The notes under the pieces are model-generated. The model was not told the origin of the DNA. It did no database searches and saw nothing but the letters and a program-made list of their open reading frames with translations. The position numbers and the translations under genes were made by a program. From Sphingomonas sp. AP4-R1 (GTDB taxonomy: Bacteria; Pseudomonadota; Alphaproteobacteria; Sphingomonadales; Sphingomonadaceae): DNA of 64,000 nucleotides. Location of the stretch: assembly GCF_013113735.1 (NCBI RefSeq), contig NZ_CP053346.1:3672001-3736000 (forward strand), read 5' to 3'. Shown piece after piece: positions 1-64,000 of this stretch (position 1 is its first letter; each line of letters opens with the position of its first letter).

Positions 1-1
1 A

Positions 2-118
2 ACCGGCGGCTGGACCAGCCCCCTGGCGCTCCTGATCGGAGCAGCCGGATGCGTCATGATTTTTGCCACACGCGCCGGGCGGAACGGCAGAATCCCGGGA
101 GACCGGTCCACGGCATGA
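2..118 (+). CDS. C-terminal end of a membrane transporter (MFS-like), partial
   Basis: The window opens inside a reading frame that encodes 38 residues and stops with TGA at 116-118. The tail carries one hydrophobic helix (TSPLALLIGAAGCVMIFA) followed by a basic cytoplasmic end with Arg-Gly-Arg residues, which is how the last transmembrane segment of a major facilitator transporter usually finishes. It converges on the next gene with only 7 nt between the stop codons. The family assignment rests on this one helix and is tentative; another multi-pass protein is possible. Confidence 0.45.
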   Translation, partial: TGGWTSPLALLIGAAGCVMIFATRAGRNGRIPGDRSTA

Positions 119-125
119 CCGAGCG

Positions 126-830
126 CTACTCTTCGGCGGAGGTCACCCTGTAGCGCAGCCACACCGCACCTGAATCGAGACGGTCGCATGCAAGCAGAGA
201 CAGCTGCACCTTGCCTTTTAGCCCTTCGCCGCCTGTTTCAATGACCGAACGGCTCGACGAGCCGTCCACCGCGGGAGTGAGAAGGAGATAGATTTCATCA
301 ACCACCCCGGCGGCAAGGAAGGAACCGTTGATGCCACCGCCACCTTCGAGAAGCAGGGTTTCGATACCCATTTCCCGTTTGAGGATCTGCAGCAGCGGCG
401 CAAGTGTCATGCCGGCATGCTCGGCGACGATGTACGAGATTCCATCATCGATGAGCTCGGCAAGATGAGCGTCGGCGACGTCCGGGCCCAGCAGAACGAT
501 GATCGGATCGCCACCCACGTCTGGCGCGGCGAAATGCAGTTTGCCGGACCGGTCGAGCGCGATAGCGAATGGACCCTTGGCTCCGACCAGATGGCAGGGA
601 CGCGGCGGCGGAGATCCGGCAGCCCTCGGATGCGGCATGCCTTTGGCTATCTCCGCCATGGTGGTCCGACCGACGATCCACGCGTCGGCGCCCAATTCAT
701 CGTGCAATGCTTCATACGCCGCGCTCCAGTCTTCGGGCGTCCCGTCTGGGCTATGGGTGTAGCGACTGGGGTGCAGCCGCCCGTCCAGCGACGAGGTCAT
801 CAGGCAAATGATACGCGGGCGATCGGTCAC
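126..830 (-). CDS. RibD C-terminal-type (dihydrofolate reductase-like) reductase
   Basis: A protein of about 234 residues with the fold of the RibD reductase/DHFR family, which uses NADPH to reduce pyrimidine or pterin-like substrates. Supporting motifs are the N-terminal strand with SSLDGRL, the GRTTM segment, and the glycine-rich LLLEGGGGING loop near residue 165 that binds the nucleotide. It stands alone with no riboflavin genes around it, so a role in riboflavin synthesis should not be assumed; stand-alone homologues are usually called dihydrofolate reductase family proteins. I chose the GTG at 830 because GGAGACGG precedes it; an in-frame TTG at 845 is the alternative. Confidence 0.8.
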   Translation of the reverse strand: MTDRPRIICLMTSSLDGRLHPSRYTHSPDGTPEDWSAAYEALHDELGADAWIVGRTTMAEIAKGMPHPRAAGSPPPRPCHLVGAKGPFAIALDRSGKLHFAAPDVGGDPIIVLLGPDVADAHLAELIDDGISYIVAEHAGMTLAPLLQILKREMGIETLLLEGGGGINGSFLAAGVVDEIYLLLTPAVDGSSSRSVIETGGEGLKGKVQLSLLACDRLDSGAVWLRYRVTSAEE

Positions 831-972
831 GCCATCCGTCTCCAAGGTGATTGAGCAGGGCAGCGAGAACGCGCGAATTCGCTGTTAGGCGCCTGGCGGC
901 GGCGGACTCGTGCATTCGAGGGCCAATACGCGCATGGTGTCTGCCGTCGATTATAAAGGAGCGGCCAGGCTG

Positions 973-1470
973 CTACCGGCCCAGCGCGGCGAATCCCACG
1001 AGGAGGGCTTTGACGCTGACGTCTTGGATGTCGCGGGCGGCCTCTGCGACCTCACGCACGAAGTCCTTGGAATAATATCCGTCGCCAACCCTTCGGAACT
1101 GCATCGACCAGGTGCCGAAGCAGCGTCGATCGGTCGCAACATTCTCCGCCACCTTTATGTCCACGTGGCGCGGGTCATGCACGATGCGCTTCATCGTTGC
1201 TTCGACATGAAACGGGCTGCCCTCCAAAACCTGTATGAAGCGGCGACCATCCGACAGAAGTATTCCGCTGATGGCAGTGATCCGATTCCGGGTACCCGCC
1301 TGCATGGCGATCGAACTCACCACGTCGTCAGAGAGCGACTTGGCAGCCGTACTAAGATAGACAATGCGGCGCAGATTTAAGGTCATGTCGACGTAACCGT
1401 CGACATGTCGACGCGCTTCCTCACTTTTGGCATTCTCCATAAAAATCTGAGGCTGTGGCCCGACCATCAC
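973..1470 (-). CDS. BLUF-domain blue-light photoreceptor
   Basis: Stand-alone BLUF protein, a soluble FAD-binding light sensor that signals through a hydrogen-bond switch around the flavin. The key residues are visible: the Tyr in RRIVYLST, the Asn in RNRITAISG, the Gln in FIQVLEG, and a Trp-Ser-Met-Gln segment near the end of the domain. A helical tail of about 50 residues follows and could be the output or dimerisation part. No GGDEF, EAL or cyclase domain is fused to it, so the partner is unknown. The start is uncertain: ATG at 1386 would put the BLUF domain within five residues of the N terminus, as in most short BLUF proteins; the longer frame begins at 1470. Neither has a clear ribosome-binding site. 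Confidence 0.85.
   Translation of the reverse strand: MMVGPQPQIFMENAKSEEARRHVDGYVDMTLNLRRIVYLSTAAKSLSDDVVSSIAMQAGTRNRITAISGILLSDGRRFIQVLEGSPFHVEATMKRIVHDPRHVDIKVAENVATDRRCFGTWSMQFRRVGDGYYSKDFVREVAEAARDIQDVSVKALLVGFAALGR
1384..1413. repeat. Direct repeat with palindrome at the BLUF gene start
   Basis: The 10-mer CATGTCGACG occurs at 1384-1393 and again at 1404-1413, exactly 20 bp apart, which is about two helical turns. The second copy lies in a perfect 14-bp palindrome GTCGACATGTCGAC at 1399-1412. If translation begins at 1386, the repeats sit on and just upstream of the start codon and could be an operator. If it begins at 1470, they are coding sequence. Confidence 0.4.
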
Positions 1471-1871
1471 AACGCAGATTAAGTCTGAACATGTCCATGC
1501 TCGGCAAAGGAGCGGCGGTCGTCCATGCTACCAGTCGCAAGGGCATGAAGACACGTCTGTAGTGCCCCGGGAACAAGTGATCTTTATGCCCATTGGCTCA
1601 CTGGAGAGCCCGTTTATTCGGTTGAGCCGAGATAACCCGTGATCGGCGGGCGCTGCGTGCTTCACTTTCGCTTCCTTCGCCTCTGAATTTTGGGTTTCTT
1701 CTCCAAGACGTGACACCCGCTCTCTTTCAGACGCGCGACGCCGATCACGCCACGCCACCAAGCGCTTCCCCGACGTAGAGCCAGACGGTGTTCATGGTGA
1801 ATGACGCGAGCATGTCAAACCTCGCAGAAGATCGCGCCTCGCTCGGAAAGATTGCACTCGATCCCCGCTCG
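1471..1871. other. Intergenic stretch with no supported gene
   Basis: About 400 bp between the BLUF gene and the aldo/keto reductase, both on the minus strand. Short open frames exist, but none has a ribosome-binding site, a recognisable motif or credible codon use. I see no clear terminator or promoter. Confidence 0.5.
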
Positions 1872-2873
1872 TCAAGACGGCAGCGCCGCATCTGGATGGA
1901 CCAAATCCTGAGCGCGTAAATTCTCCCAAAATTCGACCGGGATATTCGCGCTGAGTGCGGCATGGTCAGCAAGAACATGATCTGCGTTCGCCGTGCCGAC
2001 GATCAGAGATGACACAACGTCCGGCGCCCGACTGAATTGAAGCGCAGCCGCGACGAGGTCGACGCCATGCTGGTCGGCGATCGCGCGCAGCTTGGCGAGC
2101 TTCTCACGCTTGTCATATGGTATCAGCGTGTTCCCCTCACCATAGTTGAAGCGGTGTGCGCCGCCGATAAACCCGGCATTGAGCGCGGAGCCGACCACGA
2201 AACTCACACCTTTCGCCCGGGCAGCGGGGAAAATCTCTTCAACAGCATTGTCGTGATCGATCAACGAATATTGGCTGGCGAGAAGATGGACATCGCTATC
2301 AGCTGTCTTCAGGCACCTCATGATGGGCTGCGGACAATTCACGCCCATGCCCCACGCGTCGATCACACCTTCCTCGCGCAGGCGTGTCAGCGTCGGAAAC
2401 GCCCCTTTCTCGGCAGTGGGCCACAGCGCGTCCCAGTTGTCCGGCAGGAAGCCATTGTCAGGAGACAGGTCGTGCACGAAGACAATGTCCAGGCGATCGA
2501 GGCCGAGCCGCTGTAAGCTGTCCTCGATGGAGCGCAGGACGCCGTCAGCACTGTAATCGAAATGCGGTGTGTTGGGAGATGTCGTGAACGGGAAGTATTT
2601 CTTGGCGTCGTTGTCACGGCTGGCGTGTAGCAGTTTACCGACCTTGGACGAGATGATGAACTCGCCGCGGGGTTTGCGCGACAGGAATCGGCCGAAGCGC
2701 CGCTCAGCGAGGCCGAGCCCATACCAAGGCGACACGTCGAAATAGCGGACGCCCGCGTCCCAGGCGGCGGCGAGCGTCGCTTCGGCCTGCTCGTCGGTCG
2801 CGAAGCGAAATTCATTGCCGTGGGCGACCCCGCCGAGGCCGAAATCATGGGCGGGTCGATAACGCGTCGTCAT
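1872..2873 (-). CDS. Aldo/keto reductase (aldose 1-dehydrogenase / pyridoxal dehydrogenase-like)
   Basis: A 333-residue TIM-barrel oxidoreductase of the aldo/keto reductase superfamily, which uses NAD(P)H to interconvert carbonyls and alcohols or to oxidise sugars. The catalytic set is present: Asp and Tyr in YFDVSPWYG (about residues 45-53), Lys in SSKVGK and His in IVFVHDLSPD. The sequence around PWYGLGLAERRFG resembles the branch containing L-fucose/D-threo-aldose 1-dehydrogenases and pyridoxal 4-dehydrogenases. It is a single-gene unit transcribed away from the PEBP gene. The exact substrate cannot be read from the sequence. Confidence 0.88.
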   Translation of the reverse strand: MTTRYRPAHDFGLGGVAHGNEFRFATDEQAEATLAAAWDAGVRYFDVSPWYGLGLAERRFGRFLSRKPRGEFIISSKVGKLLHASRDNDAKKYFPFTTSPNTPHFDYSADGVLRSIEDSLQRLGLDRLDIVFVHDLSPDNGFLPDNWDALWPTAEKGAFPTLTRLREEGVIDAWGMGVNCPQPIMRCLKTADSDVHLLASQYSLIDHDNAVEEIFPAARAKGVSFVVGSALNAGFIGGAHRFNYGEGNTLIPYDKREKLAKLRAIADQHGVDLVAAALQFSRAPDVVSSLIVGTANADHVLADHAALSANIPVEFWENLRAQDLVHPDAALPS

Positions 2874-3085
2874 GGGCAGGCCTTTCGAGTGGGAACAGAA
2901 AGAACCCCGCAGGTCGCGATGGGCTGCATCCGAAACTGTGGAGCCTCAACCCAGCGGCTAATTATACGAACAGGCATGGGGACGCTTTGTGCTCGCGCCC
3001 TTGGCGGGGCCCGCAGGCGGTGACCGGCGTCATTTCGCTTTGAACGATCCGGGACTTTGCGCGCTTTGCAGGTGAGGAGACGACG

Positions 3086-3724
3086 ATGCTCGAACATGTT
3101 CCGGCATGGCTCGGCCACATTTTGCGCAACCGGCGGGCCGGTCACGAAAAGCTGGTCGCGGCAGATCCCCACATTCGACTTGGAGCCGATACGTTCGAGC
3201 TTTCCAGCCCGGCCTTCGGGGACGGTGCGCGCCTGCCTGTCCGGTTCACTGCCGATGGGGAGGGCGTTTCCCCGCCTCTCGTTTGGACAGGTGTACCGGA
3301 GGGCGCGGCTTCGCTGGCGCTGATCGTCGAGGATCCCGACGCGCCGACGTCGCAGCCGCTGGTGCACGCGATAATATGGAACATTCCTGCGAGCGAGCGA
3401 CGCTTGTCCGAAGGCGCGATTGTGGCAGATGGGGAGGGTGGTCGGCGACGCGACGTCGGTCGCAACAGCTTTCTGCGCGAAGGGTGGCTTCCACCGGACC
3501 CGCCGACGGGGCACGGCGAGCACGACTATGTTTTCCAGCTCTTCGCGCTCCGCGACATTCCGCTCCTCGGCCCAAGCCCGGGTAGGGGTGAATTTGTGGA
3601 GGCAATTGCTGGTCGTGTACTGGCTGCGGCCATCTTTGTCGGCACTTATTCCCGCAATGAACCGACTGAGATCGAGACAGCAGACGCCTCAGCGATGGTG
3701 TCCGGTCGGATCGTCGCCCCCTGA
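3086..3724 (+). CDS. YbhB/YbcL family PEBP (Raf kinase inhibitor-like) protein
   Basis: A 212-residue phosphatidylethanolamine-binding-protein-fold protein. The family marks are the anion-pocket motif DPDAPTSQPLVHAIIWN around residues 85-100 and the later GHGEHDYVFQLFAL strand. It is longer than the usual bacterial YbhB (about 160 residues) because of an N-terminal extension with LEHVPAWLGH, seen in a recognisable subgroup of alphaproteobacterial members, and a short C-terminal tail. A strong ribosome-binding site (GAGGAG) precedes the ATG at 3086. No signal peptide is evident. The bacterial function of this family is not established. Confidence 0.88.
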   Translation: MLEHVPAWLGHILRNRRAGHEKLVAADPHIRLGADTFELSSPAFGDGARLPVRFTADGEGVSPPLVWTGVPEGAASLALIVEDPDAPTSQPLVHAIIWNIPASERRLSEGAIVADGEGGRRRDVGRNSFLREGWLPPDPPTGHGEHDYVFQLFALRDIPLLGPSPGRGEFVEAIAGRVLAAAIFVGTYSRNEPTEIETADASAMVSGRIVAP

Positions 3725-3876
3725 GACTACGGATCTGGCAAAAGTTCCGCGTCCGGTACAAAGGTCTACGCGACCCTCAGGTCGTCGATGATCAGCGTTA
3801 ACCGTCCTCCACCGATATTCTCTTTTACTTAGATTGGTTTACCCATTTCACGGCCGCGCCCTTAAGAGCTAATTTA

Positions 3877-3892
3877 CGATATGTGAATATCG
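3877..3892. repeat. Short inverted repeat upstream of the chemoreceptor gene
   Basis: CGATAT and ATATCG flank a 4-bp spacer (GTGA) in an AT-rich stretch ending 28 bp before the chemoreceptor ATG. It could be an operator. There is no second copy nearby to support it. Confidence 0.25.
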
Positions 3893-3920
3893 CGCCCGGT
3901 CTGGGTTTGGGGGCTGTGCG

Positions 3921-6134
3921 ATGGCGCGTGCAATCAATTTTTCGGCGGTTCCGCGTGGCATTGCCGGACGCATCGTCATTGCGATGGGTGCGATCGGCAG
4001 CCTGATCTTCGCGACCGCCGCGACTTTCTCCTATCACAGCACGAACGAAGCCATTCGTGGCGAAATCGCGGTCTCGCTCGTGACGGCTGCACGAGCTCAG
4101 GCGCGGGCGGCGAGCCTGTGGTTCGAGGGGCGACGGCAGCTTGTCGAAAGCGCGAACGAAGACGTTCTTCTTCAACCGTCCGGACAATCCCCGGAAGATG
4201 TGTTCAAACATCAGACCCTGCTGAACAGCTTCACGGGCGTCTATTATGGAGATGCCCTCACCGGCGCGTTTCACAATTATCCTCATCTCCGACCGCTGTC
4301 TCCAGGCTACGACCCGCGCAACCGTCCATGGTTCAGGAAGGCGGTTTCGGAGCATCGAACAGTCCTGACCGAACCGTATCGCGACGATTCGCTCGAAGAG
4401 GACGTGGTTACGATTGCCACCCCGCTGATCCGAGGCCGGACGATCGTTGGCGTGACCGGTGCGGACTTCTCGATCAAAAGTCTGGTCGCGATGCTCGAGG
4501 CCGATAAGCCACATGGTTCCCAAGTTTTCCTTGTCGACCGCTCCGGTAAGATCATGGTTCACAGTGACAAGCGGGTCGTTGGACATCCGGTCGCCGACCT
4601 GTTCGATGGTGACAAACCCGTGCTTTCTGAGCACCTCACGGAAGTGACCCAATCCGGCCACCGGAGGTTCGTCACTTTCGCGTCGATCCCCGGAAAAGCA
4701 GGGGAGGGCTGGCGGATCGGACTTTCGCTCGACGAGAATGTGGCGATGGCGGGATTAAACCGGTCGGTTCGTTTCAACGCCGGTTTCAGCGCGATCGAGA
4801 TACTCGCCTCGCTGCTTCTGATCTGGCTCATGCTCGCGCGCTATCTCCTGCGCCCGCTCAACACGATCATCGCGGCTATGAACGGACTTGTGGAAGGATC
4901 GAATGCCTCCCTCGCTCCGGAACTGAAGGCGCGCGCCGACGAGGTGGGCGAGCTTGCTCGCGCATTCACGGTGTTCCGTGCCGATCGCGCGCGCGTCGAA
5001 GAGCTTACCGGAGCAGAAGTAGCCCGGCTTGGCAAAGAGGCCCTTGCCAGGAAGGTGATGATGGCCAACCTGCAGCATTCGTTCGGCCGGGTCGTGAATG
5101 CAGCGGTCGCTGGCGACTTCAGCGCGCGCGTGGGACGAACGTTTCCCGACCCCGAAATGAATGAATTGGCGCGCTCCATCGATGATCTTGTCGAGACGAT
5201 GGACACCGGCCTGCGAGAGACCGGCGAGGTCCTTGGGGCCATCGCCAGCACGGACCTCAGCCGGCGTGTGAAGGGTGACTATCAGGGCGCCTTTGCCAAG
5301 CTGCAATCCGCCACGAACACCGTGGCTGACCGCTTGGGAGAAATATTGGGTGAACTTCATCGTACGTCGCGCCAGTTGAAGGAGGCTACCGGCTCCCTTC
5401 GGACAGAGGCCAGCGAGCTTTCGCGCAGAACGGTGGAGGAGACAGCCTCGCTTCGGACGGCGTCCGACGCCATTGACCGCCTGTCGAAGGTGGTGGCCGA
5501 GAATGCCAGTCATGCCGAGGTCGCAAGCGAGCGCGGACGGCAGGCGGCAACCTCCGTGATCTCGGGTCAGCATGTGATCGCCGAGGCGCGGGTAGCCATG
5601 GAGAAAATGGAGGCATCCTCCTCCTCCATTTCGAGCGTGATGAATACGATCGACGGAATCGCGTCGCGCACATCTCTGCTGGCTCTCAATGCATCCATTG
5701 AGGCCGCGCGGGCGGGCCAGGCCGGACTCGGATTCGCCGTGGTCGCGTCCGAAGTGAAAGCACTTGCCAATCGCGCTGCTGACGCCTCTCGGGAAGCCCG
5801 GATGCTTATTGAGCAGACGCGCAGCGAGCTTGCCAATGGCTCTGTGATGATGACCGAGGTCACTGAAAATCTGGAATCGATGCACGCTGCGGTTGAAGAC
5901 AATGCCGCACGACTGGACGTGATCGCGCGGGCAAACCGCGAGCAGGCGGCAAGCATCGGGGAATTGAACGATCGCCTTCACCGGATCGAAAGATCAACTG
6001 CCGACAATAACTCTCTCGCGGGGCAGCTTCAGAATACTGTGGATGAAACCACAATCAGGGCGGGCGAGCTCGATCGTATCGTTGAAACCTTTACTCTGAA
6101 CGACGTGACGGGAAAAATGCGCGCGGCCGCATGA
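3921..6134 (+). CDS. Methyl-accepting chemotaxis protein with a periplasmic Cache sensor
   Basis: A 737-residue transmembrane chemoreceptor. An N-terminal membrane helix (about 13-35) is followed by a periplasmic double-Cache-like ligand domain containing the YYGDALTG and DPRNRPWF segments typical of dCache sensors. A second membrane helix lies near residues 290-312 ([17 protein letters not shown]), then HAMP and a second HAMP-like linker, then a long coiled coil. The signalling tip around residues 575-620 reads [24 protein letters not shown], closely matching the conserved hairpin that contacts CheA and CheW. No CheB/CheR-binding pentapeptide is visible at the C terminus (ends KMRAAA). No che genes are adjacent, so it must work with an array encoded elsewhere. 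The ligand is unknown. Confidence 0.93.
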
Positions 6135-6315
6135 GCGCACGGCGACGACGGGAGGCGGCGGGCTGACCTCTGTCTCCACGTTTATTGTTCATGCCGAAGG
6201 CCGGAAGGGGGGCTGCGCGTGATCGGGGCCACGTCGCGTTGACCCGCTGCAAGAGGGGGCTGCAGCACTGCTCAAACATCAACGCCAGGCAGGTGGAGGG
6301 AGCCGATCTGCACAT

Positions 6316-6342
6316 AACTTCGTTTTGACAATAAGCGAAGTT
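6316..6342. promoter_or_regulatory. Inverted repeat upstream of the ParD/kinase fusion, possible operator
   Basis: AACTTCG (6316-6322) and CGAAGTT (6336-6342) form a perfect 7-bp inverted repeat with a 13-bp spacer, about 50-77 bp upstream of the proposed start of the kinase gene. The spacer contains a TTGACA hexamer at 6325-6330. ParD-type antitoxins bind inverted repeats in their own promoters, so this is a plausible autoregulatory site for the ribbon-helix-helix domain encoded just downstream. That link is inference. Confidence 0.35.
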
Positions 6343-6359
6343 GTTGCATCTGCCATTTG

Positions 6360-6387
6360 TTGACACAGGCGCCTCATCGCCTAAAAT
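6360..6387 (+). promoter_or_regulatory. Predicted sigma-70-type promoter giving a leaderless mRNA
   Basis: TTGACA at 6360-6365 is separated by 16 bp from TAAAAT at 6382-6387, a near-consensus housekeeping promoter. The ATG of the kinase begins at 6393, six bases after the -10 element, exactly where transcription would be expected to start. No ribosome-binding site precedes that ATG, which fits a leaderless transcript. Confidence 0.55.
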
Positions 6388-6392
6388 TCCGC

Positions 6393-9146
6393 ATGCCCAT
6401 TCGCCAGTCGCGCAACGTGTCGCTCACGCCCGAGCTCGATCAGTTTATCGAGAGCAGGCTCGCCGCTGGCGAGTATGGCAATGCCAGTGAGGTCGTCCGC
6501 ACCGCGATCAAGCTGCTGCGAGATCGGGAAGCGCCTGCCGTGCCGGATGGCCCCTGGCTGCATGGCAACGGAGAATGCGCCGATCTGATCCGAGCTTATG
6601 AATGGGCCCGTTCCCCGCTCGGCGATCCCGCCCGCTGGTCTCCAGAGCTGCGCGCGACCGTCACCAACATCGTCAACTCGCCCGTGCCCAAAGTGCTCAT
6701 GTGGGGCCCCGAGCACGTCATGATCTACAATGATAGCTACAGCGTTATCGCGGGCGGTTATCATCCGAAAGCGCTGGGAGGCACCGTATCCGGAATCTGG
6801 CCTGAGATCTGGGACTTCAATCGCGTCATCCTCGAGGCCGGTTTCAGGGGCGAGGTGTTTTCGCATCGGGACCAGCCCATGGTGGTTCGGCGCAATGGCC
6901 TGGACGAAGCGGTTACCTTCGACTTGTTTTATTCGCCCATCCGAGAAGCCGGCGGCCGGGTCGGCGGCGTGATGTGCACGGTCATCGAGAATACCGAGAA
7001 GGTGGAGGCCCAGCGCATGCTGGCGCGGAGCGAAGCCGAACTGCGCAGCATTACGGACGCCTTGCCCGTCCTCATCGCATTCATAGACCGGGACCATGTC
7101 TATCGGTTCGCGAACAGCTTCTATGAGGACTGGCTCGGCCTGAAGCCTGCCGATGTCGTCGATCGCCATGTGCGGGACGTTTTCGGCGAAGCTTTCTTCG
7201 AAAGCCGTCAGCCAATGATGACGCGCGCGCTGGCCGGAGAAACGATCCACTCAGACACGGTGCTGCCTTACCGGGACGGTGACGAGCGGGCAGCCGACGT
7301 CCGTTATATTCCGCGGATCGAAGCCGATGGATCGGTCAGCGGCTTCCACGTTCTCGCCTTCGACGTCTCGGAGCGTGTCGAACGGGAAAAGGCGCTCAAT
7401 CGCCATATAGAGCATCGGGAGCGGGCCGAAGCACAGTTGCGCGTACTGAACGAGACGCTCGAAGCGCGCGTGATCCAGGAGATCGGCGATCGTCGGCAGG
7501 CCGAGGCAGAACTCGCCCAGGCGCAAAAAATGGAGACGATCGGCAAGCTCACGGGCGGTGTCGCCCATGACTTCAACAATCTGCTGCAGGTCGTCTCGGG
7601 CAACCTCCAGATGCTGGTCAAGGACGTGTCTGGCAACGACCGCGCCGAGCGCCGGATCGCCAATGCGATGGCGGGCGTTTCCAGAGGCGCCAAGCTTGCC
7701 GCCCAGCTGCTGGCGTTCGGCCGCCGACAGGCGCTGGAGCCCAAGGTGGTCAACGCGACCCGCTTCGTCCGCGACATGGACGACATGTTGCGCCGGGCGA
7801 TCGGAGAAGGAATCGAAGTCGAGACGGTCGTCGGCGGTGGCCTCTGGAACACCTTCATCGATCCGATCCAGATCGAGAATGCGCTGCTCAACCTCGCGAT
7901 CAACGCGCGCGACGCCATGGAGGGCCAGGGCAAGCTCACGATCGAACTCGGCAATGCGAGCCTCGATGACGATTATGCGCGCCAGCATTCCGAGGTGGCT
8001 GCGGGCCAATATGTGATGCTCGCCGTGACCGATACCGGCTGCGGAATGCCGCCTGAGATTATCGAGAAAGTGTTCGAACCGTTCTTTTCGACCAAAGGCG
8101 AGGGCAAGGGATCGGGGCTTGGCCTTTCGATGGTCTACGGCTTCGTCAAGCAGTCCGGCGGGCACGTCAAAATCTATTCGGAAGTCGGCGAGGGGACGAC
8201 GATCAAGCTCTATCTGCCGCGTGCCGATGCGCCGGAAGATATCGAGATCGATGTCGAGAGTGGTCCTACGGCCGGTGGCAGCGAAACCGTTCTCGTCGTC
8301 GAGGATGATGACGAGGTCCGGGCGACCGTGGTCGAGATGCTGAGCGAGCTCGGCTACCGCGTCCTCAAGGCGGTCGACGCCAGCAGTGCGCTGAGTGTGA
8401 TCGAAAGCGGTATCCCGATCGACATCCTGTTCACGGACGTCGTGATGCCCGGTCGCCTCAAGAGCCCCGAACTCGCCCGGATGGCGCGCGAACGGCTGCC
8501 CGATCTCACCGTGCTCTTCACGTCCGGTTATACGGAGAATTCGATCGTGCATGGGGGCAAGCTGGATGCCGGAGTCGAACTGCTCTCAAAGCCCTATTCG
8601 CGCGAGGCTCTCGCCCGCAAATTTCGGCATGTCCTGGCCAACCAGCAGCAGTGCAACAAGGCTCGTCGTGAGCAGGGGAAGCTAGGAACAGAGCCGCAGA
8701 CACTTTGTGCCGAAACGCAGAAGCTCAATGTGCTGGTGGTCGAGGATGATGAGCTGATCCGTTCGGTGACCTCCGAAATGCTGGCGGAGATGATGACGGT
8801 AGTGACGGCGCCGAGTGCTGAAGACGCCGTGACCGCGTTGCAGACTGTACCGATCGACGTGCTCATTACAGACGTAAATTTGCCCGGACAGTCCGGGCCC
8901 GAGCTTGCCGAGCGTGCCCGAACCCTCCGGCCCGGGATTGGCATCGTCTTCGCAACAGGCGATAACGACGTCATGTTCGGAAGGGACGATCCGACCGTCG
9001 TAATTCTTCACAAACCCTTCGATGCGACCGCCCTCGTCAGGGCGATCAGTCTCTCAGCCATGAAGAAGGTCTCGACCGTCACGGATCAAGCCAACGGTGG
9101 TCAGGGAGAGCCGGCAATCGACAAAGATTGCGTTAAGGGTGAATGA
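6393..9146 (+). CDS. ParD-like ribbon-helix-helix / PAS hybrid histidine kinase with two receiver domains
   Basis: A 917-residue fusion with no membrane helix. Residues 1-45 ([13 protein letters not shown], then [19 protein letters not shown]) read as a ParD-type antitoxin ribbon-helix-helix DNA-binding domain. Then come a PAS-like sensor (about 65-200, with [12 protein letters not shown]), a second PAS (about 215-335), a coiled coil, a HisKA dimerisation domain with the phospho-accepting His392 in [10 protein letters not shown], an HATPase with its N box ([10 protein letters not shown]) and G boxes ([19 protein letters not shown]), and two receiver domains with phosphorylatable Asp682 (FTDVVMPG) and Asp827 (ITDVNLPG) and conserved lysines before Pro-Tyr and Pro-Phe. 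I prefer ATG 6393 over an in-frame TTG at 6357 because the predicted promoter lies between them. No ParE toxin gene follows. Confidence 0.85.
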
Positions 9147-9355
9147 GGCTAGCCGGAGCGCAGCAACTGAATTTCGGGCAACGGAGCGCAAGGATCGGAT
9201 GTCGCACGAACGTTGATCGCCTGAACGATTATGCGATCGTTATGTCAGACGACACGCCCCCCCCCTGAGAGTGTTCAGACTATCTCAGTCGAATCCTGAA
9301 TCGTATTGGCACGAACACGAGAGCTGTTTCGTTCATTCGCTTTAACCGAGGAGCG

Positions 9356-9520
9356 ATGATGTCGGACAATAAATCTTCAAAGCGCCCCACTCGCAATCTT
9401 ATCATTTATCTCGTTTTCGCTGCGATCCTCGCAATCGGCCTCCTCGCGCTGGCGACCCGCGGCCCGGGGAGCATAGCTGTTCCTCATCAAGACGACACTC
9501 CAAAGTCGGAAACGGATTAA
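9356..9520 (+). CDS. Small single-pass membrane protein (54 aa)
   Basis: A short open frame beginning ATGATG directly after a good ribosome-binding site (GAGGAG, 9349-9354 region). It encodes a basic N terminus (NKSSKRPTRN), one hydrophobic helix of about 19 residues (LIIYLVFAAILAIGLLALA), and a short acidic tail (HQDDTPKSETD). The layout is N-in, single-span. The family is not recognised. The ribosome-binding site plus the clean amphipathic layout support it being real. It follows the kinase gene by 209 bp; that gap contains a 6-bp inverted repeat (9224-9229 / 9236-9241) and a run of nine C residues, with no clear terminator. Confidence 0.6.
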   Translation: MMSDNKSSKRPTRNLIIYLVFAAILAIGLLALATRGPGSIAVPHQDDTPKSETD

Positions 9521-9684
9521 CTGACGGCTCGCTGGGAAGGGCGGGGGCGGCCGGAGGGCTCACAAAGGCAAACCAATCGACCGCCAACACCCTGAACCCG
9601 CTGGGTACGAACTGGCGCCGGACGGCTGCCTCGCTCACCCAAGAGGACACGGACATACGTCGGTTGCATCAACCACACACATTG

Positions 9685-9903
9685 TCATGTCTTCGCAGGG
9701 TCATGTCTCCGCGAGATCTTAGTGTCGAGAGCGGATCGGTCCCGTTCCGTGCGCCCCGCTGAAAAGCCCTCCATCCACGACAATTGTTGAAGGTCATCGC
9801 AAATATCAAATGGGCAATGCCACCATTGCCCGGTAGGCGCACGCCCGCATGCGTAGCCAGCTTTATAGGCTGTCGCCGCCTGCTGTTCGTTCCATCTCGG
9901 CAT
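9685..9903 (-). CDS. Small Rmf/CrpP-fold-like protein
   Basis: A 72-residue hydrophilic protein. The spacing of AYKAGYACGR, then HCPFD, then LSWMEGFSAGR matches the pattern of ribosome modulation factor (repeat of Gly-Tyr-x-Ala-Gly, Cys-Pro-Tyr/Phe, Trp-Leu/Met-x-Gly-Trp/Phe) and of the small Rmf/CrpP-fold proteins found on chromosomes and plasmids. Rmf dimerises ribosomes in stationary phase; CrpP was reported to act on ciprofloxacin. Neither activity can be assigned here. An ATG at 9903 is used; an immediately upstream in-frame GTG at 9906 is the alternative. The gene sits beside an unusually AT-rich block. Confidence 0.6.
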   Translation of the reverse strand: MPRWNEQQAATAYKAGYACGRAPTGQWWHCPFDICDDLQQLSWMEGFSAGRTERDRSALDTKISRRHDPAKT

Positions 9904-10580
9904 CACGCCTAAGCGGATCAGCCAATTTTCAGTTCATCGCTTCGTCGTTTTTATATGGCAATTGATCTATTATGATGAATAGATTCGACTGTTTCATTCA
10001 TATGATGAGTTGGTATCATTTAATGTTATATCATTGGTCTTAATTGAAATATAATGTAGATAGATCAAGTAATGGTCATAAAATATATATTAGTGCATTT
10101 CACGTTTGTAATGTTTATACATGTTGTAATTGATTTGGCTGTAACTAATTTCGTGTATAAAATGATATGGAAAATACGGTGACATCGTTATCGAGGTGTT
10201 GACCAATATATGGTCTGACATGATATTCATGGACAACCTGCCGTCGAATGATGGCGCCTGGCCGGCAAGCGCGTGGGCAGACGCTGCGTTCGAGACCTCT
10301 GTCATTAGGCCATCGCATATCGAGGTGAATGCGCCGGGAGAGGCCGTTGGGCATCCCGGCGGGCCCTGAGCACAATCGGACCTCATCGATGGTGCAGTGT
10401 GATGTTCAAGCGGGGCAAAGCTCAGCTTGGATTGCCTTCGGCGCGGCATCGAAAAGTGGGAGGGGAGAGCTGTTCATCAGTTTGACGGGGCTGCCCGCCG
10501 GGCTTCTCAGGCCGGCCGTGAAACCGGACTACTGGCTGCGTCGTTCCCCTTACATCCCCTTCGAAAAAACAGGAGCTTGC
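9904..10580. other. Long non-coding stretch with an AT-rich block
   Basis: From 9961 to 10200 the G+C content is about 27 percent by hand count (66 of 240 bases), against well over 60 percent in the flanking genes. It holds several short inverted repeats (for example ATCTAT/ATAGAT at 9965-9970 and 9979-9984). At its right edge TTGACC (10199-10204), a 17-bp spacer and GATATT (10222-10227) could be a promoter reading toward the oxidoreductase. A 46-codon frame at 10229-10369 begins just after it but has no recognisable product. A long minus-strand frame across 10090-10449 has mixed composition and I do not accept it as a gene. Confidence 0.55.
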
Positions 10581-11696
10581 ATGTTCGGACGCAAGAACAA
10601 GGTGCGCTATGCCGTGGTCGGCGGCGGCCAGATTTCGCAGCAGGCGTTCATGCCCGGCATATCCCGGACCGACAATTCTGAACTGGCCGCTCTTGTGACC
10701 GGCGATCCTGTCAAGGCGGACGAGCTTGCGAGCAAGTACAAGATCAAGGCCTGGTCTTACGACGAATATGCTACCCTTCTGCGTTCCGGCGAGATTGATG
10801 CAGTGTACGTGGCAACGCCAAACGCGCTGCATACGCCCTATGTCCTCGCTGCCTTGGAGGCTGGCATTCACGTATTGCTGGAGAAGCCGGCCACGGCCAG
10901 CCTCGCGGATGCTGAGCAGATCATGGACATGCAGAAGACCTCGGGCGCGAAGCTGATGATCGCGTATCGGCTGCATCACGAGCCGGGTACGGTAGAGATG
11001 GTCACGCGCGCGCAAAAAGGTGACTTCGGAGACCTGCGTTTCTTCACCGCCACCTTTGCCCAGAACGTCGCCGAAGAGAATTCGCGCGGTCATAATGGCT
11101 ATTGGGGCGGGCCGGTCCCAGACATGGGGACCTATCCGCTGAACGCCGTCCGCAATCTGTTCGGCCTGGAGCCGACCGCCGTCCACGCGATTGGCACGAC
11201 GACATCTGGTCGCAGTTTCAATTTCCATGACACGGTCGCGGTCACGCTCCAATTCCCGGGTGAACGGATTGCGCAGTTCACCGTAAGCTATGCGACGGCG
11301 CCTGCGGAGCGTTTCACGCTTGTCGGCACGAAGGCGACGATAGACGCATCGCCGTGCTTCATGTTCGGCCCCGCGATCGGCATTTCCTACGTCGAGACGA
11401 CCGCCGACGGCAGCGAAACGCATACATTCGATCCGGTCGAGCAATTCGGCAACGAAACCCAGTATTTCTCCGACTGCATCCTCCATGATCGCCAGCCGGA
11501 GGCCGATGCGGAAGAGGGCTTTCTCGATATGCGCGTCCTGGCAGCCGTCGAGCAGTCGCTGGACACGGGCAGGGTCGTGGCGCTGGAGCCCAGGCACCGC
11601 AGCCGCGGTATCGAGGCTGACCAGGCTCTCCATCTGAAACCTGCGAAGGAGCCAGGCGAGAACCAGCTGATCAGCGTCGTGCCGCAGTCCGCCTGA
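10581..11696 (+). CDS. Gfo/Idh/MocA family oxidoreductase
   Basis: A 371-residue NAD(P)-dependent sugar or inositol oxidoreductase of the glucose-fructose oxidoreductase family. The N-terminal Rossmann fold shows VVGGGQISQ, followed by the family's EKP motif (LLEKPATASLADAE, about residue 102). The C-terminal half has the Gfo-type beta-sheet domain with GGPVPDMGTYPLNAVRNL, where the acid and His/Tyr region binds substrate. The start at 10581 is set by AGGAG ten bases upstream; the open frame continues further upstream but without support. The gene is followed after 2 nt by the GH15 enzyme, so the two are very probably cotranscribed and act on related glucosides or sugar alcohols. No signal peptide: cytoplasmic. 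Confidence 0.85.
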   Translation: MFGRKNKVRYAVVGGGQISQQAFMPGISRTDNSELAALVTGDPVKADELASKYKIKAWSYDEYATLLRSGEIDAVYVATPNALHTPYVLAALEAGIHVLLEKPATASLADAEQIMDMQKTSGAKLMIAYRLHHEPGTVEMVTRAQKGDFGDLRFFTATFAQNVAEENSRGHNGYWGGPVPDMGTYPLNAVRNLFGLEPTAVHAIGTTTSGRSFNFHDTVAVTLQFPGERIAQFTVSYATAPAERFTLVGTKATIDASPCFMFGPAIGISYVETTADGSETHTFDPVEQFGNETQYFSDCILHDRQPEADAEEGFLDMRVLAAVEQSLDTGRVVALEPRHRSRGIEADQALHLKPAKEPGENQLISVVPQSA

Positions 11697-11698
11697 TC

Positions 11699-13543
11699 GT
11701 GCCTTCCTTGTTGGACAAAGCGCGCGCGGTCATCTCCGACCGCGTGACGGCTCCCCTGTCATCGAACAGGCATACCGATGGATGCCTGCCTCTTGAGGAT
11801 TACGGCGCGCTCGGTGACGGGCGGACCGTCGCTCTGTCCGGCTCGGACGGCTCGATCGATTGGCTGTGCGTGCCCAATCTGGACTCACCGCCGTTGTTCG
11901 ACCGGCTTCTCGACCCCGACGACGGGGGCCGCTTCTCGATGACGCCCTCGGAGCCGTTTGACGTCGAGCGACGGTATCGACCCGACAGTAACGTGCTCGA
12001 GACGGTTTTCACGACGGCCTCAGGGCGAGCCAAGATCACCGAGTCGATCAACAGCGGTACGGCGGGTCGGCTTCCCTGGGTGGAGCTCGCGCGCCGTGTC
12101 GATGGTCTCGACGGAACCGTTCGGTTCAGACTCGAGATGCGCCCCGGCCGGCGGGCGCACACGGCGAGCCCCTATCAGTCGCGCATTGGTGGACATTCGA
12201 TCTTCCACGTCGGCGACGTGCTAGGGCTGTTTCTTCATTCGGCCGGCGTCGATGTTGAGCGGCGTGACGATGGCGTGTTCGGCGCTGTGAGCATCAGGCA
12301 GGGCCAGCGCGAGGTGGTCGCGATTATCGCGGGGCAGGGAGAGCCCCTCGTCGTCCCAGGCATCGATGAGATCGATGAGCGGATTGATCTCTCCGACGAC
12401 GAGTGGCGTGCTTGGGCCGAGCGGGTTTCATATCGCGGGGACAGGAGATCGGAATTCATCCGCAGCGTGCTTGCCCTGAAGCTGTTGCTCTACTCACCTT
12501 CCGGCGCGATCGCGGCCGCGGCGACAACTTCGCTGCCGGAACACATCGGCGAGGCGAAAAATTACGACTATCGCTACGCCTGGGTCCGAGACGCCGGCTA
12601 CACGATCAAGGCATTTCTTGCCGCCGGAGCCCAGCCGGAGGCGAAGGCCGCCTTCACATGGCTGCTGAAGCGTCTCGATCAGCACGGTTCCAGGGTCTGC
12701 TACACGCTCGGCGGCGATCTCGTGCCCGGCGTCACCGAGATCGACGTATCCGGCTACCGAGGGTCTCGGCCGGTTCGCCGCGGCAATTCCGCCACCGCGC
12801 AGCGCCAGCACGGTGTCTACGGCGACATTTTCGAAACCGCAGCGCGCTTCGTCGACTGCGGCAACATCCTTGATCCCTCGAGCGCCGAGACGCTCTCACA
12901 CCTTGCGGATGAATGCGCTGATAGCTGGCGCCAGAAGGATTCCGGTATCTGGGAGCTTGCGGAAGAACAGCATTACACCATGTCGAAGGTAAGCTGCTGG
13001 CAGGCCCTCGCCCGGGCTGTCGATCTCGCCGACCAGGGACAGCTTCCGACGACATGTCGGGAGCGTTGGGCGCGTGAACGCGACCGGATCGCCAACTGGA
13101 TCGGCGACAATTGCTGGTCCGTAGAGCGCAATTCCTTCGTGCTCCACCCTGGCACCGATCGCCTCGATGCGTCGCTGGCGCTCATGGTCCGCTTCGGGTT
13201 CGACGGGCGAGACCGCTTGCAAAGCACGATCGACGCGATCGACCAAGAGCTTGGCGTCGGCTCGTGGCACTACCGCTATAGCGGTTCGGCCGACGAGGAA
13301 GGGTGCTTCCTGGCCTGCACCTTTTGGATGATCGAGGCACGCCTGCTCCTCGGACAGCGGGGGCAGGCGGAGGCGATGCTCGCTGCGCTGGACGACACGC
13401 TCCGGCGCGGAGTCGGTATCCTGTCCGAAATGGTCGATCCGCGAACCGGTGCCTTTCTCGGCAACTTGCCACAAGGCCTGTCGCATCTCGCGCATGTCAT
13501 GGCGCTCGATAGCCTCGCGACCCGTGACGAATGCTCAAATTGA
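11699..13543 (+). CDS. Glycoside hydrolase family 15 (glucoamylase/trehalase-like)
   Basis: A 614-residue GH15 protein with the two-part bacterial architecture: an N-terminal beta-sandwich (LEDYGALGDGRTVALSGSDGSIDWLCVP at its start) and an (alpha/alpha)6 catalytic barrel from about residue 260 (YDYRYAWVRDAGYTI). The catalytic acid is the Glu in DSGIWEL (about residue 420) and the base is the Glu in SADEEGCFLACTFWM (about residue 535). Such proteins hydrolyse alpha-1,4- or alpha,alpha-1,1-glucosides in the cytoplasm. It starts with GTG 2 nt after the oxidoreductase stop and has no ribosome-binding site of its own, which suggests translational coupling. Trehalose and malto-oligosaccharides are equally possible substrates. 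Confidence 0.88.
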   Translation: MPSLLDKARAVISDRVTAPLSSNRHTDGCLPLEDYGALGDGRTVALSGSDGSIDWLCVPNLDSPPLFDRLLDPDDGGRFSMTPSEPFDVERRYRPDSNVLETVFTTASGRAKITESINSGTAGRLPWVELARRVDGLDGTVRFRLEMRPGRRAHTASPYQSRIGGHSIFHVGDVLGLFLHSAGVDVERRDDGVFGAVSIRQGQREVVAIIAGQGEPLVVPGIDEIDERIDLSDDEWRAWAERVSYRGDRRSEFIRSVLALKLLLYSPSGAIAAAATTSLPEHIGEAKNYDYRYAWVRDAGYTIKAFLAAGAQPEAKAAFTWLLKRLDQHGSRVCYTLGGDLVPGVTEIDVSGYRGSRPVRRGNSATAQRQHGVYGDIFETAARFVDCGNILDPSSAETLSHLADECADSWRQKDSGIWELAEEQHYTMSKVSCWQALARAVDLADQGQLPTTCRERWARERDRIANWIGDNCWSVERNSFVLHPGTDRLDASLALMVRFGFDGRDRLQSTIDAIDQELGVGSWHYRYSGSADEEGCFLACTFWMIEARLLLGQRGQAEAMLAALDDTLRRGVGILSEMVDPRTGAFLGNLPQGLSHLAHVMALDSLATRDECSN

Positions 13544-13828
13544 TAGCGGCACTTAACCTTGGTCACTCTCGGCGAAGAGCGACTTCAACGCGAGTTCAGC
13601 GCGTCCGCGAACCCGTGCGAGCTGACGTCAGGAGTGCATGCATCGCCATTGCGTCGCCTGGACCGGCAGGTTCGCCATGTTCGAGCAGAGTGACGAGCCA
13701 GAAGAGGTGCGGTGGATGCCGCCGGTGTCATGTCCGAGCAGGCACTCCGAGCACCAAAATATCCGCTGGGTGGCGGGTTCATCGTCGACGCAGAGAACTC
13801 GCTCCCGGCGCCGACGGCCCGCGTTCGA

Positions 13829-14650
13829 CTAGGCGATGAACTGTATCAGATTCTGGATCAGGCGTTCGGGGGCGGTGGCGAATAAGCCATGCGGTTCGCC
13901 GTCATATTCGACGAGTGTTGCGCCCGGAATCGCTTCGGCGGCTGCACGACCGGATGCGTCGATGGGAACGACCTTGTCAGACGTTCCATGAATGATGAGT
14001 GTCGGAACAGTAAAAGCGGAAAGATCGGGACGGAAGTCGGTCTTGCCAAAGGCATCAATACAGTTGAGCGTTGCCTTCGGGCTTGCCATAACAGCGAGAA
14101 TGAATGTCCAGTCCATCAATTCCTTGCTGACCGGACTGGATACCAACCCGACGCCGTAAAACTGTTTGGCAAAACTTCCCAGAAAGGCAAACCTGTCCTT
14201 GCGGATCTGTGCCTTCATGTCATCTAAGACGCTCTGGTCGACGCCGTTGGGATTGTCGTCGCTTTTCAGGAGGTAAGGGACCACGGAAGATACGAGCGCG
14301 ACCTTGGCGATGCGGGCTGCACCATGACGAGAGAGGTAGCGCGCGATCTCGCCGCCTCCCATGGAAAAACCGACGAGCGTCACTCCCGAAACGTCCAGAG
14401 CTTCGAGAACGGCGGCCAGATCGTCGGCGAACGTATCATAGTCATAGCCGAGCAGCGGGTGACCGGACTGTCCAAACCCGCGACGATCATAGGTGATCAC
14501 GCGGTAGCCGGATTCCAGCAACGCCAGCGTCTGATATTCGAACATGTCGCCGGTCAGGGGCCAGCCGTGGATGAGCACGACCGGACGGCCGGTCCCGGCA
14601 TCCTTGACGTGCAGCTTCGTCCCATCTCTCGCGTCGATAAACGCCATCAT
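13829..14650 (-). CDS. Alpha/beta hydrolase, non-haem chloroperoxidase-like
   Basis: A 273-residue single-domain alpha/beta hydrolase. The oxyanion region is VVLIHGWPL (about 25-33), the nucleophile Ser lies in the elbow GFSMGGGE (about residue 95), the acid is in the segment HGTSDKVVP and the catalytic His is in GEPHGLF. The overall sequence is closest to the cofactor-free chloroperoxidase/arylesterase group. Two adjacent ATG codons at 14650 and 14647 follow a good AGGAGA site. It is the last gene of a four-gene minus-strand operon with the SDR, Zn-ADH and SRPBCC genes. Confidence 0.88.
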   Translation of the reverse strand: MMAFIDARDGTKLHVKDAGTGRPVVLIHGWPLTGDMFEYQTLALLESGYRVITYDRRGFGQSGHPLLGYDYDTFADDLAAVLEALDVSGVTLVGFSMGGGEIARYLSRHGAARIAKVALVSSVVPYLLKSDDNPNGVDQSVLDDMKAQIRKDRFAFLGSFAKQFYGVGLVSSPVSKELMDWTFILAVMASPKATLNCIDAFGKTDFRPDLSAFTVPTLIIHGTSDKVVPIDASGRAAAEAIPGATLVEYDGEPHGLFATAPERLIQNLIQFIA

Positions 14651-14682
14651 CCGTCTCCTGTGGGTTTGCGAACTGAATAGGA

Positions 14683-15465
14683 TCAGCCGTCGGCCGAACC
14701 CGGCTCCGCCATTTTGCGGTGCTGTTCCGCCAGGATCGCGCCTGGCGTGACGTTGGCGAGAACGCCTTGCACCTTGGTCTTCCATCCGGAAAAGATCGAC
14801 GCCTTGCCGGCCATGACCGCCTCCCAACCATCGCGCGCAACGTCTGCGGGATCACTCTTGTCGGGATCGATGCCCACCGATGTATCGAGCATGTCGCCGC
14901 GCGCGAAGAATTCGGTGTCGACCGGGCCGGGCATCAGTGTCGTCAGGGTGACGCCCTCGCTGTCCTTGATCTCGTTGCGGAGAGCCTCGGTGAAGCTGTC
15001 CACGAACGCCTTCGTGCCATTGTAGACGGCCTGGAACGCGCCGGGGATATAGCCCGCGACCGAGCCAGTCACGAGCACTTTGCCCTCGTTGCGCGCCACC
15101 ATCGCCGGCAGCACCTTCTGGATCAGATAGAGCGTGCCAGTGATGTTCGTGTCGATCACGTGCCGCCAGTCGGAGACCTGCTGCTCGAGAAACGCATGAC
15201 CGAGGCCGTGACCGGCATTGGCGCACAGCAGATCGATCTGGCGCGTGCCGACCGCTTCGAGGAGCGCGTCGACACCATCGGTCGTCGCAAGGTCGGCTTC
15301 GATCGACACGACCGTGGTCCCAAACTGCTCGAAATCCTGAGCCGCCGCATTGATCAGCGGTTCGTCGGCGACAACCAGAATGTCATAGCCGTCCTTCGCC
15401 GCCAACGTTGCCAGCTCGAAGCCAATGCCGGTCGAGGCACCGGTAATGATTGCGAATTTGCTCAA
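14683..15465 (-). CDS. Short-chain dehydrogenase/reductase
   Basis: A 260-residue classical SDR. The cofactor motif is TGASTGIG (residues 8-15), followed by NAG (CANAGHG, about 82), the catalytic Ser in VTGSVAGY and the Tyr-x3-Lys pair in YNGTK (about 148-152). Translation probably starts at a TTG (15465) behind GGAGAG. The stop-to-start distance from the upstream Zn-ADH gene is 13 nt and to the downstream hydrolase gene 32 nt, which supports one transcript. The substrate is unknown. Confidence 0.87.
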   Translation of the reverse strand: MSKFAIITGASTGIGFELATLAAKDGYDILVVADEPLINAAAQDFEQFGTTVVSIEADLATTDGVDALLEAVGTRQIDLLCANAGHGLGHAFLEQQVSDWRHVIDTNITGTLYLIQKVLPAMVARNEGKVLVTGSVAGYIPGAFQAVYNGTKAFVDSFTEALRNEIKDSEGVTLTTLMPGPVDTEFFARGDMLDTSVGIDPDKSDPADVARDGWEAVMAGKASIFSGWKTKVQGVLANVTPGAILAEQHRKMAEPGSADG

Positions 15466-15478
15466 GGGATCTCTCCGT

Positions 15479-16666
15479 TCAGGCAGCGGCCCCGAGGCCG
15501 GGCTTCAGCACGACCTTGGTCACCTCGTTCTGATTGTCGTGGAACATCTGGTAGCCCTTCGGGGCCTCCTCGAGATCCATGCGGTGCGAGATCAGGAAGG
15601 TCGTGTCGATCTTGCCTTCCAGGATCGCGTTGAGCAGCGCCGGCATATAATGCTGGACATGCGTCTGGCCGGTCTTGAGCGTCAGCCCCTTCTCCATGAA
15701 GGCACCGAGCGGGAACTTGTCGACAAAGCCGCCATACACGGCCGGCATCGAGACGCGGCCGCCCTTGCGGCATGCGATGATGGCCTGACGGATCGAGTGC
15801 GGGCGATCCGTGCCTAGCATCAGCGTCTTCTTGACCTGATCCAGCACGTTATCGACGAAGAAGCCGTGTGCTTCGAGGCCGACCGCGTCGATCACCGCAT
15901 CGGGACCGATCCCGCCGGACATCAGCATCAGCGCCTCGTAGGTCGCGGTCTCCTCAAAGTTGATCGTCTCCGCGCCGAACTTCTTGGCCAGCTCCAGCCG
16001 GTGAGGGAAATGGTCGATCGCGATGACGCGTTCGGCACCCATCAGGAAGGCGGACTGGACCGCGAACAGTCCGACCGGCCCACAGCCCCAGACCGCGACC
16101 GTGTCGCCGGGCTCGATCTGCGCGTTCTCCGCCGCCATCCAGCCGGTGGGGAGGATGTCGGACAGGAACAGCACCTTTTCGTCCTCGATCCCGTCCGGGA
16201 TCACGATCGGGCCCGTGTCGCTGAAGGGCACCCGGACATATTCCGCCTGGCCGCCGGCATAGCCGCCGGTCATGTGGCTGTAGCCGAACAGCCCACTCAT
16301 CGGCTGGCCGTAAAGCTCCTGCGCGATGTCCTGATTGTCGGCGGGGAGCGCATTGTCGCAGGCCGAATATTGATGCTTGCCGCAATGGTAACAGCTGCCG
16401 CACGCCATCGTGAACGGCACGACAACACGCTGCCCCTTCTCGAGCGTGGATTTGGGGCCGACCTCGACGACCTCGCCCATGAACTCGTGGCCGAGGATAT
16501 CGCCGGCCTGCATCGTCGGAATGTAGCCGTCATACAGGTGGAGGTCGGAGCCGCAGATCGCGGTCGCTGTGATCTTGATGATCGCGTCGCGCGGGTTGAG
16601 GATCTCGGGATCATCGACGGTGTCGACGCGGACATCGTGCTTCCCGTGCCAGGTGAGCGCACGCAT
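15479..16666 (-). CDS. Zinc-dependent alcohol dehydrogenase (formaldehyde dehydrogenase-like)
   Basis: A 395-residue medium-chain dehydrogenase. Catalytic zinc ligands are Cys in TAICGSDLH and His-Glu in GHEFMG; the structural zinc loop is Cys-x2-Cys-x2-Cys-x7-Cys in [15 protein letters not shown]. The NAD-binding loop is [11 protein letters not shown] (about 187-197), followed by [14 protein letters not shown], which places the acidic residue for NAD. It resembles the long glutathione-independent formaldehyde/threonine dehydrogenase-like ADHs. The ATG shares one base with the TGA of the upstream SRPBCC gene (TGATG), so the genes are translationally coupled. Confidence 0.9.
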
Positions 16667-17247
16667 CAGGCCTTCTCCTTCTCGAGCTGCGCCTTGGTGC
16701 GCGACGAGGTGGCGATCTCGCCAGTCTCCATCAGCTGCTTGAAGCGTCGCAGATCGCGACGCGCCTGGATGGCGGGCTCGCGCTGGAACATCTTGGCGAT
16801 CAGCTTGCCAATCGTGCCAGCCGGCGGATCATAGGCGATCGTCGCTGTAACGACGGTGCCGCGTGTTCCGGCATCGCGGAATTCGATCCGGCCGCTGTTG
16901 GCGATGTCGGCGCCGTCCTCGGATGCCCACGCCAGCAGTTCGTTGGGCCGATCCTCTGTGATCCGAGTATCCCACTCGACGGTTTTGCCGCCGGGCGCCT
17001 TGACCACCCAATGCGAGCGATCGCCGTCCGAGGTGATCGAAACCACATTGTCCATGAAGGTAGGCAGGTTCGAAAGGTCCCGCCAGTAAGAATAGAGTTC
17101 GTCGGCTGGACGGTTGATCGTCACGGCGCGCGCACTAAGCGCATTGCCCTTTCCTTCGATCACGCTGTCAGTGAAGTCGGCGGCGGCGCCGGACTGCTTC
17201 GAAGTCGCTAGAGGGGCATCGTCGGTGTGGGCTGTCCCGGCCATCAT
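16666..17247 (-). CDS. SRPBCC (START/polyketide-cyclase-like) family protein
   Basis: A 193-residue protein with a hydrophobic ligand-pocket SRPBCC fold: [27 protein letters not shown] is the first strand and helix of the cyclase/dehydrase subgroup, and the C-terminal helix ([23 protein letters not shown]) closes the pocket. The start chosen is the double ATG at 17247/17244 behind GGAGAG; a longer open frame upstream lacks a site. First gene of the SRPBCC/Zn-ADH/SDR/hydrolase operon. This trio of SRPBCC, ADH and SDR recurs in alphaproteobacteria, but its pathway is not established. Confidence 0.82.
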
Positions 17248-17693
17248 TCTCTCCGATCGGTCGAGTTTTGCCCAATCCCCAGACGCCCCAACGGTTCCGA
17301 TCGTTACTCCGCCGAAATGCTGCTTTTTCCAATACTTAACGTCGATCATGCTGGAACAGAGTTGGCCCGCTGCGGTTTTGAAGCGAGATCCAAAATCGCG
17401 CCCCGGAGCCCGCAATGTCCGTATTCGCACCGGCCGCCCTGAGCATAATGTCGGATGTGCAGTCGGGATCAGACCTGGCGGTAGCACCCAGCCGCACGAA
17501 TGGTTCTGATGCATCCACGGACCGATATTCCAATGATAACCCCGTAGCGCTTGCAGTGATCCTGCCGATGGGAAGCGCATCCTTTGCAAGCGCGTGACCA
17601 ACGCCATCTGTAGCCGTCTCGACCGGTGCGTCGAGCGGCTGTCCGGACCCGCATGATCGGGTCGTTCCATCATCTCAAGCGAGGAGCATCATC
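17248..17693. promoter_or_regulatory. Divergent intergenic region with a possible operator
   Basis: About 446 bp between the minus-strand SRPBCC operon and the plus-strand Zn-ADH gene, so it must hold both promoters. No coding frame is convincing. The inverted repeat CTCGAC / GTCGAG (17619-17624 and 17631-17636, 6-bp spacer CGGTGC) lies about 60 bp upstream of the ADH ATG and could be an operator. No consensus promoter was clear. Confidence 0.35.
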
Positions 17694-18797
17694 ATGACGA
17701 TCAAAGCGATGGGCTATGCCGCGCAGCATAGCTTCAGCAGGCTGAAGCCGATGGCATTCGAGCGGGAAGAGGCCGGTCCCGGAGAAGTCGAGATCGAGGT
17801 GCTCTATTGCGGGGTCTGCCACTCCGACATCCACCAATGTGAGAATGACTGGGCGAACACCGTTTATCCCTGCATGCCAGGTCACGAGGTTATCGGTCGC
17901 GTCACCCGCATCGGCGCGGGCGTCACGGCGCATGCGATCGGCGATCTCGTCGGCGTAGGCTGCATGATCGACAGTTGCCGGTCATGCGAGCCATGCCATG
18001 CGCATGAGGAGCAATATTGCGAAGGCCCGAACAGCTGGCTTGCGACGTATAACGGCCCCATGGTGCCTGCCGCGCAGGCGCCCGACGGGGGCAACATGTA
18101 TGGCCGTGATAACACGTTCGGAGGATATTCGAACGTGGTGGTGGTCAAACAGGATTTCGTCCTGAAGATTCCGACATCGTTACCGATCGAAGCCGCGGCC
18201 CCGATCCTCTGCGCAGGAGTCACCACCTTTTCGCCCATGAAATATTGGGGTGTGAAGGCGGGCGACACGGTCGGTGTCGTCGGTTTTGGCGGACTGGGCG
18301 ACATGGCGCTGAAGATCGCAAAGGCGCTCGGAGCCGAGGTTACCATCTTTACCACGACTGAGGAGAAGGTTGGCGAAGCCCAGAAGCTTGGCGCAATAGG
18401 CGTTCTGGAGAGCGATTCCGATACCCTGAAGTCGCTGGAGCGGAAATTCGACTTCATCCTCTCGACCGTCCCCGAAAAGCACAAGTCGGACCCCTTCATC
18501 CCGCTGCTTAAGCGGGACGGTACGTTCGTTGCGGTCGGAGAGATTGGGCCAATGCCGGGCTACAACAATCAGGAGGTGGTGATGCACCGCCGCGTGCTGT
18601 CCGGATCGCTGATCGGAAGCATCGCGGAAACGCAGGAAATTTTGGACTTCTGCGCTGAAAAGGGAATTTTCCCCGACGTCGAGGTGATCGCGATCCAGGA
18701 CGTCAATAAGGCCTACAAAAAAGTGAAAAGCGGCGACGTGCGCTTCCGCTACGTCATCGACATGGCCAGTCTCAAGCAGGAAATGGCGGACGCCTGA
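17694..18797 (+). CDS. NAD(P)-dependent zinc alcohol/aldehyde dehydrogenase (CAD/YahK-like)
   Basis: A 367-residue medium-chain reductase of the cinnamyl-alcohol-dehydrogenase branch, which mainly reduces aldehydes with NADPH. Catalytic zinc: Cys in YCGVCHSDIHQ (about residue 39) and His-Glu in PGHEVIG. Structural zinc: four Cys in the CRSCEPCHAHEEQYC loop. Cofactor loop: VVGFGGLGDMALK, followed by IFTTTEEK, a neutral/basic context favouring NADPH. A strong GAGGAG site precedes the ATG. It is followed after 42 nt by a decayed hydrolase gene, suggesting a former two-gene unit. Confidence 0.9.
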   Translation: MTIKAMGYAAQHSFSRLKPMAFEREEAGPGEVEIEVLYCGVCHSDIHQCENDWANTVYPCMPGHEVIGRVTRIGAGVTAHAIGDLVGVGCMIDSCRSCEPCHAHEEQYCEGPNSWLATYNGPMVPAAQAPDGGNMYGRDNTFGGYSNVVVVKQDFVLKIPTSLPIEAAAPILCAGVTTFSPMKYWGVKAGDTVGVVGFGGLGDMALKIAKALGAEVTIFTTTEEKVGEAQKLGAIGVLESDSDTLKSLERKFDFILSTVPEKHKSDPFIPLLKRDGTFVAVGEIGPMPGYNNQEVVMHRRVLSGSLIGSIAETQEILDFCAEKGIFPDVEVIAIQDVNKAYKKVKSGDVRFRYVIDMASLKQEMADA

Positions 18798-18839
18798 GCC
18801 AGCCTATTCCTGCACCACCGATTAAGAGCAGGAGGCAGG

Positions 18840-19035
18840 ATGGCGACCGTCGAGACGGACGACCTGTCGATACGTTGTGAGGAGACGGGCCTGGAGACAG
18901 GCGACGTCGCCCTGCTCCTGCATGGTTGGCCTGAGGATGCATCGACGTGGGATGGTATGGCGAACTTTTTTTTGGGGGGGGCGGTTGCAGGGTCATCGTC
19001 CTTCGCTGCGTGGGTTCGGGCAGTCGGTCGTCCGG
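18840..19035 (+). pseudogene. Truncated, frameshifted alpha/beta hydrolase remnant
   Basis: The first 41 codons read as a normal alpha/beta hydrolase start with the oxyanion motif LLLHGWPEDASTW behind a ribosome-binding site (AGGAGG). At 18966-18981 there is a run of eight T followed by eight G, after which the homologous residues continue in two other frames: GCRVIV (from 18983) and PSLRGFGQS (from 19000). Homology then stops, about 240 residues short of a full enzyme. The remnant runs tail-to-tail into the small HTH gene. The homopolymers could include a sequencing error, but the truncation would remain. Confidence 0.7.
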
Positions 19036-19241
19036 GCATTGCATGAGGCCTGCGGATCCGTCTTGTGCAGGCGGGTCCGTGCCGCCTTCTCACGCCTGAG
19101 CGCTTTCCGGATATGACACAGTTGGCCGGAGCTCAATCCGAGCCGCTTGCCGATCTCCCGGTAGTCGCGCCCCTCCGCACGCATGGATCGGGCCTGTTCA
19201 AGGTTCAGCGTGGCCTGTGCTACGATGCTCAGCATCAGCAC
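18993..19241 (-). CDS. Small helix-turn-helix protein
   Basis: An 82-residue basic protein with a predicted helix-turn-helix: EQARSMRAEGRDYREIGKRLGLSSGQLCHIRKALRREKAARTRL, of the type found in small regulators and resolvase-like C-terminal domains. It lies 9 nt downstream of the exonuclease gene and starts at GTG (19241) or ATG (19235) without a ribosome-binding site, so it is probably coupled to it. Its last 20 or so codons overlap the opposite-strand hydrolase remnant, so the C terminus may be secondarily extended or altered. Confidence 0.6.
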   Translation of the reverse strand: MLMLSIVAQATLNLEQARSMRAEGRDYREIGKRLGLSSGQLCHIRKALRREKAARTRLHKTDPQASCNARTTDCPNPRSEGR

Positions 19242-19250
19242 TCGACCGGC

Positions 19251-20186
19251 TCAGCGCGGTTCGGCGTCGAGCGGCGTTGAATATCCGCCTAGGCGGTGGG
19301 CCAGTTCGTCTTCGAGGATGATGTCGATCACCGAACCGGACCGACGCAGTTCTTCTGCGCGCCTGTAGGCCGGACTCGCATGATAGAAGCGGCCGAAAGG
19401 CTGCTCATTACTGACGACAAGCAAGGTCGTCGTAATGCCGACCGAGGCAACCACCCGGGCACCGGCTTTCGCCAAGCGGTATGCCAACGGCCCATCTCGC
19501 CTGCTCCCCAGGATCGCGATACGGTGTCCGCTAAGCGGCCCATCCGCAGCAGGCTTCGGCGCGGGCGCGGAGCGTGGGGTGGCGGGGGCCAGCCAGCCGA
19601 CGAGGTCGATGCCGGTATGCTCCATTGCGCGCACGATCACCATTCCCGCGGCGCGCGCATCGCTCAGCGCGTCATGATGCCTGTGTCGGACGCCCAGATA
19701 TTTGCTGAGCACGTTGAGCCGGTGGCTGGGGAGGTCGGGCCACGCTCGTTTGGCGACCCGGACGCTGTCGAGCCATGTCGTCTCAATCGAAGAGCGATCG
19801 TGGACGCGGCAGGCTGCCGCAAGCGCGCCCTTGTCGAAATAGGAATGTGCTACCGTGATCCGCCGCGTGAGGTGCTCGCTTACGGTCGCGTGGATCTGCG
19901 CAAAGCTCGGCTGCCCGACGACATGATCGCAGCTGATGCCATGGATCCGGGTATTGAATGACGAGAATTCGTCGAGTGGATCGACCAGCGTCTCATATTC
20001 GAAAATCTCGACGCCATTCCTGAAGCCCACGATTCCGATCTGGCAGATGCTGCTCACGCGCGAGCAGGCGGTCTCGACGTCCACCACGACGAAATCGGGT
20101 TGTGTGGCGTCAGCCAGCGGATCGGATGAGGGGGGCGGTGCAAGAGCCGGGCGCATCGTCATTGCTTCGGAACATAACACGACCAT
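19251..20186 (-). CDS. DnaQ-like 3'-5' exonuclease with C-terminal BRCT domain
   Basis: A 311-residue nuclease. The DEDDh exonuclease domain occupies about residues 30-195: Asp and Glu in VVVDVETA, Asp in HSYFDKGAL, and the His and Asp in HHDALSDARAA. A low-complexity Pro/Ala linker follows, then a BRCT-like domain from about residue 218 (GPLSGHRIAILGSRRDGPLAYRLAKAGARVVASV, ending with RRAEELRRSGSVIDIILEDEL). This fusion occurs in stand-alone exonucleases thought to trim or repair DNA; it is not the replicative proofreading subunit. The start may instead be the ATG nine codons in. The HTH gene is directly downstream. Confidence 0.85.
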   Translation of the reverse strand: MVVLCSEAMTMRPALAPPPSSDPLADATQPDFVVVDVETACSRVSSICQIGIVGFRNGVEIFEYETLVDPLDEFSSFNTRIHGISCDHVVGQPSFAQIHATVSEHLTRRITVAHSYFDKGALAAACRVHDRSSIETTWLDSVRVAKRAWPDLPSHRLNVLSKYLGVRHRHHDALSDARAAGMVIVRAMEHTGIDLVGWLAPATPRSAPAPKPAADGPLSGHRIAILGSRRDGPLAYRLAKAGARVVASVGITTTLLVVSNEQPFGRFYHASPAYRRAEELRRSGSVIDIILEDELAHRLGGYSTPLDAEPR

Positions 20187-20532
20187 CGGATCTTTGCGAT
20201 GATAGCGCTTCGGTGGGCCTCACCAAGCGTGGCCATGCAGTGACGCCGCTCTCTTCTCTCTTCGGCGACACCAAACGACGGAACAGGATCGTGGCGGGGC
20301 AATCTCGTCGCATGTCCGGCTCAAAGCCAGACGATGTCATTGAAATGGCTTTGCCAAAGCCATAACTGGACGATGCGCCGGCAGGCGCTCTCCCCTTCGT
20401 CATCGAAAGGCCCGAAATCGCGCGCGGAGGCTATCCGCGATCGCGGATTTTGCGTCTTCCGACGGGATGATTTCTTAAGTTGATTCCGCCAGGGGGCGTT
20501 CCCCGGCACCCAGATCAGGATGTGAATACCAT
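20187..20532. promoter_or_regulatory. Upstream region of the sigma factor gene with two palindromes
   Basis: Divergent promoter region between the exonuclease and rpoD-like genes. ATGGCTTT and AAAGCCAT form an 8-bp inverted repeat with a 3-bp spacer (20345-20363). A perfect 16-bp palindrome, ATCCGCGATCGCGGAT, lies at 20433-20448, followed by a short T run, 85 bp before the ATG. Either could be an operator, and the first could also form an RNA hairpin. I could not pick a convincing -35/-10 pair. Confidence 0.45.
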
Positions 20533-22539
20533 ATGGCGAGGACGATGGCGGTGGTGATGACGCGCGACACGGTGGCAGATGACGCCCCGGTGATCGACCT
20601 CAACGAAGCCAGTGTCAGGTCCCTGATCATGCGTGCCAAGGCGCGGGGTTATGTCACCCATGACGAACTGGCTAAGGCACTCCCTCAAGATGAGATGTCC
20701 TCTGGCCAGATCGAGGATGTGATGGCGGCGCTCAGCGAAATGGGCGTGACCGTGGTCGAGGGCGAGGATCGTAGCGACGAGGGCGACGTCCAGGAGCCCG
20801 AGATCGATGGCGAGGCTGTCGGGCCTTCGTCAGATGGATCTGCGCTATTTGCGCAGACGCCGGCGAAGGAAGTGGCCGATCGCACGAGCGATCCCGTGCG
20901 GATGTACCTGCGCGAGATGGGCGCGGCCGAACATCTGACCCGCGAGGGCGAGGCTGCCGTCGCCAAGCGGATCGAAGCCGGCCAGGACATGATGATCCGG
21001 GGCCTATGCGAGAGTGCGCTGACGTTCACCCAGATCATCGACTGGTCGACCCGGATCAACGACGGCACGGCCCGACTGCGCGATATTCTCGATCTCGATG
21101 CGATGATCTCGAAGACCACCGCGGTTGGTCAGGGCGACGATGACGATGCGATCGCTTTCGACGAGCCGGACGCCGGGCGGATGCCGCGCGACGAGGACAA
21201 AAGCGAGGAGGCGTCGTCCGACGGTCCACAACCCGAAGGTGATGCATCGCAGTCGACCGATGATGACGAAGACAACACGCTCAATCTTGCCGAGATGGAA
21301 GAGCAGTTGACGCCGCGCGCGCTGGAGCGGTTCGCGGCAATCACCGAGCTTTACCGGGGTTTCGCGCCGCTCCAGGCCGACCGTGCGGTCGCGATGGGGC
21401 GGGGGGCGAGGCTCTCCGACGAGCAGGAGGCAAGCTACCAGCAGCTGCGCGAGAATCTCACGGCAGAGATCGAGAGCGTCAAACTCCACGGCGCGAAGAT
21501 CGCCGAGCTGATTGACCAGCTGTACGCTTTCAATCGCCGGCTAACGGCGCTGGGAGGCCAGATGTTGCGTATGGCCGAACGCCACAAGATCTCCCGCGCC
21601 GACTTTCTCGACCGTTATATCGGTCACGAAGCGGAGGCTGGCTGGCTGGAACGCGTCGCTCCGACCGACAAGAAGTGGGCCGCTTTCGCCGCTGCCGAAG
21701 CGATCGGCGTCGAACGTACGCGCGTCGAGATTAGCGAGATCGTGCAGGCAAGTGGTATGGCGCTCGGCGAGTTTCGCCGGATCGTGAACATAGTTCAGAA
21801 AGGCGAGCGAGAGGCGCGCATCGCCAAGAAGGAAATGGTCGAGGCGAATCTCCGCCTGGTTATCTCGATCGCAAAAAAATATGCGAACCGTGGGCTGCAA
21901 TTCCTTGATCTTATTCAGGAAGGCAATATCGGCCTGATGAAGGCGGTCGACAAGTTCGAGTATCGCCGCGGCTACAAGTTCTCGACCTACGCCACCTGGT
22001 GGATCCGACAGGCGATCACGCGCTCGATCGCGGACCAGGCGCGCACGATCCGTGTGCCCGTGCACATGATCGAGACCATCAACAAGGTCGTCCGCACCTC
22101 CCGGCAATTTCTTCACGAACGGGGCAGGGAGGCGACGCCAGAGGAACTGGCGGAGCGCCTCTCAATGCCGCTCGCCAAGATCCGTAGCGTGATGAAGATC
22201 GCCAAGGAGCCTGTGTCCCTCGATTCCCCCGTCGGCGAGGAGGAAGACAGCAAGCTCGGTGACTTCATCGAGGACAAGGATGCGGTCATCCCGGTGAATG
22301 CCGCCATCCGGTCGAACATGCGAGAAACCGTCACTCAGGCGCTCGCCGCGCTCAGTCCGCGCGAGGAGCGCGTGCTGCGCATGCGGTTCGGGATCGGCAT
22401 GGACACCGATCACACTCTGGAAGAGGTCGGACAGCAGTTTGGCGTGACCCGCGAGCGTATCCGTCAGATCGAGGCCAAAGCGCTCCGGAAACTGAGTCAT
22501 CCTGCGCGGGCGAGGAAGATCCGGAGCTTCCTGGACTGA
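20533..22539 (+). CDS. rpoD: RNA polymerase sigma-70 factor, RpoD type (probable second copy)
   Basis: A 668-residue primary-type sigma factor with all RpoD regions: 1.1 (about 20-75, [21 protein letters not shown]), 1.2 ([11 protein letters not shown], about 121), an acidic linker (about 195-255), the non-conserved region, 2.1-2.4 (about 435-505, including [21 protein letters not shown] and [12 protein letters not shown] for -10 binding), 3 and 4.2 ([27 protein letters not shown], for -35 binding). The housekeeping sphingomonad rpoD normally lies downstream of dnaG; here there is no dnaG and the neighbours are stress and accessory genes, so this looks like a paralogue. It should recognise housekeeping-type promoters. 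The ATG at 20533 has only a weak, distant AGGA; starts four or eight codons in are possible. Confidence 0.92.
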
Positions 22540-22630
22540 TCTTGGCTGCGGGCCGTCCAAGACGGATGCATGTCGCATCATTATGCCGTCGTCATGAGCC
22601 GTGGGATGCCGACCTTCGAACGGTGCGTCA

Positions 22631-23695
22631 TCACAGATGGAGGCGGCCGGCATATCCTGTCAGCTCGAGATAGCCCCGCCCACCGGGCACTGTCACGGCG
22701 CCTTCCCAGTAGACGGGACTGCCGGCTTTGCGTCCATCGAGTTCCTGATCGGGGAAGAGCGGCCGGAGCGGCAGGGGGCGGACCCCGCTAGGGAGCTTGA
22801 TGCGGAGTATCGGATCGACCGGGTAGGTGGTGCCGGTGCGCGGCGACCACCAGCGATGGCGCGGCACGAACACCACGTCTGCTGGGGTGAGCATCGTCAC
22901 TCTGCCATCAGGAGCGCGCCACGAGCCTCCGGCCCAAAGGGACGAGCCGTCAGCGCGGCGGATGCTAAACGCCATGAGCGCGGCTCCGTCGTCGAAATTG
23001 AGCCCGGTCCAGTCCCAGCCGACGCCACCGACGGGAATATAGCTTGATGACCATTCCCGATCGAGCCACGCCGTACCCGTCACGGCTTCGGTCCGGCCGC
23101 CCTGGCTCGCTGATCCCGAGACGGCGAGGTGGGGCAAACTGTAGTAACGGCTCGCCGAACGAGGATCCGGTCCCTTGCGGCTGTATCCATCTTCGCCTTC
23201 GAGAAGGGCGGGCTGGTCGGGACGGAAGACGACATCCAGTGCGAAGCCGTCGCCGACGACATGCGCCGAGAAGCGTCCATCCGGCAGGCGGCGCATGGTC
23301 CAGTCGTCGATCCTGACATCCATGTCCTTTACCGAGGCACTGGCGAGACCCAGCCCCTCGCGGGCGATCCGTTCGCCGATGAGAAGGTGGCCGATCGCCG
23401 GATCGGACAAAGCAGCATGGGCAAACAGGATTTGGCGGGGCGCAAACGCGCTCCGGCTGTCCGTGCCGAGGCCGGTGGCCGTGCGGAAGAACGTGATCTG
23501 GAAGCCGCGATGCCTGCCGCCTTTCCCGTCGAGCCAGCCGGTCACGTACCACCATTCCGTACGGAAATCGGGATGCGCGCCATGATCGCGCGGAAAGGTC
23601 ATCGCGACCCCCGGCCGCACTTCGGCGAATTGCGGCCCCGCCGGCGAAGCCGCGAGCAGGGGGATCGCGGAAAGAAGCGCGAGAGCACGGCGCAT
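22631..23695 (-). CDS. CrtC/AttH lipocalin-like secreted protein
   Basis: A 354-residue protein with a signal peptide (RRALALLSAIPLLAASPAG). The body has the tandem lipocalin-like fold of the carotenoid hydratase CrtC / AttH family: DFRTEWWYVTGWL near residue 48 is the family signature, with GFQITFFRT and WLDREWSSSYIP further on. No carotenoid genes are nearby. Its partners are the ABC permease and ATPase upstream, with which it overlaps by 1 nt (TGATG), matching the arrangement of AttH-like proteins with an FtsX-type exporter. The ATG 23695 follows GGAGG. It probably acts in the periplasm or on exported lipid-like cargo. Confidence 0.85.
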   Translation of the reverse strand: MRRALALLSAIPLLAASPAGPQFAEVRPGVAMTFPRDHGAHPDFRTEWWYVTGWLDGKGGRHRGFQITFFRTATGLGTDSRSAFAPRQILFAHAALSDPAIGHLLIGERIAREGLGLASASVKDMDVRIDDWTMRRLPDGRFSAHVVGDGFALDVVFRPDQPALLEGEDGYSRKGPDPRSASRYYSLPHLAVSGSASQGGRTEAVTGTAWLDREWSSSYIPVGGVGWDWTGLNFDDGAALMAFSIRRADGSSLWAGGSWRAPDGRVTMLTPADVVFVPRHRWWSPRTGTTYPVDPILRIKLPSGVRPLPLRPLFPDQELDGRKAGSPVYWEGAVTVPGGRGYLELTGYAGRLHL

Positions 23696-26199
23696 CACCA
23701 ATCCTCCCGGACCGCACGCACCGCATCCGCCGAGGCCGCCCGGCGGCCGGCGAGCATCGCGGTGAGAGCCGAGGATATCACCAGCGCCAAGCCGACCCCG
23801 GCAAGTAATCCGAACGGCAACCGCGTCGCCATCGTCCAGTTGAACGACTGCGGGTTCACGACATGGATGAGGATCTGGGCGAGCCCGCAGCCCAGCACGA
23901 TACCGGCGACGCCACCGACCAGCCCGAGCAGCGCTCCCTCCAGTCCAAGCATTGCGGTGATCTGCTGCCGGGTGACACCGAGATGGCGCAGCATGCCGAA
24001 CTCGCGGGTTCGCGCGATCGTCTGCGCAGAGGTTGTCGCCGCGACCCCGGCAAGACCGACCAGCACCGCGATCAACTCGAGACCGTAGGTGATCAAAAAG
24101 CTGCGGTCGAAGATGGCCAGCGCGCGCGTCTTGAGCGCGTGGGTGGGCACGATCTGCACAATATCAGCGACGGTTGAGGGGAGCGCCCGGCGAAGCGCCG
24201 CCATGGTGTTCATGACGTTCGCTCCTGGCGCAAGATCGATCGCGGCTTCCCCACGCGCTTTGTCTCCGGTCAGTCGATCGTAAGCGGACCCATTGATGGT
24301 GATCGCACCTGACTGCCTGGCGTAATCGCGATAGACCGCCGTCACGAAGGCGGGCACCGCGCGCCTCCCCAGCGGCAGCATGATGGTCGATCCCGGTGAC
24401 AGGCCGTAGAGCCGTGCTGCCGGCTCCGAGACACGGACCGCAAGAGCGCCGGGCGGCAGCGCGACCACATGTCCGATGGCGGGCGGCATCGCGCCGTCTC
24501 GGATGAACAGCAGGATCGGCGGCTTGTTCGGCGCGAGTGCGATGCCATGCTGGGCCCCGAAGTCGATGCGTCGGACGCCGGGCACATGGGCCAGCCGCTG
24601 CTGCGCCGCGCGGTCGAAGGGCACGCCGCCATCCGCGCTGAGGTAGAGGTCCGCCGAGAGGATCTGATCGAGCCAGTCATCGACTGAGCCCCGAAAGCTC
24701 GCCACCATGACCGCCATCGCGATCATCAGTCCTACGCTCGCGACGATACCCGACAGGGCAACTGCTGCCTGCGAAGGTGCGCCCCACAAGCGCCCGAGTG
24801 CGAGCTGCACGACCGGAGATTTCGAACTTTTGCGCGCAAGCGGGGCGAGGAGGGCGCGCGCGAGCCAGGGCATGGCGGCGATCCCCGCCGCCAGAAGAAG
24901 ACCCACCGCACCGTAGCCGAACAGCGACACACCCCGCACAGCCGGCAGAAGCGCGAACATGATGCCAATAACCGCAAGCACGATGGCCGGGAGGATTGCG
25001 GGGCGTCGACGCGGGTCGACGGCATCGCCGACCATCTTGAGCGACACCGTTGGCGTGATCCGGGCCGCTTGTATCGCGGGCAGCAGGCTGCCGATCAAGG
25101 CGGCGGCCAGACCGAGCCCGGCGAAGGTCAGCGCAGCGGTAGGCGAGAACAGGAGTGGTGGTTGTCCTTCCCCACCGAAATAGCCGCTGCCGAGATCGCC
25201 GCCGACCAGCCGAAGCACTGCCGCTGCAAGGCCGTAGCCGAGGAGGATGCCGGCGATGGCCCCGGCCGCGCCAAGAATGATGCCCTCGACCATTACCTGT
25301 TTCAGGATCAGCCGGCGCGGGGCGCCCAGCACCCGCAGCAGCGCGAAATGCGGCCTGCGCCGGGCGATCGACAGCGCTTGCGCCGAATAGACCAGAAACG
25401 CGCCGGTCAGCAGCGCGACCAGCGCGAGCATGTCCAGATTGACCCGGTAGGCGCGCGACAGTGCATCGGTGCGGTCGCCGTCCTCCGTTGCTCCGGCGAG
25501 TACCGCGTCGGCGGGCAGGATGGCGGCGAGGCTGCCATGGACACGGGCTGCATCCATGCCGTGGGCGAGTTTGACATCGATCCGGTCGATCCGCCCCAGC
25601 CGTCCGAAACGATCCTGAGCGGCTGCGATGTCGATGACGCCGAGCGCGCGGTCGCCCGCGCCGGGAACGGCGCCGGCAATACGAAAGCGCTGCGCTTCGC
25701 CATTGATGACGATCCATGCGGTGTCACCGACATGGTGGCCCATCATTGCCGCACGGGAGAGAAACATCGAGTTCGGGTCGAAGACGGCGACCGGATCACC
25801 CCGATTTGGTCGGGGCAGAAGGACAGGGGTCACGATGCCGGCGCGCAGCACATCGATGCCCAGCAGGTCGATCGCCTTCTTGCCCATGCGTGCATGCCGT
25901 CTCACGATCGGACTTGCGGCTGCTATGCCAGCGGTCTTGGCGACGATGGGATAGAGGCGTTCGTCGAACCCGCGTTCACTGGCGGCCTCGATCCGCAGGT
26001 CGGCGCCGCCGTTGACCGTGGCGAGGCCGCGCGTGAAACGGTCGAGTGCCGAGGCGTTGACCAGATGGACGGCGAAGCCGAGCGCGACGCCCACCGCGAT
26101 GGCGACCATGGCGGTGACGATACGTATCGGATGGGCGCGCCATTCCCCGACGATCATCCAGCGCGGCACGGTCGCCCACCGGTCGAACGCCATGATCAC
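23695..26199 (-). CDS. ABC transporter permease with two FtsX domains (YbbP/AttFG-like)
   Basis: An 834-residue membrane protein. An N-terminal helix (about 20-45) is followed by a MacB-like periplasmic domain, an FtsX core of three helices (about 255-385), further helices (405-470), a second periplasmic domain and a second FtsX core at the C terminus (about 690-820). The RRPHFALLRVLGAPRRLILKQ and TREFGMLRHLGVTRQQ segments are the two FtsX coupling motifs that face the ATPase. Such MacB-superfamily permeases do not import; they extract or mechanically remodel substrates at the membrane. GTG 26199 overlaps the ATPase stop by 4 nt (an ATG lies two codons in). Confidence 0.88.
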   Translation of the reverse strand: MIMAFDRWATVPRWMIVGEWRAHPIRIVTAMVAIAVGVALGFAVHLVNASALDRFTRGLATVNGGADLRIEAASERGFDERLYPIVAKTAGIAAASPIVRRHARMGKKAIDLLGIDVLRAGIVTPVLLPRPNRGDPVAVFDPNSMFLSRAAMMGHHVGDTAWIVINGEAQRFRIAGAVPGAGDRALGVIDIAAAQDRFGRLGRIDRIDVKLAHGMDAARVHGSLAAILPADAVLAGATEDGDRTDALSRAYRVNLDMLALVALLTGAFLVYSAQALSIARRRPHFALLRVLGAPRRLILKQVMVEGIILGAAGAIAGILLGYGLAAAVLRLVGGDLGSGYFGGEGQPPLLFSPTAALTFAGLGLAAALIGSLLPAIQAARITPTVSLKMVGDAVDPRRRPAILPAIVLAVIGIMFALLPAVRGVSLFGYGAVGLLLAAGIAAMPWLARALLAPLARKSSKSPVVQLALGRLWGAPSQAAVALSGIVASVGLMIAMAVMVASFRGSVDDWLDQILSADLYLSADGGVPFDRAAQQRLAHVPGVRRIDFGAQHGIALAPNKPPILLFIRDGAMPPAIGHVVALPPGALAVRVSEPAARLYGLSPGSTIMLPLGRRAVPAFVTAVYRDYARQSGAITINGSAYDRLTGDKARGEAAIDLAPGANVMNTMAALRRALPSTVADIVQIVPTHALKTRALAIFDRSFLITYGLELIAVLVGLAGVAATTSAQTIARTREFGMLRHLGVTRQQITAMLGLEGALLGLVGGVAGIVLGCGLAQILIHVVNPQSFNWTMATRLPFGLLAGVGLALVISSALTAMLAGRRAASADAVRAVREDW

Positions 26200-26870
26200 G
26201 CGTCCACGAGGCCGGCGGCGGTGAGGCGCAGGATCCGATCGGCGCTGGCGGCCGCGATGTCCGAGTGGGTGACCAGCAATCCGGCGGCACCCGCCTCGCG
26301 CAGTTGACCGATGAGAAGGGCCAGAACCCGCGCCGCCGTCTCCGGGTCGAGATTGCCCGTCGGCTCGTCCGCAAGGATCAGCGCGGGGCGATGGACAAGC
26401 GCGCGGGCGATCGCGACCCGCTGTAGTTCGCCGCCCGAGAGCTCGCTCGGATAGGCATCCTCCCGCCCGGAGAGACCCACGGCCCCCAGGATGTTGGTGG
26501 CGCGCGCGCGGGTCTCGGATTGTGTCGTCCTCAGCAGCGCGAGCGGCAGTCCGACATTCTGGGCGAGCGTGAGATGGGGCAGAATGTGGAAGGCCTGGAA
26601 GACGAAACCGATCCGTTCCCGACGCAAGGCGGCGCGCGCATCTTCGTCCAGCGTCGCGAGATCGGTCCCCTCCAGCAGCACGGACCCCATTTCGGGCATA
26701 TCGAGCCCCGCGATCAGATTGAGCAAGGTTGATTTGCCAGCCCCTGATTCGCCCATGATGGCGACAAGTTCGCCCGCTTTCAGGCGCATCGTGAGGTCAT
26801 CGAAGAGGATCCGACCACCCGGAACGGACTTGCGCAGACCGCGTATCTCAAGGAGGGGCGTTGAAGGCAT
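26196..26870 (-). CDS. ABC transporter ATPase (LolD/MacB/YbbA type)
   Basis: A 224-residue nucleotide-binding subunit. Walker A is GESGAGKST, the Q-loop is [10 protein letters not shown], the signature is [15 protein letters not shown], Walker B is [12 protein letters not shown] and the H-loop is VTHSD. The [10 protein letters not shown] segment and the overall size place it with LolD, MacB and YbbA. It drives the FtsX-type permease next to it. ATG 26870 is preferred to an in-frame TTG at 26888; neither has a strong ribosome-binding site. Confidence 0.92.
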
Positions 26871-27049
26871 GGGCTCAATTAGGCCCAAGCCCTATCAGCA
26901 GGAAGCGTTCCTTCTCTTCCTGTGCCTTGACCCCGCGCTATTGATGCAGATCTGTTCAGATTCCGAACTATCTATCCCGCTTCCGGCGTCTGGACGGCAT
27001 TTCGGCGGATCTGTCGGTAGAGGATAGGGACATTCGGTCAGCATTGAAA

Positions 27050-27069
27050 ATCGCACCGTTTGATGCGAT
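27050..27069. promoter_or_regulatory. Inverted repeat upstream of vapBC, likely operator
   Basis: ATCGCA (27050-27055) and TGCGAT (27064-27069) form a perfect inverted repeat with an 8-bp spacer, 30 bp before the antitoxin start. VapB-type antitoxins repress their own operon from such repeats. Confidence 0.45.
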
Positions 27070-27099
27070 ATTTCGTGCCGTGATAAGGAGGGCAGTGTT

Positions 27100-27285
27100 T
27101 TGCGAACGACCATCGCGCTTGATGACGAACTCGTTTCCAAAGCGCAGGCTTTTACCGGTCTCATGGAAAAGAGCTCTCTGGTTCGGGAGGCATTGAAGGC
27201 GTTGATCGAGCGCGAAAGCGCGCTGCGCCTTGCTCGCCTTGGAGGCTCAGAACCTGAGGTCACTGCTCCTCCGCGCCGACGCTAA
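27100..27285 (+). CDS. vapB: VapB-type antitoxin
   Basis: A 61-residue protein beginning at TTG 27100, seven bases after AAGGAGGG. RTTIALDDELVSKAQAFTG is the N-terminal ribbon-helix-helix DNA-binding part of this VapB subfamily, followed by LVREALKALIERESALRLARLGG, whose C-terminal part wraps the toxin. It should neutralise the PIN toxin encoded 2 nt downstream and repress the operon. The non-ATG start is unusual but the ribosome-binding site is strong. Confidence 0.85.
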   Translation: MRTTIALDDELVSKAQAFTGLMEKSSLVREALKALIERESALRLARLGGSEPEVTAPPRRR

Positions 27286-27287
27286 GC

Positions 27288-27659
27288 ATGATATTAGTCG
27301 ATACGTCGGTCTGGGTTGATCACCTCCGTCACGGCGATCAAACACTATCGAATCTGCTTCAGGCTCGTCAGATTATGGTGCATCCCTTTGTTATCGGCGA
27401 ACTGGCGCTGGGTAGCCTGCGCCAGCGGGAGGTGGTTCTTGGGGCGCTTCGGAACCTTCCTCACTCGCTCGTTGCAAGTGACGGGGAAGCTCAAATCGTC
27501 ATCGAACGGCATAAACTCTATGGCTCAGGTATTGGTTATGTCGATGTGCACCTTATCGCGGCAACGTTCCTGACTGCCGACGTGAAATTGTGGACGCGGG
27601 ACAAACGCCTGCGTGAGATTTCTATTCAGCTCGAAAGAGACGCCAGCCTTGATAATTGA
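27288..27659 (+). CDS. vapC: VapC-type PIN-domain ribonuclease toxin
   Basis: A 123-residue PIN domain with the acidic metal-binding residues Asp5 (LVDTSVW), Glu38 (VIGELALG), Asp86 (GYVDVHL) and Asp105 (WTRDKRL), so the active site looks intact. VapC toxins cleave tRNA or rRNA in the cytoplasm. The start lies 2 nt after the vapB stop, the standard antitoxin-first arrangement. Target RNA unknown. Confidence 0.9.
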   Translation: MILVDTSVWVDHLRHGDQTLSNLLQARQIMVHPFVIGELALGSLRQREVVLGALRNLPHSLVASDGEAQIVIERHKLYGSGIGYVDVHLIAATFLTADVKLWTRDKRLREISIQLERDASLDN

Positions 27660-27666
27660 GACGGCG

Positions 27667-27811
27667 AGGTGCTGTCGCTGTTGATGTACTGGTCGATCAG
27701 ATACTCGTTGGCGGCGTGGATCTCGACCCCGTCCATGCCCGCTGCAATGGCGTGGCGCGCGGCCTAGGCACAATCGGGGACGATCTGCCGAATGCCCTCG
27801 ACCGACAACGC
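27667..27811 (-). pseudogene. Fragment of an NADH:flavin oxidoreductase (old yellow enzyme)
   Basis: Reading the minus strand gives ALSVEGIRQIVPDCA, an in-frame TAG (27764-27766), then AARHAIAAGMDGVEIHAANEYLIDQY. The second part is the very characteristic mid-barrel segment of old yellow enzymes (DGVEIHxANGYLxDQF). Only about 48 codons remain between vapC and the LacI gene, with no start and an internal stop, so this is a relic. Confidence 0.65.
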
Positions 27812-27881
27812 CTGCGGCGCGGAATGTCGGCCCAAGTGTCATTTGCGGGCTGCTCAATGATGAAGGTTTTGCCGGGCCTCG

Positions 27882-28877
27882 TCATGAATGCCGGGGATGT
27901 CGCGTGGTACCGCCTTCGATCAGCCGGAAAGCCGTGCGTTGTGGCGTGATGGGCGCCGCGGGGCGATCCAATAGCCGCACGGCTTCTTCCGCCATATCGT
28001 CAACATCCTGATCGATCGTCGTCAGCCTGTAAGCCGGCCACCGGGCGGCGGGGATATTGTCGAAGCCGATCACCTGCAGATCGCCGGGTATGTCGCATCC
28101 GCCCTCGATCCGGAGCGCGTCGATCAGCCCTATCGCGGTGAGATCGTTCACGCAGAACAGCGCGTCGGGCAGTTCTGGCTCGGTGAGCAGCGCACGGCCG
28201 GCGGCATATCCGCCATCATGATCGAGATTGCCGGTAAAGCATCGGATCGTGCCAGATCCTATCTGGGCCACTGCCGATGCGAAGCCGGCCTGCCGCGCGC
28301 GCGACGCGACGCTGTCTGCCCCAACATAGGCAAATCGCCGTGCGCCGCCCTTGGCCATCGTTTCCGCAGCCAGGCGGCCGGCGCCTTCATTGTCGATCTC
28401 GACCACCCGGACATAGTCCGTCGTGATGCCGGAATTAAGGGTAACGACGGGGATGCGGTGTGCGGAAATCGCGTCCGCGGCCTCCTGCGAGAGGATCGAC
28501 AGCGCGCTGACCACGCCGTCGATGCGATAGCCGACCAGTTCGCCGATGACCGCGTCCAGCGCTCGATCGCTTTCGGCCTGCACCAACATGATACGCTTGC
28601 CCGCTGCCGTCAGTGCCCGGCCGAACGCCTCCAGCGTGGCGGCATGATGCGGATTGTAGCCACCGCCTACCACCAGCGCGACGATGCCCGATCGCCCTTG
28701 CACCATCATGCGTGGAAGCAGATTGGGCTGATAGCCGAGCGCGGCGGCCGCCTCGGCAACCTTGCGGCGCATATCGGGCGAGATGCTCGCGCCCGCGGTG
28801 AACGCACGCGATACGGCCGATTGCGAGACGCCGGCCAGTCGGGCCACGTCATGCGATGTCACCGGCCGGTCGTTCAT
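27882..28877 (-). CDS. LacI-family transcriptional regulator
   Basis: A 331-residue repressor. Residues 6-28 (TSHDVARLAGVSQSAVSRAFTAG) form the helix-turn-helix, followed by the hinge (GYQPNLLPRMMVQGRSG) and a periplasmic-binding-protein-like effector domain (GIVALVVGGGYNP to the C terminus, with VIGFDNIPAARWPAYRLTTIDQD). A GGAGAGG site precedes the ATG. It is the last gene of the amidohydrolase / aldo-keto reductase / royal-jelly-type operon and probably regulates it through the palindrome at 32529-32544. Effector unknown, likely a sugar or sugar acid. Confidence 0.92.
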   Translation of the reverse strand: MNDRPVTSHDVARLAGVSQSAVSRAFTAGASISPDMRRKVAEAAAALGYQPNLLPRMMVQGRSGIVALVVGGGYNPHHAATLEAFGRALTAAGKRIMLVQAESDRALDAVIGELVGYRIDGVVSALSILSQEAADAISAHRIPVVTLNSGITTDYVRVVEIDNEGAGRLAAETMAKGGARRFAYVGADSVASRARQAGFASAVAQIGSGTIRCFTGNLDHDGGYAAGRALLTEPELPDALFCVNDLTAIGLIDALRIEGGCDIPGDLQVIGFDNIPAARWPAYRLTTIDQDVDDMAEEAVRLLDRPAAPITPQRTAFRLIEGGTTRHPRHS

Positions 28878-28893
28878 ATCCTCTCCGATATCC

Positions 28894-30027
28894 TCAACCC
28901 GGCGGCCTTATGGCCATCCGCGCGACGAGGAAGGGCGGCTTGCGCAGATCCTGCCCACCGTTGAGGCGTGGCAGCCGGGTCCATTGGCCCAGCGTCACAT
29001 AGACATAGCGATCGTCCGCGAAGATGCCATCCGGCCAGACGAAGCGCGGATCGCGCGCGACGAGATCGAAGCTGCCGTCGAGATTGCGGCGGAAAATCGC
29101 GTCCTGCTCGCCGGCTGTGGTGTAGAGGCGCCCCCATGCGTCGGTCGCCAGTCCGTCGGCCGAACCTTTTTCGCCCTCGTCCGTCACGGCTCCGGCCAAC
29201 GCGGCGTCATCCGCCGAGAAATCGGCCAGCAGTGCGGTCGGCAGGCTGTAGAGCCGGTGGCTGCTGAGAGGCGCATAATAGAGCCGGCTGTTGTCCTTGC
29301 TCAGCGCCACCCCGTCCACCCCGCCGCCGGGAAATGAAGGGCGATGCGGATCGGCACGCAATGGCCGGCCGCCGAGGAAGGTGAGGAAGCCAGGATCGGC
29401 CTTTACCGAGCGATCCTCGCTTAGCACGCGCCGCTGTCGCCCGGTTGCGACATCGACCACGACGAGCGCGGGATGCCCGTCGAACGAGGAATCGGAGATG
29501 AAGGCGGTGCCCTGCGCGCCGTGAGTGAGGTCGATCCGCAGATCGTTGAGATGGCTGCCCGGCAACAGGGCATCGTTCACGATGATGCGCGCGAAGACGC
29601 GGTTCGTCACCGGATCGATCCCGATGAGCTTCGCGCCGCCGGGCGGGATCGGCTGGCCCTGCACCTTGCCGTCGTCGATCACCCACAGGCGCCCGTGACT
29701 GTCGACGGTAAGGCCATGCGGAGAGATCAGGCGTTTGGCCGGATCTCCCGACATGGCTTCCGCCCAGTCGGCGGACGGGTAGGGACGCAGTCGTCCGTCT
29801 TTCCACTCGGCCAGGACCGGGCCGGGATGATCCCCGTCATGCTTGGGGAAGCCCAGGAACATCCGGCCCGCCACCACGGCGATACCCGAGGGATCGGGTG
29901 ACGGGATGCTGGCCACGATCTCGATATCGCCCGCCGCAGCGAAGCCGGGATCGCGATTGTCCACGACCGGCGCTGCCGCCGCAACGGGAATGGCGGCCAG
30001 CGCGAGCAGAACGGCGGCGATCCGCAT
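28894..30027 (-). CDS. Major royal jelly / L-dopachrome tautomerase-related secreted protein
   Basis: A 377-residue beta-propeller-type protein with a signal peptide (RIAAVLLALAAIPVAAAA). Family features are LISPHGLTVDSHGRLWVIDDG (about 98-118), HLNDLRIDLTHGAQGTAFISDSS and GGVDGVALSKDNSRLYYAPLSS, followed by GSADGLATDAWGRLYTT. Members are related to the SMP-30/gluconolactonase propellers and are periplasmic in bacteria; the reaction is not established. It lies 4 nt from the aldo/keto reductase upstream and 16 nt from the LacI gene downstream, so it is cotranscribed with both. Confidence 0.86.
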   Translation of the reverse strand: MRIAAVLLALAAIPVAAAAPVVDNRDPGFAAAGDIEIVASIPSPDPSGIAVVAGRMFLGFPKHDGDHPGPVLAEWKDGRLRPYPSADWAEAMSGDPAKRLISPHGLTVDSHGRLWVIDDGKVQGQPIPPGGAKLIGIDPVTNRVFARIIVNDALLPGSHLNDLRIDLTHGAQGTAFISDSSFDGHPALVVVDVATGRQRRVLSEDRSVKADPGFLTFLGGRPLRADPHRPSFPGGGVDGVALSKDNSRLYYAPLSSHRLYSLPTALLADFSADDAALAGAVTDEGEKGSADGLATDAWGRLYTTAGEQDAIFRRNLDGSFDLVARDPRFVWPDGIFADDRYVYVTLGQWTRLPRLNGGQDLRKPPFLVARMAIRPPG

Positions 30028-30031
30028 CCGG

Positions 30032-31096
30032 TCAGCCCTTGTGCGGCCCGATGAGCGCGAGATCGGCCGGCGACAGCCGATCCGAGGCGCTGTCGAGCTG
30101 GTGCCAATATGGGTAGAGCAAAGGCGGGCGGCTGACCTGCTCCAGTTTCGCGAACTCTTCGTCGCTCAGCACCAGTTCGGCGGCCTTCAGATTGTCCGTA
30201 AGCTGTGCGTCGGTGCGGGCACCGATCACGAGGCTCGTCACGCTCGGCCGTGCGAGCAGCCAGGCAAGCGCAAGCTGAGCGGGCGTCGTCCCGTCGTCGC
30301 GCGCTTCGGCCAGCGACACCAGCACCTCGACGATATCGTACAGCGCCTCGACATCGCGCACCGGCGGCTCGTTCCACTGGGCGGCCTTGCGCGTGCCCTC
30401 CGGCTCGGGCTTGCCGCGCCGATATTTGCCCGAGAGCAGCCCGCCCGCCATCGGCGACCAGATCACCGTGCCGACGCCCTGATCCACGCCGATCGGCAGC
30501 AGCTCGTATTCGGCCTCGCGCGCCTGCAGCGTATAATGAATCTGCTGGGCGATCGGCCGGATCAACCCCTCGCGCTCGGCGGTGGCGATCATCTTCATCA
30601 CGTGCCAGCCGGAGAAGTTGGAGACTCCGAGATAACCGATCTTGCCGGATCGGGTGAGCATGTCGAAGGCCGACAGCATCTCTTCGACCGGCGTCAGGCC
30701 GTCCCATTCGTGGCACCAGTAGATATCGATATGATCGGTCTGCAGGCGGCGCAGGCTGTCCTCGCAGGCGCGGACGATGTGATGACGCGAGAGGCCGCGC
30801 TCATTCGGGCCCTTCGTGCCGGTCGGGAAGCGGACCTTGGTGCCGAGGATCAGCTTCTCGCGACGGCCATCGGTCAGCGCCTCGCCGATAATCTCCTCGG
30901 ACATGCCCGCCGAATAGATGTCGGCGGTGTCGATGCTGTTCACGCCCGCCTCGATGCACATGTCGATCTGGCGCTGCGCGCCGGCCATGTCGGTATCGCC
31001 GGTCTTGGCGAAGGCGCCCTGGCCACCGAACGTCATCGTGCCGAGCGTGAGCGTGGAGATTTTGAGCCCGGAGCGGCCGAGCAGGCGATAGTCCAT
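30032..31096 (-). CDS. Aldo/keto reductase (YajO/YhdN-like)
   Basis: A 354-residue aldo/keto reductase. The catalytic residues are in SIDTADIYSAG (Asp and Tyr), ILGTKVRF (Lys) and DIYWCHEWDG (His); the C-terminal LVIGARTDAQLTDNLKA segment binds the phosphate of NADP. The subgroup acts on sugars and small aldehydes. AAGGA precedes the ATG. Second gene of the amidohydrolase operon, with no signal peptide, so it works in the cytoplasm on whatever the secreted partners release. Confidence 0.9.
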   Translation of the reverse strand: MDYRLLGRSGLKISTLTLGTMTFGGQGAFAKTGDTDMAGAQRQIDMCIEAGVNSIDTADIYSAGMSEEIIGEALTDGRREKLILGTKVRFPTGTKGPNERGLSRHHIVRACEDSLRRLQTDHIDIYWCHEWDGLTPVEEMLSAFDMLTRSGKIGYLGVSNFSGWHVMKMIATAEREGLIRPIAQQIHYTLQAREAEYELLPIGVDQGVGTVIWSPMAGGLLSGKYRRGKPEPEGTRKAAQWNEPPVRDVEALYDIVEVLVSLAEARDDGTTPAQLALAWLLARPSVTSLVIGARTDAQLTDNLKAAELVLSDEEFAKLEQVSRPPLLYPYWHQLDSASDRLSPADLALIGPHKG

Positions 31097-31140
31097 GACG
31101 TATCCTTGGATTTAGGGGAGGAGAAAGATCGTGCCGTGGC

Positions 31141-32487
31141 TCAGCGCGCGGGCGCCAGGGGCAGGGACCCTGGCACGGCGCTGCCATTGGCCCAGGTCTC
31201 GACGATCCGGTCCATCGCGCCAATGTCACGCGACGGATCGCCCTGCACAATCAGCAGATCGGCACGCTTGCCGGGGGCGATCGTGCCACGATCGCTGAGA
31301 TTCATCAGCGCGGCCGCATCGCGTGTCGCCATGGTGATCGCGCGCATCGGGGTGAGGCCGGCCTGAACGCTCAACATCAGTTCGCGATGCTCGGCCAGCC
31401 CGGCGACACGCACCGGCGTGGCGCCGCTGTCCGTCCCGAAGCCGACCTTCACGCCGGCATCGACCAGCGTCTTCAGATTGGCTTCGTTCATCGTCAGCGA
31501 CGCGCGGGCCGGCGCCATCTGGGGCGTCGCGAGCGTCTTCTCGCGCCAGGCGGCATCGTCGATCTGGGCGGCCAGTTCGGGCGAGAGGGCGGCGCGGGTG
31601 AAGGGCGTTTTCGTCCAGGGCTGCTGCTCGGCCCAGGCGACCGTCGCATCGTCTAAAGCCAGCGTAGCGATATACCAAACGCCCTTTTGCTTCAGCGTCG
31701 CGACGAATTCGGGCGGCACCGGCGTGTCGCGCACGCCATGCGCGATGATGTCGGCGCCGGCGGCGACCACGCCCTCCGCATCGGACAGATCGTGGATGTG
31801 CGCGGCGACCCGCAGGCCGAGCTTGTGGCTCTCGTCGATCACGGTGCGATAGATATCGGGGCTCATCTTGACGGGCACCGAACCGCCGAAATCGTCCACC
31901 CAGATCTTCACCAGATCGGTGCCGGCAGCCGCCATCTTGCGAACGTCGGCGCGTGCCTCGTCGGGCGTGGCCAGACGATAAAGCTGGTCGGGGCCGACCT
32001 TCACCATCGTCTGCGGCGGCGCGCCGTTGGCGACACCGATCCCCTGGTCCACGCCGAACAAGTCTGCGGGCAGCTTGCCCTGATGCGCCTCCTTCCGGAG
32101 CGGATCGAACAACGGGCCGTTGTTGCCGAGTGCCACGACCGTGGTGATGCCGTAGCGCCGATACTGGCTCAGTTCCCGCGTGATCGTCTCGCGCGTGTAG
32201 TTGGCGGCGCCGGCCGTCTTGCCCCTGATCTGGCCGACATGGCTGTGATCAGAGATGAGGCCTGGCAGGATCGTGTCTCCGCTGCGGTCGAGGATGCGGG
32301 CGCCTTTGGTCGAGATCTGTCGCCCGGCAGCGACGATCCTTCCCTGATTGATCAGCACCGTGCCGTCCTCGATCGGGGCAGCGCCCGTTCCGTCGATAAT
32401 GCGGACATGGCTCAGTGCGATCGGCTGCGCAGCTACAGGGCTGGTTGCGGCCGCCAGCAGCAACAGGCTCGAGATTCGGATCATCAT
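31141..32487 (-). CDS. Secreted amidohydrolase-superfamily enzyme
   Basis: A 448-residue protein with a signal peptide (MIRISSLLLLAAATSPVAAQ). The metal-dependent amidohydrolase barrel shows the first His pair in ISDHSHVGQIRG, the metal-bridging Lys in DLVKIWVDDF, His residues in AAHIHDLSDAEG and DIIAHGVRD, and the terminal Asp in GFGTDSGATP. It resembles imidazolonepropionase-like and prolidase-like periplasmic hydrolases. The start at 32487 follows GGAGG; an upstream extension lacks a site and would hide the signal peptide. First gene of the four-gene operon ending with the LacI regulator. Confidence 0.88.
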   Translation of the reverse strand: MMIRISSLLLLAAATSPVAAQPIALSHVRIIDGTGAAPIEDGTVLINQGRIVAAGRQISTKGARILDRSGDTILPGLISDHSHVGQIRGKTAGAANYTRETITRELSQYRRYGITTVVALGNNGPLFDPLRKEAHQGKLPADLFGVDQGIGVANGAPPQTMVKVGPDQLYRLATPDEARADVRKMAAAGTDLVKIWVDDFGGSVPVKMSPDIYRTVIDESHKLGLRVAAHIHDLSDAEGVVAAGADIIAHGVRDTPVPPEFVATLKQKGVWYIATLALDDATVAWAEQQPWTKTPFTRAALSPELAAQIDDAAWREKTLATPQMAPARASLTMNEANLKTLVDAGVKVGFGTDSGATPVRVAGLAEHRELMLSVQAGLTPMRAITMATRDAAALMNLSDRGTIAPGKRADLLIVQGDPSRDIGAMDRIVETWANGSAVPGSLPLAPAR

Positions 32488-32528
32488 TTTTCCTCCGCCA
32501 ATGCCCGAATGATCGGACACGTTAGGAG

Positions 32529-32544
32529 TTGCATCGCGATGCAA
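32529..32544. promoter_or_regulatory. Perfect 16-bp palindrome, probable LacI-family operator
   Basis: TTGCATCGCGATGCAA is fully self-complementary with a central CG, as in many LacI-family operators. It lies 42 bp upstream of the amidohydrolase start, at the head of the operon whose last gene encodes a LacI-type protein. No second copy was seen in the window. Confidence 0.6.
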
Positions 32545-32668
32545 AAAAATGGGGGTGGAGGTCGGGATGACTGGAGAAACGGGACGGATATTTGGTCGAC
32601 AGTGCAAGGTAGTGAGTCAGCGCTGCGGCGACCGATATGTCGGTTCGCAGCCTAGGCCATCACGGCGC

Positions 32669-33925
32669 TCAATCCGGGAAAACGATCGTCGCAATTGCGG
32701 CAACCGTCATGACCGCTGTCGCGATCCAGCCAAAGATCTTGAGCATAGGCGACGCGACGAACTCACCCATGATCTTGCGGCGCGATACAACCAGCATGAG
32801 CCCGGCCAGAACCGGGACGGCCGCGACTCCGTTCGCGACCGCACTCCAGAACAGCGCTTTCATCGGGCTGATCGGCAGCCAGTCGACGACAATCCCGACC
32901 AGTATTCCGAAGGCGATCACGGCATAGAAGAGCTTGGCTTGGTGCGGTTTGCATTCGAGGCTCGCCGGATAGCCGCCAACGCCACACACCGCATAAGCGG
33001 AGGATCCGGCAAGCACCGGCACCGCGAGCAACCCGGTGCCGATGATGCCGAGGCTAAAGATGCCGAAGGCGAGATTGCCCGCGACCGGTTGCAGCGCTTT
33101 GGCGGCATCGGCGGCGCTTTGGATGTCCTGCTTTCCGGCAGCGTGAAGCGTCGCTGCCGTCCCGAGCATGATCGCCAAGGCGACAATATTCGAGACCGCC
33201 ATGCCGCCGAACGTGTCCCAGCGCATGCGCTGAAGAGCGTCCTCGGCCTGATCGCGCGCTTTTCGGAGCGGTTTGCGCGCGACGACCTGATCGAGCTCCT
33301 CGACCTCCTGAGCGGCCTGCCAGAAAAAGAGGAAAGGGCTGATCGTCGTGCCAAGGATGGCCACGACGGTGATGATTTCCTGCTGTCGGGTGATGCGGGG
33401 AATGAAAAGACCCGTGGCGGCGGCGGTCCAGTCGACCTTCACGAGAAAGACGAGCGCGACATAGGCCAGCAGGACCAGGGTTAGCCATTTGAGAATATTC
33501 GCGTACCGGCGATAGGGAATAGTCAGTTGCAGGCCGAGCGTTACGAGCGCGAACCCGATCGTGAAGACATGATGGCCCCGCCCGACGACGAGGGCGGAGG
33601 CCTCACCCATCGCAGCGAGATCGGCGCCGATGTTGATCGTGTTCGCGAGCAGCAGAAGCAATACAAGCCCGTAGACCAGCCAGCGCGGCATGACCTCCTT
33701 GAGATGCCCGGCGAGATCGTTGCCCGTGACGCGCCCGATCCGTGCGCTCGCGAGCTGGACCGCCACCATCAACGGGTAGGCGAACAGCATCGTCCACAGC
33801 AGGCCGGTCCCGAACTGGGCGCCGGCTTGGGAATAGGTGGCGATACCACTTGGATCGTCATCCGCGGCACCCGTGACGAGACCCGGCCCAAGCCGTTTCA
33901 ATTCGTCGAGCCAACCCATCGCCAC
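32669..33925 (-). CDS. Nramp-family transporter with altered metal-site motifs
   Basis: A 418-residue membrane protein with about 11 predicted helices. The first helix carries DDDPSGIATYSQAGAQFG where classical Nramp metal importers have Asp-Pro-Gly-Asn; the sixth carries GTTISPFLFFWQ where they have Met-Pro-His. These changes remove residues that bind manganese or iron, placing the protein in the divergent Nramp-related group. The acidic/amphipathic loop AAQEVEELDQVVARKP is intracellular. Start is GTG 33925 or ATG 33919. Transport substrate is therefore uncertain; magnesium or another cation is possible. Confidence 0.82.
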   Translation of the reverse strand: MAMGWLDELKRLGPGLVTGAADDDPSGIATYSQAGAQFGTGLLWTMLFAYPLMVAVQLASARIGRVTGNDLAGHLKEVMPRWLVYGLVLLLLLANTINIGADLAAMGEASALVVGRGHHVFTIGFALVTLGLQLTIPYRRYANILKWLTLVLLAYVALVFLVKVDWTAAATGLFIPRITRQQEIITVVAILGTTISPFLFFWQAAQEVEELDQVVARKPLRKARDQAEDALQRMRWDTFGGMAVSNIVALAIMLGTAATLHAAGKQDIQSAADAAKALQPVAGNLAFGIFSLGIIGTGLLAVPVLAGSSAYAVCGVGGYPASLECKPHQAKLFYAVIAFGILVGIVVDWLPISPMKALFWSAVANGVAAVPVLAGLMLVVSRRKIMGEFVASPMLKIFGWIATAVMTVAAIATIVFPD

Positions 33926-34075
33926 GGGTCTCAGCGGTCCTGCGCAAGAAGCATCATATCGACCTCTTGGTGGCGATAAGCGCTTGAGAACCCAGCGCGT
34001 TCCATTGCGTGCAAGCGGTCCTGACCATCATGCGGAAACGCAGCGTCGACATGCCAGCGGGCACGTCGCTTGCGA

Positions 34076-36433
34076 TCAGCTTGATCGAGGGAGTGCAAAG
34101 GCGAGCGTATAGTCTCCATAACGGGTCCCGAGTGCGCCGTGGCCGCCGGCCGTGATGACCACATATTGCCGACCGTCTGCACCACGATATGTCATCGGGG
34201 TCGCCTGCGCGCCTGCGGGCAGGCGGGCCTTCCAGACGATCCTGCCGGTGTGCAGATCGAAAGCACGCAGATATTGATCGGTCGTGGCGCCGATGAAGGC
34301 CAGACCGCCGGCGGTGATGATCGAGCCGCCGAGATTGGGCACGCCCGTCTTCAGCGGCAGGCCGAGGTGCGAGCCGAACAGGCCGGTGTCGCGCGCCGTG
34401 CCCAGTGTCTCGCGCCACAGCACTTTGCGCGTCTTCAGGTCGATCGCGGTGATATGACCCCACGGCGGCGCGACGCAGGGTGCGCCGAAAATGCCGACCC
34501 AGGCCTTCACCACGGCGGTGTAGGGCGTGTTATACTGGGTCTGGAGCTGGGCCTGTTTGGCATTCTCGCCGCCCTGCTTCTGCTTCATCAGCGCCGCCTC
34601 GCGCGGGTCGCCACGCGGCATCAGATACAGCTTGAACGGCATCTCCATCGTATTGACGGTCATGATGCCGCGCACAGGATCGATCGCGGCGCCGCCCCAG
34701 TCGGTGACGCCATCGAAGGCGGGGTGGCCGATGATCGGCTTCAGGCCCATCGGCTGATAGATGCCGGTGCCCTGCGCGCGGCGGATATCGATGCGGCACA
34801 TCAGTTGATCGATCGGCGTGGCGCCCCACGTCGCGACCTCAGTGGGGGCGGGCGGGGTCATCGAGGGCATGCCGACCGAGAATGGCTGGGTCGGCGAGAC
34901 GCGAAGGCCTGGAGTCGCTCCGTCCGTGCGCACGCGACGCTCCTCGATCGCGGCAAGCGGGGCGCCGGTGAGGCGGTTCAGGAAATAGACCTGTCCCATC
35001 TTGGTTGTCTGGATCAGCGCGGGGATCGTGCGGCCGTCGACATGATAGTCGAACAAGGAGGGGCCGATCGGGAGATCCATGTCCCACATGTCGCGATGGA
35101 CGAGCTGGCGCATCCAGCGCAGCTTGCCGGTGGCGATCTCCAGCGCCACGATCGCCGTGCCGAAGCGATCGTCGAATGGACGACGCAGGCCGATATAATA
35201 ATCGGGGGAGGCATTGCCGGTGCCCAGATAGACGAGACCGTTTGCGGGATCGGCGGTAATCGCGCCCCACACGTTGGGCGTGCCGCGAGTGTAGGTCTGG
35301 CCCGGCGGCAGGGGCGCGATCGCATCCTGCGAGCGGCCCACGTCCCATGCCCAGATCGGCGTGCCAGAGACGGGATCATAAGCGCGCACCACGCCGCTCG
35401 GTATGTCGCGGTTGACGTTGTCGGTGATGCGCTCGCCCAGAATCAGGCGGCCATTGGCGACGACCGGCGGCGACGTGCCGATCTGGTCCGCCGCGCGGCT
35501 AACGCCCATGTTTGCGCGCAGATCGATTGCGCCGTTCGTACCGAAGCTCGGGCAGATCCGGCCAGTATCGGCATCGAGCGCGACCAGGCGAGCGTTGAAC
35601 GTGGAGGCGAAGATGCGGTGCGGGCATGGCGTACCGGCCGGCGCCTCGTAATACGCGACACCTCGGCAGACGAGATAGGCCTGGCCTTCGCGGCTGGCGG
35701 TCTCGCGCCAGCTCCAGCGCGTCTTGCCGGTGGTGGCGTCGATGGCCTGGACAACCGAGTGCGGCGTGCAGGTGTAGAGCGTGTCGCCAATGTGGATCGG
35801 CGTGGATTCAGAATGATATTCGCGTTTGTGCTCGGTCGCCTCGGCAGGATCCGGCAGGTCGCCGGTGCGCTGTGTCCAGGCCAATTGCAGCTTGCCGACA
35901 TTGGCGGGGGTGATGTCGGTCAGCGCCGAATAGCGGCGGCCGGCGAGCGTGCCGCCATAGTCTTGCCAGTCTCCGTCTGTGTCGGCGGCCGGCGGTGCGG
36001 GGATAGGGGCTGCGGCGGGCTGCGCCACAAGGCTGTGATCGCGAAACAGCATTCCTCCGCCGAGCAGCACGGCGATGCCTACCGCCGCGGCCGGAGCGAA
36101 CCGCGCTCCGCGGCGTGAAGACCTTCTGTTGCCGGCGAAGATCAGAACGAGAAGCAGCAGCACGGTGGGCGCAACGACGCGAGGGATGAGCTGGAGGCCA
36201 TCCGTGCCGACCTCCCACAAGGCCCACAGGACGGTGCCGATCCAGATCGCGACGAACAGCGCGCGGCCTCGGGAATCACCTCGACCGATCAGCGCGCCGC
36301 TGCCAACCATCGCGACGCCAGTGATCACATAATAAAGAGACCCACCAAGCGCGGCGAGAACGCCGCCCGCAACCGCGAAATACCCTCCCAGAACTGCTAT
36401 CGACCAACCCAGGATGATCTGTGCGACGCGCAT
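34076..36433 (-). CDS. gcd: Membrane-bound PQQ-dependent glucose dehydrogenase
   Basis: A 785-residue quinoprotein that oxidises glucose (or a related polyol) in the periplasm and passes electrons to ubiquinone. Five N-terminal membrane helices (about 1-130) are followed by the eight-bladed PQQ propeller: DWQDYGGTLAGRRYSALTDITPANVGKLQLAW starts it, with LYTCTPHSVVQAIDATTGKTRW, DPVSGTPIWAWDVGR and GGSIITAGGLAFIGATTD further on. Length matches the classical enzyme of about 796 residues. ATG 36433 is preferred to an upstream TTG. The substrate could be another sugar, since glucose and quinate enzymes share this architecture. Confidence 0.9.
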   Translation of the reverse strand: MRVAQIILGWSIAVLGGYFAVAGGVLAALGGSLYYVITGVAMVGSGALIGRGDSRGRALFVAIWIGTVLWALWEVGTDGLQLIPRVVAPTVLLLLVLIFAGNRRSSRRGARFAPAAAVGIAVLLGGGMLFRDHSLVAQPAAAPIPAPPAADTDGDWQDYGGTLAGRRYSALTDITPANVGKLQLAWTQRTGDLPDPAEATEHKREYHSESTPIHIGDTLYTCTPHSVVQAIDATTGKTRWSWRETASREGQAYLVCRGVAYYEAPAGTPCPHRIFASTFNARLVALDADTGRICPSFGTNGAIDLRANMGVSRAADQIGTSPPVVANGRLILGERITDNVNRDIPSGVVRAYDPVSGTPIWAWDVGRSQDAIAPLPPGQTYTRGTPNVWGAITADPANGLVYLGTGNASPDYYIGLRRPFDDRFGTAIVALEIATGKLRWMRQLVHRDMWDMDLPIGPSLFDYHVDGRTIPALIQTTKMGQVYFLNRLTGAPLAAIEERRVRTDGATPGLRVSPTQPFSVGMPSMTPPAPTEVATWGATPIDQLMCRIDIRRAQGTGIYQPMGLKPIIGHPAFDGVTDWGGAAIDPVRGIMTVNTMEMPFKLYLMPRGDPREAALMKQKQGGENAKQAQLQTQYNTPYTAVVKAWVGIFGAPCVAPPWGHITAIDLKTRKVLWRETLGTARDTGLFGSHLGLPLKTGVPNLGGSIITAGGLAFIGATTDQYLRAFDLHTGRIVWKARLPAGAQATPMTYRGADGRQYVVITAGGHGALGTRYGDYTLAFALPRSS

Positions 36434-36731
36434 GCTGCTATTCTCTTTCTGATATGTAGCGTGCAACGCGCAAAGGGCAGGATCGCTGCCATGAAAGCGA
36501 TGGATTGTGTCCGCGGAGATCCAACGCCCTATCGGCTTCTCTGCGAAGATGTCTCAGAGTCGGCAGCCGGACCTTACCGCCGACCCACCGACGGACGATG
36601 CGTTCGGGGCGCTTGGCATGAACCGTCTCACCGCGCAGCATATCGGTATGAAGGGACGGTTTCAGCGCCCCTGCCACCCACTAAGGTCTCGATAACGGGT
36701 CTTGCAGAGGGGGGGATGTGCCTAGGGAAGG

Positions 36732-37379
36732 TCAATCCTCGAGCGTGGGCCCGAGCGCCGTCGCGCCTATCAGCAACAAAGCAGCCGCAGCTGCAGCCAC
36801 CCACAACGCCTGCATATCGAGGAGATGGAAGCACCCAGCACCGGTCGCTGCCCCGACGACCAGCCCGAGCCATAGCAGCAGATAAGGTATCCAGGCGAAG
36901 CGAGGACCGCCGGCAAGCGCAGCTGCGAGATGCTGGCCAAACTTGACGAGCGTTCCTGTCATGTACGTGACCCCGACGCTCACTTCACCGTCCCGCTGAA
37001 ACACCCCATTTGCCGAGCCCATTGCACAGGCCATCAGCAATGTCGCAAAAAGTAGGCCGTTTCCGAATGTGATCGCAGCTGCAGCCAGCGCGAGCTTTAG
37101 CGTCACAAGCCCTAAAACGCCCTGCTTGCGCCACCGACCCGATAGCCGTCCCACCGTCGTGCCCGTCATCACTCCGGCAACGAACGCGACGATCAGCGCA
37201 CACGCGAGGAGGCTGCCTGGCACATCGCTCGCGATGTCTACCGCCAGCCGGGTCGAGTTCCCGCTCATGAAAGATACGAAGAAACCGCCCAGTTTCAGAA
37301 AGCCGAGGGCATCGACGAAGCCGGCCAGCATGGCGAGACCATATGCCAGGAGACGGTGATGCTTTTCGTAACGGCGCAT
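36732..37379 (-). CDS. DUF1275 (YoaK-like) membrane protein
   Basis: A 215-residue protein with six hydrophobic segments. The family signature is in the first third: LAMLAGFVDALGFLKLGGFFVSFMSGNSTRLA, with the conserved Phe-Met-Ser-Gly-Asn turn, and TYMTGTLVKFGQHLA follows in the second half. The family is widespread and uncharacterised; it is predicted to be an inner-membrane transporter-like protein. GAAGGG precedes the ATG. Confidence 0.88.
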   Translation of the reverse strand: MRRYEKHHRLLAYGLAMLAGFVDALGFLKLGGFFVSFMSGNSTRLAVDIASDVPGSLLACALIVAFVAGVMTGTTVGRLSGRWRKQGVLGLVTLKLALAAAAITFGNGLLFATLLMACAMGSANGVFQRDGEVSVGVTYMTGTLVKFGQHLAAALAGGPRFAWIPYLLLWLGLVVGAATGAGCFHLLDMQALWVAAAAAALLLIGATALGPTLED

Positions 37380-37578
37380 GCACCCTTCATAGGGCGGCGT
37401 TCCAGAAAGAGGAGCTCATCCATCAAGCCCGCTTAAGGTGCGGCTGCATGGTAAGAAAAGACAAATCTGAGGTCCGGTTCAGCTCGCGCCGAACAATGGG
37501 ATAGGACGACACTGTTTCTGATGCACCGGGTGGAGGCGCGCTCATCGTGACATAACGGCGGAACGCACATCTGCCGCT

Positions 37579-38775
37579 CTATCGTCTGGCCCTGGCACCC
37601 GTCGCGATCGCGGCGGCCGCCGCCTGGTAGGCGATGCGCATGCCCGAATTGTCGGGATTGGGCAGTTCGGCCCGTTGCAACATCAGAACATACACCGCGC
37701 CGACCCGGGGATCGTCCCAACTGGCCGTGCCGAAGGCGCCGCCATGGCCGAAGGTCCCGGGCGAAAGGCTTGCGTTCGCCTCCAGTCTTGCCGGATCCTC
37801 GACGATGCTGAATGTGAGGCCCCACGGCATGCCAGGTCGCGCCTCCAACGTGCCAGTCTGCTTGCGGGTCAGCTCGGCGATCGTCTCCGGCTTGAGGATG
37901 TGCACGCCGCCGGCGGCACCACCGTTCAGCAGCATCTGGTACAAGCGGGCAATGTCGCCGGCGGTGGAGAACAGGCCGGCGCCGATCAGGGGCGGGCGCG
38001 CGTGATCGGTCGGCTGCGTGCCGTAGAGATAGGGAATGGTGATCGGCTGGAGGCTGCCGTCCTCGGCCTTGCGATAGCTGCGAGCGTAGCGCCGCAGCTG
38101 AGCATCGGTCAGCCAGAAGCTGGTGTCCTTCATTCCCAGTGGCACGAAGATCTCCTTCGCCAGGAACCGGTCGAGCGGCATGCCGCCCGCAATCTCGATG
38201 ATCCGCCCGAGTACGTCGATGCCGAGGGTCGAGTAGGACCAGCGTTCGCCTACCGCGAAGCGCAGCGGCGTGCGGGCGGCCATCACCGCCGTGTCGGCCA
38301 GCGTCTGGTGCGGCGGACGTTGCATCTGCTCGCCGAGCCCTCCGGTGTGGGTCATCAGTTCGCGTATCGTCAGCGGTGCGCCTGCAGGATTGCGGATCGC
38401 CTCGAACTCGGGGATGTATTTCGCGACGGGATCGTCGAAGCCGATCAGATCGCGATCGCGGAGGATCCCGAGGGCAATGCCGGCGACCGGCTTCGTCATG
38501 GACGCGATCCAGAAGATGTCGTCGGTCTGCATCGGCCGGCGGGTCGCGAGATCGGATTTTCCGACGGCGGTGAGAGCCAGAACCCGATCCTTCGTCGCTA
38601 CCAGCGCCACCGCACCAGCTATCTGGCGATCGTCGACGAACGGTTGGAGCGCATGGTCAAGCGAGACATCGGCGGGCGTCAGTCCTTTTGCGGCGAGCGG
38701 GCCGGCGAGCGCCAGCACCGCCGTCGCGAGGATCGGGAACAGGCGGGTGATCATGAGCTGGTTACTCCGCGACAT
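37579..38775 (-). CDS. Secreted serine hydrolase, beta-lactamase/EstB family
   Basis: A 398-residue class C beta-lactamase-fold protein with a signal peptide (LFPILATAVLALAGPLAA). The nucleophile motif is Ser-x-x-Lys in IASMTKPVAG (about residue 93), the Tyr motif is YST in ERWSYSTLG, and the third motif is HGG in TFGHGGAFGTAS. The lack of the Lys-Thr-Gly triad and the carbohydrate context favour an esterase or peptidase over a true beta-lactamase. Its ATG overlaps the stop of the LamG gene by one base (TGATG), so it is expressed with the glycan locus. Confidence 0.88.
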   Translation of the reverse strand: MSRSNQLMITRLFPILATAVLALAGPLAAKGLTPADVSLDHALQPFVDDRQIAGAVALVATKDRVLALTAVGKSDLATRRPMQTDDIFWIASMTKPVAGIALGILRDRDLIGFDDPVAKYIPEFEAIRNPAGAPLTIRELMTHTGGLGEQMQRPPHQTLADTAVMAARTPLRFAVGERWSYSTLGIDVLGRIIEIAGGMPLDRFLAKEIFVPLGMKDTSFWLTDAQLRRYARSYRKAEDGSLQPITIPYLYGTQPTDHARPPLIGAGLFSTAGDIARLYQMLLNGGAAGGVHILKPETIAELTRKQTGTLEARPGMPWGLTFSIVEDPARLEANASLSPGTFGHGGAFGTASWDDPRVGAVYVLMLQRAELPNPDNSGMRIAYQAAAAAIATGARARR

Positions 38776-41700
38776 CAGGGCATGCCTTTGGCGATCGTCT
38801 GGCCAAGCGTGGCCCGATCATTGTCGCTCGAAGTCTGGGTCGGCGTGCCATCGAGCGCCAGTGATACCGTCAACCGCCCGTGTGACGCGGCGCGCGGCAC
38901 GGCGAAGCTGATGCGGGCGACCTTGGGGATCAGGTCGTCCGGTGCTGCGAGGGCGGGGAAGCGGGCGGTGGCGATCACCGCACCGTCGTCGCCGGTCAGC
39001 GTCGCGGTCCCGGCCGGCGTTGGCTTCGCGCCGAGGCTGTGAACCGTCGCCGTCAGCCGGTTGCCGGACAGGACCAGATCATCGCCCGAAAGGCCGATGT
39101 CGGGGCGAGTGCGCGGTTCCTCGCCGACCTTGGCCAGCCGGAAGTCTAACACCATCGTTTGGCGGGAAGGCAGCGTAAGCGGGATCGCGGCGCCTTCTTC
39201 CAGTCGGATCGAGGTCGGAGCCGTTGGAGCTTCGGCGTTATCGTCGCCATCGACATCGGTGCCGGTTGTCATCGTCCAGTCGCCGGCCACGAGCTGATCG
39301 CCGATCATCGTCGCCGAGACCGGCCGATCGGTGAGATTGTAGGCGATCACCTTGAACTGGTGAGGATCGCCCGATGGAATGAGGATGGCGACATCCTCTG
39401 CGGCGACGTCCTGCCCGAACCGCCAGCGGACGAGGTTGCCGGGATAATAAGCGTTGCGGCGATGGGCGACGCCGCCGAGGCGGGTCCGCTGGAGCATCTC
39501 GTTCGGCACGCTGACCCGGTCCGACCACAGATGGCCCTCGGTCAGCAAATGCATGCGCTGGCTGTCGAACTCGATCTCGGACCCGAACAGATCGGCCAGG
39601 ATCGCTTTGTCGCCGGTCTGCTGCCAGCGAACGAAGCGAGCGAAATCGGCGTCGGTGCTGCCGCCCAGATTGCGGTCGTTGTCGGCGCCAGCGGGTTTTG
39701 CCGAGCCGTCTGCGATCGCGCGCGCCAGCGGCGGCCCTTCAGGCAGGCGGGCGAGTAGGTCGGCATTGAGGCGGGAAAGGCCGGCGAGATTCTTCTGGAT
39801 ACGATCGGCATCGATCGGGCGGAGATATTTCGCGTCACCGGTCCACCCATAGGCTGCCCAGAAGACATTCGCGGCGCTCACCACACCCTTGCCACGAGCG
39901 ATGTCGGTCGCCCATTCGATGTCGGCCGGGAAGCTCCAGCTGCCGTCTTGCTTTTTTGTGCCATGTGCCAGCCAGTCGTCCAGCACCGGCAGGAGTGCCG
40001 CCTTGACTGCCGGTGCGCCGTTATAGTCGGCAAGCAGCAGGCCGGGATGAGTGATGAGCAGGCTGTAGGGATGCTGCCAGCCCCAGACGCCTTCGCGCAC
40101 GGTATCGGTGCCGCTATAGTAACTGGACACGATGTGGTGGTGCCCGGCCGGATTCACGGCGATCAGGCGCGGATAGTTGCGCCCGACTTCCATCGCACGC
40201 TCCAACGCGGTTGGGTCACCCCGGCTGATCTGCACCGACTGGGCGACCGAGTTGATCCCTTCTTCATAACTGTGCAGTTCGTCGGCGCGGATGCGGCTGA
40301 GCCCGTTCGACCACATGCCGTTCGCGTAGGTGGCGTCCAGCACGCGGCGCTGGGAGGCGGCGAGGCGCTTGGGCTCCACGCCCATCAGCGCCAGCGGCAC
40401 CCACTGGTTGACGAGATCGGTATCGTCGGAGAGGCCACCGCCGAATTCACCGTCGGCGATCTGGCGGTTGTCGATCCACCAGTCGACGAACTTCCGATAG
40501 AGCTTCAGATCTTCGCTTTGCCGGAATGCCCAGAGAGGGATGCCGGACGGTGGCGCCGGCTGGACAAACGGAGCGTAAGGCTGGTTGGGATTCTTCTCGA
40601 CCCAGTATGAGCGCGCGATGGCATTGCCGGGGGCGACGCGCAGCACGTCGGATATGTCGCGTTCGAACCGATCCCAGACCGGATAAGCGCGCGTATTCGG
40701 CTGCTCTTCGACGAGAAAAGCCAAATTGTCGCGGGCCTGTTCGAAGCGGTCGGCGATATGCTCGACCTTTGCGGCCGCAGTCGGCTTGTAGAGCGCGCGC
40801 ACGCGCATCCCGTTGAGACTGGCCGCATCAAAGTCGCCGCCAGCCGCCGCGACGTCGATCCGCAAAGACGCATTCGGTGGCAGGATGCGATCGCGCGTAT
40901 CGAGCCACACCGTGCGCGCTTCCCCGGGCTTCACGGACACGTTGATGTCGATCAGGTCGCGGTCTGGCCAGGTCGGATCCTTGACGCGGATGTTGAGTGG
41001 CAGGAGGCCGGCATGCGTCGGCTTTATGGCGAGTGCTGGCAGTTGGAGGGCGATGCCGTCGAGGCCGACGTCCATATTCTCGGCGCCATAGGCGAAGCGG
41101 CCGGCGGTGCCGCCGTCGTGCGCGTCGCGGAAATCGCCGGGTATGAGGAGATGGACCAGCGGCAGCGCCGTCTCATTGGCAGATGCGATACGCGTGCGCG
41201 GAGCTCCGGTCGGCAGGGCAACGGCGACCGTCCGTTCGTCCGCGGGATAGCGGCCGGCGATACCCGCCCGGAGTGTATCGAGGGCGGGGTAAGCCGCGGG
41301 ATCAGCGCTGGCATCGACCACATAATCGAGGATGAACGGATCGTCCGGAACGGCGCCCGGCGTCACCCAATAGGCGCCGATCTCTTCGATCGGAGTTTCC
41401 TGCGCGACATTGTCGAAGCGGAGCATTCCGCCCCGTCGCTGTCGCGGCAGTGGATTTGACGTGCGCTCCTGCCCGGCCGGGCGTCGGAACAGTAAGTCGC
41501 CCCCATTGCTCAGCGTGCCAGAGGCCGGGCCGTTGATCTCGATCCGGTTCCAAGGCTCGTCCGGCAGGGTCAGCCGGTAACTTTTACCGCCGGTCGCATA
41601 GACGTTCCAGTCAGGCAGTTCGAAATAATCATGGCGGCCGGGTAGGCGGGACCGGTTGTAGACGCCTGGCCAGGTCGTTTCGCGGATACCGTCCGCCCCT

Positions 41701-42611
41701 CGGAACATCCGTTCCTTCTCGTCGCGCGTGTCGGTGAATTCGACGCGGCGGATCCGCGTGACCGGATCGGCGAGATAAGCGGGCGCGGTCAGGTTCCACC
41801 CGTAGCGCAGCCACCACTCGTCGCGGGTCGCGGCATCGACCGTAGAGCGGGTGACGGCACCGGACACCGCGACTTCCTGCGCTGTGGCAAGCGATGCGAC
41901 CTGCGCATCGTCGAGCATATGATCGTGGATGCGGATCTCGTCGATATCGCCCGACCGCCGGTAATTATACTGGCTCTGCACCTGATGCGGCGAGATGATG
42001 CGCTGGAACGGGCCGAATGCGAACAAGCCGCCGTCATAGACGGCCTTACGCTCGGCATGAGCGACCAGCTTGCCGTCGAGCCACAGCTTCACGCCGGTAG
42101 TTTCGTCCCACGCAAAGGCGACATGGACCCAGGTCTTGGGCGAAGGGATGGCCGTCAGCTTGGCTGAAACGCGGGTGCGGGCAAGGCCGGTGTCGGTGAC
42201 GAAGGCGTCGAAGCCGTGGCCGTTCCAGTCGATCCGGGCCCAGGCCATGTCCCAGCTCGTCCCGTCGCTGGCACCAATGCGGAAGACGGGGAAGGGCGTC
42301 GTGCCCAGCGGCGTGCGCGGGCGGAAAAAGAAGGAAAGGGTGCCGCGTTGGGCAAAGACATTGCCCGGAGCGGGCCAGGCGAGGGTCAGATCGTCTGCGA
42401 GCGACAGAGCGGCGCCTTGCCATCCGTCGGGAACGGTCTTCGCTCCCTCTGCGAAAATCGGCGCCGCCCTGCCACCAGCATGTTCGGCGACGAGGCCGTG
42501 GTCGCCGGAGAGCGAGAAAAGAAGACCGTCAGGGCGCGCGGTCTGAGCGGTGGCCGCCGCCGCGAGGCAGGTCGATGCGATCAGGGCCAGGCGGCGAACG
42601 ACAATGCTCAT
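38775..42611 (-). CDS. Large secreted LamG-domain protein with alpha-barrel core, probable glycan-active enzyme
   Basis: A 1278-residue protein with a signal peptide (LALIASTCLAAAATA). Residues about 30-245 form a LamG/concanavalin-like sandwich (FSGDHGLV-type start, KTWVHVAFAWDETTGVKLWLDGKLV, ending DEIRIHDHMLDDAQVASLA). Beta-rich modules fill about 330-650. A helical, toroid-like domain spans about 690-1010, with acidic and aromatic clusters such as GEFGGGLSDDTDLVNQW, SYEEGINS, GHHHIVSSYYSGTD and GVWGWQHPY. A C-terminal beta domain contains TDVDGDDNAE. I do not recognise an established catalytic family. It follows the TonB receptor gene by 52 nt, and a GAGGAT site precedes its ATG. A lyase or glycosidase of a uronate-containing polymer is the best guess. 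Confidence 0.75.
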   Translation of the reverse strand: MSIVVRRLALIASTCLAAAATAQTARPDGLLFSLSGDHGLVAEHAGGRAAPIFAEGAKTVPDGWQGAALSLADDLTLAWPAPGNVFAQRGTLSFFFRPRTPLGTTPFPVFRIGASDGTSWDMAWARIDWNGHGFDAFVTDTGLARTRVSAKLTAIPSPKTWVHVAFAWDETTGVKLWLDGKLVAHAERKAVYDGGLFAFGPFQRIISPHQVQSQYNYRRSGDIDEIRIHDHMLDDAQVASLATAQEVAVSGAVTRSTVDAATRDEWWLRYGWNLTAPAYLADPVTRIRRVEFTDTRDEKERMFRGADGIRETTWPGVYNRSRLPGRHDYFELPDWNVYATGGKSYRLTLPDEPWNRIEINGPASGTLSNGGDLLFRRPAGQERTSNPLPRQRRGGMLRFDNVAQETPIEEIGAYWVTPGAVPDDPFILDYVVDASADPAAYPALDTLRAGIAGRYPADERTVAVALPTGAPRTRIASANETALPLVHLLIPGDFRDAHDGGTAGRFAYGAENMDVGLDGIALQLPALAIKPTHAGLLPLNIRVKDPTWPDRDLIDINVSVKPGEARTVWLDTRDRILPPNASLRIDVAAAGGDFDAASLNGMRVRALYKPTAAAKVEHIADRFEQARDNLAFLVEEQPNTRAYPVWDRFERDISDVLRVAPGNAIARSYWVEKNPNQPYAPFVQPAPPSGIPLWAFRQSEDLKLYRKFVDWWIDNRQIADGEFGGGLSDDTDLVNQWVPLALMGVEPKRLAASQRRVLDATYANGMWSNGLSRIRADELHSYEEGINSVAQSVQISRGDPTALERAMEVGRNYPRLIAVNPAGHHHIVSSYYSGTDTVREGVWGWQHPYSLLITHPGLLLADYNGAPAVKAALLPVLDDWLAHGTKKQDGSWSFPADIEWATDIARGKGVVSAANVFWAAYGWTGDAKYLRPIDADRIQKNLAGLSRLNADLLARLPEGPPLARAIADGSAKPAGADNDRNLGGSTDADFARFVRWQQTGDKAILADLFGSEIEFDSQRMHLLTEGHLWSDRVSVPNEMLQRTRLGGVAHRRNAYYPGNLVRWRFGQDVAAEDVAILIPSGDPHQFKVIAYNLTDRPVSATMIGDQLVAGDWTMTTGTDVDGDDNAEAPTAPTSIRLEEGAAIPLTLPSRQTMVLDFRLAKVGEEPRTRPDIGLSGDDLVLSGNRLTATVHSLGAKPTPAGTATLTGDDGAVIATARFPALAAPDDLIPKVARISFAVPRAASHGRLTVSLALDGTPTQTSSDNDRATLGQTIAKGMP

Positions 42612-42631
42612 GCAATCCTCACGGTGAGGGA

Positions 42632-42660
42632 GGCCGGGGAGGCGCGCGGTCTCCCCGGCC
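42632..42660 (-). terminator. Intercistronic hairpin between the TonB receptor and LamG genes
   Basis: GGCCGGGGAG (42632-42641) and CTCCCCGGCC (42651-42660) form a perfect 10-bp GC-rich stem with a 9-nt loop, inside the 52-bp gap. No T run follows, so it is more likely an attenuator or a stability element protecting the receptor mRNA than a full terminator. Confidence 0.6.
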
Positions 42661-42663
42661 GGA

Positions 42664-45612
42664 TCAGAATTTCACGCCGGCGCCGAAATAGAATTGGCGA
42701 CCGGTATGCGTGTTGATGAAGGGACTGTTGCGGCTGGAATCCTGATATTGATCTACCGCCGCATCGGTGAGGTTCAGGCCCTGAACGGTCAGCTTCAGCC
42801 ACTTGTTGACCTGATAACTGGCATTCGCGTCGATCGTGGTGATCTTGCTCTGCCCGTTCACGTCGTTGCCGGTGTTGCCGCCGGGCACGCTGACCAGGAA
42901 CCCGCCGCGATAAGCGATCGAGCCGCGGATCGAGAATTTGCCGTCGTCGAAATAGACGGTGGCGTTAGCGGCATTCTTCGACAGGCCGACGAGTGCGGCT
43001 GTCGTCGTCGTGACGGGCACGCCGCCGGCGCTGGTCAGGATATAGGTGATCTTCGATGTCACGTGCGTGTAGTTGGCGAGCACGCCGAAATGGTTGAGCC
43101 AGTCGGGCAGAAAGTTCAGCGGCAAGGCCGTCTGGCCGTTGATCTCGAAACCCTTGAGTGGGCCGCCCGGCGTGTTGAACGGCCGGCGCGAGGTGAAGAT
43201 GTCTGTCACCACGGTGGTCGAATTGTTCAGCAGTGCCGGATCGAGGCCCAGTTGGTTGAACGGCAGATCCTGCTGCAGGGTTTGAATGTAGGTGCTGATC
43301 TTCTTGTAGAAATAGGCGACGGACAACAGTGAATCCCGGGTCGGATACCATTCGACCGCAAGATCCAGCGTCTTGGCCTTAATCGGATCGAGCTCGGTAT
43401 TGCCGACCGTCACGCTGCGGGCGCCGGTGACCGTGATCGAACCACCGGGCGTCAGATTGCCCAGATCCGGCCGCGCGATCACCTTGGAGGCGCCGAGACG
43501 GAAGATCAGCGAATTGATCGGCGAATAGGCCAGATTCAGGGATGGCAGCCAGTTATGATATTTGCGATCCGCATCGACGAGGACCGGTGCGGTTCCCACT
43601 AGCTGATAGCCGTTCGAGGACTGGTTGGTTTCGACATAGCGGACGCCGATGTCGCCGCGCAGCGGGAAGTTGATCAGCTTGTCTCCGTCGAACTCGACCT
43701 GACCGTAAGCAGCCTTGTCCTTTTCGGTAACGGCGCGGATGTTGCCGCGCGCGCTGGCATTGTCGACGCTGTTCTGCGCGAACGTGCCCGTATTCGAGAA
43801 GATGTCGAACACCTGGATGAATTTGTTCACGTCCGGTGTGACCCAGGAAGTGGGCGTCGGCGAGGGGACGTCATAGCCTTTACCAAAGCCGGTCAGGACT
43901 CGCGTCAGATCGGCCACCGTCTTGCCTGCGGGCAAAGCGGGTACGATCAGCGTGTTGACGGCGCGACTGGTCCCGAAGCTGTCGAACGAGAACTTCTTGT
44001 AGGACCCTCCGACCTTCAGGTGGAGGCCCTCAACCAGCTTCATGTCGCTTGAAAGCGTAGCGGTCTTGAACGTGTTCGATGTGCGGTTGGTGCTGAGGCG
44101 GACCTCCGACGTGCCGTTGATAAACCCGAAATTGGCAGGGTTCGTCACGTCGAACCCGTAATCCAGGATCGGATGACGGCTGTCGGCACGGTAATCCCAG
44201 CTGTAATTCTGGCTGTTGGGCCGATCGACCGTCAGCGTCGTGTCGACGGGCACGTTCAGGACCGACTTCGAATAGCCGACCGAACCATTTACGGTCCACC
44301 AGCTGGCGATATCCTGTTTGCCGCTCAGCGTGTACTGTTGGAACTTGGTCGTGAAGTCCGTGTAGCGCGTCTCCGAGCGGATATCGACATTGTCGAACAC
44401 GCCGTAGACGAGATCGCCCGCGCCGTTGACTTCGGCCTGGCGAACCGCCGTCTGTGGCTTGCCGTTATTGGACAGGGCGCGGCTGAACGAGAAGGCCTCG
44501 ATGAAATTCTCTTCCCGCGTCGCATGATAGTTGGAGTAAAGTGCATCGAAGGTGATCAGCGTGTGACTGGTCGGCTGCCACTGGATCGAGCCGGTCAGGC
44601 CCAGGCGTTTTTGGTCGTGGGTCAGGCGTCCATAGCGGGGCAGGCGCGGAGCATGGACATTATTGCCGTTCCCAGCCGTGACCGTGTTGTACGCGGCAAC
44701 ATTTTCCGGCGTATTGGCCGGGCGCGGCACGCCGGTGGAGCAAGCCGTCGCGGTCGTCCCGGTCGAGGCGGACAGCGGCGGATTGGCGGTCGCATAGCCC
44801 ACGGGCGAGCAATAGCCGCCGTTCGTCGCGGTGGTGTCGAAGCCGACCGAACCCGCGCCATCCTCATATTTGCGGCTGCGCGAATAAGCACCTGAAACAA
44901 GGATGCCGACCGTATCGTTGAACAATTTGGTGGTGAACAGTCCGGCGAGACGCGGATCGACGGCACCGCGCAGATCGTTGTAATTGCCCTGCGCGGAGGC
45001 GGCGACGGTCGTCTTCTTATAATCCAGCGGGTGCGCGGTCTGAAGATCGACCGTTGCTCCGAGTGACCCCTCGTCGACTTCGGCCGACTGGGTTTTGCGA
45101 ACCGTAATGGCACTGAACAGTTCGGACGCGAAGACATTGAAGTCGAAGCCGCGACCACGGTTGGCGCCGCCCGAACTGTCTGTGGACGTTGTCGTGCTCA
45201 AGGCCTCCATGCCATTGATGCGGATGCGGGTGAACTGGGCGCCAAGGCCGCGCACGGTGATGTTGCGGCCTTCGCCGGCGTCGCGGCCGATCGAGACACC
45301 GGGAACGCGCTGGATCGATTCTGCGAGATTATTATCCGGGAATTTGGCGATATCCTCCGCCTTGATAACGTCGATCGCACCAAGCGACTCTCTCTTGGCG
45401 TTGATGGCGGAGGCGAGGCTGGCGCGGAAACCCGTCACCACGATATCGGCAACATTATCGGCGGTCTGTCCGCCGCTCAGCGTCGCTCCCGTCGGGTTGC
45501 TCGTCCCACCGCCAGCCGATGTCGGTGCGGCCGGTGGCGCGGTCTGTGCCGCGGCGATGCTGGCGATGCCGGTCGAGCAGCACAGTGCCAATTTGACAAT
45601 GATCGAACGCAT
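42664..45612 (-). CDS. TonB-dependent outer-membrane receptor (Caulobacter/Xanthomonas type)
   Basis: A 982-residue outer-membrane transporter. The signal peptide (RSIIVKLALCCSTGIASIAAAQ) is followed by a Ser/Gly-rich linker, a TonB-box-like DIVVTGFRASL, a plug (ESIQRVPGVSIGRDAGEGRNITVRGLG) and a 22-strand barrel ending in aromatic Phe (FYFGAGVKF). This subfamily carries oligosaccharides in alphaproteobacteria. The start at 45612 follows AGGAGGGG; the open frame runs further upstream without support. It leads the unit that also contains the LamG protein and serine hydrolase genes and should import glycan fragments made by the secreted enzymes. Confidence 0.93.
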   Translation of the reverse strand: MRSIIVKLALCCSTGIASIAAAQTAPPAAPTSAGGGTSNPTGATLSGGQTADNVADIVVTGFRASLASAINAKRESLGAIDVIKAEDIAKFPDNNLAESIQRVPGVSIGRDAGEGRNITVRGLGAQFTRIRINGMEALSTTTSTDSSGGANRGRGFDFNVFASELFSAITVRKTQSAEVDEGSLGATVDLQTAHPLDYKKTTVAASAQGNYNDLRGAVDPRLAGLFTTKLFNDTVGILVSGAYSRSRKYEDGAGSVGFDTTATNGGYCSPVGYATANPPLSASTGTTATACSTGVPRPANTPENVAAYNTVTAGNGNNVHAPRLPRYGRLTHDQKRLGLTGSIQWQPTSHTLITFDALYSNYHATREENFIEAFSFSRALSNNGKPQTAVRQAEVNGAGDLVYGVFDNVDIRSETRYTDFTTKFQQYTLSGKQDIASWWTVNGSVGYSKSVLNVPVDTTLTVDRPNSQNYSWDYRADSRHPILDYGFDVTNPANFGFINGTSEVRLSTNRTSNTFKTATLSSDMKLVEGLHLKVGGSYKKFSFDSFGTSRAVNTLIVPALPAGKTVADLTRVLTGFGKGYDVPSPTPTSWVTPDVNKFIQVFDIFSNTGTFAQNSVDNASARGNIRAVTEKDKAAYGQVEFDGDKLINFPLRGDIGVRYVETNQSSNGYQLVGTAPVLVDADRKYHNWLPSLNLAYSPINSLIFRLGASKVIARPDLGNLTPGGSITVTGARSVTVGNTELDPIKAKTLDLAVEWYPTRDSLLSVAYFYKKISTYIQTLQQDLPFNQLGLDPALLNNSTTVVTDIFTSRRPFNTPGGPLKGFEINGQTALPLNFLPDWLNHFGVLANYTHVTSKITYILTSAGGVPVTTTTAALVGLSKNAANATVYFDDGKFSIRGSIAYRGGFLVSVPGGNTGNDVNGQSKITTIDANASYQVNKWLKLTVQGLNLTDAAVDQYQDSSRNSPFINTHTGRQFYFGAGVKF

Positions 45613-46091
45613 AAACCCCTCCTGTTCATGTTTTCTGGCATGTTGGTTCGTTTGGATCTGGTGGAAGGCCGGGACACGGCACATGTTGTCGAGATCGATC
45701 GCGCTTCGTCGGCGCGGGAGCATGGGTCGTGTTGGGCGGATGCGTCGCCCGGCAGTCGATTTCTTATGGATGAGTTGACGTTTCGACCAAGAGTCCGGAC
45801 TCGTTCACCGGTCTGACAAGGGCGTCATGTCCGGCGCTGCCAAACTGCGTCGCTTTGAACGGCCTGTCGTTGCCGAGCCGTGCTGTGTGACACTGATCGT
45901 CTGGCGGCATGGCCCGCGCTGTCGATAAAGCCCCATGGCCATCGCTCTCCCAGTCTACAGACCCGGCTCATCTTTTTAGACGCGAGCACGATCTCTGCTT
46001 GGCGACGGTGCTACCGGTGTCATCTTGCCCGTGCAAGAAATTTGGAACGATGTGATACAATGTGGAAATCATGCGGCAAAAATGCATCGCT
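45613..46091. other. Regulatory gap upstream of the TonB receptor
   Basis: 479 bp between the receptor start and the end of the GH28 gene. No convincing gene. It contains the ACCGGT-centred element at 46007-46023; a second, weaker ACCGGT-containing sequence occurs near 45809. A clear -35/-10 pair could not be chosen. Confidence 0.5.
46007..46023. promoter_or_regulatory. 17-bp ACCGGT operator-like element, copy 1
   Basis: GGTGCTACCGGTGTCAT, identical to the element at 49659-49675. It is a near-palindrome of form TG-N2-ACCGGT-N2-CA, like LacI-family operators. It lies about 395 bp upstream of the TonB receptor start. Confidence 0.55.
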
Positions 46092-47495
46092 TCAGTTCAG
46101 CGGGGAAGTCACGCCCAGCCGATAGGGTTGGACTGACGCCGGGACCGGGACCGGGGCAGGCGCGGGCGGTGCGGGCAGTGCGGTTGCGTCCCCGAGGCCG
46201 CGGCCGGTGACATTCACGATAGCAAGCCGCGGGCCCGTGGCGATCGCCACGTCGATGCCCCCCAATATCGCCCCCCGGATATTGGCGAGCCGAATACCTT
46301 GACCAGCGGTGCCGTGTACGTCGCGCAGGACGAAGCCATCGAGCGGCTTGTCGGGGTGGATGTGGGTTCCCTCGACAAGGACCGGTACGTCCGTGACGCG
46401 TATCCGCTCGAACGCAAGATTGCGGACGGTGGGAATGCCTTCGACGCCGGGCACGGGGAACGGATCCTGCTTCCCGCTGTCGAGAAAATTGAGGCGCAGA
46501 AAGCCGTCTCGGGTGCCGGCCACGTCGATGTCGCGAACCGCGATGTCCTCGATGAAGGCGCCGCGCCCGGGTCTGCTCTTGATATAGATTGCGAACGTGT
46601 AGGCGGCGAGAAAATGGCACCGTTCGACCAGCACGCGCCGGACGCCGGCCGAGGTCTCGCTCCCGATGCCGATACAGGCCCAGCGCCGGTCCCGGAAGGT
46701 GCAGTCGGTAATCGACACGTCCTCGGTGGGTCGCGCGATCATATTGCCTTCGAGACCGCGGCCGGATTTCAAAGAGATGCAGTCATCGGCTGTGTCGAAA
46801 TCGCAATGGTCGATCACAACGCGGCGGCATGAATCGACGTCGATCCCGTCCGCGCCGCCGTGTACGGTCAAATTGCGGAACTGGACATCCTCGCAATAGA
46901 CCGGGTGAATTGACCACATGTCATTTTGCTGCGTGGCGAGATCGCTCACGACAAGGCCGCTCACCGAGATGAACTCGAGCAAGGCCGGATGGCGCAGGCC
47001 CGATGGAGCGACGCGACCGGGAATGGCCGGGGATCCCTGGATGCGGCCTTTGCCGGTGAGGCATATGTTGCGCGCCTCCTGGGCCCAGACCAATGCCGTA
47101 TGGCCGGGCACCCAGCGTCCCTCCCAGCGAACCTGCACCACCGGATAGTCGGCTACATCCGGGGAGCCTTGCAGGACGGCGCCGTCCTCGACCCGCAATG
47201 TCGTGTGCGAGCCGACCCGGATCGCGCCGGTGAGGAAGGTCCCGCCAGCAAGAACGACTTCGCCGCCGCCGAGCACCGCGCAGCGGTCCAGCGCCCGCTG
47301 GATCGCGACTGTATCCTTGGTGGTGCCATCGACCTTTGCGCCGAAGTCGCGTGGATCGAGGCGAACGCCGGTCGTGGGGGCAGGAAACAGGGCAGGCATC
47401 GCGGGACGACCCGGAGGGCGTCGTGTTTCGGCGAGGGCTGCGCCCGCTGCGAGCAGAGCGGGCGCGGCGAGCACAGCGCGGCGATCGATGGGCAT
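46092..47495 (-). CDS. GH28 polygalacturonase-like enzyme
   Basis: A 467-residue secreted protein with a Tat/Sec-type leader (DRRAVLAAPALLAAGAALA). It is a right-handed beta-helix of the pectinase family: the entry DFGAKVDGTTKDTVAIQRALD, then the catalytic Asp motifs GADGIDVDSC and TADDCISLKSG, the CIGIGSE turn that replaces Gly-His-Gly in exo-acting members, and the IYIKSRPG motif corresponding to Arg-Ile-Lys. It should hydrolyse alpha-linked galacturonides or rhamnogalacturonan fragments. AGGAAG precedes the ATG; it lies 8 nt after the esterase gene, with which it forms an operon. The C terminus has a Pro/Ala/Val-rich tail (PAPPAPAPVPVPA). Confidence 0.9.
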   Translation of the reverse strand: MPIDRRAVLAAPALLAAGAALAETRRPPGRPAMPALFPAPTTGVRLDPRDFGAKVDGTTKDTVAIQRALDRCAVLGGGEVVLAGGTFLTGAIRVGSHTTLRVEDGAVLQGSPDVADYPVVQVRWEGRWVPGHTALVWAQEARNICLTGKGRIQGSPAIPGRVAPSGLRHPALLEFISVSGLVVSDLATQQNDMWSIHPVYCEDVQFRNLTVHGGADGIDVDSCRRVVIDHCDFDTADDCISLKSGRGLEGNMIARPTEDVSITDCTFRDRRWACIGIGSETSAGVRRVLVERCHFLAAYTFAIYIKSRPGRGAFIEDIAVRDIDVAGTRDGFLRLNFLDSGKQDPFPVPGVEGIPTVRNLAFERIRVTDVPVLVEGTHIHPDKPLDGFVLRDVHGTAGQGIRLANIRGAILGGIDVAIATGPRLAIVNVTGRGLGDATALPAPPAPAPVPVPASVQPYRLGVTSPLN

Positions 47496-47502
47496 CGGCT
47501 TC

Positions 47503-49596
47503 CTATCGGACGGGTGATGAAGCGGGCGGTGGGGACGGGTCGCGATCGGCTCGCAGGATGACGTGGACGTCGGCCGGAACGATTGCCCGCCAGTCGCCGC
47601 TCTTCAGCGGTTCACCCACGACGTTGATCGGGTTGACCAGCGTCAGCCGATTGCCGAGCACAGCCATCAGGTCCGGCAGGTCATAACGGGCAAGGACGCC
47701 AGGCAGATTGATCTCGGCAGCGTCGCGGCTGATCGGGTGTTCGGCGATGTCGCGGTAGCGCACCTGGCTGCGCTCGGCGATCACCCGGGCGACGCGATCG
47801 TCCAGCACGCCGACATGCAATGCCACCGGGCCCAGCGCGCCAGTACCTTGCACGCTGAGCGCCGTGCGATCGACTTCGGGCCGCGTCGCCAGCCAGTTGA
47901 GCGCGGCCAGGGCATCGTCGGCGCGCATGCCAACCGGCGTCTTGCCGACCAGGAGCGCGCGCAGTGAGAGCAAGGTCCAGTCGCCGGTCAGGGGTGATTT
48001 CTGTTCTTCGCTGCCACCGGTGCCGCGGGCTTCGATCGCCAGCACGTTCCAGCCGGCACGCGCCCAGACATCGATGCCTCCGCCGGCCGCCGCGATGGTC
48101 GCCAGCGGTGCTGCGGAGAGCAGCAGCACCGTCGGTCGTGGCCCCGCTCGATCGGTGCGCGCATACCATCCGTCGACACGAAGACCTCTTCCAGCATCGA
48201 AATGGATCGCCGCGAGGGTATAGCCTTCCCGCTGCGTTGCCTCTCCCAGCACCATCTCCGGCGGCGGCGCGGCCGCTGTGACCGTCGTGCGGGCGACGTC
48301 ACGGATCGCACTGCGCAGCCGGGTCAGCCGTACGGTTTCGGTTTCGCCAGCGATGGCGACGGGACGGGGCGCTTCGGCGGCGATCAGCTCGGCAAGCGGA
48401 CGGCCGCCGGCCGCGGTACCGGGCGTCACGGCGGGATAGACGAGCAGCGTCGTCGGGTCGCCGATCGGCTCCTCCACAAATGCGCGCTCGGCGGGATCGT
48501 TCTTCAGCCAGCGGGTGAAGAAGGCGACGATCCGCGCGGAGACGGGCCGCAATGCGCCGTGACGGCCCGGCCCCTCAATCATCGCGATGTGGTCCGCCGC
48601 ATCCATGGCCGCGTAGAAATGGCGCGCCTCGGCGAACGCGGCGCGAGCGCCTGCGATCGGGAACATGTCCTCCGTGGTGGACACGATCGCGAGTGGCCGC
48701 GGCGCGATCGCCTCGATCCAGTCGGGCAGGTCGAGCCCGCGCTCAAGAAAGAAAGGTATCGACTGCTCGGCATCTTGTACGCCAGGGCCGCCCCGCGCCA
48801 GCAAATGCGTCATGTCATTGACGTAACAGGCGATCGCCGCCGCCTGGATCCGCGGATCCAGGGCCGCGACATAGGCGGTCGCAGTGCCGCCGCCCGAACA
48901 GCCGAAGGCACCGATCCGGCCCTTGTCCACATCCCGACGGGCGGAGAGATAGTCGATGCCGCGCATCGCATCGGCTAGGAAAAAGCGCGAGACATGGCCG
49001 CCGGTCGGCAAGGCCTGGGCAAAGGCCATCGAGTGCTCGCCGGTCGGACGGCCGACCTTTGACGCGCCGATCGCAGGATCATAGAACTGGATGCGTTCCC
49101 CCTCGCCGACGATGTCGATCGACAGAACCATAAAGCCCGCGCGGGCAAGGTTCACCGCGAGATCATGATCTCCCACCTTGCCATCCAGACCATGGCCGGG
49201 TTGGATCAGAATTGCGGGGAATGGCCCGTTGCCGTTGGGGCGGTACAGGTCGGCGGTGACGCGGTAGCCGGGCAGACTCTCATACCAAACGGCCTGGACG
49301 GTATAGCCATCACGGCGCTCGCTGTGCGTGATCCGGGCGCGAACAGGGCCGCCGACCGGCTCGGGGCGGATCAGTTCGGCGAGCGTCGTCCGCACATCGG
49401 TTTGACGGGCCCGTGCTTGTTCGGGCGAGGTTATGGCAGCCATCGTCGCTGCACGTTCGGTCGTGCGCTCTTGGGCCAATGCTGTCAGATAGGTAATGAG
49501 CCTGTCCCGAGCGGCAGGCTGCGCTTCGGTCGGAAGAGCGAGAAAGGCTGCCAGCGCGGTGCCTGCGATCGTCCGCATCGGGAACTGCTTTGGCAC
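47503..49596 (-). CDS. Secreted two-domain carbohydrate esterase-like hydrolase
   Basis: A 697-residue protein with a signal peptide (MRTIAGTALAAFLALPTEAQ). The first alpha/beta hydrolase domain (about 90-380) has the nucleophile in GAFGCSGGGTAT, the acid in STTEDMFPI and His in GPGRHGAL, and resembles acetylxylan/glucuronoyl esterase-type enzymes. A second hydrolase-like domain (about 440-670) has GTGALG at the elbow position, lacking Ser, and is probably non-catalytic or structural. It starts at GTG 49596 behind GGGAGAG. Together with the GH28 gene 8 nt downstream it forms an operon controlled from the 49659 element. It may remove ester substituents from pectin-like chains. Confidence 0.82.
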   Translation of the reverse strand: MPKQFPMRTIAGTALAAFLALPTEAQPAARDRLITYLTALAQERTTERAATMAAITSPEQARARQTDVRTTLAELIRPEPVGGPVRARITHSERRDGYTVQAVWYESLPGYRVTADLYRPNGNGPFPAILIQPGHGLDGKVGDHDLAVNLARAGFMVLSIDIVGEGERIQFYDPAIGASKVGRPTGEHSMAFAQALPTGGHVSRFFLADAMRGIDYLSARRDVDKGRIGAFGCSGGGTATAYVAALDPRIQAAAIACYVNDMTHLLARGGPGVQDAEQSIPFFLERGLDLPDWIEAIAPRPLAIVSTTEDMFPIAGARAAFAEARHFYAAMDAADHIAMIEGPGRHGALRPVSARIVAFFTRWLKNDPAERAFVEEPIGDPTTLLVYPAVTPGTAAGGRPLAELIAAEAPRPVAIAGETETVRLTRLRSAIRDVARTTVTAAAPPPEMVLGEATQREGYTLAAIHFDAGRGLRVDGWYARTDRAGPRPTVLLLSAAPLATIAAAGGGIDVWARAGWNVLAIEARGTGGSEEQKSPLTGDWTLLSLRALLVGKTPVGMRADDALAALNWLATRPEVDRTALSVQGTGALGPVALHVGVLDDRVARVIAERSQVRYRDIAEHPISRDAAEINLPGVLARYDLPDLMAVLGNRLTLVNPINVVGEPLKSGDWRAIVPADVHVILRADRDPSPPPASSPVR

Positions 49597-49658
49597 AAAT
49601 CTCTCCCGACGGGTGTCCGCCTATCGACCGGACTCTGCGTGCCGGTTCTGACAGAGAA

Positions 49659-49675
49659 GGTGCTACCGGTGTCAT
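49659..49675. promoter_or_regulatory. 17-bp ACCGGT operator-like element, copy 2
   Basis: Identical 17-mer to 46007-46023, here about 63 bp upstream of the esterase start, the usual place for an operator. Two exact copies in a 3.7-kb interval, each upstream of a glycan-locus transcription unit, are unlikely to be chance. Confidence 0.65.
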
Positions 49676-49836
49676 TCGCGGCCGGCAAGCCCGGTCGCGC
49701 GCCCGATGGTTCGCCAAGTGGGATCGATAGTGAGCAAGCCGCGTGGGCGGTAGATTCAACCGGCAAGCAGCGCGGCGCTCCGGCAAATCTGATGATTCAT
49801 CCGGACCCGATCAGCCGAGCATATGGCGCTATCTGA

Positions 49837-51558
<1,722 letters not shown>

Positions 51559-51681
51559 TCATGGAGCGATGCGTGAACGGCGAAAACCGGCAGCTTCGGT
51601 TGCGCGAGCCGTGGCCAGGCTCCGTCGACCGTCTGCTCTTGGATCTTCTTTTCAGCGCATTTCGCGGCCCCGGGAGCGCGG

Positions 51682-53013
51682 TTACTGTTTCCCGATGAGA
51701 TAGAAATCGACTTGGCGGCCGTCGATATAGTGCACGCGGTTGCCGTCGAAGACGGCGTTTTCCTCCGTCTTGAAGGCGATCTCCTGGCCGTCCCATTCGG
51801 GCACCTTCCGTGTCGCGCTCAGCTCGATCGACCAGGCCGTGTTTGGGTGGATGGGCATTGCTCCGCGCGGGTCTGCGGATTGATTGTCCCAGAAGCCGAT
51901 GGACGGTCCCGCGCCGTGGCCGTGATAGCCGATCGGATGCGAGTAGATGGTTGGGCGCAGGCCGTCGGCGGTCGCCCTTGCTCTGGCCGCTGCCAATACG
52001 TCGTTGCCTGTCGCGCCCGTTTGGAAGCTTGTGGTGACCGCATCCTGGACACGGTTGCTGGCATTCAGCCCCGTGCGCAGCCCCACGGGTGCCTCGGTTT
52101 CACCATCGTTGAGCACATAGGCGTTCTCCTGCGTGTCGGTGTTGAGCCGAAGATAGGTGATGCCGAAGTCCGTCCAAAGGAGATCGCCCTTCCGGATCAC
52201 GCTATCGCCCGCCAGTGGCGCGGCATTGCCCCGGCGGCTGATGGCGACGGAAGGATGGAACCACGTCTGCAATCCGAGGTCGGTTATTTTCTGACGCATC
52301 CACCAGACGACGTCGTCCGTGGTCGTCTTGCCCGGCGTGATCACCGCTGACGACAGCGCCTCGCTGATGATCGCATGAGCCAGTTGCTCGATCGTCGGAT
52401 AGAGCGCCATCTCCTCCGGTGTGCGTGTCTCCAGCCAGCGGATTGGCAGCACCTCGTCGCGAACGAGCGTCTTCGAAAGCTCCGGTCCCAGCGCCTCGGT
52501 GAGTTCTTCCCAGGCCGAAAGGGTCGTACCGTCGGCATAAGCGGAGAGACGGGACGAGTTGATTGCGATCCTGCGCGGGGCGCGTTCGCGGATGATCTCG
52601 GCCAAACGAGCCCACTGGTCGGGCTGGCGGGCGGGATCCCAGACGGGGACGAAGAGGCCGCCCAGACCGTAGCGGCTGACAGTCAATCGCTCGACGCCGC
52701 GGCCTGGCCCGCGATCGTGGAAAATCAGGATCGTGCGACGGCGCGCCGCAAGGCTTTCGGCGTCGAGCATCGTCCGGACGACCGGGTCCTCGAAATTCTC
52801 GCGTGCGACCAGCACCCACATATCGATGCCGCGCTCGCGCATGATAGCTGGCACCACAGTGTCGAGCCGTGCCTTCAGAATGCGGTTTTCGACCACCGCG
52901 CGTTCCCGCATGCCGAGGACCGGCGGGTAGGCCGCGCGCGCCATGCCCTGCGCCGCGGCCGGCTGGGGGAGCGCAAGGAGGCAGGCGAGGAGATAGCGAG
53001 ACCAGTCCGGCAT
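51682..53013 (-). CDS. Secreted M24-family (Xaa-Pro-like) metallopeptidase
   Basis: A 443-residue protein with a signal peptide (RYLLACLLALPQPAAAQG). The N-terminal creatinase-type domain covers about 30-190; the pita-bread catalytic domain follows with metal ligands Asp in LLWTDFGI and NTDTQ, His in YSHPIGYHGHG, Glu in WSIELSA and Glu in KTEENAVF. All five ligands are present. Secreted members of this family process peptides in the periplasm. Nothing ties it to glycan breakdown except position. Confidence 0.9.
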   Translation of the reverse strand: MPDWSRYLLACLLALPQPAAAQGMARAAYPPVLGMRERAVVENRILKARLDTVVPAIMRERGIDMWVLVARENFEDPVVRTMLDAESLAARRRTILIFHDRGPGRGVERLTVSRYGLGGLFVPVWDPARQPDQWARLAEIIRERAPRRIAINSSRLSAYADGTTLSAWEELTEALGPELSKTLVRDEVLPIRWLETRTPEEMALYPTIEQLAHAIISEALSSAVITPGKTTTDDVVWWMRQKITDLGLQTWFHPSVAISRRGNAAPLAGDSVIRKGDLLWTDFGITYLRLNTDTQENAYVLNDGETEAPVGLRTGLNASNRVQDAVTTSFQTGATGNDVLAAARARATADGLRPTIYSHPIGYHGHGAGPSIGFWDNQSADPRGAMPIHPNTAWSIELSATRKVPEWDGQEIAFKTEENAVFDGNRVHYIDGRQVDFYLIGKQ

Positions 53014-53398
53014 GCGTCACCGTCGCAGTTACTGTGATCGGCTGCAACATGCCGACATCGCTGCGGCGGTATTCGTGAGATCTCGACCGTCTCGCTGACC
53101 ACAGGTGGCTCAATCAGCGCCGTCGGATGCAGAAGGCGCCTGGCGACCTGAGCATCAAATCGCCGGTGACGGGGCTGGCCGTACTGACGGCAGCCCTGCC
53201 GCCGCCGCCGGCCGTGCGGTCGCCGAGAGAATGGGTTGTGGTGCGTTCAGGCCAAACAGGAGGTTCCTGGTCGCTGGACGTGGTGTGGACATCGATCGGC
53301 TGATGCCCTTGTGCATTCCAGCCACTCCCGACGGGCCCAATATTATTCTCGAGCACGCTGACACGGCGGGAAAAGATCGGGCCCCGGCGTCCATGAAT
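53014..53398. other. Intergenic stretch with no supported gene
   Basis: 385 bp between the trehalase and M24 peptidase genes. A minus-strand frame of about 80 codons (53114-53356) has no motif, no ribosome-binding site and odd composition. No operator copy or terminator was identified. Confidence 0.45.
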
Positions 53399-54958
53399 TC
53401 AGTGCAACAAGGCTGGATATCGATCGAGGAGTGCGCTTGTTACGCCGTTGGTCCATCCAAATCCGTCCTGTGTGGGATATTCGCCGCCGCCGCCCGGCGT
53501 TTGCTCTTCGATATTGTATTTCTCCAACATCTTGCCGGTATTGCCATAGGTGATCGCGACGGTCCCGATCCACCTCCGGGCGATATCATGTGCCAACGAG
53601 GCCTGGCCTGATCTTTCGAGCCCGTCGATGGCGATCCACTGCAGGGGAGCCCATCCGTTGGGGGCATCCCATTGCTGCCCAGTGTGCAGTGGCGTGGTGC
53701 GAAGGCCACCAGGTGCGAGCAATATCCTACGCACCGTAGCGCTCACCGCCTCGGCTTGGATGGCCGAGGCTGCTCCCACGAAGAGCGGGTATAGGGTCGC
53801 GGCGGAGACGCGGGAGGTTGGCTTGCCCGCATTGCGGTCCCAGTCGGCGAAGCGGCCCTCGGTTTTGACCCAAAGATAGCGATCAATCGCCTTGTGCCGC
53901 ATCTCGGCGAGCTTCGTGAAACGGGCCGCGTCAGCCATGTCCCCGGCAGCAGCGCTCCGCCGGGCGATCGCGTTTTCCATGAGGAGCATAAGACTGTTCA
54001 GGTCCACAGGGACAATGTCCGTGGTCCGGATGGAGGAAAGATTTTGCGGATCGGTCAACCAGCGGCTGCTGAAATCCCAACCGCTCTCAGCGCCTGCGCG
54101 TAGGTCACGATAAAGCGTTTCAGGGGCTCTGGATGCATCTGCTGCGGCGGTCGCAAGATCCTCAGCATAAGATTCCTCACGGGGCAGGGGGCGATCATCC
54201 CAATAGCGGTTCAACAGGCTTCCATCGGGCATGCGGACGACGCGGTCGCAGACCCCGCTCGCATCGAGACAGGCCGCACCTTTCATCCAATAGGCATGTT
54301 CGCGCTTCAGAGCGGCCAAGCGCCGGGCAGCGAGCACCGGGTCATCAATTTTTGAAAGGTCCAGCATCGCCGCATAGAAGGGAGGCTGTGCGCGACCGAG
54401 ATAATAGGTCCGCATGCCGTTGGGAATGTGGCCGTAGCGTTCGATCGCGTCCGTAAAATCGGCGAGCATCGATTCCACGAGCGACTGCTGCCCATCGACG
54501 GCGAGACCCAGCATCGTGAAATAGCTGTCCCAGTAATAGATTTCACGGAAGCGCCCGCCAGGGATCACATAAGGCGCGCTCATCGGCAGCGCGGAGCTTC
54601 CGACCGGGATCACGTCGGGTTGCCGCACGAGGCTCGGCCACAGCGCTCGGATGTGACGACGCAGGTCAGCCGGGCTTCGGTCGTTTATGCCTGGCACGGA
54701 AAAATTGGCGAGCACGAAGGCCCGCAGTGCGTCGGCCGACGGTGGGGGCGAACGTCGATAGTCGGCCAAAATCGCGTCGGGCGCGCGCTTGGGCTCCGCA
54801 TCCACAAATGTCTTGCCGTCCGGAAAGATGCGCCCGGTTTGTACAGCGACGAACAACGGCCCGTAGAGATCCTGCGGCGACGGCTGCTGTGCTGCAATCG
54901 GAACGACGAGTGCCGACGCGGCAGCGAGCGCTGCGAGCAAAGAGCGATGCATCCTCAT
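53399..54958 (-). CDS. treA: Periplasmic trehalase (GH37)
   Basis: A 519-residue secreted trehalase hydrolysing trehalose to two glucose molecules. The signal peptide is SLLAALAAASALVVPIAAQQ. Family signatures are PGGRFREIYYWDSYF (about residue 152) and QWDAPNGWAPLQW (about 440). The catalytic Asp is in ESGWDFSSRW and the Glu in GGGGEYPTQDGFGWTNGV. The start is ATG 54958 or 54952, after a weak purine-rich site; upstream codons would hide the signal peptide. Single-gene unit at the end of the carbohydrate locus. Confidence 0.93.
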   Translation of the reverse strand: MRMHRSLLAALAAASALVVPIAAQQPSPQDLYGPLFVAVQTGRIFPDGKTFVDAEPKRAPDAILADYRRSPPPSADALRAFVLANFSVPGINDRSPADLRRHIRALWPSLVRQPDVIPVGSSALPMSAPYVIPGGRFREIYYWDSYFTMLGLAVDGQQSLVESMLADFTDAIERYGHIPNGMRTYYLGRAQPPFYAAMLDLSKIDDPVLAARRLAALKREHAYWMKGAACLDASGVCDRVVRMPDGSLLNRYWDDRPLPREESYAEDLATAAADASRAPETLYRDLRAGAESGWDFSSRWLTDPQNLSSIRTTDIVPVDLNSLMLLMENAIARRSAAAGDMADAARFTKLAEMRHKAIDRYLWVKTEGRFADWDRNAGKPTSRVSAATLYPLFVGAASAIQAEAVSATVRRILLAPGGLRTTPLHTGQQWDAPNGWAPLQWIAIDGLERSGQASLAHDIARRWIGTVAITYGNTGKMLEKYNIEEQTPGGGGEYPTQDGFGWTNGVTSALLDRYPALLH

Positions 54959-55420
54959 GTCGTTACCCTTTTTCTCGGCTTCGGCAGTGTCATTCCCCGA
55001 TGCCGCTCGAAAAAGCCGGCGACAAGCTGATATGCCTTCGTCAGAGCATTCATGCGCTTGGACATGAGCTGCGCTCACCGACGAACCGATGGCCGGAACG
55101 AGCGTCATGTGGCGGCGGCCGAACGACGGCGGTGGATGTCCGCTTCGGGCCTTGGCGGTCGAAACCGCTGTCCGTCACCCGCCGTCAATCTCTGACAATA
55201 TCCCGGGACAACATTTGAGGCTGCGTTCCGGTGAGCACTCCTAAACCCATATCCGCAGGCGCTGAGCGAGGCGATGTCAAAGCTCTCTCCAAGAGCCTGG
55301 CTGAAAGATCCGCACCAGCTTTGGTGCGCATGCGCGTCTCCGATAGCGAACCGATCGTCTGGGTGGGTCGTTAAGGCCAGGGGCCGGAGCGGCGGCTGAT
55401 CAACGAGGAAAGAGAACGGG
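54959..55420. other. Divergent intergenic stretch with no supported gene
   Basis: About 460 bp between trehalase (minus) and the epoxide hydrolase gene (plus), so both promoters must lie here. A degenerate relative of the 17-bp element (half-site GTGTCATTCCCC near 54988) is present upstream of trehalase but lacks the ACCGGT core. No coding frame is convincing. Confidence 0.45.
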
Positions 55421-56548
55421 ATGGCGGAGCGGTTCCAGATATCTGTGCCCGAAACACGCCTTGTGGAAATCCGGGACAGGGTCCGCACCTACGACTGGAG
55501 CCGTCTGCCCGACGTCGGCGGGTGGCAGGCAGGCGTCGGCAAGGCCGATCTGAGGCGACTAGCGGACTATTGGGCCGAGCGTTTCGACTGGCGGGCGATA
55601 GAGAGCCGCTTGAACGCGCTGCCGCATTACCTGACTGATGTGGAGGGCGAGCGCATCCACTTCATCCATGCCCGCGGAGACGGATCGAAGCCGCCGCTGC
55701 TGCTGCTTCACGGCTGGCCCGGTTCCTTCATCGAGTTCGAAGCCCTGATCGGACCGTTGACGGAAGACGGGCACGACGTGGTCGTGCCGTCATTGCCCGG
55801 CTTTGCATTCTCCAGACCGATCACGGGTATCATCGGACCTCGCAGGGCTGGGCAGATCATGCATTCGCTGATGGGCCAGTTGTTTGGCGATGCGCGCTTC
55901 ATCGTGCAAGGCGGCGACTGGGGAGCCCATATCGCGAGTTGGATGGCGCACATGTTCCCCGATGCGCTGCTCGGCTTCCACAGCAACATGGTCAGCATCT
56001 TCGCAGAGGACGCCGAGCCTTCGACGCCGGACCATATCGACCTCCTATCGCGCCGTGACGTGATCGTCGAACGGGAGACGGGTTACAACCATGAGCAGGA
56101 AACGCGACCGCAGACGCTGGGCGTGGCGATGGCGGACAGTCCTGTGGGCGCTGCGGGCTGGATTCTGGAAAAATTTGGCATGTGGGCGGATCTCCCACAG
56201 CGTGCCGACGGCAGCCCGGACCTCTGGGCGCGCTTCACCGAAGAGCAACTCCTGACCAACATCATGCTCTACGTCGGCCCGTCGTCCGAGGTGACCGCGA
56301 CATGGATCTATCGCGGCAAGCGGCTGGAGAAATCCAGCGTCTTCCCGGCCGGTACGCGAGTCACCGTGCCAATGGGGATAGCAGCCTTTCCCGATCCCGT
56401 GTTCCTCCCGACGCCGCTCTCGTTCGCCGAACAGACCTACAATGTCGTCCATTATACCGTGATGCCTGCGGGCGGCCATTTCGCAGCCTTCGAGGAACCG
56501 GAGCTCATGCTTGCGGATCTTCGGGCATTCATCACGACCGTGACGTGA
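55421..56548 (+). CDS. Epoxide hydrolase-like alpha/beta hydrolase (EHN family)
   Basis: A 375-residue enzyme with an N-terminal epoxide hydrolase domain (RFQISVPETRLVEIRDRV; TYDWSRLPD) and a catalytic alpha/beta hydrolase domain. The oxyanion hole is HGWPGSFIEF, the nucleophile Asp lies in QGGDWGAHIA (about residue 168), and the base His is in PAGGHFAAFE near the C terminus. Lid tyrosines are likely in TWIYRGKRL. No signal peptide. It shares 4 nt (GTGA) with the next gene, so they form a coupled pair. Confidence 0.9.
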   Translation: MAERFQISVPETRLVEIRDRVRTYDWSRLPDVGGWQAGVGKADLRRLADYWAERFDWRAIESRLNALPHYLTDVEGERIHFIHARGDGSKPPLLLLHGWPGSFIEFEALIGPLTEDGHDVVVPSLPGFAFSRPITGIIGPRRAGQIMHSLMGQLFGDARFIVQGGDWGAHIASWMAHMFPDALLGFHSNMVSIFAEDAEPSTPDHIDLLSRRDVIVERETGYNHEQETRPQTLGVAMADSPVGAAGWILEKFGMWADLPQRADGSPDLWARFTEEQLLTNIMLYVGPSSEVTATWIYRGKRLEKSSVFPAGTRVTVPMGIAAFPDPVFLPTPLSFAEQTYNVVHYTVMPAGGHFAAFEEPELMLADLRAFITTVT

Positions 56549-57447
56549 GGTTCGCGAATACCAGATCGCTGCGGATCGCCTATCTGGAGGATGGACCGGC
56601 AGACGGATGGCCTGTCATCCTTTCGCATGGCTTTCCCTATGACGTGCATGCCTTCGGGCAGGTCGTGCCGACCCTGATAGATGCTGGCGCCCGCGTCATC
56701 CGTCCTTATTGCCGCGGCTTCGGCCCGACATGCTTCCTGTCCGGCGACGTGCCGCGAAGCGGACAGCAGGCCGCAAGGGGCCTCGATATCCTCCAACTGA
56801 CAGATGCGCTCGCGCTCGATCGCCCGATCCTGGGCGGGTTCGACTGGGGCGGCAACGCATCCTGTGTAGCCGCCGCGCTCTGGCCTGAACGCTTTTCCGG
56901 ACTCGTTTCCTATGCCGGCTACGACGTCATCGACGTGGCTGGCCAGCGTGCGCCCATCGATCCCGGTCTTGAGCGCATATGCTGGTATCAACACCTCTTC
57001 CAGACGGAACGTGGACGCGCCGGTCTGGCGGCTGACAGACGTGGGATCGCTGCCTTGCTCTGGCGCGAATGGTCGCCGTCATGGAGTTTTGACGACACCG
57101 CCTTCGAACGGTCTGCCAAGGCGTTCGACAACCCCGATTTCGTCGATGTCGTCATCCACTGCTATCGCTGGATGCTCGCCACCATAGAAGGCGATCCATC
57201 GCTGCAGGAAGTCGAGGATAGGCTCGCCGGGCGGCCAGCTATTGTCATTCCTGCCGTCACGCTCGACGGCATGCGCGATCCGCTCAAACCTGGCGGGACG
57301 GCCGAACAGTCCACGATGTTCGTGGGCCCCCACGAACACCGGACGGTGGATTGCGGTCACGCTCTGCCACAAGAGGCTCCTCAGGCATTCGCCAATGCGC
57401 TCCTGCGCGTAAGAGCGCTCTCGGGCGGCAAGTCGTTCAGCTGTTAG
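56545..57447 (+). CDS. Alpha/beta hydrolase, coupled to the epoxide hydrolase gene
   Basis: A 300-residue alpha/beta hydrolase starting at GTG 56545, overlapping the preceding TGA by 4 nt. The oxyanion region is PVILSHGFPYDVHAFG (about 23-38), the nucleophile elbow GGFDWGGNAS has Asp as in haloalkane dehalogenases and epoxide hydrolases, and VDCGHALPQEAPQAFA carries the catalytic His near the end. The Asp nucleophile fits an epoxide hydrolase or dehalogenase-type reaction, matching its partner. An in-frame extension to 56182 lies inside the upstream gene and is not used. Confidence 0.85.
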   Translation: MRFANTRSLRIAYLEDGPADGWPVILSHGFPYDVHAFGQVVPTLIDAGARVIRPYCRGFGPTCFLSGDVPRSGQQAARGLDILQLTDALALDRPILGGFDWGGNASCVAAALWPERFSGLVSYAGYDVIDVAGQRAPIDPGLERICWYQHLFQTERGRAGLAADRRGIAALLWREWSPSWSFDDTAFERSAKAFDNPDFVDVVIHCYRWMLATIEGDPSLQEVEDRLAGRPAIVIPAVTLDGMRDPLKPGGTAEQSTMFVGPHEHRTVDCGHALPQEAPQAFANALLRVRALSGGKSFSC

Positions 57448-57783
57448 CCGTTTTATTTCAGGAAGCCGACAGCCTTCGTGTCGCAGAAATTCGGTCGCCC
57501 GGCTCTCAGCCGGGTCGCCAAAACCGGACCCGCACCCTTTCTCGATATAAGGACCCCCCGCCTGAAGACCCACCACCCGACAGCCGCCGCCTGACCACTT
57601 GCCGCGCCCCTGCTGGCGCAAAGCCCGCTGAGCACGTTCATGGGCGTACAGGCCCATCCGCCTATTCGTTCGAGATCGCCGAAGCCGACACGGAACGCGA
57701 TCTGATCACGCGTTGAGTTTGAACGTGCGATGCGCCGCACGGTCGCCGCCGCACTTCCTTCGTGTCGGCGGCGACGCGGACCT
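57448..57783. other. Convergent intergenic stretch with hairpins
   Basis: 336 bp between converging genes. A 7-bp GC stem CCCGGCT / AGCCGGG with a 3-nt loop (57498-57514) could terminate the plus-strand hydrolase pair, and a 10-bp stem at 57742-57775 the minus-strand unit. No gene is supported. Confidence 0.45.
57742..57775 (-). terminator. GC-rich hairpin after the small acidic protein gene
   Basis: GTCGCCGCCG (57742-57751) pairs perfectly with CGGCGGCGAC (57766-57775), leaving a 14-nt loop, nine bases beyond the small gene's stop. There is no T run, so the terminator call is moderate. Confidence 0.45.
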
Positions 57784-57945
57784 TCACAGCGTTCGCGATT
57801 TCTGATCCTCGTGAAGATGGCTGTCGTCACCATCCTTTTCCGTGCTGCTCTCATCCTCGCCGCCTGTCGTTTTCGGCGGGACCGGCGACTGATCCGACAC
57901 GTTCGCCTCGTCGGTTCGTTCGCCGTTTTTCTCTCGTTGCATCAT
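57784..57945 (-). CDS. Small acidic hydrophilic protein (53 aa)
   Basis: A short frame starting ATGATG behind GGAGA. It encodes a strongly charged, disordered-looking peptide: QREKNGERTDEAN, then PPKTTGGEDESSTEKDGDDSHLHEDQ. No hydrophobic segment. It lies 58 nt downstream of the SDR gene on the same strand and is followed by a stem-loop, so it is probably the last gene of the SDR/DUF3175 unit. The opposite-strand frames in this interval are less credible. Function unknown. Confidence 0.55.
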   Translation of the reverse strand: MMQREKNGERTDEANVSDQSPVPPKTTGGEDESSTEKDGDDSHLHEDQKSRTL

Positions 57946-58003
57946 TGCTCGTCTCCTGAATGATCCGCTCTGAGCGCCGCGGCGCTGACAAACTCTTCCG
58001 AGG

Positions 58004-58981
58004 TCAGATCACGCCGGTCCCGCCATTCGCGCCGAATACGCTGCCGGTCGTGAAGCTCGTGCCACTTTCTGCCAGTGCGACATAAAGAGATGCGAGTTCG
58101 GCAGGCTGGCCGGCACGGCCGAGCGGGGTATCCTGGCCGAACTCGCCGAGCTTGCCGGGTAGCTGGCCGCCCGCGACCTGCAGCGGCGTCCAGACCGGAC
58201 CCGGTGCCACCGCATTCACACGGATGCCCTTGGAGCCGAGCTGCTTGGCAAGGCCTTTCGTGAAGATCAGGATCGCGCCCTTGGTCGTTGCGTAATCCAG
58301 CAGTTCCTCGCCGGGATCGACCGAGTTCACCGACGCTGTGTTGATGAAGCAGCTCCCCGCCTTCATCCGAGGAATGGCGGCCTTCGAGATGTGGAACATC
58401 GCATACACGTTGGTCTTCATCGTGCGATCGAACTGCTCTGCACTGATCTCGGCGATCGAGGCCTTCGACTGCTGGTAGGCGGCATTGTTGACGACAAGAT
58501 CAAGTCCGCCCAGCGCCGTGTCGGCCTTCGCGACAAGCTCGCCGCAGAACGCGGCATCGGTCAGGTCGCCCGGGATCAGTTCGATCTTGTGCCCCTCTGC
58601 CCGCAGTAGCCTGGCCACATCCTGCGCATCCGGTTCTTCGGTGGGATAATAGTTGATCGCGATCGCGGCGCCCTCGCGCGCGAACGCAATGACAGCCGCA
58701 CGTCCGATCCCGGAATCGCCGCCAGTGACGAGCGCCTTGCGCCCGGCCAGTCGGCCCGATCCGCGATAGCTCCTCTCGCCGCAGTCCGGCACTGGCTTCA
58801 TGTCGCGTTGGAGCGCCGGCCAGGGCTGTTTCTGCTCGGAGAAGGGTTTGGTTGGATAACGCGTCGTCGGATCGGCCATCGGATGTGTTCCTTGCGCAAA
58901 GGCCGGGGCGGCGAGGCCGACACCAGCAATGGCAGCTCCCTGCAGGACGGCGCGACGGGTCGTTGCCTCCGGCCCGCTCAC
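58004..58981 (-). CDS. SDR family oxidoreductase with twin-arginine leader (YghA-like)
   Basis: A 325-residue SDR. It begins with a Tat-like leader (TTRRAVLQGAAIAGVGLAAPAFAQG), then the YPTKPFSEQKQPWPALQRDMKPVPD segment typical of the long YghA-type SDRs. Cofactor motif VTGGDSGIGRAA (about residue 85), NNAA (VVNNAAYQQ), catalytic Ser in NTASVNS and Tyr-x3-Lys in DYATTKGA. Its ATG overlaps the DUF3175 stop by 4 nt. Such enzymes are often part of the general stress response of alphaproteobacteria. Confidence 0.88.
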   Translation of the reverse strand: MSGPEATTRRAVLQGAAIAGVGLAAPAFAQGTHPMADPTTRYPTKPFSEQKQPWPALQRDMKPVPDCGERSYRGSGRLAGRKALVTGGDSGIGRAAVIAFAREGAAIAINYYPTEEPDAQDVARLLRAEGHKIELIPGDLTDAAFCGELVAKADTALGGLDLVVNNAAYQQSKASIAEISAEQFDRTMKTNVYAMFHISKAAIPRMKAGSCFINTASVNSVDPGEELLDYATTKGAILIFTKGLAKQLGSKGIRVNAVAPGPVWTPLQVAGGQLPGKLGEFGQDTPLGRAGQPAELASLYVALAESGTSFTTGSVFGANGGTGVI

Positions 58982-59262
58982 GCCACCTGCTCCCTGCCGA
59001 ACACGCGGCGTAACTCGTTCTTCGCGCGCTCCAGCTTGTGCTGTTCCGTCTTCGACAGACTGTCGCCGGCGCGGTTGATGTAGAAAGTGAGCATGCCCAT
59101 CGCCGATTGCAGTGGGGTTCCCTTGCGCCGCTTGCTGCGTTCTGCGGATCGCTTCAGCGACAGTGCGATCTCGTGCGGATCGTCATTCGTGAACACGTCT
59201 CGTTCCAGATCGAGCGCGTCAGAATGATCGGTGACCTCTTGGGACCATTTGCGATCGGGCAT
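58978..59262 (-). CDS. DUF3175 family protein
   Basis: A 94-residue basic cytoplasmic protein matching DUF3175: KWSQEVTDHSDALDLERDVFTNDDPHEIALSLKRSAERS is its conserved block, followed by GTPLQSAMGMLTFYINRAG. The start at 59262 follows AGGAGG at seven bases; a longer frame to 59418 lacks any site. It overlaps the SDR gene by 4 nt. Function unknown; family members are often near catalase and stress genes, as here. Confidence 0.88.
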   Translation of the reverse strand: MPDRKWSQEVTDHSDALDLERDVFTNDDPHEIALSLKRSAERSKRRKGTPLQSAMGMLTFYINRAGDSLSKTEQHKLERAKNELRRVFGREQVA

Positions 59263-59639
59263 CTCAGATCCTCCTTTTTCAACAGGTGGGCATGATAGCG
59301 TTCGAGGCAGCGGGCTGGGCAGGTCGGCGGATCGGTTAGCCACCGCGACCCAGCGCCCGACTGTCACGGATGTTCCGTTCGTTTCCGTCACGAAACCGAA
59401 TGAATTCAGAACGATCACGTGGATCTAATGTTGCAGCCTCGGTGGCGATCGCGCGACCTGGGGCGACGTCGGATGAATCTCGACTGGGCTGAGGGAGGCC
59501 GCGTGCCACGGCCAGACTGACCACAGGCTGGTTTGGGTCTTCGCTCCGACCTGTATGGCCGCCGAAGCCCTCAATCAGAGGAGGCGGACTGAACCAGCGT
59601 TTGCCTTGCCCCCCATGCCCGCGTGAAAATACTCAGGTT
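59263..59639. other. Upstream region of the DUF3175/SDR unit, no gene seen
   Basis: 377 bp. On the minus strand GGAAC, 16 bp, then CGCT lies about 60-90 bp before DUF3175, close to but not matching the EcfG stress-sigma pattern (GGAAC, 16-17 bp, CGTT). No coding frame is convincing. Confidence 0.4.
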
Positions 59640-59873
59640 TCACTCATCAGACGTTTTAAAGCCAGTTTTCAGCCAGTCTGACGCTGAGATAAATGCACCG
59701 CTGGTGGGTAGAACAATTCCAACCGGTCGTTCTCGATCCCAGATCTCGATCTTGAAAGCATGGTCCAGTCTTGCCGCCTCGTCTGCAGCTGACTGATCAT
59801 CTGGGCCGTGAAAATGTTCGGATCGTTTGATACGTCCTTCTGCGTCGAGGAAGTAGAGTCGATACGCCGCCAC
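59640..59873 (-). CDS. Small conserved-looking protein (77 aa)
   Basis: A short cytoplasmic protein starting YRLYFLDAEGRIKRSEHFHGPDDQSAADEAARL, a pattern of two strands plus a helix (Ala-rich, acidic) that occurs in small orphan proteins of alphaproteobacteria; the centre reads IEIWDRERPVG. The GTG at 59873, eight bases after GGAAAGG, is the preferred start; a GTG at 59882 is the alternative. Function unknown. Confidence 0.65.
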   Translation of the reverse strand: MAAYRLYFLDAEGRIKRSEHFHGPDDQSAADEAARLDHAFKIEIWDRERPVGIVLPTSGAFISASDWLKTGFKTSDE

Positions 59874-60460
59874 GCCTATCACCTTTCCGCAGGATCGCAG
59901 GCATGGGTAGCGCGCAACAGAGTGTTAAGTTCCGAGAGGGCAAGCCTCACCCGTCGGTCGCCAAAACCTCTCTAATATTGAAACGGTTACTCGTCAGGCT
60001 CGAACCCACTCGCCAGTAGAACCGGCTGACCCTCATCATCATCGTCTCGCCTGCTGGCAGTCGGGAGGATGGGGCCTCGAAAACATTCAGGCGATCTCAC
60101 CCGTCGTAGCCGGAATGCGCGGGGAGCCCAGACGAGCACTCCAGGGGCTGGAATGGCGCGAGCGGCGCATGAATGGCCGATGTGGGTTTGACAGCCACAA
60201 GCCGCACCACCTGAGTTGCCGGCCGACACATGCCGAGGCATTGCCGCTGATCTGCGGCATTCAGCAGCGTTCTGGCTCTCGGGGGCACGGCCACACAAAC
60301 GCACCCGTAGAGAAGGCACGCGTGGACACCGTCCCATATCCAAATGCGAGACGCGCGGAGGACGAAGAATCTCGTTCTACGCACATCTCTTCCGGACATT
60401 CTGGTTAAATGGAGCGTTATCCCTCCATCTGCCGCACCATCGGCGACGAGGGGATTTTCA
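59874..60460. other. Upstream region of the catalase gene
   Basis: About 590 bp. Frames on both strands (for example 59987-60343 minus) show no motif or ribosome-binding site. TGCCGC/GCGGCA form a short inverted repeat near 60241-60258. No confident promoter. Confidence 0.45.
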
Positions 60461-62536
60461 TTGGCTAGCAAGGACATCCGGAGCGCCGGCAACGGCGGCG
60501 AGACCCACCAGCACGCCGAGGGTGAGGCACCGATCCTGACCACGAACCACGGCGTTCCGGTCAGCGACAACCAGAACAGTCTGAAGGCCGGCGCACGCGG
60601 GCCGACCCTGCTGGAGGATTTCGTCCTCCGCGAGAAGATCTTCCACTTTGACCATGAGCGCATCCCCGAGCGGATTGTCCATGCGCGCGGCTCCGGCGCC
60701 CACGGCGTGTTCGAGGCGACCGACGACATCTCCGATCTGTCGAAGGCGGCGGTTTTCGCCAAGGGCGAGAAGACTGAGGTGTTCGTCCGCTTCTCCACTG
60801 TCGCCGGAGGAGCAGGCTCCGTGGACACACCGCGCGATGTCCGCGGCTTTGCGGTCAAATTCTACACCCGCGAAGGCAATTGGGATCTGGTCGGCAACAA
60901 CATCCCGGTCTTCTTCATCCAGGACGCGATCAAGTTCCCCGATCTCGTCCACGCCGTGAAGATGGAGGCCGATCGCGGCTATCCGCAGGCGGGCAGCGCG
61001 CACGACACTTTCTGGGACTGGGCTTCGCTGATGCCCGAGACCACCCACATGCTGATGTGGGCGATGTCGGACCGGACCCTGCCGCGCTCGCTGCGCATGA
61101 TGGAAGGCTTCGGCGTCCATACCTTCAAGCTGGTCAACACCAAGGGCAAAGCCAGCTTCGTCAAATTCCACTGGAAGCCGCGCCTCGGCATCCAGTCGAC
61201 GATCTGGGACGAGGCGCTCAAGCTGCAGGCCGCCGACAACGACTATCACCGCCGCGACCTGTTCGAGGCGATCGACACCGGCGCTTTCCCGCAGTGGGAT
61301 CTGGGCATCCAGGTCTTCGATCAGGCGTTCGCCGACGCGCAGCCCTATGATGTGCTGGACGCGACCAAACTGATCCCCGAGGACGACGTGCCCGTCCGCC
61401 TGATCGGCACGTTGACGCTGAACCGCAACGTCGACAATTTCTTTGCCGAAACCGAGCAGGTCGCCTTCCTGCCAAGTAACATCGTGCCCGGCATCGACTT
61501 CTCGAACGACCCGCTGCTGCAAGGCCGGCTGTTCAGCTATCTCGACACCCAGAAGTCGCGCCTCGGCTCGACCAACTTCCACCAGATCCCGATCAACACG
61601 CCCCGTTGCCCGTTCGGCAATTTCCAGCGCGACGGGATGATGCAGACGATGGTCCCCAAAGGCCGCGCCAATTACGAGCCCAACAGCCTCGCTGCGCATG
61701 GCGAGGAAGGCGGTCCGCGTGAGAGCCCCACGCAGGGCTTCGCCACGACCGACGCTCCCTCCGGTCCCGACGAACAGGGCGAGAAGTTGCGGATCCGCGC
61801 GGAAACGTTTGCCGATCATTATAGTCAGGCACGGCTCTTCTATCGCTCGCAGAGCGAGAGCGAGCAGGCGCATATCGCCTCCTCCTTCGTGTTCGAACTG
61901 TCGAAGGTCGGCCTGCTCGATCAGGTGCCGCCGCGTATGGTGGCGAACCTACGTAACGTCGATGAGGATCTCGCTGCGCGTGTCGCCGCTGGTCTCGGCA
62001 TCCCGCTGCCGAAGAAGGCGCCGCCCGCCAAGGAGCCGGTCGACATGGCGCCTTCGGACGCGCTGTCGATCCACAAGAACATGAAGGCGACGCTGGAAGG
62101 CCGTTCGGTCGGCATCCTGATCGCGGACGGCACCGATGCCGCCGAACTGGCGTCGCTCGTCTCCTCCGTCGAGAAAGCGAAGGGCAAGCCGGTGATCGTG
62201 GCGCCCAAGGTCGGTGGCACGAAGCTGTCCGACGGGTCGCAGATGAAGGCAGACGGACAGCTGGCAGGTTCGCCGAGCCAGATCTTTGATGCTGTCGCGA
62301 TCATTCTGTCCGAGGAAGGATGCGAGGCCATGCTGAAGGAAGGCGCCGCTGCCGAATTCGTGATGAACGCCTTCGGACATCTCAAGGCGATCGGCGCGAG
62401 CGAAGCTGCCCAGCCCTTGCTCGAGAAAGCGGGAGTGGTTCCGGACGCCGGCGTCACCATGCTCGACGGCGCATTCCTGAAGGCGGCCGGGCAGCGCTTC
62501 TACGAGCGTGAGCCTTCGCTGCGGACCCTCGCATGA
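60461..62536 (+). CDS. katE: Large-subunit monofunctional catalase (HPII/KatE type)
   Basis: A 691-residue clade 2 catalase that disproportionates hydrogen peroxide. The catalytic His74 is in [15 protein letters not shown], the Asn in [18 protein letters not shown], and the haem-ligand Tyr in [14 protein letters not shown] (about residue 361). From about residue 555 a flavodoxin/DJ-1-like C-terminal domain follows ([20 protein letters not shown], ending [16 protein letters not shown]), typical of the large subunit. Translation probably starts at TTG 60461 behind GAGGGG; the in-frame ATG at 60344 lacks a ribosome-binding site. It stands in a cluster of stress-type genes. Confidence 0.93.
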
Positions 62537-62585
62537 AGATCGTCTGCCCAGGTGCGGACGGCGCAAGACCGAGGACGCGGCGCCG

Positions 62586-63365
62586 ATGACGCTCGAGATC
62601 GATGTCCGTCTCGATTACTGGTTCGAGCATCCGACAGACGTGTTGCTCCAGATCGAGGCGGCGGTCATCCCAGAGCAGGTGATCGAGGCGGCACATCTCG
62701 ATATCTCCCCGACCGCGCATTTTGCGCGGGTGGCGTCCCAGGATATGATCGGGGAGCGTATCTGGCTGCGCGTAGAGGGGCAGCTGCTGGTCGAGTATCG
62801 CGCGACGGTTCGTATCGAGCGCGATCTTGAAGACTGTCTTCATCTGCCGATGGTCCCGCCGCATCAGCTTCCGGGCGAGACCGTCCAATATCTGATGGCG
62901 TCGCGTTATTGCCCGTCCGACCAGTTTCAGCCCTTCGTCGACGCGGAATTCGGCGGGATCGCCGGTGGCGCTAAGGTGATCGCGATGCGGAACTGGATCG
63001 CAGGGCATGTCTCCTACGTGCCGGGTGCCAGCGACGCCGACACGACCGCGCTCGATACGTTCGTAAAGCGCCAGGGCATCTGCCGCGATTACGCGCACCT
63101 CATGATCGTGCTCGCACGCGCCGCCGGTATTCCCGCGCGGATCGCCAGCGTCTATGCGCTTGGCGTCGAACCGCCTGACTTCCATGCGGTGGCCGAGGTG
63201 TTTCTGGGTGGGGCATGGCATCTGGTCGATGCGACTGGCATGGCCAAGGAGCGCGACATGGCGAAAATCGGCATCGGCCGGGATGCGGCCGACATAGCCT
63301 TCCTCACCGCCTTCGGAAGCGCCGAAATGAAGAGCCAGTCGGTCCTGGTCCAGCCGGCCCGATGA
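62586..63365 (+). CDS. Transglutaminase-like cysteine-peptidase-fold protein
   Basis: A 259-residue protein with an N-terminal beta-rich domain (LEIDVRLDYWFEHPTDVLLQIEAA) and a C-terminal transglutaminase core. The triad is Cys166 (RQGICRDYAHL), His200 (PDFHAVAEVF) and Asp215 (HLVDATG). Bacterial members are proteases or amide hydrolases. It starts 49 nt after the catalase stop and its stop overlaps the next gene's ATG by 4 nt (ATGA), so catalase, this gene and the FAD protein may be one operon. The open frame also extends upstream to 62508. Confidence 0.87.
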   Translation: MTLEIDVRLDYWFEHPTDVLLQIEAAVIPEQVIEAAHLDISPTAHFARVASQDMIGERIWLRVEGQLLVEYRATVRIERDLEDCLHLPMVPPHQLPGETVQYLMASRYCPSDQFQPFVDAEFGGIAGGAKVIAMRNWIAGHVSYVPGASDADTTALDTFVKRQGICRDYAHLMIVLARAAGIPARIASVYALGVEPPDFHAVAEVFLGGAWHLVDATGMAKERDMAKIGIGRDAADIAFLTAFGSAEMKSQSVLVQPAR

Positions 63366-64000
63366 GTTCGCGGACCCTGCGACCGCCTTGCCCGTCGATC
63401 GCGTTCGTGGGGGCAGGGCCGACCACGATCTACACGCTGTGCGCGCTCCTCAACGCACTGGCCAAGCCCCTCGAGATCGTGATCTACGAGGATCAGCCGC
63501 GCGCCGGTCTCGGCACGCCCTATCGGCCGGGCTGGAACGACCCGGCGATGCTGTCGAACATCGCCAGCGTCGAGATCCCACCCATCGAGGAGACGCTGAT
63601 CGCTTGGCTCGAGCGCCAGCCCCGCGCCCGGCTCGTCAGGCTCGGCATCGATCCCGACGAGATCGACGACCATGCTTTCTATCCGCGCGTCGCGTTGGGC
63701 GAATATTTTCTCGACCAGTTCAACGGGCTGATCGCCCGCGCGCGTGAGCAGGGCGCACGCGTAGAAATCGCCACCTACTGCCGCGTTACCGATATCGCGG
63801 CGGAGGCGCGGGGATTGCGGCTGAGCGTCACCCCGAAGATCGGGTCGCCGTCTGAACGCCTGTTCGATCAGGTGGTGATCGCGACCGGCCACCAATGGCC
63901 CGAGGAGCCCGAAGTGCGGCCCGGCTATTTCCTGAGCCCGTGGCCCGCCACCGCCCTGCAACGCATCCCCGCGACCCGGATCGGCATTCGCGGCAGTTCG
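63362..64000 (+). CDS. FAD/NAD(P)-binding protein, N-terminal part (cut by window end)
   Basis: At least 213 residues. The N-terminal Rossmann motif is SIAFVGAGPTTIYTLCALL, followed by EIVIYEDQPRAGLGTPYRPGWNDPAMLSNIASVEIPPIE, which matches the FAD-NAD(P)-binding family of uncharacterised proteins that open with AFVGAGPT; a second strand VVIATGHQWPEEP gives the ATG-like motif of flavoprotein oxidoreductases. It overlaps the transglutaminase gene by 4 nt. The C terminus and any further domain lie outside the window. Confidence 0.8.
   Translation, partial: MSSRTLRPPCPSIAFVGAGPTTIYTLCALLNALAKPLEIVIYEDQPRAGLGTPYRPGWNDPAMLSNIASVEIPPIEETLIAWLERQPRARLVRLGIDPDEIDDHAFYPRVALGEYFLDQFNGLIARAREQGARVEIATYCRVTDIAAEARGLRLSVTPKIGSPSERLFDQVVIATGHQWPEEPEVRPGYFLSPWPATALQRIPATRIGIRGSS

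Follow-up and report, generated by a model that had tools for sequence, protein, structure and literature searches.

Trifunctional PutA is a proline-oxidising enzyme that carries an N-terminal ribbon-helix-helix (RHH) domain and keeps its own gene repressed as long as its substrate is absent (PMC5293562, PMC5879082). The RHH antitoxin CopA(SO) of Shewanella oneidensis has the operator GTANTAC(N)3GTANTAC, in which 3 bp separate two palindromes of 7 bp each (PMC8706911). The hybrid two-component systems (HTCS) of Bacteroides unite a histidine kinase and a DNA-binding domain in a single chain (PMC11253607). No description of an RHH-histidine kinase fusion or operon was found among the papers listed in searches of the open-access literature, and the term 'histidine kinase' does not occur in a survey of type 2 toxin-antitoxin systems published in 2009 (PMC2701414). 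Here we describe such a fusion in Sphingomonas sp. AP4-R1, together with a candidate operator at its promoter that appears to be new.

The product of 6393-9146 in the window, the whole 64,000-nucleotide stretch, is a hybrid histidine kinase headed by a ParD-type RHH. Its frame on the forward strand starts with the ATG at 6393, stays open for 917 aa, and ends with the stop codon at 9146, and this translation start matches the starts of homologues and a promoter ending 5 bases upstream. The RHH occupies residues 1-47 (6393..6533), with helices at 13-24 and 31-45 in the AlphaFold2 model, and is followed on the same strand by a first PAS domain (about residues 61-200; 6573..6992), a second PAS domain (residues 222-329; 7056..7379; Pfam PAS_4, above cut-off), HisKA (residues 384-447; 7542..7733, with H392 at 7566-7568), HATPase_c (residues 490-611; 7860..8225; Pfam, above cut-off), a first receiver (about residues 633-748; 8289..8636, with D682 at 8436-8438; Pfam Response_reg and an NCBIfam CpdR-type match at 633-748), and a second receiver (residues 780-885; 8730..9047, with D827 at 8871-8873; the second of two Response_reg stretches, above the Pfam cut-off). 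The domain order read in the initial annotation is retained, with the HisKA score below the Pfam cut-off (21.7 vs 26.9 bits) and the first PAS recognized by structure only. This first PAS has no Pfam match of its own; the region adopts a PAS-type fold in the AlphaFold2 model with pLDDT mostly above 90, and the best PDB match of the N-terminal model is the PAS domain of Rv1364c (Foldseek, E 3.3e-8). The model of residues 1-218 has a mean pLDDT of 88.4 (82-87 in the RHH blocks), and linker residues 46-52 fall below 50 in the full-length model. The kinase looks active because H392, N504, D682, and D827, the catalytic His, Asn, and Asp residues of HisKA, HATPase, and the receivers, are invariant in an alignment of 54 sequences. 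Neither the Pfam matches nor the full-length model contain a DNA-binding domain C-terminal to the receivers, and no membrane segment was seen in the kinase's domains. The gene directly upstream (3921-6134, same strand) encodes a Cache-HAMP chemoreceptor.

The assignment of the first 45 residues to a ParD-type RHH, originally proposed by inspection, was borne out by profile searches. ParD_antitoxin (PF03693) matches residues 9-47 above its cut-off, with E 2.6e-7 for the whole protein and 2.6e-9 for residues 1-72 alone, and in the N-terminal piece residues 7-47 are recognized by TIGR02606 (55.4 bits, cut-off 46.2), a model absent among the best 25 of 156 rows of the whole-protein NCBIfam search. 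The nearest PDB sequences are solved ParD chains, namely 7b22 (E 5.5e-7), 3kxe, and 8c24. The best 50 Foldseek matches for the N-terminal model were PAS-type proteins only, and the link to ParD thus rests on sequence. The profile match stops at 45 of 81 positions for PF03693 (7-45) and at 42 of 70 for TIGR02606 (2-42), and PAS comes next; by this comparison, the fused RHH lacks the ParE-binding tail. Loss of the RHH contacts had been named as an argument against DNA binding, but the outward-facing ribbon residues are kept, with R4 in 110, R7 in 104, and N8 and S10 each in 99 of 121 sequences, a set (the query and the best 120 of 544 proteins) picked by likeness to the query and thereby favouring RHH carriers. 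In the same set, the RHH with ASE[VIL] is kept in 88 of 121 sequences, and the information in an alignment column averages 2.90 bits across the RHH, 1.04 across the linker, and 3.14 across the first PAS.

The fusion recurs in several orders. Among GTDB relatives (313 found, best 80 kept), many start with the same RHH, and a protein search with residues 1-210 returned the 544 proteins mentioned above, many of the best 120 being called 'type II toxin-antitoxin system ParD family antitoxin'. In its own family, it behaves as an accessory gene: residues 1-206 match 6 of 397 family genomes at E 1e-40, with the RHH covered in three of the six (decayed in one), and the whole protein at E 1e-200 is found in one of seven genus genomes, its own. 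A maximum-likelihood tree was built from 79 kinase cores; it leaves out L103 (a decayed fusion), L104, L105, L110, L111, and near-duplicates and labels the intact fusion L069 'none'. In this tree, each of the 42 fusion rows, whether intact or decayed, falls within one 48-row clade (SH-aLRT 98) spanning Sphingomonadales, Rhizobiales, and Acetobacteraceae; the split kinases described below sit on long branches and their placement is unsure. This single supported clade fits one fusion event followed by several decays and losses. Homologues starting at the PAS domain, which the initial annotation had regarded as a sign of a local artefact, do occur outside the clade, while within it the fusion is general, with secondary decays or losses; on comparative grounds, the fusion is no local artefact. 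Plasmid-borne fusions, some decayed, are found in Rhizobium, Agrobacterium, Neorhizobium, Roseomonas, Sphingobium, and Novosphingobium.

Several observations from these loci are recorded here. A contig labelled Arthrobacter sp. TPD3018 (L035) groups with Sphingomonas aquatilis (L040) and is probably a mislabelled or contaminated record. Among the rhizobial fusions L037, L078, L123, and L127, and L122, L124, and L125, several adjoin a stand-alone receiver gene and others an EAL-domain gene, whose products are possible signalling partners. An 87-aa free protein (P0134) has an RHH very like that of the rhizobial fusions and, by eye, a longer, ParD-tail-like C-terminus; it is possibly a relic of the donor antitoxin.

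The kinase gene is preceded by a promoter, TTGACA-16-TAAAAT, at 6360..6387 of the forward strand (11 of 12 matches; shuffled sequences averaged 0.0, with an sd of 0.2). Transcription would be expected to start at about the ATG at 6393, and a leaderless mRNA is thus probable. Comparison of homologous loci brought out an operator-like footprint at 6351..6367 of the same strand, the candidate operator TGCCATTTGTTGACACA, which consists of two GTGnCAC-like half-sites 10 bp apart and overlaps the -35 box; each half resembles GTGnCAC, a sequence that is its own reverse complement. The RHH had been suggested to bind somewhere around 6300-6400, and the footprints single out 6351-6367 in that region, with the binding predicted. 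The consensus of 20 intact loci is G(17/20)-TG-n-CA-nnn-R-TTGACAC-[AG], in which the first half-site has C and A in 20/20 and T and G in 19/20 loci, exactly 10 bp before TGACA. When loci were classed by script, with imperfect labels and with L012 assigned another start despite its TTGACAC[AG], this element stood 33 to 36 bp upstream of the ATG in 19/20 intact, 4/19 degenerate, and 1/42 loci classed as 'none'. Because TTGACA doubles as a -35 box, one half of the footprint may belong to the promoter itself. The sigma-54 promoter consensus is TGGCAC-N5-TTGC; a sigma-54 reading was rejected, given that TGGCA occurs in just 2 of the 20 loci and the spacing is different. A perfect inverted repeat, AACTTCG-N13-CGAAGTT, lies just upstream of the candidate operator (6316-6342).

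The two halves of the footprint have different fates in the 48-row clade. The downstream element TTGAC is kept at a fitting distance in 46 of 48 loci, whatever the state of the RHH, whereas the exact upstream half-site TGnCA, which in intact fusions stands exactly 10 bp before TGAC of TTGAC, occurs in 18/21 loci with an intact RHH vs 1/26 with a decayed or lost RHH (L020, without upstream DNA, was left out). The Fisher p value of 5e-9 ignores kinship, and the motif was derived from the same loci that give the 18/21. The labels behind this count are partly a matter of judgement, as the automatic classes were partly wrong (L053, L037, L041, L054, L126, and others) and were corrected by hand; counting L037 as decayed (ribbon changed, NASEVV kept) favours the operator reading, and counting L053 as intact works against it. 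Contrasts within the tree agree for L033/L043 vs L032/L101/L035/L040, for L069 vs L037/L078/L127, and for the window/L009/L011/L099 vs L012/L013/L041; the contrast of L122/L123 agrees with L126 but not with L014. The exceptions are L014, in which the RHH is decayed and the site kept, and L053, L119, and L125, in which the RHH is intact without an exact TGnCA. A promoter-only reading of the footprint is weakened, as the upstream half-site is lost along with the RHH.

We consider it likely that RHH dimers of the hybrid kinase occupy 6351-6367 and repress their own promoter, an autogenous, PutA-like arrangement. Two RHH dimers would sit side by side on the two 7-bp GTGnCAC-like half-sites and, once bound, would block the -35 box and so repress the kinase promoter. 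With such repression the kinase would set or limit its own level. We infer both the binding and its sign from the comparison, and PAS input or phosphorylation may influence binding.

It could instead be that the RHH merely aids dimerization or docking of the kinase, and that the motif upstream belongs to an extended promoter or is bound by some other regulator. Histidine kinases are dimers and RHHs dimerise, and the persistence of TTGAC regardless of the RHH, together with the retention of TTGACACA in the RHH-less L101, would sit well with this alternative. We nevertheless regard it as unlikely, since the upstream half-site goes with RHH decay, the exposed ribbon residues are conserved, and, as described next, the motif precedes split RHH genes even though their kinases differ.

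In plasmids of Azospirillum, Microvirga, and Methylobacterium, the RHH is encoded separately, by a gene for 63-66 aa that lies immediately upstream of a PAS kinase gene and has no ParE with it, and further tail-less RHH genes of 58-78 aa precede kinases of other types. The kinase behind the RHH contains GAF, PAS, and HisKA in Methylobacterium aquaticum (L180) and Microvirga lotononidis (L181), PAS and HWE in a second M. lotononidis locus (L185) and in Microvirga VF16 (L182), PAS and HisKA in Sphingobium yanoikuyae (L186), and GAF and PAS in L148, where it runs off the end of the locus; L183 and L184 have just truncated PAS pieces. In L184 (3001-4263, Skermanella mucosa), the split RHH gene and the truncated PAS piece are followed by IS66-type transposase genes, that is, a broken operon. 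The closest stand-alone proteins to the RHH of this kinase include nine tail-less proteins of 63-70 aa among 32 matches. The composite TGnCA-N5-TGACA is exact in 3 of 11 split operons (L117 of Microvirga, L148, and L182, at -44 to -46) and within one mismatch in 5 of 11, a set that includes L148, L183, and L184 and one of three Azospirillum loci; shuffles lead one to expect 0.0002 and 0.009 per sequence, respectively. The exact site is absent from the other 8 of 11, and Azospirillum is without it entirely. As the split operons hold the RHH as a separate protein, covalent coupling would not be needed for an association of RHH and kinase or for level control.

The same composite is exact in 2 of 17 promoters of parD genes (L152 and L157) and within one mismatch in 4 of 17, a ParE-like gene lying behind 15 of these, by eye or annotation, and none being seen behind L156 and L162. 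ParDs with an Asn before the ribbon [VI]xL score higher for the motif (8 vs 9, p 0.004), and also with the loci added on rereading, as the first pattern had missed 11 of 29 (L150, L151, L158-L160, L163-L165, L169, L174, and L175; 11 vs 16, p 0.0002; L153 and L164 came out in the wrong frame in this rereading), in a ribbon grouping that is our own, partly judged, and post hoc. Where the ParD ribbon is of the NTS type, 8 of 10 loci have the palindrome TACCA-N5-TGGTA, a second kind of operator in the ParD family; L151, L159, L160, L161, L162, L163, L169, and L174 share it, and in six of these it stands 40-46 bp upstream of the ATG. Taken together, the Asn-ribbon scores and the NTS palindrome indicate that ribbon and operator go together, which supports the view that the motif is read by the RHH. 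In L166, L167, L168, L170, L171, and L173, a ParD-type RHH is fused, by eye, to a nucleotidyltransferase-like domain (143-148 aa), mostly with a HEPN/DUF86-like gene behind, and L166 has an exact TGnCA-N5-TGACA at -58.

A further alternative is that the fusion acts as a transcription factor gated by a signal and serving a wider regulon, so that the state of the kinase would decide whether the RHH binds at each of several promoters. One chain does hold a sensor, a kinase, and a DNA-binding domain, and PutA offers a precedent for a ligand-controlled RHH enzyme. Scans with the strict motif gave no sign of a wider regulon in this genome or in 13 other genomes or plasmids. In this genome, TGNCAYNNNTTGACACR has one exact match, at its own promoter, and the four further one-mismatch sites are about as many as the three in a reversed control; of the two whose neighbouring ORFs were inspected, L133 lies about 45 bp upstream of an ORF and is a candidate. 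In the 13 others, TGNCANNNNTTGACACR has 11 exact matches vs four in the control, and coordinate comparison places all 11 at the promoter of the RHH gene, with variants in L033 and L119. The looser motif TGNCANNNNTTGAC has a second exact match in the window on the minus strand (55184-55197), 76 bp before a trehalase-like ORF and hence not at -35. With the strict motif confined to the own promoter and the split RHHs not tied to a kinase, we hold a wider regulon to be unlikely, and somewhat less probable than a dimerization role. For the same two reasons, the idea in the initial annotation that one polypeptide drives operators by phosphorelay is so far unsupported.

ParE gave six matches in this genome, five of them above cut-off and the last two being pieces of one place, all at least 0.5 Mb away, in keeping with the earlier statement that no toxin is encoded here. 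Two stand-alone ParD genes each have ParE directly behind (1747899/1748128 and 3164239/3164511; the fusion is at 3678393). No ParE was found within 10 kb of a fusion or split RHH in the 13 further genomes or plasmids; the nearest lies about 10.3 kb away in G783, and a match at a similar coordinate in G779 sits on a different, 75-kb contig. That the fusion is a working antitoxin neutralising a ParE encoded elsewhere is very improbable: four long ParE matches are available in the genome, but two of them follow a ParD of their own, and although the N-terminal ParD-type RHH is present, the ParE-binding tail and a ParE in the same operon are absent.

Autogenous repression by the kinase's RHH remains our preferred reading. 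Far more tentatively, toxin-less ParD-type RHHs may serve sensor kinases of alphaproteobacteria as a control module that has recurred, once by fusion and several times as a gene directly upstream, and that reads a shared TGnCA-N5-TGACA operator, with the signalling state of the fused kinase directly gating repression of its own gene. If the autogenous reading is true, a DNA-binding domain from an antitoxin would have left its toxin and been put to use in the control of signalling proteins. With a predicted 17-bp operator and its obvious mutants, the possibility of a histidine kinase serving as the transcription factor of its own gene becomes directly testable. The N-terminal RHH also explains why kinases of 900-1,050 aa bear the NCBI name "ParD family antitoxin", which is misleading.

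When compared with known systems, the fusion resembles ParD antitoxins (PF03693, TIGR02606) in its RHH sequence and in an operator type shared with 2 of 17 parD promoters, but differs in lacking the tail and an adjoining ParE and in being joined to a kinase. The candidate operator has the same 7+3+7 layout as that reported for CopA(SO) (PMC8706911), although the half-site differs and CopA(SO) is a true antitoxin with a ParE partner. As in the Bacteroides HTCS, kinase and DNA-binding domain share one chain; in the HTCS, the sensor lies in the membrane and DNA binding is a task of the response-regulator part, whereas here the RHH stands at the N-terminus. Trifunctional PutA is the nearest precedent for the mechanism, with an N-terminal RHH on an enzyme and, for the fusion, a predicted operator at its own promoter. 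The enzyme is a different one, and the release of PutA by proline is published, whereas for the fusion binding is predicted and release hypothetical.
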